Below, piece after piece: positions 1 through 48,906 of a DNA stretch of 48,906 nt; within the stretch, counting starts at the first letter, position 1, and every line of letters begins with the position of its first letter. The position numbers and the translations under genes were made by a program. The notes under the pieces were generated by a model. That model had not been told where the DNA came from and ran no database searches. It saw nothing but the letters and a program-made list of their open reading frames with translations. This stretch comes from a bacterium (GTDB lineage Bacteria; Calditrichota; Calditrichia; RBG-13-44-9), in contig CP070707.1 in NCBI GenBank assembly GCA_020350205.1, positions 3,774,491 through 3,823,396 of the forward strand, given 5' to 3'.

Positions 1-134
1 GTATCAATTTTTGAGTCGAAGGAATATTCCAGGTGATTATTGCCATACATTTGGATCTGACTATAAGAGGATTTTGCGGCGACTAAAATCAAAAGAAAAG
101 TAAAAATTACCAGGTATTTTTTTAAAATCAGCAT
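1..134 (-). CDS. Exported protein of unknown function, N-terminal fragment
   Basis: The minus strand opens with ATG at 134 and reads 44 codons without a stop to the window edge, so only the N-terminus is present. It begins with a Lys-Lys pair, then a hydrophobic stretch (LVIFTFLLILVAA) and a small-residue region ending near SSYSQ, which is a plausible Sec signal peptide. The mature part starts with a short polar segment containing YGNNHLEYSFD. It lies 50 bases downstream of the TlpA-like gene on the same strand and is probably the last seen member of that operon. The Shine-Dalgarno match is weak. I do not recognise the family from this fragment; it may be an outer-membrane barrel, but that is a guess. 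Confidence 0.6.
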   Translation of the reverse strand, partial: MLILKKYLVIFTFLLILVAAKSSYSQIQMYGNNHLEYSFDSKID

Positions 135-184
135 GTTTGGTCTCGCTTAACTAGTTCTCCTGATCAGTGGTGAATTTTTGAGTA

Positions 185-691
185 TTATTTATCAAACAGC
201 TGCTTTATTTCCTGGTCTACTTTCTTTTCATCTCCCATCCGGTATCCGACATGTGTATAGGTCACATTTCCATCATTATCGATGATTACAGTGAAAGGAG
301 GTACTTTGCTCTGGTAGAGGGTAATGACCTCATTATTCGTATCGAGCAAGACTTTAAAGGGATACTGGTGGGATTTTGCGAAACTTTTCACCCGACCGAC
401 AGTTTTCGGATCATCAATGGAAATTGCCAGAAATTGTACATCTTGCTCTGCATATTTTTTGTAGATTCGCTTCATCTGCTTTAATTCTTCGATACAGGGT
501 ACACACCAGGTTGCCCAAAAATTCATTACGATGGGTCCTTTACCAATATTTTCGGATAAGCGGTAATTCTCCCCATCCAGATCTTCCAACACAAAGTCCG
601 GAGCTTTGGTTAATTTGCCTCCCTCATCCTGTGCAAAAACAGGCCAGATGGCGAAGGCAATGATGGTCAGTGACAGGCAGAGTAATTTCAT
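185..691 (-). CDS. TlpA/ResA-like exported thioredoxin
   Basis: Predicted periplasmic thiol-disulfide oxidoreductase of the TlpA/ResA/AhpC-TSA class. I start it at the ATG at 691 because CCGGAGG lies just upstream and the product then begins with a signal peptide (MKLLCLSLTIIAFAIWPVFAQ); the longer open frame has no support. The mature protein has the thioredoxin active site WCVPC (Cys63, Cys66) after an NFWATW strand, and a cis-proline loop in KVPPFTVIID near residue 140. Length is 168 aa, usual for the family. It follows the PEGA/Omp28-like gene by 40 bases and precedes another exported protein gene, suggesting one operon. Likely role: reducing or oxidising cysteines of exported partners, possibly those encoded nearby. 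Confidence 0.9.
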   Translation of the reverse strand: MKLLCLSLTIIAFAIWPVFAQDEGGKLTKAPDFVLEDLDGENYRLSENIGKGPIVMNFWATWCVPCIEELKQMKRIYKKYAEQDVQFLAISIDDPKTVGRVKSFAKSHQYPFKVLLDTNNEVITLYQSKVPPFTVIIDNDGNVTYTHVGYRMGDEKKVDQEIKQLFDK

Positions 692-731
692 GTTTTCCTC
701 CGGTAGTTCAATCAAGACGACTGATAATATA

Positions 732-1943
732 TTAAAAGGGCGGATAGCGGGTCCATCCTGACTGCAGAATGGACTTATCCGATAAATTTTGAACAAATGC
801 AAGCACGGTTAAGTCTTCTCCCCATTCACTTTTTAAAATAAAAGAAAAATCGACCCGAAGGATTTGCTGGGGCGTCATTGTAACTGGAATTCCTGCTCCA
901 TCCGGATAAAGTGCTCTGAGGACCGCCTCAAAATGAGTCTGACCATTAGTTCCCGGCGGACTCGGATAATCTATTTCATCCTCAATCAAAGCAATCTGTA
1001 ATTGGTGACCGGCAGCAATACTTTGCAGGGCTTTCAGTTCCAGTTTCCCCTGGATCAGAGTATATGAACGATTCAGTTGGGTGAATGAAATAGTCAAAGC
1101 CGTATCCTGCTGCAATTGAGAATCAATCAGGTTGCGATAACTCTGTTCCGAGAGTGGATCCTGAACCAGCCGACCGTCTACAAATGCTCTCGGAATTGAA
1201 GGGGGCAGATAAAATTGCAGTCGACTATCATTATCAGGTTTCGCTGAAAGATACATCGGATCTGAAGGTGAAGGGAAATTTGCATGATATGCAAGAACAA
1301 CCAGCTGCACTGCCCCATAATCTCCGGCCAGATCATCGATTATCGCATCCGATTGAGGACAGGGTGGACAGCTGGTATTGGAAAAATGCTCCAGGATAAC
1401 AAAACGGCGGAGATCTTCCTGTAATCGATAATTCAGGATTACCTCGTCATTTGCCACGATCTCCAGAGTATCTAAAATCATGTCAAAGTTGCTTTTTAAC
1501 AGTTGCAGGAAATAAACACCCTCCGGTAATCCGTCCACTGTTAAGGGGGTAAAACCGAATTCTAATTTGTTAAGCAGTATCCGGGCGCTATCCGGTGTAG
1601 AATTGATGGTTAGATCACCAGATGGTGACGGAACGAGAGTAAAGGTTGCCGTGTCGGTTTGATCCTCTTCCAGAAAGACAACAATGGAGTCCACAGAACT
1701 TTTAAAGGTATTCAGAAAGAGGTGTAAAACCTGTCTTCCTGGGGTTACGTTTTGCAGAAGCGCGGGTGTTCTCTGACCCGTATCATGATAGTTGAGAAAT
1801 ATTCTGGCTGAGTCAGCATTTTGACTGACAACCAGAATACTCCCCTTCCCTTCTTCAAATTCTATCCCATCCTTGGTGGTGCAGGTTATCCCCATAAGGA
1901 GTGCCACGATACCAAGAATAAATAACCGGACTCGAAATAACAT
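732..1943 (-). CDS. PEGA-repeat, Omp28-like thioredoxin-fold exported protein (CPPC)
   Basis: I start this at the second ATG (1943) because GGAG lies seven bases before it. The N-terminus is a hydrophobic signal ending in GITC, a possible but non-canonical lipobox, so it may be a lipoprotein. Residues about 35-175 hold two PEGA-like repeats (typical phrase STPDSARILLNKLEFGFTP). Residues about 180-300 form an Omp28-like thioredoxin-type domain with HFSNTSCPPC (Cys192, Cys195), then LAYHANFPSPSDPMYL and a PRAFVDG segment. The C-terminal part is a beta-rich Omp28-like domain. It is a paralogue of the selenocysteine candidate at 2546-4597, aligning with Cys at the position where that gene has TGA. 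There is no T9SS sorting domain. Function beyond a likely thiol-redox or adhesion role is unknown. Confidence 0.8.
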   Translation of the reverse strand: MLFRVRLFILGIVALLMGITCTTKDGIEFEEGKGSILVVSQNADSARIFLNYHDTGQRTPALLQNVTPGRQVLHLFLNTFKSSVDSIVVFLEEDQTDTATFTLVPSPSGDLTINSTPDSARILLNKLEFGFTPLTVDGLPEGVYFLQLLKSNFDMILDTLEIVANDEVILNYRLQEDLRRFVILEHFSNTSCPPCPQSDAIIDDLAGDYGAVQLVVLAYHANFPSPSDPMYLSAKPDNDSRLQFYLPPSIPRAFVDGRLVQDPLSEQSYRNLIDSQLQQDTALTISFTQLNRSYTLIQGKLELKALQSIAAGHQLQIALIEDEIDYPSPPGTNGQTHFEAVLRALYPDGAGIPVTMTPQQILRVDFSFILKSEWGEDLTVLAFVQNLSDKSILQSGWTRYPPF

Positions 1944-2125
1944 CACACGCTCCTGCATTAAGCTTAATAAATATCACAAAAAGATAGATATATTGCCTGA
2001 ATTTTATCAAGGTATTTTTAAAATTTTCCATTTGTTTTCTTTGTTTTATAAATAAAATTAGAAAGATAATTACAACCTCCTGTAAAAATAATTTGTCAAT
2101 ATTCCTTTCTAAAATTTATTGTAGT

Positions 2126-2153
2126 GTTACTTTTTGAAGGCCCAAAAAGTAAC
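2126..2153. repeat. Intergenic hairpin (10-bp stem)
   Basis: GTTACTTTTT at 2126-2135 pairs perfectly with AAAAAGTAAC at 2144-2153 around an 8-base loop. It is followed by a second AAAAAGG run and a GGCG/CGCC pair (about 2167-2183). I recall similar sequence as a dispersed intergenic repeat in FCB-group genomes; that is from memory and unverified here. Confidence 0.5.
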
Positions 2154-2489
2154 CAAAAAGGCCTCCGGCGAAATAAACTCGCCCAGGTTAGGCAATAAAG
2201 TAATGCTTGTCAGAGCTCAAACAACATTTCGCCGACTGATAATTTTCATAACTTCTGCCTACTTAGGTGTAATCACAGTGGCAACACAAAACAATATTAT
2301 AATGTCTTATACATATTATATTTGGCGAAAAAATCATCTTAATCCCTGATGTTAATTCACACATTCATTCAATATGGTCTTTGCAGGTGGATTCGCCAAT
2401 TGAAACAGTCCAAAAGAATTTCAATTTTCTCTCCAGGGAAATAGGAAACCCCCATAATTGTTAGCGCTATTAAAGTCCCTAAAATAAAA
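2154..2489. other. Intergenic stretch without recognised gene
   Basis: AT-rich sequence between the hairpin repeat and the terminator of the selenocysteine-candidate gene. The short open frames here show no Shine-Dalgarno, no signal peptide and no recognisable domain. The promoter for the 1943-1 operon presumably lies at about 1944-2100, but I see no convincing box. Confidence 0.5.
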
Positions 2490-2523
2490 CAGGCCTTCTG
2501 ACAAAAAATCATCAGAAGGCCTG
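2490..2523 (-). terminator. Rho-independent terminator of the Sec-candidate gene
   Basis: CAGGCCTTCTGA (2490-2501) and TCAGAAGGCCTG (2512-2523) form a perfect 12-bp stem with a 10-base loop. On the minus strand the stem is followed by TTTTATTTT. It begins 22 bases after the stop codon of the 2546-4597 gene, as expected for its terminator. Confidence 0.88.
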
Positions 2524-2545
2524 AGATGTTTTTCATAATACCATT

Positions 2546-4597
2546 TTACCGGACGAGTACCATTTTCTGAACAGCTCTTTTCTCAGCACTTTTTAACTGA
2601 TAATAATACACCCCACTCGCGACCGGTTTTCCATAATCATCCCGCGCATTCCAGCTTACCTCATAATTGCCTGCTGCCTGAGGTTTATCCACCAACCTAC
2701 AGACCACTTGCCCCAAGCTATTAAATATCAGCAAAGTTGTTTGTTCCGCTTTTCGGTTTTCCAGACTGTATTTAATCACAGTTTCAGGATTAAAGGGATT
2801 GGGATAATTCTGGGCCAATTCAAATCGGTGAATGGTCATATCATTACCAGCAATCCCAACAGTACCTTCTTCGAACCAGCGGATACTCCGGGCCAGAATG
2901 GAATCCTTCACACCGACCACACTATTGGGGGCATCGGTAATCTGCTCAAAACCCAATCCCAGATAAACAACTTTGTAGTTACCGGCCGCAGCCCGTATTC
3001 CGGCGATATTAGCAGGATTGGTCATATAGGTAAAAATTGACGAAGCCTGCCCATCAAAGGGGGCGATCACGTCCGGAGAGCGGTCATAAATTCCCGAGAC
3101 AATCAGTCTTAATCCATCACCGATCAGATCACCCGTAACACCATAGAGTAAGAAAAAGAGTGAGGCATTACTTACAAAATTGGCATGCAGGTAATTATTG
3201 TAGAAGCTCTGGGCATGCTGACTGGTGGCATTGGTTCCAAAGATATCATTACCAATATCTTGACCCGTTATAAAGAGATTACCACCATTATCTAAATAAT
3301 TTTGCAAAACTGCCACTTCTTCTTGATAAAAAGCCTTTGTGCTACCACCTGCTGTCCATAAAATAATATTTACATTGTCCAAACTTAAATTTGGAGCTTT
3401 GAGCGCATCCCTCGTGACCATACCCTTCGATCCTAGGTATACACTATCAAGGGAATTTAGAAGGATTGATCCATACTCCATAATCCCTGCATCAACAATT
3501 AAAACATTAATGTCATTTGTGGTCACATAAAATTTTGAGGAAGTGGATAGACTAGGATTTGAAGTCAAACTAGTATTCACATCAATTGAAATACTGCCAC
3601 TATTTCCTTGGGGGTCAATAGATAATGTATATCTGAGGCTATCTAATCCCGGAAGGTTTACAGTTAAGCTTCCAGAATTTATGGGAATATTACCTTGGGG
3701 TGAGGTAGCGGAAATTATCCATCCAGAGGGAATTACACCACTCAATCCAAGATCCAAATTCATTTGGCCTTCAGACCGATTATATACATATCCTTCCAAA
3801 ATTGCCGTTTCAGAAACCTGAATAACTGCACTTGAATTAATTATTCCTGTTTCTATTCCAACCTCATTATAGCCTGCCTGTAATACTTCTTTATTCTGGT
3901 CATTTTGAATAAAAGCGACAACTGTTAGAAGATTTTCGAGATTTTGCAGGGGATGGAGATTGGTCAAATTAGTATTATAATTAAAATTGAAAGTCTGACT
4001 ATCCCCAACGGCAATATTAATTGGAGTACCCAAAGCGTCAGGTACCATATCTAACATAGACATGAGGTGGCGAGTAGTACCATTTGGGAATGGATTAGAA
4101 GCAACATATTCTTTTTCAACAACGGCTATCCTTAAATATTTTAAACCGCTTGGTGGTGAAGAGGTTGCCTTTACTTTCACCGATACAGAAGCGGTCGCCG
4201 GATCTCCTGTTACATCAATCTCATAAGGTGAACTAACGGTATACCGAGTATTAATATTGTTTGTCAAATAAGTTGACGAATATGAGGTGATATAAAGATT
4301 TCCATCTATAAAACCCCACGGAATTGCATTTACACCATAATAGTTTCTTCTAGCAGTATTTTCAGTTGGATTATTTAAATACCAAGGGTCGTTTCCGGGA
4401 GCAGGCCAATTCATGTGATACATAACTGCTACAACTTTTTCGGAACCCAAAGTTTCCAGCACCTGATCCAACACGGGATCAGCACTCGAACAAGCCGGTC
4501 AGGTCGTACTTGTAAGTTGTTCCACCAAGACAATTCTTTGAGAACCAAAAATTTGCATCGAAAATATCAAGATAGCGATTAAAATATTCTTATACAT
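2546..4597 (-). CDS. Candidate selenoprotein: Omp28-like T9SS cargo with UxxC motif
   Basis: The frame starts at ATG 4597, five bases after GGAGG, and encodes a signal peptide (MYKNILIAILIFSMQIFG). At codon 33 (4499-4501) it meets TGA inside EQLTSTT-(TGA)-PACSS, then stays open for 650 codons. The paralogue at 732-1943 has NTSCPPC at this position, so TGA replaces the first redox Cys (Sec33-x-x-Cys36). A SECIS-like hairpin follows. Domains: Omp28-like thioredoxin fold (about 20-145, with YHMNWPAPG and WGFIDG); a beta-rich Omp28 C-terminal part; a beta-sandwich (about 245-350); an alpha/beta glutamine-amidotransferase-like segment (about 370-500, with GGNLFITGQDIG); and a type A T9SS sorting domain (about 590-683, NYPNPFNP). 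Without recoding only a headless fragment from GTG 4474 would be made, with no ribosome site or signal. A recent Cys-to-stop mutation is the alternative. Confidence 0.82.
4463..4482 (-). promoter_or_regulatory. Candidate bacterial SECIS hairpin
   Basis: In the minus-strand mRNA, CUGAUCC pairs perfectly with GGAUCAG (7 bp) around the 6-base loop CGUGUU. The first loop base is the 24th after the UGA at 4501-4499, and G is the second loop base. This matches the bacterial SECIS rules as I know them: apical loop about 16-37 nt after UGA, at least one G in the first two loop positions, and a short stem. The hairpin lies within the coding sequence. The Cys-containing paralogue has no comparably strong stem at this position. 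SelB binding is inferred. Confidence 0.72.
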
Positions 4598-4726
4598 CAC
4601 ATCCTCCACTTAAATTGAAATTATATATTATTTACACTAACTGAAAGATTTCCATAATGAAGAGGATTTATTGATATATTATAAAGATACTGATGGTAAA
4701 GAAATTGTCAATTTTTAAAACTGGGA

Positions 4727-5479
4727 TTATTTCAACAGAAACATTTTTCCCATCAGAAATTGCTGTTCGGTACGTAATTCCACAAAATATATGCCGCTGG
4801 ATACCAGTCTCCCTAAGGCATCCCGACCGTCCCAACTCACCTGATGCAGACCGGGAGGCAGATTTCCATCAAAAATTCTTTTTATCCTTTGTCCAACCAC
4901 ATTATAAACCACGATGATGGTTCGCTGTGACGTAATGCCGCCAATTTCAAAGGGAATGTTGGTGGAGGGATTGAAGGGATTGGGATAATTTGTATATAAA
5001 TGATATTCCCCGGTAACGGACAGTGTGTAAGGACCCACATGAGTTGCCTGGGTACTGGCGTTGAAAGATTCGGTTAAGAATTCCGCCGGATTAGTCCAGT
5101 TTTCCACCCGAACAGTGATATCACCTTGTGTCGGGGATACTGATGTCTGTATATCAATGGCCAATTCCAACAGGCTGGATGCATTTAAAACCACAGGATC
5201 TGGAACTGTATCTAAAAATGGTGCATAACAAACTCCGGAAATTCCTCCCACACAAAAGGAACTGGTCCAGTTCACCGGAAGATTGTTAACCGTACGAATA
5301 ACCCGCAATTCAATCTGACTGGAGGTATTATTCTGTAAATAGGTGTGAAAAAGGATGGTATTCCCCGGCGTCCCTGTTTTGGAGGTGGTATCTGCCTGCC
5401 AGGAAAAACTTTGCCCGAAAAGCTGTATCTGAAATAGTAATATTCCCAGGATGAACAACTTTAGTAAGGTTACTTTCAT
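4727..5479 (-). CDS. Small T9SS-secreted protein with type A sorting domain
   Basis: A 250-aa exported protein. The N-terminus is a signal peptide (MKVTLLKLFILGILLFQIQLFGQ). Residues about 24-150 are a beta-rich region with two cysteines (SFCVGGISGVCYAP, about residues 76 and 84) that could form a disulfide. Residues about 160-250 are a type A T9SS C-terminal sorting domain with NYPNPFNP, a VSWDGRDALG turn and GIYFVELRT, ending in a basic-hydrophobic tail. The start has GGAG nine bases upstream. It lies 129 bases upstream of the selenocysteine candidate on the same strand, so the two may be co-transcribed. The mature domain is not one I recognise. Export by SprA and surface anchoring follow from the sorting domain. 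Confidence 0.85.
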   Translation of the reverse strand: MKVTLLKLFILGILLFQIQLFGQSFSWQADTTSKTGTPGNTILFHTYLQNNTSSQIELRVIRTVNNLPVNWTSSFCVGGISGVCYAPFLDTVPDPVVLNASSLLELAIDIQTSVSPTQGDITVRVENWTNPAEFLTESFNASTQATHVGPYTLSVTGEYHLYTNYPNPFNPSTNIPFEIGGITSQRTIIVVYNVVGQRIKRIFDGNLPPGLHQVSWDGRDALGRLVSSGIYFVELRTEQQFLMGKMFLLK

Positions 5480-5699
5480 GCAGTAACTCCGTTATTTTTG
5501 ATTAATTTAAGCATTTTTTTAAAATATTCAAGACAAAATTGATTTTGGCATTTTCTTTGATATTTTCAAAATTATCATGTAATTTAATTGAAACTTTTTT
5601 CTCAAAACAAAGTGCTTAAATTATATCGTTTTATATAATAATTAGAATTGACCATTCTCAGTATGTAAAAAACATAACTATTCAAGACAAGGAAAAACC

Positions 5700-7466
5700 A
5701 TGGATACCGGAGGGGAATTTCTTTCCTTAAAAATCGATCATCAGCCGGTTTTTTCGCCGGAAGCTTTTTCCGATGTACAACGGGAATTTGCTCAAACTGC
5801 CGAAGAGTTTGCGCGTCATGAAATTTTACCTCAAAAAGATAAGCTGGAACATCTGAACAAAGACCTTTCTCTTGAATTAATAAAAAAATGCGGCAATTTA
5901 GGCTTATTAGCCGTCGATGTTCCGGAAAAATATGGTGGACTGGATGCCGGCAAAGTGACCTCTGCCATCCTGGTCGAGAAAATAAGTGCCGGTCAAAGTG
6001 AATCATTCACGGTAACTTTCTCCGTGCAAACCGGAATCGGGACACTTCCGCTGGTTTTTTTCGGATCTGAGCGACAAAAATCATTTTATTTACCAAAAAT
6101 TGCGACGGGGGAAATTCTCAGCTGCTACGCCCTCACCGAACCTGAAGCAGGCTCGGATGCCCTGTCAATCCGGACCCACGCCCGATTATCCGATGACGCC
6201 AAGTTTTATATTATCAATGGAAATAAACAATTCATCTCCAATGGTGGATGGGCGGACCTTCTCATCACCTTTGCCAAAATTGATGGCGAAAAGCTGACCG
6301 GATTTCTGATTGATCCTAAAAGCCCAGGCATAACCTTACACGAAGAAAAGAATAAACTGGGCCTTCATGGGTCTTCCACCAGTAATATTGCTCTGGAAGA
6401 TGTAAAAGTCCCGATAGAGAACATGTTAGGTCAGATCGGACGAGGTGCAGACATCATTTTTAGCAGCTTAAATATCGGACGCTATAAGCTGGGGGCTGCC
6501 GTGTTAGGGGGCTGCAAGAATGTTATTGAGCAGGCCATAAAATATGGTACGGAGCGAAAACAATTCGGCCAGAGTATTATTCACCATGATGCGATCCAAA
6601 AAAAACTGGCTGATATGACGATTCAGACCTTTGCCCTGGAGAGCATTGTTTATGAGACGGCCTATTGTATTGACAAAGGGCTTTCATTAATTCCCCCTGA
6701 CAATCCAGATTATTCCCGTAGTGTCACTCAAATCATCGAAAATTTTGTTATTGAGTGTTCTGCCTGTAAAATTTATGGAAGCGAAACTTTCTGGAAAATC
6801 GCCGATGAAGGGCTGCAAATATTTGGCGGTTATGGTTTTATGGAAGAGTTTCCCATGGCACGCATCCTGCGTGATACCCGGGTAGACCGCATTTACGAAG
6901 GCACCAATGAGATTAACCGGCAGGTTATTACCGGCCATCTCATGAAAAAAATCCTTCTGGAAGAGCTCCCTATTCGCGAAAAGTTAAAAGAAGCCGAATC
7001 TACACTGGTAAACCTGAAATCAGAATATAAAAAAGACCTTCTGATTTCCGAGAAGCGAGCCCTTGAAACCGCAAAAATCCTGCTGATATATTTATTCTCA
7101 CAGGCTCTTACCAGATTTGGCCAGGATTTACTGAATGAACATCAAATAGGTGAGCTCCTCAGTGATCTCATCATGGACATTTTCATTCTCCATTGCAGTC
7201 TGTCAAGAATCAGTCAAACCCTGCCAGCGCATGAGGACAAAACTTCAAGACTGGCCATTGCCAGAGTATTAACAATCGAAAAAATAGAGGACATTCTCAG
7301 AAGATCTTACATCATCCGGAATGGTATCTTTTCAAATAATGATGAGAAAACGTCGCTGCATTTCATCAGGAAATGTGAGACCTATATGCACTTGCCCTTT
7401 AACACTTTTACACTGAAAAGGGAGATTGTGAGGACAGTATTAAAACAAAAGGCTTATCCATTTTAA
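5700..7466 (+). CDS. fadE: Acyl-CoA dehydrogenase (FadE type)
   Basis: FAD-dependent acyl-CoA dehydrogenase catalysing the first step of fatty-acid beta-oxidation. At 588 aa it has the three ACAD domains (helical about 25-140, beta about 140-240, helical about 250-410) plus a C-terminal extension of about 180 residues, as in Bacillus FadE/YusJ and mitochondrial VLCAD/ACAD9. Visible motifs are CYALTEPEAGSD (about 142-153), the FAD-contact region ERKQFGQ (about 285-291), GGYGFMEEFP, and RIYEGTNEI with the probable catalytic base Glu400. The start ATG follows AAGG. It is the first gene of an operon with thiolase 39 bases downstream and the FadN-like enzyme after it. The electron acceptor is presumably ETF, not encoded here. 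Confidence 0.95.
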   Translation: MDTGGEFLSLKIDHQPVFSPEAFSDVQREFAQTAEEFARHEILPQKDKLEHLNKDLSLELIKKCGNLGLLAVDVPEKYGGLDAGKVTSAILVEKISAGQSESFTVTFSVQTGIGTLPLVFFGSERQKSFYLPKIATGEILSCYALTEPEAGSDALSIRTHARLSDDAKFYIINGNKQFISNGGWADLLITFAKIDGEKLTGFLIDPKSPGITLHEEKNKLGLHGSSTSNIALEDVKVPIENMLGQIGRGADIIFSSLNIGRYKLGAAVLGGCKNVIEQAIKYGTERKQFGQSIIHHDAIQKKLADMTIQTFALESIVYETAYCIDKGLSLIPPDNPDYSRSVTQIIENFVIECSACKIYGSETFWKIADEGLQIFGGYGFMEEFPMARILRDTRVDRIYEGTNEINRQVITGHLMKKILLEELPIREKLKEAESTLVNLKSEYKKDLLISEKRALETAKILLIYLFSQALTRFGQDLLNEHQIGELLSDLIMDIFILHCSLSRISQTLPAHEDKTSRLAIARVLTIEKIEDILRRSYIIRNGIFSNNDEKTSLHFIRKCETYMHLPFNTFTLKREIVRTVLKQKAYPF

Positions 7467-7505
7467 GATCACATATTTAGATAAAATCCGGAGGAAAAAA
7501 TAAAT

Positions 7506-8645
7506 ATGCATATCAAAGACCACTATTCTGTTATTATCGATGCCGTCCGCAGTCCCATCGGCATCAAGAAAGGCAAGATAATTGGTATCCGGGCGGATGA
7601 CCTGATGGCCCAGGTAATCCGCGCCTTACTGGAAAGAAATAAAAATTTACCTCAAGAGCATTTGGAGGATGTAGTTATCGGATGTGCTTTTCCGGAAGCG
7701 GTGCAGGGTATGCTTCTGGCGCGGGGAGCAGCCATCTTGGCAGGATTGCCATTTACCATCGGGGGTAAAGTCGTAAACCGTTTTTGCGGATCATCCATGG
7801 ATGCAGTTCATCAACTGGATTATGCCATCAATATGAATGATGCGGAAGCAGGGATTGCAGGGGGGATAGAAGACATGTTTGCCATTCCCATGGGAGGTTA
7901 TAATCCCAGCTTTCATCCAACGCTATACCAGAAGCAATATTACATTGGGATGGGAGAAACGGCAGAAAATTTAGCCAGGGAGGGATCCATATCACGCCAA
8001 GAACAAGAGGAGTTTGCAATTACTTCTCATCAAAAGGCGCTGGATGCCTGGAATACGGGAAAATTTAAAAATGAAGTTATTCCTGTAATCGTTAATGGGA
8101 ACAAAGTTGAGATGGATGAAGGCCCCCGCAAACCGGATCTTGAGAAAATCAGGAGTCTCGATCCGGCATTTGATATCAAAGGAACGGTTACAGCGGCAAC
8201 CAGCAGTCCTTATTCTATCGGAGCGGCTGCTTTACTTTTGGGCAGCAATAAATTCGCTCAAAAAAATAATCTCAAGGTAAGGGCCAGAATTCTTTCCCGT
8301 GCCGTTGCGGGGGTAAAATGGACCCATATGGGTATGGGACCCCTTCCTGCAACTGAAAAGGCCCTTCAAAGGGCGGGGCTGACCATAAAAGATATCGATG
8401 TTATCGAACTGAATGAAGCGTTCGCTGCCCAGGCACTCTATGTTATAAAAAAAGGCAACTGGCCCATGGAAAAAGTAAACCTGAATGGTGGTGCTATTGC
8501 CCTGGGACATCCCCTGGGTTGTTCCGGAGCCAGAATATTGACATCCCTGATTAATGTTATGGAACAAAGACAGGCTCGGCTGGGCCTGGCGACCATGTGT
8601 ATCGGTGGAGGCCAGGGAATCGCAACCATTCTTGAACGACTGTAG
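7506..8645 (+). CDS. fadA: 3-ketoacyl-CoA thiolase
   Basis: Thiolase of the degradative type, cleaving 3-ketoacyl-CoA to acetyl-CoA in the last beta-oxidation step. The nucleophile is Cys94 in NRFCGSS, the histidine is His335 in GHPLGCSG, and the second cysteine is Cys365 in MCIGGGQG. All key residues are present. At 379 aa it is close to the usual 390. A strong GGAGG lies ten bases before the ATG. It lies between fadE and the fadN-like gene, with only 14 bases to the latter, so translation is probably coupled. Confidence 0.96.
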
Positions 8646-8659
8646 GACGGAGCCCGGTT

Positions 8660-11002
8660 ATGACTATAAACGATAAAGTGGCAATTTTAGGTGCGGGTGT
8701 GATGGGCAGTCAAATTGCCGCCCATTTTGCCAATGTGGGGATATCTTCCTTACTCTTCGATCTTGACCAGAATCTCGCGGAAAATGGCCTTCGTTCGCTC
8801 GAAAAAATTAAACCGGCCGCTTTGTACAGCCCCCGTTATATGAAAATGATCACACCCTGTAACTATCAGAACGACCTGGAGAAATTGTCGGAAGTTGGCT
8901 GGATTATTGAGGGAATTGTTGAAAAACTTGACGTTAAAAAAGAATTCTATGCAAAAATAGTCCCATATTTGAAGGAAGACACCATTGTAAGTTCCAATAC
9001 TTCCGGACTGTTACATAGGGATCTCTGCTCGGGAATGCCCTTGGAGTTTCAGCAGAGATTTCTCATCACTCATTTTTTTAATCCTCCTCGCTATATGCAT
9101 CTGCTGGAAATCATCCCGGGGCCCTATATGACCCCTGAATTCCTCCTTTACATACAGGATCTGGCTGAAAATATTTTAGGAAAAGGGATTGTGAGAGCCA
9201 AGGATACCCCGAATTTTATTGCCAATCGTATCGGAATTTTTGGTATGATGTTTACCCTCAAACTGGCCCAGGATATGCACCTGACAGTAGAGGAAGTCGA
9301 TAAATTAACCGGTCCGGTTATTGGGCATCCCCGAAGTGCCAGTTTTCGCACCGCAGATCTGGTTGGCCTGGATACTCTCGCCCATGTTTCACAAACTTCT
9401 TATGAAAAAGTAGCCAGCGACGAAAAGCGTGAAATTTTTGAGATTCCGAAGGTTTTGCAAAAAATGCTTCAAAATAACTGGTTGGGCGCTAAAACAGGCA
9501 GCGGTTTTTACCTCAAAGAAGGTCAAAATATCTTATCGCTGAACCTTGACACCCTTGAATATACACCCCAGAAACGAGTCCGGTTTGATGCACTGCGTCT
9601 GGCCAAGAAAGAATGGACCCTTGCGGGAAAAATCCGGGCAATGGCTTACAGTGAAGACGTTGCCGGAAAGTTTTGCTGGGAACTGCTGTCCAACCTTCTG
9701 ATATACGCTGCTAACCGAATTCCTGAAATTTCTGAGGACATCGTCAATATCGATAATGCCATGAAATGGGGTTATGGGTGGGAACTGGGTCCTTTTGAAA
9801 CCTGGGAAGCTCTGGGCCTGGATAAGTCTCTGGAGCGAATGACAGCGGAGGGTAAAATAATTCCGGAGTGGATTATCAATCTATATGATTCCGGACACAG
9901 ATCCTTCTACAATAGGAATAAACTTCCCATTCATGTCTATAATGTCCCGGGTAAAAAATATAAACCGATTCGTGAAAATCCCAAAATTATTCACTTGGAT
10001 ATCCTTAAAAATTCCGGGAAGTGTTTAAAGAAGAACTGGAATGCCAGTTTGATCGATCTGGGCGACGGTGTCGCTTTAACCGAATTTCACAGTATTATTC
10101 AACCCCAATTCAATCCACTGGACGGATCTTCCCTGGATATGATTTCTGAAGCACTCGATATGTTAACCGCTCAAGGCTACCGGGCACTAATCATTGGCCA
10201 TCAGGGTCTGCACTTTTCAGTAGGGGTTAATCTTGCCCTGATCATAAAATACAGTGAAGAGAAAAAATGGTCAAAAATAGAAATTCTGAGCAAAACATTT
10301 CAGGATATCACTCAGAAGGTCCGATTCTCGCCGCTTCCCGTGATTGCTGCGCCATTTAATTTATGTCTGGGCGGAGGTTTCGAACTCATCAGCGTCTGCA
10401 GCAAGCGGGTAGCCTCAGCGGAATTATACTGCGGACTGGTGGAAACCAGCATCGGTCTGATTCCGGGAGCAGGTGGTAATTTAAGACTGCTTTTAAACCT
10501 TAAAAAAGCGATGTCCCCTGCCCGACCGGGATCATTTCCCATAGTTCAGAAAGCTTTTGAGAATATCGGTTTCGCCAAAGTTTCAAGCTCAGCCAAGGAA
10601 GCGGTTTTTCTGGGCTTCCTGCAGAAGGAAGATAAAATTGTGCTCAATCCCAGACACCTCATTTTTCATGCCAAGTCTGAAGCGCTAAAACTTGCTGAAA
10701 GATATCAGCCACCAACGTATGAAAAAGAGCTCATATTACCCGGGGAAGCAGGCCGTCTCGCCATTGAAATGATTATTGACAGTTATGTAAAAAACGGCAG
10801 TATATCAGCTCATGATGCCCTTATTGGTAAAAAACTGGCGTACGTTCTCTGTGGAGGCGAGAAAGCCGGCCCATTTCACCCGGTTGATGAGCAATATATT
10901 CTTGATATTGAGAGGGAAACCTTTGTCAGGCTGTGTGCTGAACCCCTTTCTCAAATGAGGATGGAGCATATGCTTAAAACCGGAAAACCGCTCCGAAACT
11001 AA
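8660..11002 (+). CDS. fadN: 3-hydroxyacyl-CoA dehydrogenase / enoyl-CoA hydratase fusion (FadN type)
   Basis: Bifunctional enzyme for the two middle steps of beta-oxidation. Residues about 5-185 are the NAD-binding Rossmann domain ([14 protein letters not shown]), followed by 3-hydroxyacyl-CoA dehydrogenase C-terminal domains with [13 protein letters not shown] (catalytic His). Residues about 470-690 are an enoyl-CoA hydratase/crotonase domain with LGGGFEL and [15 protein letters not shown], so both expected glutamates are present. The dehydrogenase-then-hydratase order and 780-aa length match Bacillus FadN (YusL), not the reversed order of E. coli FadB. GGACGGAG precedes the ATG. It ends the operon. 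A 230-bp MITE-like element begins 34 bases after the stop. Confidence 0.95.
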
Positions 11003-11035
11003 GGTGTTTCGGGAATCCTGGAAAAAATTTACAGA

Positions 11036-11265
11036 ATTATTGCATTTGCTCCTAAAATATTGTGGGAAATTATTATTTTTTTATAATTAATATGCTTGTC
11101 ATTTCGGGTGAAGTCCCAACTTTCTGGGAGGTAGCCGAGAAATCTTTATAAGTTTATTAGATTCCTCCCCTTCAGGCGGGGGCAGCCGGACTGGCACTTC
11201 GATCACTTCATTCGCTTTGGTCGGAATGACCTTCAAACCATGTTTTTTGGATAAAATGCAATAAT
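11036..11265. mobile_element. MITE-like element, copy A
   Basis: A 230-bp non-coding unit. The ends are inverted repeats: the first 12 bases (ATTATTGCATTT) are identical at both termini, and about 19 of 22 match overall. Inside is a 133-bp core (11098-11230) with its own imperfect inverted ends, GTCATTTCG and CGGAATGAC. The core and the terminal repeats recur at 47033-47265. No transposase is present, so it would be non-autonomous. Confidence 0.7.
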
Positions 11266-11416
11266 TATAAAATTCATATTACTTATCTACTGTAATCTTA
11301 AATTACTACACAAAAATAGAAGAGAACCGGAATTTCAAGTTGTTTTTTATACTTTTAGCTTGTACTATGAGGCAGTTCCGATTGAAATTATAGATGTGTT
11401 CATTATCCCGAGACAT

Positions 11417-12172
11417 TTAATTTATATTACCGGTTAAGACCATTTGTGTCAACTCCGGCAAAATTTCACCCGCTCTTCCCTGTAAAAATATATCCGTCAA
11501 TTCACCCGTATAATCAGATTCATGTGGATTTATTTCAATAATAATTGCATCGTTATGCCGTTTAGCCGTATAGGGCAGCATGGCAGCCGGCATAATTTCG
11601 CCGGTTGTACCGACCAGCAACATCACATCGCATTTCTCTGCTGCGGCAAAAGCAGCTACACTCACATCCGTTGGAATCAGTTCACCAAAAAATATAATAT
11701 TGGGCTTCAAAATCCCGGCGCAGGATGAACACACAGGTGGAAGATTCTGTAAGCTGATATCTGCACTTGAATATATTTTTCCGCACCTGACACAAACCAT
11801 CTCCCCGGTATTCCCATGGAACTCATACACTGATTTGGTTCCGGCAAGTTGATGAAGATTGTCAATATTTTGAGTTATCACGGCTTTAATGATTCCTGCT
11901 TTTTCCAACTGTGCAAGGGATGTATGGGCCGGATTAGGTCTGGCATCTGCAAAATATTCATAGAATATTTCTTTTAAAATTTCCCAGGATTTTTCAGGAA
12001 ACTGAAGAAAATAATCTAATTCAAGATATTTGGGATCATATTTACTCCAGAATCCTCCGTCTCCTCTAAAAGGCGGAATCCCGCTTTCCACCGAAATACC
12101 TGCACCACTGAACACCAGTCCATACTCAGCATGGCGTAGAAATTCAGCCGCTTTGTTGAAAAGTTTCATCAT
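11417..12172 (-). CDS. Sir2-family NAD-dependent protein deacylase
   Basis: Cytosolic sirtuin that removes acyl groups from lysine using NAD+. Motifs in order: GAGISVESGIPPFRG (NAD binding, about residues 23-37), TQNIDNLH (about 100), the catalytic His in EFHGN, a Cys4 zinc site (CVRC and CSSC), NIIFFGE, and VGTTGEIMPAA in place of the more usual GTS motif. Length 251 aa is normal. I see no YxxR pair of the desuccinylase class, so deacetylation is the default guess. Two adjacent ATG codons make the exact start uncertain by one codon. It lies 36 bases downstream of the propeller gene and may be part of the hflX-yjbQ-propeller transcript. Confidence 0.92.
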   Translation of the reverse strand: MMKLFNKAAEFLRHAEYGLVFSGAGISVESGIPPFRGDGGFWSKYDPKYLELDYFLQFPEKSWEILKEIFYEYFADARPNPAHTSLAQLEKAGIIKAVITQNIDNLHQLAGTKSVYEFHGNTGEMVCVRCGKIYSSADISLQNLPPVCSSCAGILKPNIIFFGELIPTDVSVAAFAAAEKCDVMLLVGTTGEIMPAAMLPYTAKRHNDAIIIEINPHESDYTGELTDIFLQGRAGEILPELTQMVLTGNIN

Positions 12173-12208
12173 CTTGAGTAATGCTCAGTACTTCTAAAAT
12201 TTGAATTA

Positions 12209-13810
12209 TTAATCAATTCGGTAAGGATTGTTCCAATAAAATTGAGTAATCCCCTGACGATTGGCGATCCAGATATAATCACCGTCCAGCAATAGCCGAT
12301 GGCACTGATTTGAAAGTAATCCATCCTCAATCGTAAAAATTTTCCAGAATTTCATATCCCGGTTATATTTTAATAATCCCTGGGCCGTACTTACCCAAAC
12401 ACTGCTGGCATTCACAACCAGGTCGAAAAATGGACCCTCAATTTCCATCCCCATTTGGGGGAATGATTCCCATTTTTTTGTGCTCCCGTCATACCAGAAT
12501 ACCCCTTCAGGGGAAGCAAACCAGATTTCATTTTCAAAGCTTCCCAGGGCAAGTACCGGGATGTCACTGATTGCTGCAGGAATTCGCACCACTTCCCAGC
12601 GATTACTTTCGGATTTTCGTCGCAATATTCCCCGGTTGGTAGCAGCCCACAAGGTATCCTCCTGGGCAGTTGTCCGGTATACGGTGGCGAGAGTAACATT
12701 TTCATCCTTCACGCGACGAATAAGCCCGCTTTTCAAGTTTAGGGTATTGATTCCCTTATCAGAAGCAATATAGAGGATATCCCCACTAATCATGAGATCC
12801 AGTAATTGAATACTGTACAAACCACTCCGCTGGTCTAAATTTTTCCAATTTCCATCCCTGCGATTGAAGAGTGAGAGTCCATAATCAGTGGCAAACCACA
12901 CCGAATCCCCGGTAACTGCAATATCAACAACGTTATTACTGGGCAAAGCAGTAATCCGGCGCGCCTGGTAAAAATCCCAATCTCCGGAACCATCTTTCCA
13001 AATAGAGATACCCGGTCGCCCTTCACCCGGTTTGGATTCTCCTCCAATCCAGAGATCGTTATACTGATATTCTACCACTGTCGGACGGATATGAGCCAGA
13101 CCGATAGGAATGACGTCCATCCGCTGTGAGAACTGATTTCCTTTCCCAACCCCCAAACCATCTATAGCAAACCAGATTCTTTCCCATCTATCGCGAAGAA
13201 ATCCGCTTATCCGGTATTCATCAAAATTCATATCCATGACTTTCCAGTCATCGATAATCGTCCAGGAATCATTTGCAAAATAGGGTGGCAACAGATCCAG
13301 ATACTCTGCGGGATAAAAGATATTTTGTTTTATTTCTCTCGAATGATCGGACGGTTCTATGGTGGGATACTCAAACGGCCAGAGCGAACCCTCACTCTGA
13401 CAGAGCCACTCTTGCTCAGCCGGCTTGAAAATACAGGTATCATTATCGGTAACCGCCCAAAGCAGACTATTGGTAAAATCATATGCAACATCAATCACCC
13501 GGTTACTGGCAAGTCCGTTACTGGTTGTATAAGGATAATCCCAGTAGTTTTGAAACAGTTCATAACGCAATATTCCCCCATTCTCCGTTGCGAAATAAAG
13601 ATACGAATGACCGACTGCCATGGAATTAATCTTTTCGATCTCGGCATAGCTGATCCAGTCATCTAAAGCATAACGTGCTCGCCGCTCTTTTTCGGATGCA
13701 AAGCTCTCACTTCTGATATATTGAGCATATAAACCAGCTTTTCCTATTCCAGAAATGAGGAAAATGATCAACAAACCCGCCACAATTTTCAGATATTTTT
13801 TTTTCGTCAC
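12209..13810 (-). CDS. Exported beta-propeller protein (Reg_prop-like repeats)
   Basis: A 533-aa exported protein. After a short basic start (MTKKKYLK) comes a hydrophobic signal (IVAGLLIIFLISGIGKAGLYAQ). The rest is a series of propeller-type blades with phrases such as SYLYFATENGGILRY, SVWFATDYGLSLFNR and DTLWAATNRGILRR, resembling two-component-regulator propeller repeats. There is no kinase, DNA-binding or sorting domain, so it is a free-standing propeller. The start is GTG (13808-13810), five bases after the stop of yjbQ; its ribosome site GGAG lies in the last yjbQ codons. That implies translational coupling. Ligand and role are unknown. Confidence 0.8.
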   Translation of the reverse strand: MTKKKYLKIVAGLLIIFLISGIGKAGLYAQYIRSESFASEKERRARYALDDWISYAEIEKINSMAVGHSYLYFATENGGILRYELFQNYWDYPYTTSNGLASNRVIDVAYDFTNSLLWAVTDNDTCIFKPAEQEWLCQSEGSLWPFEYPTIEPSDHSREIKQNIFYPAEYLDLLPPYFANDSWTIIDDWKVMDMNFDEYRISGFLRDRWERIWFAIDGLGVGKGNQFSQRMDVIPIGLAHIRPTVVEYQYNDLWIGGESKPGEGRPGISIWKDGSGDWDFYQARRITALPSNNVVDIAVTGDSVWFATDYGLSLFNRRDGNWKNLDQRSGLYSIQLLDLMISGDILYIASDKGINTLNLKSGLIRRVKDENVTLATVYRTTAQEDTLWAATNRGILRRKSESNRWEVVRIPAAISDIPVLALGSFENEIWFASPEGVFWYDGSTKKWESFPQMGMEIEGPFFDLVVNASSVWVSTAQGLLKYNRDMKFWKIFTIEDGLLSNQCHRLLLDGDYIWIANRQGITQFYWNNPYRID

Positions 13811-13815
13811 CCGGG

Positions 13816-14229
13816 TTACTCTCCCATCACCTTAATGATGAGGCGTTTTCGCCTCTGGCCATCGAATTCAGCATAATAGATTTGTTGCCAGGGTCCAAAG
13901 TCTAATTTTCCCGCAGTAATCGGTACAATAACTTCATGATGGACCAGTAAACTTTTCAAATGAGCATCCCCATTAGTTTCGCCGGTTCGGTGATGTCTGT
14001 AATTAATATCAAACGGTGCAAGTTTCTCCAGCCATTCGTCAATATCTTGTATTAAACCAGATTCAGCGTCATTAATCCAAACCCCGGCGGTAATGTGCAT
14101 CGCACTTACCAGGACCATTCCTTCCAAGACACCGCTCTTTTTCACTACTCCTTCTACTTCAGAGGTAATATTAATATATTCGCGCTTTTTTGTCGTATTA
14201 AACCAGATATATTCAGTTGCAAATTTCAT
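13816..14229 (-). CDS. YjbQ family protein (UPF0047)
   Basis: A 137-aa protein of the UPF0047/YjbQ family, sometimes named secondary thiamine-phosphate synthase; the physiological role is unsettled. Family features are [10 protein letters not shown] (about 46-55), the [16 protein letters not shown] segment with conserved His and Asn, and the C-terminal [13 protein letters not shown]. Its ATG overlaps the hflX stop as ATGA (4 bases), and GGAGG lies in the end of hflX, so translation is probably coupled. Full length for the family. Confidence 0.93.
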
Positions 14230-15536
14230 GGCGTGGGTACCTCCTCAATTAATTCAACTTCATAGTTTTTTTCGCGATTTTCAACAGCGGATCGAATCTT
14301 CTTAGCTGATTCTGTATCACACTTTATTGTAATCTCCACCAGATGATCCTGATAGTTCATGTCCAGGACATGACTTATGGAATGTAAGTAATGAATAAAT
14401 TTCTGATTCTGGCTATCCAACTTGATTCTGATTTTAACAAAATTCCTTTCAACAAACTCAATAATCTTCTTTTTAAGAGATTCAATACCGATATGCCGCC
14501 GAGCAGAAAGAAAGACCGCATCCGGATATTTATTCAACAGAGACTGCAATATACTTTGATCGTGCAAAAGGTCTATCTTATTGAAGACAATTAAAATTGG
14601 TTTTTGATGAGCCCCGAGCTCTTCCAAAATTTGCATAACTGTGTTCATCTGTTTCTGATAAAAAGCATGGTGAACATCAACTACATGAAGCAATAGATTT
14701 GCCTCTCTCACCTCATCAAGGGTACTTTTGAAAGAGGCTACCAGATGATGGGGTAATTTTCTTATAAATCCTACGGTATCTCCCAATAATACTTCATGGT
14801 TATCATTTAGCTGGATCCGACGGACGATGGAATCCAGAGTAGCAAAAAGTTGGTTCTCGACCAGGACACCTGCATCACTCAATAAATTCATTATTGTTGA
14901 CTTTCCCACATTGGTATACCCGATGAGGGAGACCTGGAATATATCCTGGCGGTTTTGGCGTCGGATATTTTGTTGTTTATCAAATTGGCGTAAGTCCTTC
15001 CTTAATTTTTCAATCCTCTTGCGAATTAACCTGCGGTCGGTTTCCAACTGGGTCTCACCCGGTCCCCGGGTTCCGATACCACCCACCTGCCGGGAAAGGT
15101 GGGTCCACTGCCGGGTAAGACGGGGGAGAAAGTATTGTAGCTGGGCTAATTCCACCTGAGTTTTAGATTCCCGGGTTCGTGCATGTTTTGCGAAAATATC
15201 CAGAATAAGGGTGCTTCTGTCAATAACTTTTGCTTGTAAGGATTCTTCGAGATTGCGGATTTGCGCGGGACTCAAATCGTCATCAAAAATAATGATTCCG
15301 GCATCAAGCTCCTCAAGAAGGGTGACTAATTCCTGTACTTTTCCCGGACCGATGAAATAGGCAGCGTGGATCCGATCACGTTCCTGAATAAATTTATGCT
15401 TAACCTCCAGACCAGCAGTTGCCGCCAACTGACTCAATTCAGACAAATTATCCAGTTTCTCGTGTTTTTCCTGACCAGGCAAACCAATCCCGACCAGAAT
15501 GGCATTTTGTCGTTCTTTAACCTCTTCTAAAAGCAT
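14226..15536 (-). CDS. hflX: GTPase HflX
   Basis: Ribosome-associated GTPase that splits or rescues stalled 70S ribosomes under stress. The N-terminal HflX domain (about 1-190) includes [27 protein letters not shown] and the conserved [14 protein letters not shown]. The G domain follows with G1 [10 protein letters not shown]3 DTVGF and G4 NKID. The C-terminal part (about 360-436) is divergent, as usual in the family. Length 436 aa is typical. It stops with TGA, showing that UGA is a normal stop in this genome. It leads the yjbQ-propeller transcript. Confidence 0.97.
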
Positions 15537-15732
15537 TCTTAATTTTATTCCTTATATCGCATGTTGAAAGATCATGCTGTTATCAATATAGTTTACTGGT
15601 GTACACAACTCAATAATATCCAATTTTTCACTAAAATTTGTTGCCGATTCGGCGTAAAGTTTCTTCAGATACACTGAGGGAATACCCGGTCGAATTTATG
15701 TTTACTTATACAATTATAATAAATTGTGCTGT

Positions 15733-17850
15733 TCATGATGTTTGAGAAATCTCGATCAATCCCTGATTCATTAAATCTTTTTGTTTGCGGGAACTGGTGT
15801 AGCCAAGTAGGAGCTCAGTTAAAAGCAACAGCAGGACTAGTCCCAATAAATAAGGCCATAATTCTCTGCCATAACGACTTAATTCAACCTGTTCAGCCAA
15901 TTTTTCAGAATCCGTAATCCATATTCCTCCATCATAAATACTTTCCATCTGCTCAGCGAAATAATATTCCTGGACAGATTCATCCTGAGAATGATTGACT
16001 GAATAAACATAAAGAATTTCATCTCCCTGCTCAATCAGGTAATTTCCGGGTTCGGTATTATCTTCATGTTGTAAAAGCACATCAGACCCTTTAAAAATCG
16101 GTGATATTTTCGATTCTAGGCCCGAAGGTCGCTTTAAATTAAACTGAAATGGCGCACCTACTTCGGGGAAAATCCGGGAAAAGGATCCGCCGATCTCTAC
16201 TATTTCCCGGGTGTCAAAAGTTCGGGTAACGGAATAATAAATAATTCTGTATATAAGCGGTACAACCAATCCCCGAACAAGAATATCAGACCAGGCTGGA
16301 TTTAGAGGGCAGGCAATTAAGTAGGACAATCCGGCACCCTCCAGCAGAAGAATATTTCCGTTTTCAAGATTTATGACAGCCTGATTATCCGAATCAGGTT
16401 TTATTCTATAGTAAGAAAAAAAATGAATGGGATTCAATTGCTGTCGCTCATCAAATAAACCCTCAAAAATGGGATGAGCCCAATCTACTTTTCCCATAGG
16501 AACAAATTTATCCGGCATTTCAATTTGACCTTCAAGAGACAGAATTTGACCTAATTTGATACGTTTCAAGAACTTATTAAAATTGGATAGTGAAAGATTA
16601 CTACCGGGAATCACAAATATTGGTTTGCCTGTGCGTTGATATTGTTCTAAACGGTTCATGAAACCTTCCGGTATGGCATCAAATCCTTCTAGGACAATGA
16701 TGTCATATTGAGACAATTGTATTGCTGACCAATCGGAAAGATACATATTCTCATATAAAAAAATTTTTCGATCGATAACCGGTTTGAGAATGTCCAAAAG
16801 ATATGAATCAAAAGTCGCCGATGGGACAAGATGCATAATTTTAATCTGCTCAGGTATAAAGAGATTAAAATAATAGCGATTATCCTCTAAAAGTGCATCA
16901 TTTTCGCTCTCAATAAATCCTTTTACATGTCCCGTAGACTGAAGTAAAGTTTCGAAATATACACTTTTCTTGCTATCAGACGGAATATTCAGATTTTGCT
17001 GCGCAACTCTATTTCCATTTAGTACCAGTGATACCATTGAGTTCAAATATTTCTTTTGATGATGATTTTTTAGGTTCGCTTCTATTTTAAGAGTCTGATT
17101 TTTCTCAATCAGTCTATTTAGCACATTTACAGAATCAATAGAAATATTTTCATCGTTCTCATGAAATACCGGTATTAAAAAAGTCTTAATATCACCTGCC
17201 ATGCGGCGAGTCAGTTCTTCCAATTCATCAGATTTGATTCCTCTTTTCTGGAAATCAGAAACAATATATAATTCTTTATTGGGAAGTTCAGAAGCCTGAA
17301 AAATTTCAAATGATTTTAATGAAGCCAGGTTCAAATTGCCTTTCATCGAACCCGGTTGAATTTCTTTGGCAATCTTCTGCCAGAGTTCTGTCGAAAAATA
17401 TTCCCGCTGCGCCAATATTTTAACGGGTTCAATCCCTAAAATCACCGATATACGATCGTTGAGCTGAAATAATGGTTCCATCTGAAACCATATCTGCCGA
17501 ACCTGTTCAAGTAAATTACCTGTGAGTTCCAGGCTATTTAAAGACAGGCTGTTATCCAAAATGATGACAATTTCTGTCGCTGCCCGACCTGCTAAAGGAT
17601 TATTTCGTTCGCTCAGAGTGGGTCTGGCAAAAGCCAAGACCAGTAAAATAATGATCAAAGTTCGTAAAAGAAGTAGCAACCACTGCCTTAATCTTAATCG
17701 TCTCATCTCTTTACGTACCATCTCTTTCAGAAAATGGATAGTACTAAAGTGCACCTCTTTGAACTTTTTTTTGTTGAGCAAATGGATAATTATGGGGATA
17801 ACCGCGGCAGAAAGTGCAAATAAAATCGAGGGATTTAAAAACTGAAACAT
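15733..17850 (-). CDS. BatA-like membrane protein
   Basis: A 705-aa membrane protein with the BatA N-terminal domain: MFQFLNPSILFALSAAVIP (first membrane helix), HLLNKKKFKEVHFSTIHFL, the basic linker RRLRLRQW, and a second helix LLLLLRTLIIILLVLAFARP. A von Willebrand A-like segment follows (IVIILDNSLSLNS, about residues 92-104; the MIDAS resembles DxSxS). Then comes a large extracytoplasmic beta-rich region with a DJ-1/glutamine-amidotransferase-like segment (YDIIVLEGFDAIPEG) and a final helix near 670 (LWPYLLGLVLLLLLTELLLG). The family is linked to envelope stress or aerotolerance, but no MoxR gene is seen nearby. It stops with TGA. Confidence 0.88.
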   Translation of the reverse strand: MFQFLNPSILFALSAAVIPIIIHLLNKKKFKEVHFSTIHFLKEMVRKEMRRLRLRQWLLLLLRTLIIILLVLAFARPTLSERNNPLAGRAATEIVIILDNSLSLNSLELTGNLLEQVRQIWFQMEPLFQLNDRISVILGIEPVKILAQREYFSTELWQKIAKEIQPGSMKGNLNLASLKSFEIFQASELPNKELYIVSDFQKRGIKSDELEELTRRMAGDIKTFLIPVFHENDENISIDSVNVLNRLIEKNQTLKIEANLKNHHQKKYLNSMVSLVLNGNRVAQQNLNIPSDSKKSVYFETLLQSTGHVKGFIESENDALLEDNRYYFNLFIPEQIKIMHLVPSATFDSYLLDILKPVIDRKIFLYENMYLSDWSAIQLSQYDIIVLEGFDAIPEGFMNRLEQYQRTGKPIFVIPGSNLSLSNFNKFLKRIKLGQILSLEGQIEMPDKFVPMGKVDWAHPIFEGLFDERQQLNPIHFFSYYRIKPDSDNQAVINLENGNILLLEGAGLSYLIACPLNPAWSDILVRGLVVPLIYRIIYYSVTRTFDTREIVEIGGSFSRIFPEVGAPFQFNLKRPSGLESKISPIFKGSDVLLQHEDNTEPGNYLIEQGDEILYVYSVNHSQDESVQEYYFAEQMESIYDGGIWITDSEKLAEQVELSRYGRELWPYLLGLVLLLLLTELLLGYTSSRKQKDLMNQGLIEISQTS

Positions 17851-18208
17851 TCAGCTCCAAATTTCTTACAGATAATCATGAAAATTTATTAAAATATATG
17901 CTTAAAACAACTCATATTTCCAGAATATGTTTCCGGTTATATACTGTATTTGCATTCATTCCTTACAAATTTTCATATATACACCATATCAGAATGACCT
18001 GAGATAGATAGCAATTTGAACAAATATTGCAAATATCAAGATATCGGAATTTCATTTGGAGTTATGATCGAATTATTCTTAATTTAATTCATTCACATGT
18101 ATGAAGAATATTATTGAGATATCTGTGATGTTTGTCATAATATCAAGTCGGATAATTGTTCATTTTACAGTGATTTCACAGTTTGTGGTGTAACGAGGAG
18201 CATATTTA
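17851..18208. other. Divergent intergenic region
   Basis: This 358-base AT-rich gap separates the minus-strand BatA-like gene from the plus-strand Ig-repeat gene, so it must hold promoters for both. I see no clear sigma boxes, operator palindromes or RNA gene. Confidence 0.5.
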
Positions 18209-20023
18209 ATGAAATTTAGACACTTAATAAAACTATTATTTGCTGCAGTATTATCAGGAAGCCTCTTTTTGCAATGTCCACCGGAAATACCGGATGAAAT
18301 CCCGCCGGTGGTTAATATTATTCATCCCATAGATGGGCAAGCTGTGTCCGGTACGGTATTAGTTTCCGTGGGTGCTTCCGATGAGACTGAATTAAGAGAC
18401 GTTAGTCTGTTTATTGATGGTTCAATTGTCTTATCATCACCGGGACCTCTCCTACAATATAACTGGGACACTGAACCCATAGCGGATAACCGAAATCACA
18501 GTCTCTACGCGACTGCTACAGACGGAAACAACAATAATGGATTTTCCGGCTCTGTGGTTGTGCGGGTTGTTTCGGGTGCTAATCCGGATACTCTTCCCCC
18601 AGTTATCACAATCCTGAATCCTATTACGGGTTCCACCGTTTCCGATACTGTCAATGTGGTTCCCCAGGTTGAAGATGAAACCGGAATTGATCGGGTGGAA
18701 TATTACGTAAATGGAAACCTGGTCCATACCGCCAATCAGGAGCCATATAATTTTCAATGGAATGTAAATACTCTTCAAAATGGCAGTACAGCCAATCTTT
18801 TTGCACGAGCTTATGATTTAAATCAGAACAACTCCGTTTCCAATACTGTCACTGTTACGGTTCAAAATACTGACACAACTCCGCCAACTGTGTTAATTCT
18901 CTATCCTTCAACAGGCGACATCTTTTTAGAGGGACAAGTTGTCTCAATCTCTGTTCAGGCGGAAGATGACGCTGGCATACATCGGGTGGAATTCTTTATT
19001 GACGGAGAACTGATTTTTACTGACACAACCAGTGGCTACCAATACGACTGGAATACAACTGGTTATGGAGATAATGGTTCCCACACTATTTATGTCAAAG
19101 CCTATGATTTTGCCAACAATAATAACGCACAATTAATCACTGTCACAGTTCAGAACAGCGATGAAATTCCTCCTACCGTGCTGATTCTATATCCGTCTAA
19201 TGGATCCACATTCTTTGAAGGGCAAATTGTACCCATTTCGGTACAGGCAGATGATAATATTGGGGTTAAACAGGTTGATTTTTATATTGACGGCGTACTT
19301 CAATTCAGTGATAGCACGGCGGACTATTTGTACAACTGGAATACGACGGGCTACGGTGATAATGGTCCCCATTCAATCTATGTCAAAGCAATTGATTTTG
19401 CCAACAATAACAATTCACAGTTAATCTCGGTAACTGTAGCCGCTGTTCCGCCGGATACAACAGCTCCGGTTATCACTCTGATTCATCCCCAGAGTGGTTC
19501 CACCATCTCAGATACCGTGAAGGTGGTTCCGGAAATCTCAGACGCCAGTCCAATCGACCGGGTCGAGTACTTCGTGGATGGAAATATAGATTTTACTGCC
19601 ACGCAGGCACCCTTTGAATACGATTGGGATGTCACAGGTTTCAGCAATGGAAGTACCCATAATATTTTTGCACGGGCCTATGATATCTATGCAAATGGGG
19701 GTGTATCAAATGTCTTAAGTGTCACTATACAAAATACCGATATAATTCCCCCAACGGTTCTTATCCTTTACCCTGCAACGGGTTCAATTTTTACAATTGG
19801 AACAGTGGTTACCATCGCCGTGGATGCATCGGATAATGTCGGAATTGACCGGGTAGAGTTCTATGTTGATGGCGAACTGCTATCGACAGATACCACACCC
19901 CCCTATCGGTACAACTGGGATTCAACAGGATACGGCAGCGGCACGCATACAATCTATGTAAAAGCTTTTGATCTAGCCGGAAACAATAATTCGCAACTTA
20001 TAACTGTCACCTTAAATCCATAA
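18209..20023 (+). CDS. Exported protein of six tandem Ig-like repeats
   Basis: A 604-aa surface or periplasmic protein. The signal sequence (LIKLLFAAVLSGSLFLQC) ends in a cysteine with Gln before it, so lipidation is possible but the lipobox is poor. Six Ig-like repeats of about 95 aa follow. They begin near residues 30, 128, 224, 321, 421 and 515, each with PP-x-V-x-I-x-x-P-x-x-G and then V-[ED]-[FY]-[YF]-[IV]-[DN]-G. Each ends near YVKAYDxAxNNN. This resembles Big/FN3-type modules used as spacers or adhesins. Repeats 3, 4 and 6 are the most alike. No T9SS sorting domain. GAGGAG precedes the ATG. The YIP1 gene follows. Confidence 0.85.
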   Translation: MKFRHLIKLLFAAVLSGSLFLQCPPEIPDEIPPVVNIIHPIDGQAVSGTVLVSVGASDETELRDVSLFIDGSIVLSSPGPLLQYNWDTEPIADNRNHSLYATATDGNNNNGFSGSVVVRVVSGANPDTLPPVITILNPITGSTVSDTVNVVPQVEDETGIDRVEYYVNGNLVHTANQEPYNFQWNVNTLQNGSTANLFARAYDLNQNNSVSNTVTVTVQNTDTTPPTVLILYPSTGDIFLEGQVVSISVQAEDDAGIHRVEFFIDGELIFTDTTSGYQYDWNTTGYGDNGSHTIYVKAYDFANNNNAQLITVTVQNSDEIPPTVLILYPSNGSTFFEGQIVPISVQADDNIGVKQVDFYIDGVLQFSDSTADYLYNWNTTGYGDNGPHSIYVKAIDFANNNNSQLISVTVAAVPPDTTAPVITLIHPQSGSTISDTVKVVPEISDASPIDRVEYFVDGNIDFTATQAPFEYDWDVTGFSNGSTHNIFARAYDIYANGGVSNVLSVTIQNTDIIPPTVLILYPATGSIFTIGTVVTIAVDASDNVGIDRVEFYVDGELLSTDTTPPYRYNWDSTGYGSGTHTIYVKAFDLAGNNNSQLITVTLNP

Positions 20024-20110
20024 GAGCTTTATTAGTTCAGGGAGTTTTTATTACAGCGTTATTTTAAGTTTAAAAGAAGATTAGCGGTCAATAGATACGA
20101 AGGAGAGCCC

Positions 20111-20626
20111 ATGGATGCCTTTTTAAAGCGAATTTTACGTGCCATCAAACTTGAGACCCAGTTGTATGAAGAGGTTGAGGCTGATCAGCAGGCACTGCCT
20201 CAGGCCCTGGCAGTGGTCATTTTCTCCAGTCTTGCTGCAGGCATCGCTTCCTTTTCAAAAGGAATTGATGCATCTTTCATTAGTGACGTTCTCGGTGCTC
20301 TAATTGGGTGGTTTGCCTGGTCCTACATTGTCTTCTTTATTGGCACAAAGATACTACCTGAGGTCGAAACAAAAGCAGATTATGGTCAATTGCTGCGAAC
20401 AATTGGATTTGCCAGCGCTCCGGGACTCCTTGCCATTGTGGGTATTATCCCTTTTCTTTATAGTATCGCTATTGTTGTGTCCTCCGTCTGGATACTGGTT
20501 GCAACCGTGATCGCCGTTCGTCAGGCTTTAGATTATAAAAGTACCGGGAGAGCGATTGTGGTAAGTGTAATCGGATGGTTAATCTATTCAATTATTCGCT
20601 GGTTCTTCTGGATCATAGTGAGTTAA
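20111..20626 (+). CDS. YIP1-family membrane protein
   Basis: A 171-aa inner-membrane protein. The N-terminus is amphipathic (AFLKRILRAIKLETQLYEEVEAD), and about five hydrophobic helices follow at roughly residues 30-47, 56-78, 96-118, 120-138 and 148-170. The pattern, including LGALIGWFAWSYIVFFIGTKIL and a TIGFASAPG turn, matches bacterial YIP1-domain proteins, whose function is unknown. AAGGAGAG lies just before the ATG. It is 87 bases downstream of the Ig-repeat gene and may be co-transcribed. Confidence 0.88.
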   Translation: MDAFLKRILRAIKLETQLYEEVEADQQALPQALAVVIFSSLAAGIASFSKGIDASFISDVLGALIGWFAWSYIVFFIGTKILPEVETKADYGQLLRTIGFASAPGLLAIVGIIPFLYSIAIVVSSVWILVATVIAVRQALDYKSTGRAIVVSVIGWLIYSIIRWFFWIIVS

Positions 20627-20630
20627 GGAA

Positions 20631-20654
20631 AAATAATCCAGGGAAGGATTATTT
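20631..20654 (+). terminator. Probable terminator after the YIP1 gene
   Basis: AAATAATCC (20631-20639) and GGATTATTT (20646-20654) form a perfect 9-bp stem with a 6-base loop. It lies five bases after the YIP1 stop and is followed by AAGGAATTTTATTTT. The stem is AT-rich and the T tract is delayed, so strength is uncertain. It lies between convergent genes. Confidence 0.6.
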
Positions 20655-20700
20655 AAGGAATTTTATTTTCAGAAATTTTTCAAATTCTTATTTCCCCTCA

Positions 20701-22128
20701 TCAGGGAACAATCCCTGCGGTTACCTGATTAATCGATCCAGGTTGTCCTAAGGGAAAACCACTGGCAAATACGTAGTGATCACCCCGGCGGGTAATTCTT
20801 AATTTCTTGGCAATACGAATGGCATCTTTAAATAGTTTGTTCTGATCCTGTTGCAAGGCATACTTCACAGGCAGCACACCCCAGACCAGGGCCATTTGAT
20901 AATAGACATCTTCTTCCGGAGTAAGCGCCAGAATTCGACTTTTGGGTCTGAATCTGGCTATGGCACGGGCGGTATACCCTGTCCTGGTAATCGCGCAAAT
21001 AGTATTGGCCTTTAAATCCCGTGCCAGAATGGTAGCCGAATGAGATATGGAGTCGGGAATTGAAGCTGATTTATTGCTGGGCGAGCGATCTCCTTCCCTA
21101 AAATAGGTTAAATATTCCTCGGTAATTATCGCAATTCTGGACATCATCTTCACCGCCTTATTCGGATATTTCCCAATAGCTGTTTCTTCAGACAGCATAA
21201 TAGCATCTGTCCCATCCAGCACCGCATTGGCTACATCAGTTACCTCTGCCCGGGTCGGCATGGGCGATTCCACCATCGATCGCAACATCTGGGTGGCTGT
21301 AATGACAGGTTTCCCCAGACGGTTTGCACGTTGGATGATATTCTTCTGCAGGATGGGCACACTTTCAATTTCGATTTCAACCCCCAAGTCACCTCTCGCA
21401 ACCATAATACCATCCGCTGAATCAATAATCTCGGACAGATTTTCAATGGCTTCATGTTTTTCAATTTTCGCAATCAGGGGAACATGTCTTCCAATTTCTT
21501 TAAAAATTAGACGCGCCCGCTTTAAATCTTTTGCTTCCCTCACAAAAGACAGGGCTACCATATCCACACCGTTTTTCAGTCCGAAACGTAAATCCTTTTT
21601 ATCCTTATCGGTCAAAGAGGGCACATGAAATGTCCCGCTCGGGAAGTTTACACCCTTATGGGAAAACAGACTTCCTCCGATAATAACCTCGCAATAAACC
21701 TGTGATTTGACAATTTTTTTAACTTCCAGTTCCAGATCTCCATCAGCTAAAAGTAAACGCGCACCTGGAAAAACATCTCTTGCAAACCCCGAATAATTTA
21801 CCCCAATTCTTTTTCCTTGTGACGCGGTCTTCAGGGATGCATCCAGAATCAGGGTATCATTCGGCGATACCTGAAGCGGTTCGTTATTGACTTTACCCAA
21901 ACGGATCTTGGGACCACTCAGATCCTGTAAAATAGCTACAGAACGGTTGAGCTTTTTTCGAAGTTTCTTAATCTGATTTATCAATTTTAAATGAGATTGA
22001 TGATTACCGTGTGAAAAATTCAGTCGAAATACATCAACACCGCTGTTTATCATATCGATCATGGTAGCCGGATCGGAACAGGCAGGTCCCAGAGTTGCGA
22101 CTATTTTAGTTTGCTTATTTTGCATCAT
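20701..22128 (-). CDS. pyk: Pyruvate kinase
   Basis: Glycolytic enzyme converting phosphoenolpyruvate and ADP to pyruvate and ATP. The N-terminal barrel starts with TKIVATLGPACSD and has FRLNFSHG. The B domain spans about residues 70-165. The metal- and phosphate-binding motifs IAKIEKHEA and MVARGDLGVE follow, then KPVITATQML and the MLSEETAIG segment. The C-terminal allosteric domain ends with FASGFPLGQPGSINQV. At 475 aa it is a standard-length enzyme without the extra C-terminal domain of Bacillus. Two adjacent ATG codons make the start uncertain by one codon. It ends with TGA. Confidence 0.97.
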   Translation of the reverse strand: MMQNKQTKIVATLGPACSDPATMIDMINSGVDVFRLNFSHGNHQSHLKLINQIKKLRKKLNRSVAILQDLSGPKIRLGKVNNEPLQVSPNDTLILDASLKTASQGKRIGVNYSGFARDVFPGARLLLADGDLELEVKKIVKSQVYCEVIIGGSLFSHKGVNFPSGTFHVPSLTDKDKKDLRFGLKNGVDMVALSFVREAKDLKRARLIFKEIGRHVPLIAKIEKHEAIENLSEIIDSADGIMVARGDLGVEIEIESVPILQKNIIQRANRLGKPVITATQMLRSMVESPMPTRAEVTDVANAVLDGTDAIMLSEETAIGKYPNKAVKMMSRIAIITEEYLTYFREGDRSPSNKSASIPDSISHSATILARDLKANTICAITRTGYTARAIARFRPKSRILALTPEEDVYYQMALVWGVLPVKYALQQDQNKLFKDAIRIAKKLRITRRGDHYVFASGFPLGQPGSINQVTAGIVP

Positions 22129-22462
22129 AATATTAGTGCTTCTCCGGTTTATTCTCCGTGTACGTATCCCAATAATTTTATACAGAAACTTTCTCTTGAA
22201 TATATTAACCTTACCAGAGAGAAAAAATCAAAATTTGCTAATGATGTATATAATTTCAAAAAAGAGAGTTCTGCGGGAATGAACAGGATATTATACCGAA
22301 ATTTCAGCCAGCATGAATTTCATCACTCTAGTTAATATTATCCTGTTTTAGCTTAAATTGACAACCTGGTGAGGTTGATTTCTATTGAAAATCGAAATGA
22401 CGGATATTGTCTGGTGCACGAGTCAAACTTGATGGGAATTCTATTTAAAAATATTACTCAAT
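22129..22462. other. AT-rich intergenic region
   Basis: This 334-base gap between pyk and the MBL-fold gene holds one notable inverted pair: AACAGGATA at 22282-22290 and TATCCTGTT at 22339-22347, 48 bases apart. The pyk promoter should lie here. No gene or RNA recognised. Confidence 0.5.
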
Positions 22463-23374
22463 CTACTGAAAAGAAAACTCCATTAACTCAGAAGCCATAT
22501 AGGTTTCAGAAAAGACTTTCTTGGCAGATTTCTCTAACGCCTCAAGTTCCTTATCAGTGTGTTTCGGATCGTGATGCGATAAAATCAGTTTTTTAACCCC
22601 GGCCTTTTTGGCTACCTGACAGGCCATTTCATATGTGCTGTGACCGAATCCCTGAAATATTTCATATTCAGGTATTGAATACTGAGCATCGTGTATCAGG
22701 ACATCGGCATTTTCGGCAAATTTTATCAGGCGATTATCACCTCCCACAAAGCCTTCGATGTCCGTTGCAAAAACGATTGAGTGCCCGGACGGATTTTCAA
22801 ATTTATAAATATATACACCACCCTTGGGATGGGTATAATTACGCATACAGGAAATTTTTCCAATCCAATTTTTTACATTCGCACTATCTTTGGTAGAATA
22901 AATTTCATAATCATCTTCGAAGAAAAACACCACTTTATTTTCAGCAAAATCAGAGTAATTCAACTGGCTGGGCAATTCAGCGATGGTAACAGGGAAAAAA
23001 GCCGGACTCATCAGAGTTTCCAGAATTTCTTCAATGGAATAGTTTAATTGCGTGGCAGTGATGATGTTCAGTTCGGTCTGAGGCATGTAAAGTAGCTGAA
23101 AATAAGGGAATCCCATGAGATGGTCAATATGGGTATGCGTGAACAACATAAATAATTTCTGGTAATTCTGTTTTTTAGTGCCCGCTTTTATTTCAGAAAT
23201 TAAATCAGCACCCAATTTTATAATTCCCGTCCCGGCATCGATAATCACCAGATGCTTTCCCATGTCAACCCTGAGACAAGTTGTATTGACCCCATATTTT
23301 GTGGCATCACCATTAGTTGGCGGAAAACTTCCCCTCACTCCATATATTTTTACCTTGAGATTGCTATTTTTCAT
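22463..23374 (-). CDS. Metallo-beta-lactamase-fold hydrolase
   Basis: A 303-aa cytosolic MBL-fold enzyme. It starts with the strand KVKIYGVRGSFP, has DAGTGI (about residue 47), the metal motif THTHIDHLMGF (HxHxDH, about 79-89), a later ATDIEG aspartate-bearing strand, HDAQYS, and the final metal His in LILSHHDP. The VRGS opening with NTTCLRVD resembles the PhnP/phosphodiesterase-like branch, so a cyclic phosphodiesterase or related hydrolase is the best guess; the substrate is unknown. It follows the DUF151 gene by 14 bases, likely one operon with the NifU-like gene. Confidence 0.88.
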   Translation of the reverse strand: MKNSNLKVKIYGVRGSFPPTNGDATKYGVNTTCLRVDMGKHLVIIDAGTGIIKLGADLISEIKAGTKKQNYQKLFMLFTHTHIDHLMGFPYFQLLYMPQTELNIITATQLNYSIEEILETLMSPAFFPVTIAELPSQLNYSDFAENKVVFFFEDDYEIYSTKDSANVKNWIGKISCMRNYTHPKGGVYIYKFENPSGHSIVFATDIEGFVGGDNRLIKFAENADVLIHDAQYSIPEYEIFQGFGHSTYEMACQVAKKAGVKKLILSHHDPKHTDKELEALEKSAKKVFSETYMASELMEFSFQ

Positions 23375-23388
23375 GGATTTTCCTGTTC

Positions 23389-23937
23389 TTATTGGCGTGC
23401 TTCCAGTTTCTTGATCTCATCCCGAATTCTGGCAGCCTTCTCATATTCTTCCTTTTCGACTGCTTCCTGAAGTTCACTTTTTAATTTTTCAAGTTTATCC
23501 TGTGAAAAATTAAGCTGTCCCTCTTCCACTTCCTGCACTTCATCAGAGGTATAAGCCCCTTTTTCCATGACTTCTTCTGCAACAAAAATTGGAATATTCT
23601 TCCTCACAGCCAACGCAATCGCGTCACTGGGACGCGAATCAATTTCATACAGGGTAGAATTTCGTCTGATATATATAATGGCATAATACGTATTATTTTT
23701 CAGTTCAGTCACTGCAATCTTTTCTATTTCCGCTGTTAATGAATCCAGCATGCTCAGCGTCAGATCATGTGTTATCGGTCGCGGTGGTTTAATTTTTTCT
23801 AAACCCAGCGCAATAGATTGAGCTTCATATTCTCCAATTATTATCGGCAGAGTTCTTTCACCTTTAATTTCTTTTAAAATAACCCCGCTGGCCTGGGATT
23901 GAGTCAAAAACAATCCATTTATTTTAACTTCTATCAT
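23389..23937 (-). CDS. Bifunctional nuclease family protein (DUF151) with UVR motif
   Basis: A 182-aa protein. Residues about 1-130 are the BFN/DUF151 domain: LPIIIGEYEAQSIALGLE, RPITHDL, and SRPSDAIALAVR are the family signatures. Residues about 145-180 are a UVR/UvrB-C-like helical motif (LKSELQEAVEKEEYEKAARI). This two-domain layout is common in Bacteroidota and relatives. Members have been reported with RNase and DNase activity, but the cellular role is unclear. It lies 19 bases after the NifU-like gene and 14 before the MBL hydrolase. Confidence 0.92.
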   Translation of the reverse strand: MIEVKINGLFLTQSQASGVILKEIKGERTLPIIIGEYEAQSIALGLEKIKPPRPITHDLTLSMLDSLTAEIEKIAVTELKNNTYYAIIYIRRNSTLYEIDSRPSDAIALAVRKNIPIFVAEEVMEKGAYTSDEVQEVEEGQLNFSQDKLEKLKSELQEAVEKEEYEKAARIRDEIKKLEARQ

Positions 23938-23956
23938 TATAGCAACGCCTTAAATA

Positions 23957-24178
23957 TTATACAGCCTCAACAGATTTGATTTCTGGTAAATGATTTTTAA
24001 TATATCGCTCAATCCCTTCTTTCAAGGTTAATTGGGCCATTGGACATCCACCACATGCACCGACCAGTTTTACGAAAACCGTATTATCTTTGATTTCAAT
24101 GAATTCTACATCCCCACCGTCCATTTGAATTCCAGGCCTAATATCGTTGAGCAACTTTTTTACTTTTTCTTCATGCAT
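23957..24178 (-). CDS. NifU C-terminal-like Fe-S scaffold protein
   Basis: A 73-aa stand-alone NifU C-terminal domain that can hold and pass on an iron-sulfur cluster. The start is placed at ATG 24178 because GAGG lies nine bases before it and the product then begins MHEEKVKKLLNDIRPG, as usual for the family. The conserved QMDGGDVEF and the cluster motif CGGCP, followed by LTLKEGIE, are all present. It heads a short run with the DUF151 and MBL-fold genes. Confidence 0.93.
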   Translation of the reverse strand: MHEEKVKKLLNDIRPGIQMDGGDVEFIEIKDNTVFVKLVGACGGCPMAQLTLKEGIERYIKNHLPEIKSVEAV

Positions 24179-24383
24179 GGGGTAATTCCTCACTTGAATA
24201 TTATATATTATCAATTATTTTATTTATTCTCGTCCCGAAATGCTTTGTGACATCAATCCAATAAACTCAATGTCTCTCTTATCATATGATACAGACACAA
24301 CATGGATACCCATATTGATCAATTTTCTAAAAATATCCAATCACTACATTGAGCCAGATCAATTTGCGGATATATTTTTTTAG

Positions 24384-25007
24384 CTATAATTTCTGATTCA
24401 CAAAATGAATGGTCTCATCCGCAATATCCTTTACGGCTTTTAAAACAAATTCCTGCTCGGATTTTAACTTTCCCTTAAAATCTTCATCTGATATAGTGGA
24501 CAGATTTATCAGAATATTCAAAGATGCAGCATGAGCCGCTGCATGGGCCATAATTGCCGCAACTCCGGCATCACTTATGGAGTTTTCATTACCTTTCAGT
24601 GCAACAGAACGACTAGACTGTGCCACTGATTCACAGCGGCGCAACACATCCATTGGAACCAGCGCAGCCCGTTTAGTCGCTTCTTCGACTGCTCGATTAC
24701 GCTCTTCTTTCTCAGCATCGGATTCGTGTGGCAATTTATACGCTTCCATCACTTCACTAAATACTTCCGCATCCTTCTCAGCAAGTAATAAAAATTCCAT
24801 TTTAAGCTTTTCCGCATTCTCAAGACATTTTTTAACATCATCTTCATGTTGTTGATACTTCTTTTTGCCAAAGGTTAGATTACACACCATGGAAACCAGC
24901 GCAGCAGACAAAGCACCCGCAATAGCGGCAACCGAACCACCTCCCGGAGCTGCTGATTGGGAGGATAATTCATCTAATAATTTTTGAAATTCCATGTCCT
25001 TTAACAT
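24384..25007 (-). CDS. Cyclodeaminase/cyclohydrolase family protein
   Basis: A 207-aa all-helical protein of the formiminotransferase-cyclodeaminase C-terminal family (FTCD_C), which includes stand-alone methenyl-THF cyclohydrolase FchA. Signature: the early SAAPGGGSVAAIAGALSAAL (about 18-37), then VCNLTFGKKKY and the AGVAAIMAHAAAHAASLN helix. In this family it acts on formimino- or methenyl-tetrahydrofolate. No formiminotransferase or other folate gene is adjacent, so the exact reaction is open. GAGGAG lies six bases before the ATG. Confidence 0.92.
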   Translation of the reverse strand: MLKDMEFQKLLDELSSQSAAPGGGSVAAIAGALSAALVSMVCNLTFGKKKYQQHEDDVKKCLENAEKLKMEFLLLAEKDAEVFSEVMEAYKLPHESDAEKEERNRAVEEATKRAALVPMDVLRRCESVAQSSRSVALKGNENSISDAGVAAIMAHAAAHAASLNILINLSTISDEDFKGKLKSEQEFVLKAVKDIADETIHFVNQKL

Positions 25008-25418
25008 CGCTCACTCCTCAATATTTCATCCCGCTCGCATAACCTTTAGATTATAATATAACGATATCCTAAATTAAGAGAAAATGATAATTTATCCAAA
25101 ATCAAATAATTGTTCAAAATTTAGTCAACAAATTACTGATCTCATTCATACACTTTAACCCTACCCGTTCCCATTCGTAAATTAATTTATAAAAAATATC
25201 CGCTAATTATTGATGAAATGCCTCATTTCTACACTTTATTATATGGTTTCGGCGGTCAATTGTTTCTGTTTATGCCCAATCTGTGCCAGACTACCTGATG
25301 GACTTGAGCATATACATTCTCAGTCTATACCTGAACATTCAGAAAGTATAAAAATCGATTTATGCTGCGATTAATGAATCTGATTTGTATATTTGGTTAC
25401 TTAATATAAACAATACAA
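25008..25418. other. AT-rich divergent intergenic region
   Basis: A 411-base gap between divergent genes. It must hold the promoter of the cyclodeaminase gene and perhaps of the small lipoprotein gene. I see no RNA gene, repeat family or operator palindrome. Confidence 0.5.
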
Positions 25419-25811
25419 ATGAATATATTACAAACTATTTTCAATTCAATTTTCATTTTTCTCATCTTATCGACACTTTCCTGCAGCACACCGGAGAGTC
25501 ATGAGATAAAACATGACTGGAGTATAATAGTCAAAGAACTTGAAGTTATTCTGGCTTCAGATGCGGCAGATAGTGTAAAAGCCTTTCAGATAAGCATCCT
25601 GTTTGAAAAAAATCAAATAGATGTTACTGACTACCGAGAATTCTATTATAAAAGTACTCAGGAAAAACCGCTGGAAAACCTGGATCTTTTAAAAGAGATT
25701 GAACAATTTATCGGGGAGGATATGAAAAAGGAAGCCCAGCAACAACGTAAAAGTTTTGATCAGGTTGATTATCGCTCCCTGAAGAAAGATGATCCTAAAG
25801 ATGTCAATTGA
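25419..25811 (+). CDS. Small predicted lipoprotein, unknown function
   Basis: A 130-aa protein with a lipoprotein-type signal (FIFLILSTLSC, Cys near residue 22) followed by a charged, mostly helical region. The mature part has EKNQIDVTDYREFYYKST and a basic, glutamine-rich tail (KKEAQQQRKSFDQ). I do not recognise the family; the middle loosely resembles DUF4296-like lipoproteins, and this is weak. There is no clear Shine-Dalgarno before the ATG. A strong palindromic terminator follows immediately, supporting a real transcript. Confidence 0.68.
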   Translation: MNILQTIFNSIFIFLILSTLSCSTPESHEIKHDWSIIVKELEVILASDAADSVKAFQISILFEKNQIDVTDYREFYYKSTQEKPLENLDLLKEIEQFIGEDMKKEAQQQRKSFDQVDYRSLKKDDPKDVN

Positions 25812-25812
25812 A

Positions 25813-25838
25813 GAAAGCCCGAGATATCTCGGGCTTTC
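25813..25838. terminator. Bidirectional terminator
   Basis: A perfect 26-base palindrome, GAAAGCCCGAGAT then ATCTCGGGCTTTC, lies between the stops of two convergent genes, one base from each. The outer AAAG/CTTT bases and the flanking T-rich tracts on both strands fit termination in both directions. Confidence 0.85.
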
Positions 25839-25839
25839 T

Positions 25840-27363
25840 CTATTTCTTCTCCAAAATTTCGTTCATTCTATTTTTTGAAATTTGATCCACTTTTTCATGC
25901 AGCGAGCCGTTATGGCTGTCCATGGTCACGACCAGCGGAAAATTTTCCACCTCAAAATGCCACACCGCCTCAGGACTTCCAAACTGTTCCAGGTACACAC
26001 CTTTCACTTTTTTCACGCATTGAGCATAAATTTGTGCAGCACCGCCAATGGCATGAAAGTAGACCGAACCATATTTATTACACGCATCGAGGGTTTTCTT
26101 ACCCATTCCTCCCTTTCCGATCACACCTTTAAGACCAAATCGTCCGATCACCTCTCCCTGATAAGGCTCTTCACGGATCGAAGTGGTTGGGCCCGCAGCC
26201 ATTACTTTATATTCCCCGCCGTCTTCAACAATTACCGGACCACAATGATAGACAATTCCGTTTTGAATCACGTCCAGTTCACCCCCTTCGTACAAATAGC
26301 GATGAACAGCATCCCGACCAGTGTACATGTCGCCATTTAACAACACGACATCCCCTACCCGAAGCTCTCTGATTTGTTCCTCTGTAACCGGTGTATGAAG
26401 AACTTTTACATTTTTCGAGGGCATTTCCACATCTGGAAGTTTCGAATAATCAATTTCAAATTCGCCCGGGGTCTGGTACAACCATTCTTTCACCTTACTG
26501 TCTGCTGTCAAAACAACTCCGCGACGACGATATGCCCAGCACATATAAGCGATGCTGACAAAATAAGATGCCGGAAGTCGATTTAGATGGTCAATTTTAA
26601 TACCGCCCAGAGTAAATTTACCACCAAATCCCATGGGTCCGATCTCCAGCGTGTTAGCCTCCCGCATGATCTGTTCCTCTAGTTTGGCCAATTCAGGATC
26701 GGGATTGATATCATCCAGATTTCTCAAAAGTTGCTCTTTCGCATGTGCAAATCCGGTTGCCCGGTCTCCACCGATACAAACACCGAGAAAGCCGGGTCCG
26801 CAGCCCTTTCCCTGTGCCTGATAGATCGCATCCAGGATAACCGCGCGAACACCCCCCAGATCTCGGCCACATTTTTTACCATTGATTTGAGCAGGGAGCT
26901 TATACTGGGTACTCATATTTTCACATCCACCACCCTTTAAAATCAGGCGGACATCCACATCATCACTCCGGGATTGTTCAAAATGATAGACCGGGCTTCC
27001 CTTACCTAAATTATTGCCGGTGTTCTTTCCGTTCAGAGAATCAACCGAGTTTTGCCTGAGAAAACCTTTCTCAGTGCCGATGACAACTGCTTCTTCAGCC
27101 GCTTTCTGAAACATGAGTTGATCATAGCCTACAGGGCATTTAACATAAAAAGTGATCGTCCCGGTATCCTGACAAATTGGCAGCGACCTTTTCTTTGCGA
27201 GACCCACATTCTGCATAATCATATCCATGGCCATTTCAGCCATGGAAGCTTTTTCTTCCAGGTTTTTCCTCAGATTAATGACATTTTCGGCATCCGGAGG
27301 TAAATAGGCCGAGGTGCGTCGGACAAGTTCAAGTAAATTTTTTCGAAGTGCTTCATAACTCAT
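25840..27363 (-). CDS. Class I fumarate hydratase
   Basis: Iron-sulfur fumarase interconverting fumarate and malate in the TCA cycle. At 507 aa, alpha and beta parts are fused as in E. coli FumA/FumB. The probable [4Fe-4S] ligands are Cys64 (LPICQDTGT), Cys188 (GKGCGPG) and Cys275 (YMCWAYRR). Other conserved pieces are GGGCEN, GGDRATG, and in the beta part GDVVLLNGDMYTGRDA, GPTTSIR and GKGGMG. AGGAGG lies eight bases before the ATG. The cluster makes such enzymes oxygen-sensitive, which suits a low-oxygen lifestyle. Confidence 0.96.
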   Translation of the reverse strand: MSYEALRKNLLELVRRTSAYLPPDAENVINLRKNLEEKASMAEMAMDMIMQNVGLAKKRSLPICQDTGTITFYVKCPVGYDQLMFQKAAEEAVVIGTEKGFLRQNSVDSLNGKNTGNNLGKGSPVYHFEQSRSDDVDVRLILKGGGCENMSTQYKLPAQINGKKCGRDLGGVRAVILDAIYQAQGKGCGPGFLGVCIGGDRATGFAHAKEQLLRNLDDINPDPELAKLEEQIMREANTLEIGPMGFGGKFTLGGIKIDHLNRLPASYFVSIAYMCWAYRRRGVVLTADSKVKEWLYQTPGEFEIDYSKLPDVEMPSKNVKVLHTPVTEEQIRELRVGDVVLLNGDMYTGRDAVHRYLYEGGELDVIQNGIVYHCGPVIVEDGGEYKVMAAGPTTSIREEPYQGEVIGRFGLKGVIGKGGMGKKTLDACNKYGSVYFHAIGGAAQIYAQCVKKVKGVYLEQFGSPEAVWHFEVENFPLVVTMDSHNGSLHEKVDQISKNRMNEILEKK

Positions 27364-27691
27364 AATGTAAACCTCCTAATTGTATAGTTCGGTTATTTGA
27401 GTATAAAATAACAAATTTTTTAACAAATTCAAGAATTTGTATTTTTTCGTGTGACGGAAGCATAAAAATAGCGACAATATCGATTAATTCTTCCATCCCT
27501 AAAAATCATGCTCAAAACTTCACGAGATAAGCTATCTCATGTTGCAAGGTCAGCAGTGATAACCTGCTTTATATCTGTGGGATTCAACTTATCAACACCA
27601 CACACCCGGCTCTTCTGCAAGGGGATATGTATCGTTGGACCTGAATACATTCAAAGTTATTGAATAGGAATCAAGATCGATCCGTGAAGTC
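27364..27691. other. Intergenic region without recognised feature
   Basis: A 328-base gap upstream of the fumarase gene and downstream of the outer-membrane barrel gene. The fumarase promoter should lie near 27370-27480, but no clear boxes are visible. No repeat or RNA gene recognised. Confidence 0.5.
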
Positions 27692-28309
27692 TCAAAGCCA
27701 TTGAACATCGAGCAATAAACCGATCAGAAAAGCCCGATACCTGAGCGGATCCCGGTTTTTAAAAAAACCGAATCGCGAATATTGCCACTCCGACCACAAC
27801 CTGATATTTTCTCCAAGGTACAAAGTAGCACCTATCCCATACTTTAAGGTGTATCCAATTTCCAGATCATAATCGCGCTGGGTAGTATAGGGATCCAGGT
27901 CCTCTCCCTCTGATACATAGGGCAGGGTATTCAGATAAAGAGCCGGGGCTAATCCTCCAATCAGGTAGGGAGAAAATTTAGATGAACTTTTAAATGGGTG
28001 AATCCTGGCTTCCAGAGTTGTATTAAAGATGATGATATAGGTGCGAAAGTCCAGTCTTTTATCGTCGGAAAAATAATCAAAATGAACAGTCCCCTGCAAA
28101 ACCAGCCACGACCGATACTGATAGGCCATGCTGGCTGAAATATTCAGGCCGTTCGGAGAATTAGGATCAATGATATCTGATGCATCGGGAAACAGGCTTC
28201 CCAGACCAAAACGAAAACTCCAGTCATCATTTTCAGCAGAGATGGCCTGATTAAAAATTCCGCACATTAGCGCTGCAATCAAAGTCAATTGATTCATCTG
28301 AATTTTCAT
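27692..28309 (-). CDS. Outer-membrane beta-barrel protein
   Basis: A 205-aa exported protein. Signal peptide MKIQMNQLTLIAALMCGIFNQAISA, then alternating hydrophobic/polar strands typical of a small eight-stranded OmpA/OmpW-like barrel (FRFGLGSLFPDAS, YIIIFNTTLEARIHPF, YLIGGLAPALYLNT, LKYGIGATLYLGENIRLWSEW). The last strand, FLIGLLLDVQWL, has aromatic residues at the end as outer-membrane barrels often do. Function unknown. A second ATG four codons in is an alternative start. It is the last gene of the envelope run starting at 34290. Confidence 0.78.
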   Translation of the reverse strand: MKIQMNQLTLIAALMCGIFNQAISAENDDWSFRFGLGSLFPDASDIIDPNSPNGLNISASMAYQYRSWLVLQGTVHFDYFSDDKRLDFRTYIIIFNTTLEARIHPFKSSSKFSPYLIGGLAPALYLNTLPYVSEGEDLDPYTTQRDYDLEIGYTLKYGIGATLYLGENIRLWSEWQYSRFGFFKNRDPLRYRAFLIGLLLDVQWL

Positions 28310-28444
28310 TTAGATTATTACCTCGGACATCACCCGGAGAAATTATTTTCAACCATTCTTTGGACTGGGTGCTCAGATTATCACACTTCGCAATCGGTAT
28401 CTCGTCAGCAGTCGGGAAAATAGACTTAAAACAAAAGATGTTTA

Positions 28445-29647
28445 TTAATCCTTGTTATGCTGATTAATTTTCAGTTGCTGGTTCTCTAAAAACGTAAGAA
28501 TTATTATGAACATGGCTCCGCTATGCCATCCGGTAAGTTTAAGGGTAAAAAAGCTCATGAGAAATATTGTCAATCCTGATGCTGCCAGTCCATTCAGCAA
28601 ATTATTGTCGGAACGTAATCCTCTCCAGATTCGCTTTAAAAAATAAAGGTACAGCAGCAAAATAATCACTAATCCCACGATACCCTGATTCATCGTAATT
28701 TGAAGATAGTCAGATTCCCAGCTGGTAAATTCATCATTCACCAGCCGATACCTGCTGTGCTGACCATACCCCAGTATAATCTTCTTATATTGTCCTTCTT
28801 GCCAGTCCTTAGATATTACCCGATATGCATCCTGAATGATACTTTCACGCCCACTTGTGAAATCAATATTTACCTGATCTTTCACTTGATTTTTGGCAAA
28901 GGGATTTATGCGCGGGTCCTCAGAGGAAAGAGTAAATATGACCAGCAGCACGGGAAGCGATAGAAAAATCACTCCACCCAAAAGAATTTGTCTGAAAGAA
29001 AAAGTTTTATGTATGATATTTTTGGAAATCCAAAAGAAAAACCAGATACCCAATGCTCCCACTACCGCAAACATGGCACTCCTGGTATAGGTCCACCAGA
29101 GGGCAATAAACTGTACAAAGGTGGCTGCGATGTAGATGAGTAAAGGTCTACTTTTACTTTGGATTAACAACGCGATGGAAACGGGAACAGACCAGGACAT
29201 TAAATTTGCAAGGGTATAATATCCGCCATAGGTGGTGGTGGTGCGTTCTTTTCCAAGAAAATGATAGACTATGCCAACTATTGCACTTAAAGTAGCCAAC
29301 AAAAAAATCCATCTAAGCCAGCGAAGTAAATCGATTTGATTTTCTTTTTTCAGGAAATAAGTGACCGGAAAATAAATCAAGACCATGAGGTGGGGAAGCA
29401 TCCGCGGGAGATCTCGGATTGAATCTCCGCCAGAAATCATGGATAAAAGGCCCGATAATACATACGCGAGAAGCAGAGAGGAGAAATAGTCCGCATTGAT
29501 TTCCTTTTTGAAGATTAAAAAGAAGAGTATACTGGTATAGACGACCAAGGCAATTTCAGCTAATATGATGCTGAAATACAGCCCTGTGAGCAGGGCCAGT
29601 AAAATATAATCTGACCAGAAGAACTGATGTTCTGATTTTTTATACAA
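28445..29647 (-). CDS. O-antigen ligase/polymerase-like membrane protein
   Basis: A 400-aa inner-membrane protein with about ten hydrophobic helices. A periplasmic loop (about 250-330) contains NIDFTSGRESIIQDAYRV and GYGQHSRYR, followed by NQGIVGLVIILLLY. This is the Wzy/WaaL (O-antigen ligase) pattern, in which the R-x-x-x-W/Y-loop proteins polymerise or ligate surface glycan. The first codon is TTG (29645-29647) with no clear ribosome site, and no better start is visible. It follows two PorV-like genes. In T9SS species cargo is attached to A-type LPS, so a glycan-handling gene here is suggestive, not proof. Confidence 0.82.
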   Translation of the reverse strand: MYKKSEHQFFWSDYILLALLTGLYFSIILAEIALVVYTSILFFLIFKKEINADYFSSLLLAYVLSGLLSMISGGDSIRDLPRMLPHLMVLIYFPVTYFLKKENQIDLLRWLRWIFLLATLSAIVGIVYHFLGKERTTTTYGGYYTLANLMSWSVPVSIALLIQSKSRPLLIYIAATFVQFIALWWTYTRSAMFAVVGALGIWFFFWISKNIIHKTFSFRQILLGGVIFLSLPVLLVIFTLSSEDPRINPFAKNQVKDQVNIDFTSGRESIIQDAYRVISKDWQEGQYKKIILGYGQHSRYRLVNDEFTSWESDYLQITMNQGIVGLVIILLLYLYFLKRIWRGLRSDNNLLNGLAASGLTIFLMSFFTLKLTGWHSGAMFIIILTFLENQQLKINQHNKD

Positions 29648-29682
29648 TTTTCTGACGTGAAATTTATTTCTGATAAAAGTAA

Positions 29683-30591
29683 TTACAGGTTGAAACTCAA
29701 AGTGAATCGATGAGTACTTCCCAGATCCTCCCCAAACGGTACAAAACCATAATCCAGCCGAATGGAGGGGCGGTTAAAACCTAATCCCAGACTCACGGAT
29801 CGTGAATCATAGCCACTGAGAATTCCACCACGAAGGGCTATTTGTTGCCACAAAAACCATTCCGTACCGAGATGAATTTTCACGCTTTCATGGGTAATTA
29901 AGACAATATCTGATGCCAGACTTCCCTGAAAACGGGATGAGAATACCGGCAATTGATAATGTCCCCCTATCCGAGTAATCACAGGAAGATTGGTACTTTC
30001 TGACCTGAGATTATTCATTTTCCCGAAATTCTGCAAGGTAAGTCCCAAATTCAGACCAGAAACTGGAACCCGATAGGCCAGACCCACATCGACTCCGAAA
30101 CCGGTCGCACTTTCCACATAAATTTTTTCAAACAGGTATTTTACGGTAACACCCGCATCTATTCTTGGGTGCAGGCGGCGGGCATAAGACAACCCGGCTG
30201 AAAAATAGTTCGCTGAAGTGTTTTCAAGAGGCTCTGAGGAGGCAATGATCCGGACTGGAATCTCTCCGATATTAAAACTTCTCAGATGGAATCCCCAGGC
30301 GGATTTTTCACGCACCAGTGAAAGCGCAACGAATTCGCCCCGGATGTCCTGAATCCACTCATTATGATTAAACAGAACATTTGACTTTTTCGCCTTTAAC
30401 ATTCCGGCCGGATTCCAATAGACTGCAGCAGCATCTCCAGCCACCGCAGAGTAGGCTTCTCCCATACCGACAGCCCTTGCATCCACTGCAATTTTCAGAT
30501 AAGCCAATCCATTTTGACCTTTATTTCCATCTTCTGCCATCACTGCTGAGACGAGAAGTGTTAAAAAAAGTAAAAGAAATAACTGTTTCAT
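29683..30591 (-). CDS. PorV/PorQ-like outer-membrane protein (UPF0164 type), copy 1
   Basis: A 302-aa outer-membrane barrel of the PorV/PorQ/UPF0164 group, related to FadL. The start is placed at ATG 30591 because GGGGATATA precedes it and the product opens with a signal peptide (MKQLFLLLFLTLLVSAVMA). The family opening follows: LAYLKIAVDARAVGMGEAYSAVAGDAAAVYWNPAG. It ends in a strand with terminal Phe (RFTLSFNL). In T9SS, PorV shuttles cargo and PorQ helps at the attachment complex; which role applies here cannot be told. It follows copy 2 by 38 bases. Confidence 0.88.
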   Translation of the reverse strand: MKQLFLLLFLTLLVSAVMAEDGNKGQNGLAYLKIAVDARAVGMGEAYSAVAGDAAAVYWNPAGMLKAKKSNVLFNHNEWIQDIRGEFVALSLVREKSAWGFHLRSFNIGEIPVRIIASSEPLENTSANYFSAGLSYARRLHPRIDAGVTVKYLFEKIYVESATGFGVDVGLAYRVPVSGLNLGLTLQNFGKMNNLRSESTNLPVITRIGGHYQLPVFSSRFQGSLASDIVLITHESVKIHLGTEWFLWQQIALRGGILSGYDSRSVSLGLGFNRPSIRLDYGFVPFGEDLGSTHRFTLSFNL

Positions 30592-30629
30592 TATATCCCC
30601 AATAATATTCTTCTTAATACAAGCACGAA

Positions 30630-31559
30630 TCAAAACGCCAGTTGCCAGCTAAAAACATGACTGACGCCTTCATCGATCACCGAAGTAACAAAAGCATAAT
30701 CCAGAATGCCTTTTACGCGGTGAAATTGATCAATGACCAAACCACCGCCAAACGTGAAATGATCATTATCATAACCAACTCTGGCTGCAACCCCCGGTAT
30801 GATAAATTCAAATCCAACATGATGTTTTTCCTCTCCGGCATGGCTCCACTCAAAATCATAGGCAATCTTCGCCCAGCGCAGGGGGCTGTGATAAAACAGA
30901 CCAGCCCGGTGGGAGATTGGAAATTTATTATCTTTCTCGATGCCTCTGTCAAAAATCTTATTAGTATTAGATTTTAGGCTTGCGTTGAGGTCCTTCACCA
31001 TATATCCGACAAATAGATCGCTGGTTACTTTTGCCAGAAGTGCAAAATCAGCTCCAAATCCGCTTCCATCATAATCAAAATCCGGATCGGAGAGATCTTC
31101 CCTCAGATACTTGGCATTTACACCGAGGGAAAAGCGTTCCGGTATCACAAAAATGCCAAAAGAAAAATATATTGCATGAATACCGTGACTGATATCAGCC
31201 GTCTGAAAACCGCGGGAATCATATCCCGGTATGTCTTTAACCCCACTATATATCCAACCGAGGGAAAATCCCCCCTGCGGTTTAAGAGGTGCAGAGAGCC
31301 CGACATAACTGAATCGCCGGTCAAGTGATAAAAAACTGTAGGAAAAATTTGCGGAGAATTTTTCAAGGTAAGGTTGAGCCGCAGGATTATAGTAAAATCC
31401 GAATCCCTGATCCGCGGAGGCAACCTGAGCATTTCCCATGGAGATGCCCCGGGCACCTAAACCAATCCTTAAAAAAGCCCCGGAATATCCACCATTTCCT
31501 GCCGCATGTACCTGAAAAAACAGCATACCCATAAGAAGCATAAAAACCAATCTAGTCAT
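30630..31559 (-). CDS. PorV/PorQ-like outer-membrane protein, copy 2
   Basis: A 309-aa barrel paralogous to copy 1. Signal peptide MTRLVFMLLMGMLFFQVHA, then AFLRIGLGARGISMGNAQVASADQGFGFYYNPA, the same N-terminal signature as copy 1. Later strands (FGADFALLAKVTSDLFVGY, VGYDNDHFTFGGGLVID) and the terminal FSWQLAF fit an outer-membrane barrel. AAGGA lies upstream of the ATG. It sits directly between a T9SS cargo gene and copy 1, so it may be dedicated to that cargo or to surface attachment. Confidence 0.87.
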   Translation of the reverse strand: MTRLVFMLLMGMLFFQVHAAGNGGYSGAFLRIGLGARGISMGNAQVASADQGFGFYYNPAAQPYLEKFSANFSYSFLSLDRRFSYVGLSAPLKPQGGFSLGWIYSGVKDIPGYDSRGFQTADISHGIHAIYFSFGIFVIPERFSLGVNAKYLREDLSDPDFDYDGSGFGADFALLAKVTSDLFVGYMVKDLNASLKSNTNKIFDRGIEKDNKFPISHRAGLFYHSPLRWAKIAYDFEWSHAGEEKHHVGFEFIIPGVAARVGYDNDHFTFGGGLVIDQFHRVKGILDYAFVTSVIDEGVSHVFSWQLAF

Positions 31560-31619
31560 GGTGATTCCTTTTATTTTTCCAAACCGGATTATATATCATT
31601 AGAGTATATCTTCAAATTA

Positions 31620-33128
31620 TCAATTAATCACTACAATCTTTCCCCAGGTAATCTCACCTTCCACCTCAGCCCTGAAAAAATAAACTCCATTATCCACCAT
31701 CCGTCCGTTATTATCTCTACCATCCCAACTGGTGGATCGATCAAGAGTATTTTGAGCAGGATCAGATTCGTATTCGCTGATGCTAATCACTTGTTCCATC
31801 GCAAAATTATAAATATCAATCTTTATTTCTCCCGCACGGGAAATATCATACTGGAACCGGATTTCGGTACCCCGCTCGGGCGAAAAAGGATTGGGATATG
31901 CGTAGACTTTAGGATCAGTCCGCTGCCGGGTTGAAACAAAACTCCTGAAAACAGTCCAGCTATAGCCGTTATCGTTACTACTGGCCAGACCATCTGCACT
32001 TCCTGCCCAAATGCGATGAAAAACTCCACTTGAAGGAGCGGTTGCCACAGCATAGAATTTGGTGGTTAGAATCCGTTCGCCATTGACACCATCTTCTATC
32101 TGTGGGAAACGATACCAGGTTACACCCTGATCGATAGATTTATATAATCCTTTTTCTGTCGCAACATAAATTGCTGAATCGTAAAATGCTATATTTCTGG
32201 CAAAGGTACCATCCTGAAGTTCTTCTACCAAAAGATTTTGCCAGGTTCTTCCCCCGTCGAGTGTCCGGCTTATAGAATTGAATTCTTCTCCACCTGTTGT
32301 TAAAGTTACTGCCCAGACACTGTTATCCCATGAATTATGTGCCATGGCAATCACCCAATTTCCGGAGATACCCCCCGCTTCCGGTATTTGATTTGCGCCC
32401 ACATAGAATCTGTCCCAGGTTTGCCCGCCATCCGAGGATTTGCTGATGCCTTCTGCGGTCCCAATCCAAATATTTTCATTCTCTGCCAGGGCAGAAAAGC
32501 CCCGATGATTCAGATAATCCAGAGCACTGAAGGGATAACCGTCTGTTGTAATGACTTCCCAGGTCATCCCATTGTCCAGAGACCGGCGTACCCCTCCACC
32601 AAAGCTGGTGATCCAGATCTGGGTATCGAGGATGGCAATATCAAAAGTTATATTCTGAACATGTGTGGTGGTTGGACGCATTCCACCCATGGTATCGGTG
32701 ACTGCATCTTTCGGTTGGGGTATGAAAATCCACTCCATGCTCCCCGGAGATCTATATCTTAATCCCCCACCGGCCGAAAGCGACTGATCCTCCTGGACCA
32801 GAGTGTCATAACCGGTTGCAATCCAAACTGTTCCATCGGGACCTATGGCAAGCGCTGAAATTCCCCCTTTACCTCCATACTGGGCCGGTGTAAAGTTTTC
32901 CCAGGCAGCACCCTCATCATCAGATACACTTAAACCAAAGCCGGTGCCGGCATACAGAAAACTGTCATTCCAGATTAAATCTGTAATTCCGTTTCCCACC
33001 AAACCGCCCCGATTGGGATCTCCTGCCTGCATATTATAACCCTGAATCACCTGAGCCATCAGCTGCCAGTGGAGTCCAAATAAAAGTATACATGTTAAGC
33101 GAATATATTTCAGGCTGCCAAAAATCAT
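31620..33128 (-). CDS. Propeller-type T9SS cargo protein
   Basis: I start this at ATG 33128, preceded by AAGGA, because it gives a signal peptide (YIRLTCILLFGLHWQLMAQ); the longer frame has none. Residues about 25-410 carry sortilin/BNR- and YVTN-like propeller blades with phrases such as DSFLYAGTGFGLSVSDDEGAAW, NIWIGTAEGISKSSDGGQTW and AIYVATEKGLYKSIDQGVTW. Residues about 415-502 are a type A sorting or FlgD-like domain (AYPNPFSP, TSWDGRDNNG, GVYFFRAEVEG). It lies 10 bases after the lipoprotein gene and 60 before a PorV-like gene. Substrate or ligand unknown. Confidence 0.88.
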   Translation of the reverse strand: MIFGSLKYIRLTCILLFGLHWQLMAQVIQGYNMQAGDPNRGGLVGNGITDLIWNDSFLYAGTGFGLSVSDDEGAAWENFTPAQYGGKGGISALAIGPDGTVWIATGYDTLVQEDQSLSAGGGLRYRSPGSMEWIFIPQPKDAVTDTMGGMRPTTTHVQNITFDIAILDTQIWITSFGGGVRRSLDNGMTWEVITTDGYPFSALDYLNHRGFSALAENENIWIGTAEGISKSSDGGQTWDRFYVGANQIPEAGGISGNWVIAMAHNSWDNSVWAVTLTTGGEEFNSISRTLDGGRTWQNLLVEELQDGTFARNIAFYDSAIYVATEKGLYKSIDQGVTWYRFPQIEDGVNGERILTTKFYAVATAPSSGVFHRIWAGSADGLASSNDNGYSWTVFRSFVSTRQRTDPKVYAYPNPFSPERGTEIRFQYDISRAGEIKIDIYNFAMEQVISISEYESDPAQNTLDRSTSWDGRDNNGRMVDNGVYFFRAEVEGEITWGKIVVIN

Positions 33129-33138
33129 CTGTATTTCC

Positions 33139-34290
33139 TTAATTTTGTGTGACCACAATACTATCAACCAGCATCGTGGAAAACTGGTTAACCTTATCCT
33201 GCGCATTAAAAGTAAATATATACGTACCGGGAGTGTTTCCGGGATCAATTCTAATGATTCGTGAGTATTCTCCATCATCTGCAGCAGGGTCACCGGACTG
33301 GCTAATATCCCCATCATCAAACAAATATATTGGATCACTCTCAGGCCCCAGTGTACCGTCCTGCCTCCGTATCTGAGATATAAAATAAACAGATTGAATA
33401 TCTGCCAGCGACTGCCCGTCAGTCACGTCAGCCCGTACCGTGTCTACATTGGAACCGGTGGAAAATATCAGCATGGTATCCGGAACCGAAATCTGTAAAA
33501 GTTCAGGGGCTGAATTTTCCATAACTACTGGGTGTATTAACTCTGCTGATTTATCATTGACCCGATCTTCCGCAAAAATATTCAATTCATAATTTCCAAT
33601 TTTTCCCGCAGCATAACTCGAATCAATATTCAAAACAAAAACCGGAGAATTATTACCGGGATTGGGCAGGGTATCCTGAAATACCGGAAAAGAAATACCG
33701 GCTTCAAAGCCCTGAATAACCACCCACAAAATATCATTGAGACCATCATTATCATTGACGGTGAACTGGATTTCAGTAGCAGGCATATGAAGCGCTATAG
33801 TATCAGGGAAAAAATAATTCACAATTTCCGGCGCCTGATTGGGGAAAATATCAATACTATAATTGAGACTCTCTCTGACTTCACCTGAATTTGCCTGAGC
33901 ACTTATCCTGACCTGATAGGTCCCCTGGGCAAGCGATAATTGGGATCCGATGATTTTCACTGTGTAGATCTGGTCGAACGCAACCACATCGCCCGAATTG
34001 TTTCCCAGGGCATCGCCATCATCGAACATCTGAAGGTCAAGCTTATTCTGGCCGGTAGAATCGCTCAGTTCACAGATCACCTCAGCAATACTGTTTCCCC
34101 CTTCAGGATGCGTCACTCTGGCGGTCATCAGGACCGGTTTGTTGGAGGTGGTACTGATTGCACCGGGAAGATCTATTTCCTGAATATCAAATTCCTCGAT
34201 ATTCTGGGTGATCACTTTTTCTTCCTGACAGCTGAGTAAAATCATTCCTGGAATCAAAAGTAAAATGAACAGGAAATAAACTATTTTCAT
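33139..34290 (-). CDS. Lipoprotein with choice-of-anchor-X-like motifs
   Basis: A 383-aa predicted lipoprotein: signal MKIVYFLFILLLIPGMILLSC with a good lipobox (LLSC, Cys21). The rest is beta-rich Ig-like sequence. Two segments have the pattern FDDGD...GD..A.D..Y (MFDDGDALGNNSGD near residue 87, LFDDGDISQSGDPAADDGEYS near 325), resembling the choice-of-anchor-X domain often seen beside secreted cargo. It heads the run lipoprotein, T9SS propeller, two PorV-like barrels. The acidic loops may bind calcium (inference). Confidence 0.82.
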   Translation of the reverse strand: MKIVYFLFILLLIPGMILLSCQEEKVITQNIEEFDIQEIDLPGAISTTSNKPVLMTARVTHPEGGNSIAEVICELSDSTGQNKLDLQMFDDGDALGNNSGDVVAFDQIYTVKIIGSQLSLAQGTYQVRISAQANSGEVRESLNYSIDIFPNQAPEIVNYFFPDTIALHMPATEIQFTVNDNDGLNDILWVVIQGFEAGISFPVFQDTLPNPGNNSPVFVLNIDSSYAAGKIGNYELNIFAEDRVNDKSAELIHPVVMENSAPELLQISVPDTMLIFSTGSNVDTVRADVTDGQSLADIQSVYFISQIRRQDGTLGPESDPIYLFDDGDISQSGDPAADDGEYSRIIRIDPGNTPGTYIFTFNAQDKVNQFSTMLVDSIVVTQN

Positions 34291-34355
34291 TCTTTTTACC
34301 TTTCAGATAATAATCCGGCAATTTAGCATCTTATCTGCCGAAAATGAACAGATAC

Positions 34356-35207
34356 TTAATTTTTGAAAACCAGAGCCCGCCATTCCTTTAATTTTCTTTT
34401 TTCCACTAATGACAACGAGGAAGAAATTTCTTTAATTATAATGGATTCATCTTGTTCCAGAAGTCCTGACAGTATGAGAGTCCCTTTTGCACAGAGTCTC
34501 ACGACAAGATCACTCAGGAGGCGCTGAAGAACCTGGCGATTTATATTGGCCAGGATAAGATTATGTTCATATTTCGGAATTTTATCTACATCTCCTTCGA
34601 TAAATTCAATCTGATTCACATGGTTTAGCATAGCATTGTGCCTGGCATTCGTGATCGCTTCTGGATCAATATCAGAAGCGCAGACCTGTCCGGCCCCCTT
34701 TTTTTTGGCCAGAATGGCCAGAATTCCGGAACCGGTTCCCACGTCTAATACATTGTCTCCCGGCTGGAGATAGAGTTCGGTTAATTCAATCATTAGACGG
34801 GTTGTTTCATGATGACCGGTTCCGAATGCCATTTGCGGATCGATAATGAGATGGATGTCATCCTCCGAGGTATGCATTTTTTCCCACGGGGGATAAATCC
34901 AGACATGATTTCCTATCTTTAAGGGCCGGAAAAATTCTTTCCATTCCGCTAACCAATCGCGAGTCATTTGACGTTGAATTTTAATATCCTCCTTGTGTAG
35001 CGAGGGATTCAGCGCAAACAAACGGCTTAAAAGACGTTCCACCCTTGCATTGGGAAGCAGGTCCTTAAAATAAATCTTCCAAAAATTTTCATTTACCTCC
35101 TCAATGCCACTACACCCCTGCTGGAAAAAAATCTCGGGTAATAATTCGGTATCGAGATCTGTTACACGAATTTGTATAGTTGAATAATAGTCCGGATTTT
35201 TTAACAC
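34356..35207 (-). CDS. prmA: Ribosomal protein L11 methyltransferase
   Basis: SAM-dependent methyltransferase that trimethylates ribosomal protein L11. The N-terminal substrate-binding part spans about residues 1-110. The catalytic domain has DPQMAFGTGHHETTRL (family hallmark, about 129-144), the SAM motif DVGTGSGILAIL (about 159-170), the acidic strand ASDIDPEA, and LILANINRQVL in place of the NPPY motif. Length 283 aa is normal. The start codon is GTG (35205-35207) with a weak ribosome site. It lies 30 bases after the M28 peptidase gene. Confidence 0.95.
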   Translation of the reverse strand: MLKNPDYYSTIQIRVTDLDTELLPEIFFQQGCSGIEEVNENFWKIYFKDLLPNARVERLLSRLFALNPSLHKEDIKIQRQMTRDWLAEWKEFFRPLKIGNHVWIYPPWEKMHTSEDDIHLIIDPQMAFGTGHHETTRLMIELTELYLQPGDNVLDVGTGSGILAILAKKKGAGQVCASDIDPEAITNARHNAMLNHVNQIEFIEGDVDKIPKYEHNLILANINRQVLQRLLSDLVVRLCAKGTLILSGLLEQDESIIIKEISSSLSLVEKRKLKEWRALVFKN

Positions 35208-35237
35208 TATCTATCTCGTTATTTCTCTGAATAAATT

Positions 35238-36185
35238 TCAAGGTTCAAGACTAAAAATAAAAACTACTAACACATTTCCCACTGCCTGAAGGCTTTCCGG
35301 AGAACATTTATCCGCGGTATCCTGCAGCGTATGCCAGTAACGATGGGAGGCGTCCGGGTATTCAAAATCAATGATATCGATCGCGGGAATACCGGCCTCA
35401 TTTAAAACGACATGATCATCAAACACATAATGTCCGAGTTCAGGCAAAAACTGATGCGTACCGCTACGCTCAGCTGCATCCCAGACCCGGTTAACCAGAT
35501 CCGGGGCATACTGTTGTGAATAGCCTTCTTTAGCAATTTGAAGCTGGGCGTCCCCAATCATATCTAACAAAATGGCAAATCGGGGAAAAATACCCCGATT
35601 ATTTTGAGTAAAATAACGGGATCCCAGGCAGTAGCTGTCCAAATCACCTTCTTTTCCGCTGTCTTCTCCATCGAAAAATATGATATCGATACCCACCGGC
35701 GGTTCATTGGTCTGAATATACAGTGCCAGTTCAAGCAGTGCCGCCACCCCACTGGCGCCATCATTTGCCCCCAGTATTGGCTTATCGCGGTTCTCAAGCC
35801 GGTCCTGGTCTGCAAAGGGTCGGCTGTCCCAATGTGCACACAATAAAATGCGATTCATTTTTTCCGGATAAAATGAACCGATGAGGTTGGTCATAGTTAC
35901 GGTCTGACCCGTCTCCGTATTGTAATGCATAAACGGTTGCCGAGATACTACAGCACCTGCGTCATCAAGTTTATCTGCGAGATATTCAAGGCAGGCAGCA
36001 TGGCCGGAAGTACCGGGGACCCGGGGTCCAAACTGAGTCTGATCAATCAGGAACTGATAGGCACGGTTTCCATCATACTCCCCCGCCTGGCAGGTATGTA
36101 TTCCCAGTATTCCGAGAAAAATACCTGAAAACAGGACTGAGATCGGTAACTTACCAGGAATTAGATTAATCTTATTTTTCATCAT
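35238..36185 (-). CDS. M28-family zinc peptidase / glutaminyl-cyclase-like
   Basis: A 315-aa exported enzyme. After a signal segment (PISVLFSGIFLGILGIHTCQAG) comes the FGPRVPGTSGH opening, then the M28 metal site: AHWDSRPFAD, LGANDGASGVA, FFDGEDSG with the catalytic Glu, LLDMIGD, and the final His in YWHTLQDT. The layout, with a Trp-rich HWDS and DGEDSG, is close to bacterial glutaminyl-peptide cyclotransferases, so it may either cyclise N-terminal Gln or act as an aminopeptidase. T9SS species often make pyroglutamate on exported proteins, which makes the cyclase reading attractive; this is inference. It is followed by prmA. Confidence 0.88.
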   Translation of the reverse strand: MMKNKINLIPGKLPISVLFSGIFLGILGIHTCQAGEYDGNRAYQFLIDQTQFGPRVPGTSGHAACLEYLADKLDDAGAVVSRQPFMHYNTETGQTVTMTNLIGSFYPEKMNRILLCAHWDSRPFADQDRLENRDKPILGANDGASGVAALLELALYIQTNEPPVGIDIIFFDGEDSGKEGDLDSYCLGSRYFTQNNRGIFPRFAILLDMIGDAQLQIAKEGYSQQYAPDLVNRVWDAAERSGTHQFLPELGHYVFDDHVVLNEAGIPAIDIIDFEYPDASHRYWHTLQDTADKCSPESLQAVGNVLVVFIFSLEP

Positions 36186-36409
36186 AGCAAAATTTTAATG
36201 ATCTGATTTAACGTTTTATCCCAAAATTAAAACATTTGGCGGATTTGTAAAACAATTCGACTGAATGAATTCCGGAACTAAGATAGATCTCACGAACTAT
36301 CTGAACAGCAGATTGTCTATTCAAATTTTGACTGATATCCATTATTTGGTTTGTTAAAATTTCATGTATCATTCAGACCGTTTTCTCTTCATTATATCTG
36401 CTTTTATAC

Positions 36410-39400
36410 TTACCTGATAGCAATATTTACATTAATTCCAAATTCAAAGAAAGTGAATTTTCCAGTTCTCTTGGTATTATTCGAGGAATATTCAAAGAAC
36501 ATGGATCCATTTACTTTCTGACTAAACCGATAGGTCACCGAGGGTTTAATTTTAAATGAATCATTCTTGTCCTGTTCTATAAATTCATCCGAACCAAAAC
36601 CGGGTCTGCGGGCAAAGGAAACATCATTATTATTAGTTACGGTTAAACTAATCTGCATTTCATTTTTCAATTTCTTGTTTCTTAAAAAAGGTAGTGGAAT
36701 TCGGAAACCGGTGGATTTCGAGAAGGAAAATGTCACATCAAAACCCGAGCGGAGCGATTTATTATCCCCGCTGGTGGCGGTATAGGTAAAGGTGGATGCT
36801 TTGGTGAACCGGAAATTTCCAGTAACACCCCATTTTGTCGTAACACTCACCCCCAGGAAGGGTGAATAGGTATTGGAATACCCCCAGTTGGTACGGGTTT
36901 TTATATCCGCCGCATTTTCCAGAGTCTCATATCGAATTGTCTCGTTAGTTTTTCCGCTTCTGGCATGTTCGAGCTGAATTGAATTTGCATATTTTTTAAA
37001 AAAGAACCACTTTTCTACCCCGGACAACCTGAATTGCCAGTCCGGAACTAATTTATACCAGCCTTTCTGATTATTATCCGGATCGTCCCCCGTAAAGAAG
37101 AAGGTAGAAGAATTGTTCTCCGTTTTCAGCTGGTTATTCTGGGTTAAATCATTGGAATAGTTATACTTAAAAGAAGATGTTAAATTCTGGACAATATCAA
37201 AACTCAGATTCCCGGTCAGGATTTTTCCATTTTTAATTGAGGGTGCAATTTCCAGCTTCCCAAAGGTGGTATCAGTTCCCACTCCGATATCTTCGGTGAA
37301 TCCTAACTGGTACTTCAGTCCGGGCATTTCTGAAATATTGAAATAGCTGTAACTGTCCCGAATTTGGTAATCCAGTCCGACTGATTTCCAGGCGTTGAAA
37401 AACCGCCACACCAGTTTTAAGGGATTGAGTGCCGAGATCGCCTTCTTGGCGGATTGCTGTTGTTGCTGGTTTCCCTGAGGTTTTTCCTCTTCTCCCTCTT
37501 CTGGAGATTCTTCCTCTTCTGAACCTCCCAAATTACGGCGGGGACCCCCGCCAGTTCGTGACGATCCGGGTGGACCACCCCGTTGCTGAATCTGGGATTT
37601 TCTCGGATCATAAAACTTATTGGCCAACTGAGAAGGCTGAAGATTTACATTAAATCCTTTATTTGTTTGTAGCGTACTTGATTTCTCATTGGTTTTAATA
37701 TTCGCCAGATTATAATTAAATGAGGCATTATATTTAAAACTTTGACTCATCCAGCTAAACCACTTGGGATTATAATTGGCACTAAAATTTTGATTCATGA
37801 CTTTATCGGTCCCAAAATCAAAATTGGTGACAATTGATTTAACAAGTTCTACCGCCCGCAAGGAATCAAAACTGGCATCCGATTGGAAATCCCGGCTAAA
37901 ATTTAAGGTAATACTGGGAACCAGGGTATAACCGAGACCAAAACGGCGGGAGGCAGTCGTGCGAATCGTATTGGTGATGGTTTGTTCCAGACGGGCCTTC
38001 TGGGAGGTTTCATTATCCCTGATCGAAATGCTGGCATCAAATGAGGAGGGCATGTAGGAAACCTGCTCTTTCGCTAAAAGGCGAACAACAGGGCCCTTCC
38101 CGAGCCAGGAAAAGGGTCGGATGGTTTTGTCCCTTCCGAAGGGAACTCGCAGCTGCAGTTGTCCACTGACACTTTCATTATCATTTACATCATAGCGTTC
38201 ATCACTGGCCGTTTTTTCGCTCCAATCTACATCCAGCGTAAACATATCGATGGAATATTTCAGGTACCAGGGAGTTCTCTGATTTCCCTGCCGGGAAAGG
38301 GTTCCTCCCAGGGAGGTAGACTCCGATATCCGGGAATTTTCTTCCAGTTCAGGATCCAGTTCACCTAATCCGAAGAGTTGTTCCACTTTTGAAGACGGTT
38401 TATAATCAGTAAGTTTATCGGTATTGTAAAAATATTTAGGAATATTGCGGGTACGGACATATCCTCCCGAAATTGGAATCTGGAATCCCCAGGAAGTGGG
38501 CAAAAATTTATTTAGGCGCAGACTCATACGATAATCCTGGCGTTCGGTGGTACTCCCGCTTCCAAATTGATCCTCGATCCGGCGGAAATCGGCATCCACC
38601 ACTTCCCACTGGGCCCGAAAGGTAGCAACATCCGCCAGTGCAATATCGGTCATCAACCTCATCGCAGTACCTTTGTCCCGATATACATCCGTTACACGAA
38701 GCTCATCGATCCAGATTTCCATATCGTCCATGGGAAATTCACCCACATTCCTGGCACCGATGACCATAAAATTTATATTCCGCAGGTTGGGCTGCCCCAC
38801 CACCTTAAAATATTGGTTAGGATTTTCAGGATTCTGCCGGTAATAGACCACTGTGGTAGTATCTCCGATAAAAAACTCATCCGATTTGGTTTTTGCTACC
38901 TCGTCCAGAACTATATCAAAAAAATTGCGCTCATCCCAGCCGGGGAATATCTCACCACCTATTTCATAATAAATCCCTTCCGCCGGTCCGAAGCGCATGT
39001 AAAACTGCAGGGGTGAATCCTGCTGTGGAAGGCCATCGTTTCCATGGACGAATAATTTTAACTTTTTGTAATTGATGAGATCCATTTTTTCAAAAAGTTG
39101 TTTCTTTGCTTCCGCCCGTGCCCCAGTTTCCAACCGGCGCAGCTGCATTACCAGAGACTGTTCCTTGCTTACGGCTTTGGTGATCCGATCCTGGATACCT
39201 TTTACCCCCGGTGGAGGCGTATAGGACTCCGGTGGCTCTGCATTTTCTTCGGTGTTATATACAGTGATACTGAACAGGCTATCATTTAATTCGAAAGGAG
39301 AATTATCATTTGCAGCAACACCGATCTCTTCCCATTCATTCCCCACAAAATCAAACGTGGCAATACTAATCGCATGATCGATATTATCCTGCGGTAGATC

Positions 39401-42400
39401 GTTCATCCAAAGACGAACATTGTAAATCTCCTGGAAGGTGGTATCTGGATTACCTACCACCAGATCCGGGTCATACGCCCGGATGGGTATACGGTAAAGT
39501 CGCCATCCTTTGGGGGTACTTCCGTTGATATAGGGGTGCAGGCTGTCTGAAAGATCAAACGAATAGGTAAAATACTCATTGAGCAGATTTACTCCCCCGT
39601 TGTCATCCAGGTCTTCGGTATCGGGATATTTAGCGCCCTGCGCCTGTCCATTTCCCTCAGTCCCATTTATTTGCAAAAAGGGAGGATTGGTATTTTGCGG
39701 GGGCGCCCAGATATCGAACGGATCTGCATTGGGTTGGCCGGCGGGAATTCCATCCAGACCGACATCTTCGTCGAGATCCAATAGACCGTTTAAATTACGA
39801 TCTTCTGTATTCAGATTTCCCAGCGAGGGTTCGCCAAAGACATTTATGGTGTTCCGTCGAATGTAAAAATCCTCACTGATCTTTCCGATATCAATATTGA
39901 CATGGCCCACCGTCCCCTTTACCCACATTTCAATAAATTTAGTCTTCTTCTGATCGGGGTAATTAACCGTACTGCGCAGGATCCCGCCCCAGGCGACACT
40001 GTCTGATATATCTTCATTTTTCCATTGCAGAACAAGCACATTGGTGGTGGTTCCGGTTTGGGCATTGACATCCCGGTTCGGCCAGATGTCACGGATATCC
40101 ACCTGATTGTAGGGATTGTACCAGAACATACGCAGCCTATTGTCATCCATCCGGTACATGATCGTGCTGTCTCGCTGATCAATTTCAAAATCAATTCCCA
40201 GTCGCGGTATCCGGAACCGTGAAGGAATGGATGCGCGTGACCAGGTCCGATATACAATCCCCAGTGGTGTTGTCCGTTTGCTCCCTTCGAAATCGTCGAT
40301 ATAGGCCACACCCTGGTTTTCCCCTAAATCTTTCTCGTTAAAAGTATTAGGATTGGGATTAACCTGAGCGTATTCCGCTTCTATTTTTAGTCGGGATTCG
40401 GCAGAGGTTTCAACGATTGGCAAAACATCCAGCATCTTGGTCAGAAAATTGGGATTGAAATTCAGGGCAGTATTGACATCCCAGATAATATTTCTAACCG
40501 GCTCCTGTCCCAGTCGTACGCGTTGGTCAAGAGTGGATTTGTTTAGATACAAACCGGTCATACCAATAAAACCCCGCTCACCAAAAGAATATTCTATACG
40601 TCCGCCCAGCAGAGTTTTTTTGTCGAGCTGAAAAAGGCTACCCCTCTCATATTCAATTTCAACATTCGCGTCCGCCCGGCGGGCTTCAGGAGCCAGTATC
40701 TGAAGGGAACCACCAAAGTAATCGATCACATAATCTTTGTCCTTTACCAGCTCCCTACCATTCAGCTTTACAATTTCAGAGCCTTCCAGGACGTTAAAAC
40801 CCAAATTATAAGTTGATGAAATCGAACTGGTGGTAATTTCCAGTTGAAATTTATGTTGTTCCAGTTCTTCGGTGCGGTTCTTGATATTATAGATTTTTAC
40901 GTTCAGGGAAGTATCAATCGCAAAGGGACTATCCGGGACTGGGGCAAAAGGATTGGTTGAAGGAAATATCAAATATCCATTCGGCAAATCGAATATCGCA
41001 GAATTGTTAAGGTCAATTCTTTTATCCCCGGTTTCAGTAATATTTCCCTGCTCATCCAGACGATCCAAACCCATCAAATAAATAAACGCCTTAGTCTCCC
41101 CCACAGGTTGCACATCCACATCCTCTCCGGTCTTGGTGTAGAGGATATTCACATTGAAGCCTTCTTTGGGAATATTGGAAGCACCCAGATTGTAGACATT
41201 CCGCATGGCCAGTTTCCAGGTAGGATATTCGGGTTTTGATCCCTGGGCCCGAACCATTTTTAATAAAACCGTTGCAGAGCTATCCGTCACTTCATTAAAC
41301 AAAAGACCTTTTTTGGTCCCATCCTGTAATTGATAGGCAATGGCGACTACATCGTTTTCGTTCACAGTCTGGTTTAACCAGAAATATCCTTTATATTCAT
41401 CATAATAATATTCCGTCTCATCCAGCCGCCGGAAGAAACCCTTTTCTTTATACCCGCTGACCACCTGCAAGGTATCCAGGTTGTTTATGTCATAGTCATC
41501 GGGATCCAGCACAGCCCAACCCTGGCGGGTGCTGGAATCGGTGGTTCTGGCGGTAATCCAGACATCCAGTTGGGAAACTTTCCTGTTCTGATTAGGAATA
41601 ATCCAGCGCATATTGCTGAGATCGAATCCGTTTTCATAGTAATCTGCCCACTCATCATCGAGGAAGAAGAAACGTTCCCGAACATATTCATAGTCTTTTA
41701 TGCGCACCGTATTCTCAGCCGCACCGCCGGTCTTGGTCAGTTTCTGTTTTTCACCCCGCTGCAAACTGGCAATTCCCACAAAGCTAAGGTTTCCCACCTG
41801 CATGGCAGTCTTGAGGCCAAACAAACCCTGACTTTTAGAACTGGCGGATACATAATTCGTACTGGGGAGAGCCAGAGACACATTACCCGCTTCAATAGTC
41901 TGGATGATCTCATCTTCATCACCTGTATAGGTCAAACGAAGGGTATTTTCAAAATCGAAGGTTGCCTCACTGTTCTGATCCACCTTCACACTGACTTTAT
42001 CACCGACTTTCCCTTCGACCTGGAATTGCTGGGTTTGTTTGAAACGGGGACTGAAATTACCTCGTTGTTCAAAAGAGGAAACAGCGGAACCTTCCCGGCT
42101 CTCCGATCTTCCGGCAAGTTCGAAGGAAATATTGCCGGTAACGCGGAGCCCCACCCTATCTCCACCAAAGATCCTTTTAAAAGCTTTACTTTTTATTTTA
42201 ACAGGAATATTCAGCTCGATGCCGCCCGCGCCGGCCTCTTTTTCCTTCCCTACATTTTTTATCACAGTTTTACGCCAGATCTGCTGATTTTCATACTGCA
42301 GTTTCTGCTGGCTGTAATACTCCAGATTCATGGCAATAGGTAGGCGGTAATCTTTATTGTACAGGGTTTCCCGGATTTGAATCACTTCCTGAGTACTATC

Positions 42401-42616
42401 GACGGTTACTTGCCGCTTGAATTGGCCAAGCTGCATTTTTAGAAGCGTCGAATCCGCAAAATACCGCGATAAACCCGGGTATTCAGGTTCAAATAAGGGG
42501 ACAACCCCGGGGGGATGTTGAGGAGGGTTCAATCCCTGAGCAGCCACACCGGTTATGGTTATCATCACCAGTGCAAAGACTTTTCGAAGGTGCGATTGTA
42601 CAGACTTCAAAATCAA
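36410..42616 (-). CDS. sprA: T9SS outer-membrane translocon SprA/Sov
   Basis: A 2068-aa giant outer-membrane barrel, the translocation channel of the type IX secretion system. After a signal (VFALVMITITGVAAQG) it has the SprA N-terminal region (LPIAMNLEYYSQQKLQ, and DRVGLRVTGNISFELAGRS). The middle has the family features NENDVVAIAYQ, YIDDFEGSKRTTPLG, and an acidic calcium-like loop (DRNLNGLLDLDEDVGLDG). The C-terminal thousand residues are alternating strands with many aromatics. A low-complexity linker (Gly/Pro, then Glu, then Gln; about 37440-37600) interrupts the C-terminal region. The start is TTG (42614-42616) after AAGGA. Usual length for SprA is 2,000-2,500 aa. It exports proteins with type A sorting domains, three of which are in this window. 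Confidence 0.95.
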   Translation of the reverse strand: MILKSVQSHLRKVFALVMITITGVAAQGLNPPQHPPGVVPLFEPEYPGLSRYFADSTLLKMQLGQFKRQVTVDSTQEVIQIRETLYNKDYRLPIAMNLEYYSQQKLQYENQQIWRKTVIKNVGKEKEAGAGGIELNIPVKIKSKAFKRIFGGDRVGLRVTGNISFELAGRSESREGSAVSSFEQRGNFSPRFKQTQQFQVEGKVGDKVSVKVDQNSEATFDFENTLRLTYTGDEDEIIQTIEAGNVSLALPSTNYVSASSKSQGLFGLKTAMQVGNLSFVGIASLQRGEKQKLTKTGGAAENTVRIKDYEYVRERFFFLDDEWADYYENGFDLSNMRWIIPNQNRKVSQLDVWITARTTDSSTRQGWAVLDPDDYDINNLDTLQVVSGYKEKGFFRRLDETEYYYDEYKGYFWLNQTVNENDVVAIAYQLQDGTKKGLLFNEVTDSSATVLLKMVRAQGSKPEYPTWKLAMRNVYNLGASNIPKEGFNVNILYTKTGEDVDVQPVGETKAFIYLMGLDRLDEQGNITETGDKRIDLNNSAIFDLPNGYLIFPSTNPFAPVPDSPFAIDTSLNVKIYNIKNRTEELEQHKFQLEITTSSISSTYNLGFNVLEGSEIVKLNGRELVKDKDYVIDYFGGSLQILAPEARRADANVEIEYERGSLFQLDKKTLLGGRIEYSFGERGFIGMTGLYLNKSTLDQRVRLGQEPVRNIIWDVNTALNFNPNFLTKMLDVLPIVETSAESRLKIEAEYAQVNPNPNTFNEKDLGENQGVAYIDDFEGSKRTTPLGIVYRTWSRASIPSRFRIPRLGIDFEIDQRDSTIMYRMDDNRLRMFWYNPYNQVDIRDIWPNRDVNAQTGTTTNVLVLQWKNEDISDSVAWGGILRSTVNYPDQKKTKFIEMWVKGTVGHVNIDIGKISEDFYIRRNTINVFGEPSLGNLNTEDRNLNGLLDLDEDVGLDGIPAGQPNADPFDIWAPPQNTNPPFLQINGTEGNGQAQGAKYPDTEDLDDNGGVNLLNEYFTYSFDLSDSLHPYINGSTPKGWRLYRIPIRAYDPDLVVGNPDTTFQEIYNVRLWMNDLPQDNIDHAISIATFDFVGNEWEEIGVAANDNSPFELNDSLFSITVYNTEENAEPPESYTPPPGVKGIQDRITKAVSKEQSLVMQLRRLETGARAEAKKQLFEKMDLINYKKLKLFVHGNDGLPQQDSPLQFYMRFGPAEGIYYEIGGEIFPGWDERNFFDIVLDEVAKTKSDEFFIGDTTTVVYYRQNPENPNQYFKVVGQPNLRNINFMVIGARNVGEFPMDDMEIWIDELRVTDVYRDKGTAMRLMTDIALADVATFRAQWEVVDADFRRIEDQFGSGSTTERQDYRMSLRLNKFLPTSWGFQIPISGGYVRTRNIPKYFYNTDKLTDYKPSSKVEQLFGLGELDPELEENSRISESTSLGGTLSRQGNQRTPWYLKYSIDMFTLDVDWSEKTASDERYDVNDNESVSGQLQLRVPFGRDKTIRPFSWLGKGPVVRLLAKEQVSYMPSSFDASISIRDNETSQKARLEQTITNTIRTTASRRFGLGYTLVPSITLNFSRDFQSDASFDSLRAVELVKSIVTNFDFGTDKVMNQNFSANYNPKWFSWMSQSFKYNASFNYNLANIKTNEKSSTLQTNKGFNVNLQPSQLANKFYDPRKSQIQQRGGPPGSSRTGGGPRRNLGGSEEEESPEEGEEEKPQGNQQQQQSAKKAISALNPLKLVWRFFNAWKSVGLDYQIRDSYSYFNISEMPGLKYQLGFTEDIGVGTDTTFGKLEIAPSIKNGKILTGNLSFDIVQNLTSSFKYNYSNDLTQNNQLKTENNSSTFFFTGDDPDNNQKGWYKLVPDWQFRLSGVEKWFFFKKYANSIQLEHARSGKTNETIRYETLENAADIKTRTNWGYSNTYSPFLGVSVTTKWGVTGNFRFTKASTFTYTATSGDNKSLRSGFDVTFSFSKSTGFRIPLPFLRNKKLKNEMQISLTVTNNNDVSFARRPGFGSDEFIEQDKNDSFKIKPSVTYRFSQKVNGSMFFEYSSNNTKRTGKFTFFEFGINVNIAIR

Positions 42617-42765
42617 AAATATTCCTTTTCCCGCAAACGCCTGAGAAATTTAACTCGGTATCGCTAAAGTCTATACACACCTCCGTTTTCATTCCGTTGA
42701 ATATATTGAGAGTTTACAATTTAATCAAGCTAATTATCACCTTTAACAAGTTATAAAAAAAGAAC

Positions 42766-43443
42766 CTAAGACGTTTCAATTTTGTTTTGTGCCAGTTCCA
42801 GGATTTTCCTGATCTGTTCTTCAACTGTGAGACGGGTAGTATCCAGTTCAACGGCATCATCAGATTTTAAAAGTGGACCATGATTCCGGTTTATATCCTG
42901 CTTATCCCGGTATTCAATGTCTTTCTCCACTTCTTCTAAATCGATTTTTACACCTTTTTGTTCCAGTTCTTTTTTTCTTCTTATGGCACGTTCTTTCACA
43001 CTGGCTATCATAAAGATTTTTAAATCAGCATGAGGAAAAACCACCGTTCCTATATCGCGACCGTCCATCACAATTCCACCGGCTTCTCCCATGGCTTGCT
43101 GTTTTTTCACCATAATCGCTCTCACACCCGGGTTCGCCGCGACCGGGCTGATATTTTGATCAATCTCAGGGGTACGGATTTTTTCTGATACATCCTCCCC
43201 ATTCATATAAATAATCGTCTTACTTTCATGACTCCTTAGCTTCAAATCGAGCTCTCTGGCCAATTCGATGACCTTATCCCTGTTATGTACGGATACATTT
43301 TCACGCAGGGCTTCAAGAGTTACAGCCCGGTACATGGCACCGGAATCAATGTAGGTATAACCTAATCTTCGGGCGACTTCCCGAGCAGTGGTACTTTTCC
43401 CACTCGCTGCAGGTCCATCAATCGCTATGATTATTCTTCTCAT
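42766..43443 (-). CDS. cmk: Cytidylate kinase
   Basis: Phosphorylates CMP and dCMP with ATP. The P-loop is AIDGPAASGKSTTAR (residues 7-21), followed by YIDSGAMYRAVTL, the LID/NMP features DGRDIGTVVFPHAD (about 127-140), and the RRKKELEQKG and EYRDKQDINR segments. Length 225 aa is standard. GGAGG lies four bases before the ATG, and the coding region overlaps the end of rluB by 26 bases, implying translational coupling. In many bacteria cmk is followed by rpsA; here sprA follows. Confidence 0.97.
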   Translation of the reverse strand: MRRIIIAIDGPAASGKSTTAREVARRLGYTYIDSGAMYRAVTLEALRENVSVHNRDKVIELARELDLKLRSHESKTIIYMNGEDVSEKIRTPEIDQNISPVAANPGVRAIMVKKQQAMGEAGGIVMDGRDIGTVVFPHADLKIFMIASVKERAIRRKKELEQKGVKIDLEEVEKDIEYRDKQDINRNHGPLLKSDDAVELDTTRLTVEEQIRKILELAQNKIETS

Positions 43444-44206
43444 TCGCCTCCCGGGTTTCTTCAGAGAGCTGTGCTGAATATGCCGCAGTCAACTGGCGCA
43501 ATTTTTCAATTTCTTCAAAGGTTAACTGTCGCCATTCCCCGGTTTTGAGATTATCGACCCGTAATCCTGCAAATTCAACTCGGTGAAGTTTTTTTACCTG
43601 ATACCCCAACACCTCAAACATTTTTCTGATCTGGCGGTTACGACCCTCATGTAGTTCCACTTCCATGTAACTTGAATTATCAATGATTCTTATTTCCTCC
43701 GCTTTACAGGGCGCCGTTTTTCGCTCTTCCAGCAAAAATCCTTTTCGGAAATGATGGAGATCGACCGGGCGAATTCTCTTATCCAGCAGTACCCGATATA
43801 TCTTGCTTATCTCAAATTTCGGATGCGCCAGAATATAAGAAAGTTTTCCGTCGGTCGTGAGCAGGAGGGCTCCGGTGGTATTAAAATCAAGTCTTCCTAC
43901 CGGAAAGATACGCTCCTGAATGTTAATCAGGTCCAATACAGTTTTTCTTTTCTTTTCATCACTGGCGGTGGTAACCACTCGCAGCGGTTTATTCAGCAAC
44001 AGGTAAATATGTTTTTCCTGGGGTTGAATCCGCTGGTTATAATAATCGACTACATCATGCTCCGGATCTATTCTGATTCCCATTTCCACCATGACCTTCC
44101 CATTGACCCGGATGGCTCCGGCGGCAATAAGGTCATCACACTTGCGCCGCGATCCCAGTCCGCAAAGTGCCAGATATCTATTGAGCCGGATTTTCTTCTG
44201 TTCCAT
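43418..44206 (-). CDS. rluB: RluB/RsuA-family pseudouridine synthase
   Basis: Converts a uridine in 23S rRNA to pseudouridine. I start it at ATG 44206 (MEQKKIRLNRYLAL) because the family opens there; an ATG six codons upstream directly abuts GGGGAGG and is an alternative. N-terminal S4 RNA-binding domain (RLNRYLALCGLGSRRKCDDLIAAGAI), then the catalytic domain with PVGRLDFNTTGALLLTTDG containing the catalytic Asp in GRLD, and HEGRNRQIRKMFE. The C-terminal tail is charged. It overlaps scpB upstream by 29 bases and cmk downstream by 26. Confidence 0.94.
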   Translation of the reverse strand: MEQKKIRLNRYLALCGLGSRRKCDDLIAAGAIRVNGKVMVEMGIRIDPEHDVVDYYNQRIQPQEKHIYLLLNKPLRVVTTASDEKKRKTVLDLINIQERIFPVGRLDFNTTGALLLTTDGKLSYILAHPKFEISKIYRVLLDKRIRPVDLHHFRKGFLLEERKTAPCKAEEIRIIDNSSYMEVELHEGRNRQIRKMFEVLGYQVKKLHRVEFAGLRVDNLKTGEWRQLTFEEIEKLRQLTAAYSAQLSEETREANEKNNHSD

Positions 44207-44852
44207 TACGCTCTGCTTTCTCATCCTCCCCGTTTCCATTGGACCGTAAACCGAGTTCGCCCAGATTAATTTCCCGGAATATTGTCTCATGATGGGGAGA
44301 GTGCTCGTCCTCAACATCAATTAATTCATCTATTTCCTTCAATTTCGGAAGATCCTCCAGAGAATTCAGTCCGAAATAATCCAGAAATTTTCTGGTCGTC
44401 ATATACAAAAAGGGACTTCCAGGTGCCTTGGCCCGTCCGGAAATGGTAACGAGACTCCTGGACAAAAGGGTTTTCATCACACCATCCACATTGACACCCC
44501 GTATCTCTTCAATTTCATGTTTCGTCAGCGGTTGCTTGTAGGCAACAATCGCCAGAGTTTCCAAGGCTTTCTGAGTGAGACGGGATGCTTGCTTGGACTG
44601 AAATAACTTTTCAACATAATCTGCATACTCCGGTAACGTAAAAAATTGATATCCGCCTGCAATTTCTTTGATCTCAAAAGTGCGGCCCGATTTTTGATAT
44701 TGGGTGTTCAGGAGGTTCACAGCATCGGAGATTTCTTTCGGTTTTAATTCCGGAATGATGTCCCGTATCCTGGGAATGGTAAGTGGATCTTCACTGGAAA
44801 ACAATAATGATTCCAGGATATGGACAAATACTTTTTTATCTTCTTTGGCCAT
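44178..44852 (-). CDS. scpB: Segregation and condensation protein B
   Basis: Kleisin-associated subunit of the SMC condensin complex, acting in chromosome segregation. Two winged-helix domains are visible: the first with VHILESLLFSSEDPLTIPRI, the second with ALETLAIVAYKQPLTKHEIEEIRGV (family hallmark) and GRAKAPGSPFLYMTT. A charged tail (residues about 200-224) is less conserved. AAGGA lies upstream of the ATG. It follows scpA by 155 bases and overlaps rluB. Confidence 0.96.
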   Translation of the reverse strand: MAKEDKKVFVHILESLLFSSEDPLTIPRIRDIIPELKPKEISDAVNLLNTQYQKSGRTFEIKEIAGGYQFFTLPEYADYVEKLFQSKQASRLTQKALETLAIVAYKQPLTKHEIEEIRGVNVDGVMKTLLSRSLVTISGRAKAPGSPFLYMTTRKFLDYFGLNSLEDLPKLKEIDELIDVEDEHSPHHETIFREINLGELGLRSNGNGEDEKAERNGTEENPAQ

Positions 44853-45007
44853 GCTTCCTTAGTCTCCTCGCGTGAAAAGTTACAATATTCGAAAAAACAC
44901 CAATTCTTTAGGATTAATAGTGAGGATCAATTTCCGGACCCAAAATAAATTGATGTTTTGCTGCTTATGACTTGTAAGTCATCTCAAGAAAGTAATTTTA
45001 TTCCAAT

Positions 45008-45820
45008 TTAATGAGATTCTGAATTTTCGGTATCAGGCCCTCCGGACGATTCTGATATTACATCCTGATCACGGACTTCCAAATATTTGGCCATGGTCAA
45101 TGGTTGCAATACCGCCAATCTGATTTCACCAAAAACCTCAGATTGCTTAGCCGCCAGGAAGTGCAACCTGGCCAGATCCAGGATAGCCATAAATGTTACA
45201 ATCAATTCTATTTTTGTCTGAAGTTTCTTACAAATTTCTCGGAAAAGAATATAAGGACGGTTTCCGATCTGTTCGATGATAAAACCAACCTGTTCTTCGA
45301 GGCTCACTTTGATAAGGCTGACCTGATGAACCGTTACCTTGGGCATATTATCCAGGGCATTTTTAAAGGCGGTCAATAAATCGAACAGGGAGACATCATC
45401 CAGAAAGACATCCTCTGCGATCGGCTCCGGTGTCAACATCTGTTTTGGTTTGGTTCGCGAAAAACGTCTGCGGCGTCGATATTCCAAATCACCCAGTGAA
45501 AAGGAGGCGTCTTTGAACAGTTTATATTCCAGGAGCTGAGCCACCAGCTGGGATCGGGGATCCTCAATGTCTTCTTCATCCGTTCCTTCAGGCCGGGGCA
45601 ACAGCATCCGGACCTTGATAAGTAAAAGGGTGGCCACCATTTCGATGAATTCGCCCGCGATATCCAAATCTAAAATCTTCATCAATTCAATATATTCCAG
45701 ATACTGCCGGGTGATTTCTGCCACCGGAATATCATACACATCAATTTCATTTTTTTTGATCAGAAAAAGCAAAAGATCAAAGGGACCTTCGAAAACGGGT
45801 AATTTTATTTTATAACTCAT
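45008..45820 (-). CDS. scpA: Segregation and condensation protein A
   Basis: Kleisin subunit linking SMC heads. N-terminal region LPVFEGPFDLLLFLIKKNEIDVYDIPVAEIT is the family hallmark, followed by LDLDIAGEFIEMVATLLLIKVRMLLP. The C-terminal winged helix holds VTFMAILDLARLHFLAAKQSEVFGEI. I use ATG 45820; two GTG codons just upstream are possible starts. A stop separates it from trpS by about 130 bases. Length about 270 aa is normal. Confidence 0.95.
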   Translation of the reverse strand: MSYKIKLPVFEGPFDLLLFLIKKNEIDVYDIPVAEITRQYLEYIELMKILDLDIAGEFIEMVATLLLIKVRMLLPRPEGTDEEDIEDPRSQLVAQLLEYKLFKDASFSLGDLEYRRRRRFSRTKPKQMLTPEPIAEDVFLDDVSLFDLLTAFKNALDNMPKVTVHQVSLIKVSLEEQVGFIIEQIGNRPYILFREICKKLQTKIELIVTFMAILDLARLHFLAAKQSEVFGEIRLAVLQPLTMAKYLEVRDQDVISESSGGPDTENSESH

Positions 45821-45956
45821 CACCACTCGTCAATTTATATCTCTCTTCAACCGGAAACTTCAATATTTAGAGTTCAGGGAAGAATTTATTAGCCTGAACT
45901 CAAAAATAAACCAGGGATCACCAGATTTATCTATACACTTTCAGATCTATTATTGA

Positions 45957-46946
45957 TTAATACGCTCGTATAAGTCCGCAGTTTTCGCGCACCCGGCTCA
46001 TTACCTGCTGGGCTTGTTCCCGGGCCTGATGGGCTCCCCTTTTCAACACTTCCCAGACGTAGGTTTTGTCCTTGATAATTTCCTCTCTCCGTGTTCGGGC
46101 CAACTCAAAGAAGGTATATATTTTTTCCAGCAATTCCTTTTTCGCATGGCCATATCCATAACCGCCCTGCAAAAATTTCTTACGCATATCCTCTTTCTCT
46201 TCCTGAGAAGCAAACAGCTTATAGAGAGCAAACACATTATTTTTATCGGGATCTTTCGGTTCTTCCAATGGAGTGGAATCAGTAACGATACTCATTACTT
46301 TTTGTTTTAAAGTTTTGTAATCACAAAATATTTCTATGGTATTTCCATAACTTTTACTCATTTTTTGACCATCCAGACCCGGTACTACCGCAACCTCGGG
46401 CATAATATATTCAGCCGGAATCACCAGTGTATCTCCGTAAACATTATTCAGCTTAAGTGCCATATCCCGGGTCATTTCCAGGTGTTGTTTCTGGTCTTTG
46501 CCCACCGGAACCACCTCAGAATCATAAATCAGGATATCGGCAGCCATTAAAATCGGATAGGCAAAAAGGCCATGGTTGGGTGTAAGTCCTTTGGCAACTT
46601 TATCTTTATACGAGTGCGCGCGCTCCAGAAGTCCTAAGGGAGTAAGCGTTGATAAAATCCAGGCCAACTCGGTTACTTCAGGTATATCACTTTGGACAAA
46701 CAGATTTGCTTTATCGGGATTCAGGCCCAAAGCTAGATAGTCAATTGCGACCTGCAGTGTTGCTTCTTCCAGTTTTCTTTTATCCTGGATCGTGGTCATC
46801 GCATGCAGATTTGCCACGAAATAGTAGCATTCATTTCCTTCCTGAAATTCAATATGCTGGCGGATGGCACCAAAGTAGTTGCCGATATGTAAATCTCCTG
46901 ATGGCTGTATACCACTGAGAATGCGCTTGTTTTGAATTTTTTGCAT
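45957..46946 (-). CDS. trpS: Tryptophanyl-tRNA synthetase
   Basis: Class I aminoacyl-tRNA synthetase charging tRNA-Trp. The HIGH-type motif is SGDLHIGNYFG (about residues 16-26) and the KMSKS motif is present exactly (DGQKMSKSYGN, about residue 192). Other family pieces: SDIPEVTELAWIL, ADILIYDSEVVPVGKDQKQHLEMTRD. At 329 aa it is normal length. It is the first gene of the trpS-scpA-scpB-rluB-cmk run. A MITE-like element lies 87 bases upstream of its start. Confidence 0.97.
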   Translation of the reverse strand: MQKIQNKRILSGIQPSGDLHIGNYFGAIRQHIEFQEGNECYYFVANLHAMTTIQDKRKLEEATLQVAIDYLALGLNPDKANLFVQSDIPEVTELAWILSTLTPLGLLERAHSYKDKVAKGLTPNHGLFAYPILMAADILIYDSEVVPVGKDQKQHLEMTRDMALKLNNVYGDTLVIPAEYIMPEVAVVPGLDGQKMSKSYGNTIEIFCDYKTLKQKVMSIVTDSTPLEEPKDPDKNNVFALYKLFASQEEKEDMRKKFLQGGYGYGHAKKELLEKIYTFFELARTRREEIIKDKTYVWEVLKRGAHQAREQAQQVMSRVRENCGLIRAY

Positions 46947-47013
46947 CGTAAATCCTGTATACTTTAAAATAACTTGCCAATTTAAAATTAAAACAGACCA
47001 TTCAAAAGCTGCA

Positions 47014-47035
47014 AATCATTTAATTTTATATGATT
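47014..47035. repeat. Direct repeat flanking MITE copy B, left
   Basis: AATCATTTAATTTTATATGATT matches 47263-47284 at 21 of 22 positions in the same orientation. It is itself an imperfect palindrome (AATCAT/ATGATT). The two copies bracket the element at 47033-47265, consistent with a target-site duplication or a duplicated end. Confidence 0.55.
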
Positions 47036-47265
47036 ATTGCCTTAGTTTATAAAAATACGGATCTAAATAAATGTAATTTTTATAATTACAAATTTTTGTC
47101 ATTTTGAGCGGAGTCCCGGCAGGCCGGGACGAAGTCGAAAAATCTTTCTAAATTCAATAGATTCCTCCCCGTCAGGCTAGCGCAGCCGGACTGGCACTTC
47201 GCTCACTTAATTCGCTTCGGTCGGAATGACTCATAGAAAAACATTTTCGGAGCCAATGGAATAAT
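47033..47265. mobile_element. MITE-like element, copy B
   Basis: A 233-bp unit related to 11036-11265. Its right end reads in reverse complement ATTATTCCATTGGCTCC, matching the copy A end at most positions; the left end (ATTATTGCCTTAG) is more degenerate. The core at 47098-47230 is also exactly 133 bp, and its last 80 bases are near-identical to copy A (shared GCAGCCGGACTGGCACTTCG and GGTCGGAATGAC). No coding frame inside. Confidence 0.68.
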
Positions 47266-47284
47266 CATTTAATTGTATATGATT
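47263..47284. repeat. Direct repeat flanking MITE copy B, right
   Basis: AATCATTTAATTGTATATGATT; see the left partner at 47014-47035, which differs at one base. The match extends to 28 of 32 bases through 47294. Confidence 0.55.
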
Positions 47285-47430
47285 AATACTTTAGCAACGA
47301 AAATTCTCACCATCCTCGATTATTGTCAGATAATGAGTGAATCGATCATTTTCCAGGAACCGGCCAGACGTCATAGTTGTGAAGAACAATTTTCTGAGAA
47401 TTTTTAGGATAAGTGGAAAAACAGACCCGA

Positions 47431-47943
47431 TTAATCTTTCAGAAAAAGATAGGGTTTCCAGTGACTGTCCTTGATTCCGATAATCTTATAGAGGTAGAAG
47501 AAATAGTGCGGCTTCTTAGGTTTCTGAATCAGGTGCATCCCTGCCTGTTCCGGTGTTCTGTTCCCTTTTTTATGGTTGCAAATCTGGCAGGCAACCACCA
47601 GATTCTCCCAGCTGTCATTTCCCCCAAAGTGTTTGGGAATAATATGGTCAATAGTAAGAGGTTGCACCTTCTTTCCGCAATATTGGCAGGTGTAATTATC
47701 CCGGATCATTAAATTTTTACGGTTCAGTAAAATACGTTTCTGTGGAACCTTAATATGTCTGGCGAGGCGAATAACACTGGGAATAGGCATATGGGTGCTA
47801 ATCGAGTGCAGAATTCCGGAATTCTTTTCTACCATCTCGGCTTTCCCCAGAAAAATGAGGACCACCGCCCTTTTAACATTACAAACGCTCAGCGGCTCAT
47901 AATTTTGATTGAGCAACAATACTGCCTGATTTAACCCACTCAT
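47431..47943 (-). CDS. HNH endonuclease family protein
   Basis: A 170-aa protein. The N-terminal half (VLLLNQNYEPLSVCNVKRAVVLIFLGKAE) is the typical leader of a widespread stand-alone HNH family. The HNH core is YTCQYCGKK...LTIDHIIPKHFGG..SWENLVVACQICNHKKGNR: two CxxC pairs for structural zinc, the catalytic His of DHIIP, and the Asn and final His of the motif. Not tied to any phage or restriction gene here, so a housekeeping role of unknown nature is likely. Confidence 0.92.
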   Translation of the reverse strand: MSGLNQAVLLLNQNYEPLSVCNVKRAVVLIFLGKAEMVEKNSGILHSISTHMPIPSVIRLARHIKVPQKRILLNRKNLMIRDNYTCQYCGKKVQPLTIDHIIPKHFGGNDSWENLVVACQICNHKKGNRTPEQAGMHLIQKPKKPHYFFYLYKIIGIKDSHWKPYLFLKD

Positions 47944-48226
47944 TACAAATCTATCCCGGGAAAATCATCATTTTCCCTAAAATTGTTGAAAAATATAGTA
48001 TCAGAAAACAAGTTTTGTCAAGGGCTTTTACAATACTTGAGGAATTCCTGCCTATATTTCCACGCTTTTGACTGCCCTTGCGCCTCCGGGAGTAATTGGA
48101 CAACGGTTGAATTCTCTGAAAATCATGTTTATATATTCAAATAATTATTGAGTTGGCTACAATACTTTGTGATTCAAACATCATTCCCAGATATCTTAAG
48201 TTATTCAGACGATAAAAAAAGAATCA

Positions 48227-48370
48227 GTCATCTCGACCGGAGTCCCGGTTTTTCAGGCCGGGACAGAGTGGAGAGATCTATAAACAGATTTCTCAGCTCC
48301 CGAGCACCCGGTGTTAGCTTTACAAATTAATGCAGAATAGGGTGTTGGGTACTCGGTCGCCCGAAATGAC
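48227..48370. repeat. Palindromic intergenic repeat, related core
   Basis: A 144-bp unit with inverted ends GTCATCTCG and CGAAATGAC, matching the ends of the 133-bp cores at 11098 and 47098. It contains GGAGTCCCGG paired with CCGGGAC, as in copy B, and a GAGAGATCT/AGATTTCTC pair. The right half differs from the other two. Confidence 0.6.
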
Positions 48371-48712
48371 AATTTTACTTACTTATATAAAAATAACCCG
48401 TCGTGCTAATAATAAAAAGTAACATTCAAATCAAATACCTAACTTCTTATCATTCTGAACTCGGTTCAGGATCTCAGAGTGTTTAATTTGATTTGAAAAT
48501 AAAGGGGATTCCCCACTTAAGTGGCCACTTGCATAGTGGCTCGGAGACCGGAATAACAGGTATCCTGATTCTACATATTATAACAACACATTGTATTTCA
48601 TATACGTTCTTCAGTAGTTTCTCATAATTGATTTGCCATATACAGTGGCTTGATTTATAATTATGGATAAAGAATTGAGATAGACTATGAAAAAGTGAGT
48701 GGAGATTCCTTA
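48371..48712. other. Repeat-rich intergenic stretch before the aminopeptidase gene
   Basis: Contains a phrase often seen in intergenic repeats (TCATTCTGAACTCGG, from 48450), a GGGGATTCCCC palindrome at 48504-48514, and a small hairpin (GCCACT 48524-48529, AGTGGC 48535-48540). The minus-strand open frame here lacks support. The promoter of the 48713 gene should lie in the last 100 bases. Confidence 0.45.
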
Positions 48713-48906
48713 TGCAAAGTTTAGAACATGCAGCCAGAATTGCTGTAAAAGATTGCATGGGAGTACAGCAAGATGAATCTGTATTGATTATCACAGATCC
48801 CCCCAAACGCAACATCGGGATGGCGCTCTTTCAGGCGGCCCTTGAAGTAGCAGAAGAGGCTTTCCTGCTGGAAATGAAAGCCCGCGAAATAAACGGACAG
48901 GAGCCT
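48713..48906 (+). CDS. M29-like aminopeptidase, N-terminal fragment
   Basis: Starts at ATG 48713 with GGAG eight bases upstream and reads 64 codons to the window edge. The N-terminus (LEHAARIAVKDCMGVQQDES, then VLIITDPPKRNIGMALFQAA and LEMKAREINGQEP) resembles thermophilic metalloprotease/M29 aminopeptidases, whose metal site would lie beyond this window. Assignment is from the N-terminus only. Confidence 0.7.

What the first reader, a model, noticed from the sequence alone, without database searches (positions are those of the whole stretch)
4499..4501. In-frame TGA at the first redox cysteine of an Omp28-like T9SS cargo protein: candidate new selenoprotein
Seen: the frame of the 642-codon ORF extends upstream through one TGA to an ATG with GGAGG and a signal peptide. 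TGA is at codon 33, in TSTT-(TGA)-PACSS. The paralogue at 732-1943 has NTSCPPC there, and both continue with closely similar segments (YHMNWPAPG versus YHANFPSP; FIDG versus FVDG). Known: bacterial Sec often replaces the first Cys of thioredoxin-fold CxxC motifs, giving UxxC. Inferred: Sec33-Cys36 is the redox pair. UGA is a stop elsewhere: hflX, pyk, rluB and the BatA-like gene all end in TGA. I do not know of a described Omp28-family selenoprotein.
Basis: partly seen in the sequence, partly recalled or inferred. Interest (0 to 1): 0.95.

Follow-up and report, generated by a model that had tools for sequence, protein, structure and literature searches.

The report
Selenocysteine surface thioredoxin, Omp28 type
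In this bacterium, probably a member of the phylum Calditrichota, a gene has the codon TGA exactly where its relatives encode the first cysteine of a CxxC motif in a predicted thioredoxin-like domain, so it likely makes a selenium-containing redox protein predicted to be exported to the cell surface; a distant cousin of this selenoprotein is already catalogued.

Summary
A 683-codon minus-strand frame (4597 to 2546) is broken only by TGA at codon 33, in TSTT-U-PAC. The genome (one contig, 4.06 Mb) has tRNA-Sec, SelA, SelB and SelD; its SelD frame also holds a TGA. TGA recurs at the homologous codon in three other genomes of the order, with Cys in two sister genes. Of 27 Omp28-type matches aligned from the phylum, 3 have TGA and 24 Cys. 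UGA also serves as stop, and RF2 is present. Pseudogene, sequencing error and reassigned code are unlikely. AlphaFold2 puts residue 33 at the start of a thioredoxin-fold helix; the best solved match is HBP35, a thioredoxin-active surface protein of Porphyromonas gingivalis. T9SS genes sprA (in the window) and porU are present. This protein scores 46 bits against that cut-off of 200: a new variant of a known kind. A same-genus relative has a very different Omp28 domain in the same operon slot, also with TGA there. SECIS evidence is weak. Sec incorporation, redox activity and surface location are untested.

The parts
2546..4597 (-). Omp28-type candidate selenoprotein gene, 683 aa with U33
   Evidence: translation with TGA=U; Pfam Omp28 36.4 bits against cut-off 34.9
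4499..4501 (-). in-frame TGA, predicted selenocysteine codon 33
   Evidence: homologous TGA in G031, G029 and G038, Cys in G030 and G034
4490..4492 (-). Cys36 codon, predicted resolving partner in UxxC
   Evidence: Cys in 27 of 27 aligned phylum rows
4603..4607 (-). GGAGG, ribosome-binding-site-like, 5 nt before the ATG
   Evidence: sequence
4544..4597 (-). signal-peptide-like N terminus, about residues 1-18
   Evidence: sequence; model helix 2-17; no predictor run
3860..4543 (-). thioredoxin-fold/Omp28 domain, residues 19-246
4455..4489 (-). SECIS-like hairpin, -11.7 kcal/mol, loop GUGUU starting 24 nt after UGA; weak evidence
2864..3508 (-). ThuA/class I amidotransferase-like domain, residues 364-578
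2558..2806 (-). T9SS type A C-terminal sorting domain, residues 598-680
   Evidence: TIGR04183 35.2 bits against cut-off 23
732..1943 (-). Cys paralogue: PEGA plus Omp28-like protein with CPPC
   Evidence: Omp28 34.1 bits, just under the cut-off 34.9
185..691 (-). TlpA-like thioredoxin with signal-like start and CVPC
   Evidence: AhpC-TSA 96.7 bits
4727..5479 (-). small protein with FlgD-Ig tail (T9SS-tail model 22.2 bits, under its cut-off 27), first gene of the conserved neighbourhood
1..134 (-). start of a gene cut by the window edge, in the slot where relatives have a DUF6029 gene
   Evidence: ORF start; DUF6029 gene in that slot in L067 and L078
36410..42616 (-). SprA, T9SS outer-membrane translocon
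   Evidence: TIGR04189 301, 278 and 204 bits in three stretches; Pfam SprA_N

Best explanation
The TGA at codon 33 is likely read as selenocysteine by the genome's SelABCD machinery, giving an Omp28-type protein whose predicted thioredoxin fold would use Sec33-Cys36 as its redox pair at the cell surface. Shown by calls: the in-frame TGA; the Sec machinery in the same genome; TGA or Cys at this codon in every row of the alignments that covers it; the sorting-domain match; SprA and PorU genes. Inferred: Sec insertion itself; cleavage of the signal peptide; export by T9SS; a thiol-disulfide reductase or isomerase activity like that measured for HBP35 of P. gingivalis, with Sec33 as the attacking residue and Cys36 resolving; supply of electrons by the neighbouring TlpA-like thioredoxin and the PEGA-Omp28 protein. 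Without selenium, translation would stop after 32 residues.
Against: SECIS evidence is weak. By the published limit (PMC13188914, at most -7.5 kcal/mol) only the window's site passes among the four TGA sites (-11.7, -6.0, -4.5, -6.2), and the SelD site also fails (-6.6). The Cys form in G030 folds better (-13.9). Synonymous recodings as good: 33, 37, 134 and 0 of 300 for the four TGA sites, 33 of 300 for SelD. In the more distant set one protein, P0177, has Trp at this place, so the first Cys is not strictly kept there. Genomes G039 (same genus), G036 and G037 (same family) gave no orthologue of the domain, though they are incomplete or fragmented. The ten truncated predictions were not checked at DNA level, and P0003 is labelled partial. 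No reads, proteomics or assays were available.
Confidence: 0.88

Rival explanations
1. Pseudogene or assembly error: the TGA is a nonsense mutation or miscalled base, and the upstream part is decaying.
For: No read data; the reading rests on one assembly for this species.
Against: The same codon is TGA in three other assemblies, at 58% identity or less, with no other stop in the aligned domain; frame, start codon and signal-like segment are kept in all of them.
Confidence: 0.03
2. UGA is reassigned or read through as another amino acid genome-wide (for example Trp or Gly).
For: The frame is open across TGA; a distant relative, P0177, has Trp at this place.
Against: 9 of 35 chosen window ORFs end in TGA; RF2 (prfB) is present at 525 bits; 24 of 24 non-TGA phylum rows have Cys there; a full Sec machinery is present.
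Confidence: 0.01
3. Translation starts inside the gene (GTG at 4474 or later), so a shorter protein is made without the UGA; the short upstream frame is a leader or regulator.
For: Gene callers choose such starts (P0033, 573 aa, for this gene; P0032, P0034 and P0036-P0040 in relatives).
Against: Such a product lacks the signal peptide and both redox residues, yet keeps a T9SS sorting domain; the upstream residues are conserved as protein in G029, G030 and G031 and in outline in G038; GGAGG stands before the upstream ATG.
Confidence: 0.05
4. A real selenoprotein (as in the best explanation), but one that stays in the periplasm or serves haem binding or adhesion rather than thiol chemistry.
For: The nearest structure, HBP35, also binds hemin, at a site outside its two active-site Cys (PMC2907840, passages); the T9SS tail was tested by sequence model only.
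Against: TGA or Cys at 33 and Cys at 36 in 27 of 27 phylum rows points to redox chemistry.
Confidence: 0.15

Closest known systems
NCBIfam NF045500 Omp28_seleno = 'Hypothetical protein GOS_C' selenoprotein (PMC2398784; PMC13188914 Table 1)
   Same: Omp28-related, Trx-like fold, one Sec in UxxC; the weak model match covers residues 19-243, including the site
   Different: Only 46.1 bits against cut-off 200; 0 of 40 genomes in the phylum reach the cut-off; several Cys-only Omp28 proteins score higher, e.g. 102 bits for L055, 70 bits for P0011 and 73.5 bits for P0082
HBP35 of Porphyromonas gingivalis (PDB 5y1a), thioredoxin-active surface protein (PMC2907840, passages), secreted by the Por system (PMC3120885, title in a listing)
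   Different: Two Cys instead of Sec-Cys; binds hemin; here an added ThuA-like domain; no sequence match to 5y1a
Omp28 family proteins (PF11551, NF033782), including the paralogue at 732-1943
   Same: Same Trx/Omp28 domain; CxxC at the homologous place
   Different: Cys-only; the paralogue has PEGA domains and no T9SS tail found
DUF1223 type (PDB 2axo, Agrobacterium Atu2684)
   Different: 222-270 residues only, without the added domains seen here

Membership tests
Bacterial selenoprotein (UGA-decoded Sec) | in-frame UGA aligned to a conserved Cys in homologues | tested here: met
   3 TGA and 24 Cys in 27 rows; further TGA in G038 and Cys in G034
Bacterial selenoprotein (UGA-decoded Sec) | SelA, SelB, SelC (tRNA-Sec), SelD in the genome | tested here: met
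Bacterial selenoprotein (UGA-decoded Sec) | bSECIS hairpin downstream of UGA | tested here: inconclusive
   own site fits (-11.7 kcal/mol, loop 24 nt after UGA, G first in the loop); the other TGA sites and SelD miss the energy limit
Bacterial selenoprotein (UGA-decoded Sec) | selenium incorporated in the protein | not testable with these tools
   needs 75Se labelling or mass spectrometry
NF045500 Omp28-related selenoprotein (GOS_C) | score at or above curated cut-off of 200 bits | tested here: not met
   46.1 bits
NF045500 Omp28-related selenoprotein (GOS_C) | UxxC motif in a Trx-like fold | tested here: met
   U33-PA-C36, model; motif of the family from PMC13188914
Omp28 (PF11551) | score above Pfam gathering cut-off | tested here: met
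   36.4 against 34.9 bits
T9SS type A cargo | C-terminal sorting domain over cut-off | tested here: met
   TIGR04183 35.2 against 23 bits
T9SS type A cargo | T9SS machinery in the genome | tested here: met
   SprA, PorU 787.7 bits; other components not tested
T9SS type A cargo | cleaved signal peptide and surface location | not testable with these tools
   signal-like N terminus by eye only
HBP35-like surface thioredoxin | same fold of the N-terminal region | tested here: met
HBP35-like surface thioredoxin | sequence homology to HBP35 | tested here: inconclusive
   5y1a not among the 5 matches of the sequence search with A1

The most novel reading that the evidence does not exclude
A selenocysteine thioredoxin exported by the type IX secretion system: Sec at the homologous active-site codon of two divergent Omp28 domains that occupy the same operon slot, with the same ThuA-like and T9SS tail, in two species of one genus. 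Sec was either kept through a domain swap or gained twice, as an alternative to Cys in a surface redox relay (TlpA-like thioredoxin, PEGA-Omp28 protein, DUF6029 protein). It is apart from the GOS_C lineage.
Probability: 0.55. Interest if true: 0.65.

Novelty: new variant of a known kind. Interest (0 to 1): 0.55.

Why it matters
It adds a subfamily of Omp28-related selenoproteins that the existing model misses and that gene callers truncate (in the protein database searched, this gene appears as a 573-aa fragment, P0033). It gives context to a family first listed as hypothetical GOS_C. If confirmed, it would be a selenoprotein carried by the T9SS to the cell surface, where Sec reactivity meets the outside medium. 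The Sec/Cys exchange between two species of one genus (G031 and G030) gives a natural pair for testing what Sec buys a surface thioredoxin.

Tried and rejected
Second candidate in the window: ORF 25419-25811 ends in TGA and stays open for 106 codons, but the continuation lies mostly antisense to the ORF 25840-27363 and I see no redox motif around its TGA; rejected.

SECIS as proof: tested with the published limits, with random and Cys-codon controls and with synonymous recodings; not discriminating, so it is not used as support.

NF045500 members as a direct comparison: none over cut-off in 40 phylum genomes. A protein search from its nearest kin (A3) gave 185 hits, 120 listed; 36 of those plus 3 earlier proteins were scanned, and all 39 matched it, best E 1.5e-28, which I take to be below the cut-off (bits were shown for the first member only, 73.5). 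The first 45 residues alone did not match the model. So the Sec site of true GOS_C members was not aligned here, and separate origin of Sec in the two families is only inferred.

Rows not used: P0060 also begins after the site but was left out of alignment and tree; P0046, P0056 and P0061 begin with other sequence and their motif was not inspected; P0033 is the own gene's fragment.

Papers: Omp28 with selenoprotein, 0 papers; Calditrichaeota with selenocysteine, 0; selenoprotein with type IX secretion, 1, unrelated by its listing; Calditrichota with selenoprotein, 1, unrelated by its listing; Caldithrix with selenocysteine, 3, unrelated by their listings; NF045500, 1, the review. The library holds open-licence papers only. 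The deep-Sep paper (PMC12013277) was looked at by a term search only.

Plasmid collection: one hit, to the T9SS tail only. The VIA-align list covers mainly residues 252-592; thioredoxin matches other than 5y1a and 2axo may be hidden.

Full report
What is there. On the minus strand the frame from ATG 4597 to the stop at 2546 holds 683 codons with one in-frame TGA, at 4499-4501, codon 33. GGAGG stands five bases before the ATG. The product starts with a hydrophobic signal-like segment, then QRIVLVEQLTSTT-U-PACSS. Pfam puts Omp28 at 84-246 (36.4 bits, cut-off 34.9). NCBIfam puts the T9SS sorting domain at 598-680 (35.2 bits, cut-off 23). The paralogue next door has CPPC where this gene has UPAC.

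Sec machinery. The genome is one contig of 4,063,086 bases. It has tRNA-Sec (72.3 bits, cut-off 47; ARAGORN calls it SeC with anticodon tca), SelA (545.4 bits), SelB (365.4 bits; its match begins 109 bases past the end of the SelA match) and SelD (380.7 bits), whose own frame has one TGA. RF2 is present (525.1 bits), and 9 of 35 window ORFs picked as likely genes end in TGA, so UGA also works as stop.

Homologues. A search with the domain over the 40 held genomes of the phylum found matches in 16, 27 in all. Of the 27 matches aligned, three carry TGA at this column (own, G031 at 58%, G029 at 44%) and 24 carry Cys; all 27 carry Cys three residues later. G030, of the same genus as G031 and with the same gene order, has TGC. 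The same-genus genome G038 was missed by that search. In the same slot, between the small first-gene protein and the PEGA-Omp28 gene, it has an ORF whose later part is 48% identical to residues 271-577 here, but whose thioredoxin/Omp28 domain is very different, and its motif is VN-TGA-PYC. A search with that domain over the 40 genomes gave matches in 7, itself included; the one close relative, G034 (56%), has Cys (TWCQWC). So there are four TGA forms and two sister Cys forms in two branches. All six genomes have tRNA-Sec at 68-73 bits. The tool counts 27 of 40 genomes over the tRNA-Sec cut-off; by my reading of the list 25 of these score above 64 bits, and the other two (47-49 bits) may be other tRNAs. 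G039, G036 and G037, the other near relatives, gave no orthologue of the domain.

Wider set. Protein searches add ten predicted proteins that never cover the site: eight begin 8-13 residues after it, P0004 about there and P0005 some twenty residues after it (by eye). In a tree of 42 domains they form, with the own, G031 and G029 rows and two Cys rows (G030 and P0035), one clade with support 100/100. Two changes between {TGA or truncated} and Cys suffice on the tree. P0036, nearly identical to G031's protein, whose DNA is known to have TGA, begins in the same truncated way, so truncated starts most likely mark TGA. This is inference for the ten. In the 40-row alignment, 32 rows cover the site: the 3 with TGA, and 29 with Cys. 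In the more distant set, P0177 has Trp at the first position.

Neighbourhood and export. Small first-gene protein, Omp28-Sec, PEGA-Omp28, TlpA-like thioredoxin and DUF6029 gene follow each other here (the DUF6029 slot by its start only), in L067 (G031), in L068 (G030, Cys form) and, with the other domain, in G038. In L080 (G035) and L081 (G032) the Omp28-Sec-type gene is absent from the slot. SprA is in the window itself and PorU elsewhere in the genome (787.7 bits).

SECIS. Using the limits in the Fig. 2 legend of PMC13188914 (passages), the own site has a hairpin of -11.7 kcal/mol whose loop GUGUU starts 24 nt after UGA. 8 of 360 random codons and 2 of 53 Cys codons in the window do as well. 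The other three TGA sites give -6.0, -4.5 and -6.2, SelD -6.6, and the Cys forms -13.9 (G030) and none (G034). Only G038 clearly beats synonymous recodings (0 of 300 as good). I count this as consistent but weak.

Known or new. NCBIfam NF045500 is named Omp28-related selenoprotein. The 2026 review (section 7, parts 1 and 2 of 3 read) lists it as Hypothetical protein GOS_C, UxxC, and the 2008 ocean survey reports 74 such sequences with a Trx-like fold (PMC2398784, passages). The present protein scores 46.1 bits against a cut-off of 200, and no genome of the 40 reaches it. It works like that family but is not a member by its model: a new variant. The step from UGA to Sec, the redox role and the surface location remain to be shown at the bench.

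Noticed in passing
L078 (G038:C3) 6584-8668: Same-genus relative has, in the syntenic slot, a divergent Omp28 domain with its own TGA in UPYC joined to the same ThuA-like/T9SS tail: apparent domain replacement with Sec at the same site.
   Followed up: partly
L017 (own genome C1:3972077-3973000, minus): SelD of this genome is itself a candidate selenoprotein with one in-frame TGA (CAG-U-ASKIG).
   Followed up: partly
L018 (own genome C1:1231798-1232109): A second SelD match: only the first 107 model positions, 155 bits, over the cut-off, inside a 554-aa open frame; perhaps a fusion or a partial paralogue.
   Followed up: no
window 25419-25811: Small lipoprotein-like ORF ending in TGA followed by 106 open codons; the continuation lies mostly antisense to the ORF 25840-27363, not a recoding site.
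   Followed up: yes
window 1-5479: Neighbourhood of small T9SS-like protein, Omp28-Sec, PEGA-Omp28, TlpA-like thioredoxin and DUF6029 slot is kept in several genomes of the order; possibly a surface redox relay of unknown substrate.
   Followed up: partly
P0177: A distant Omp28-type protein has Trp instead of the first Cys of CxxC (TGFWWSYCPG).
   Followed up: no
window 18209-20023: 604-aa protein with five bacterial Ig (Big_7) stretches, 339 bits.
   Followed up: no
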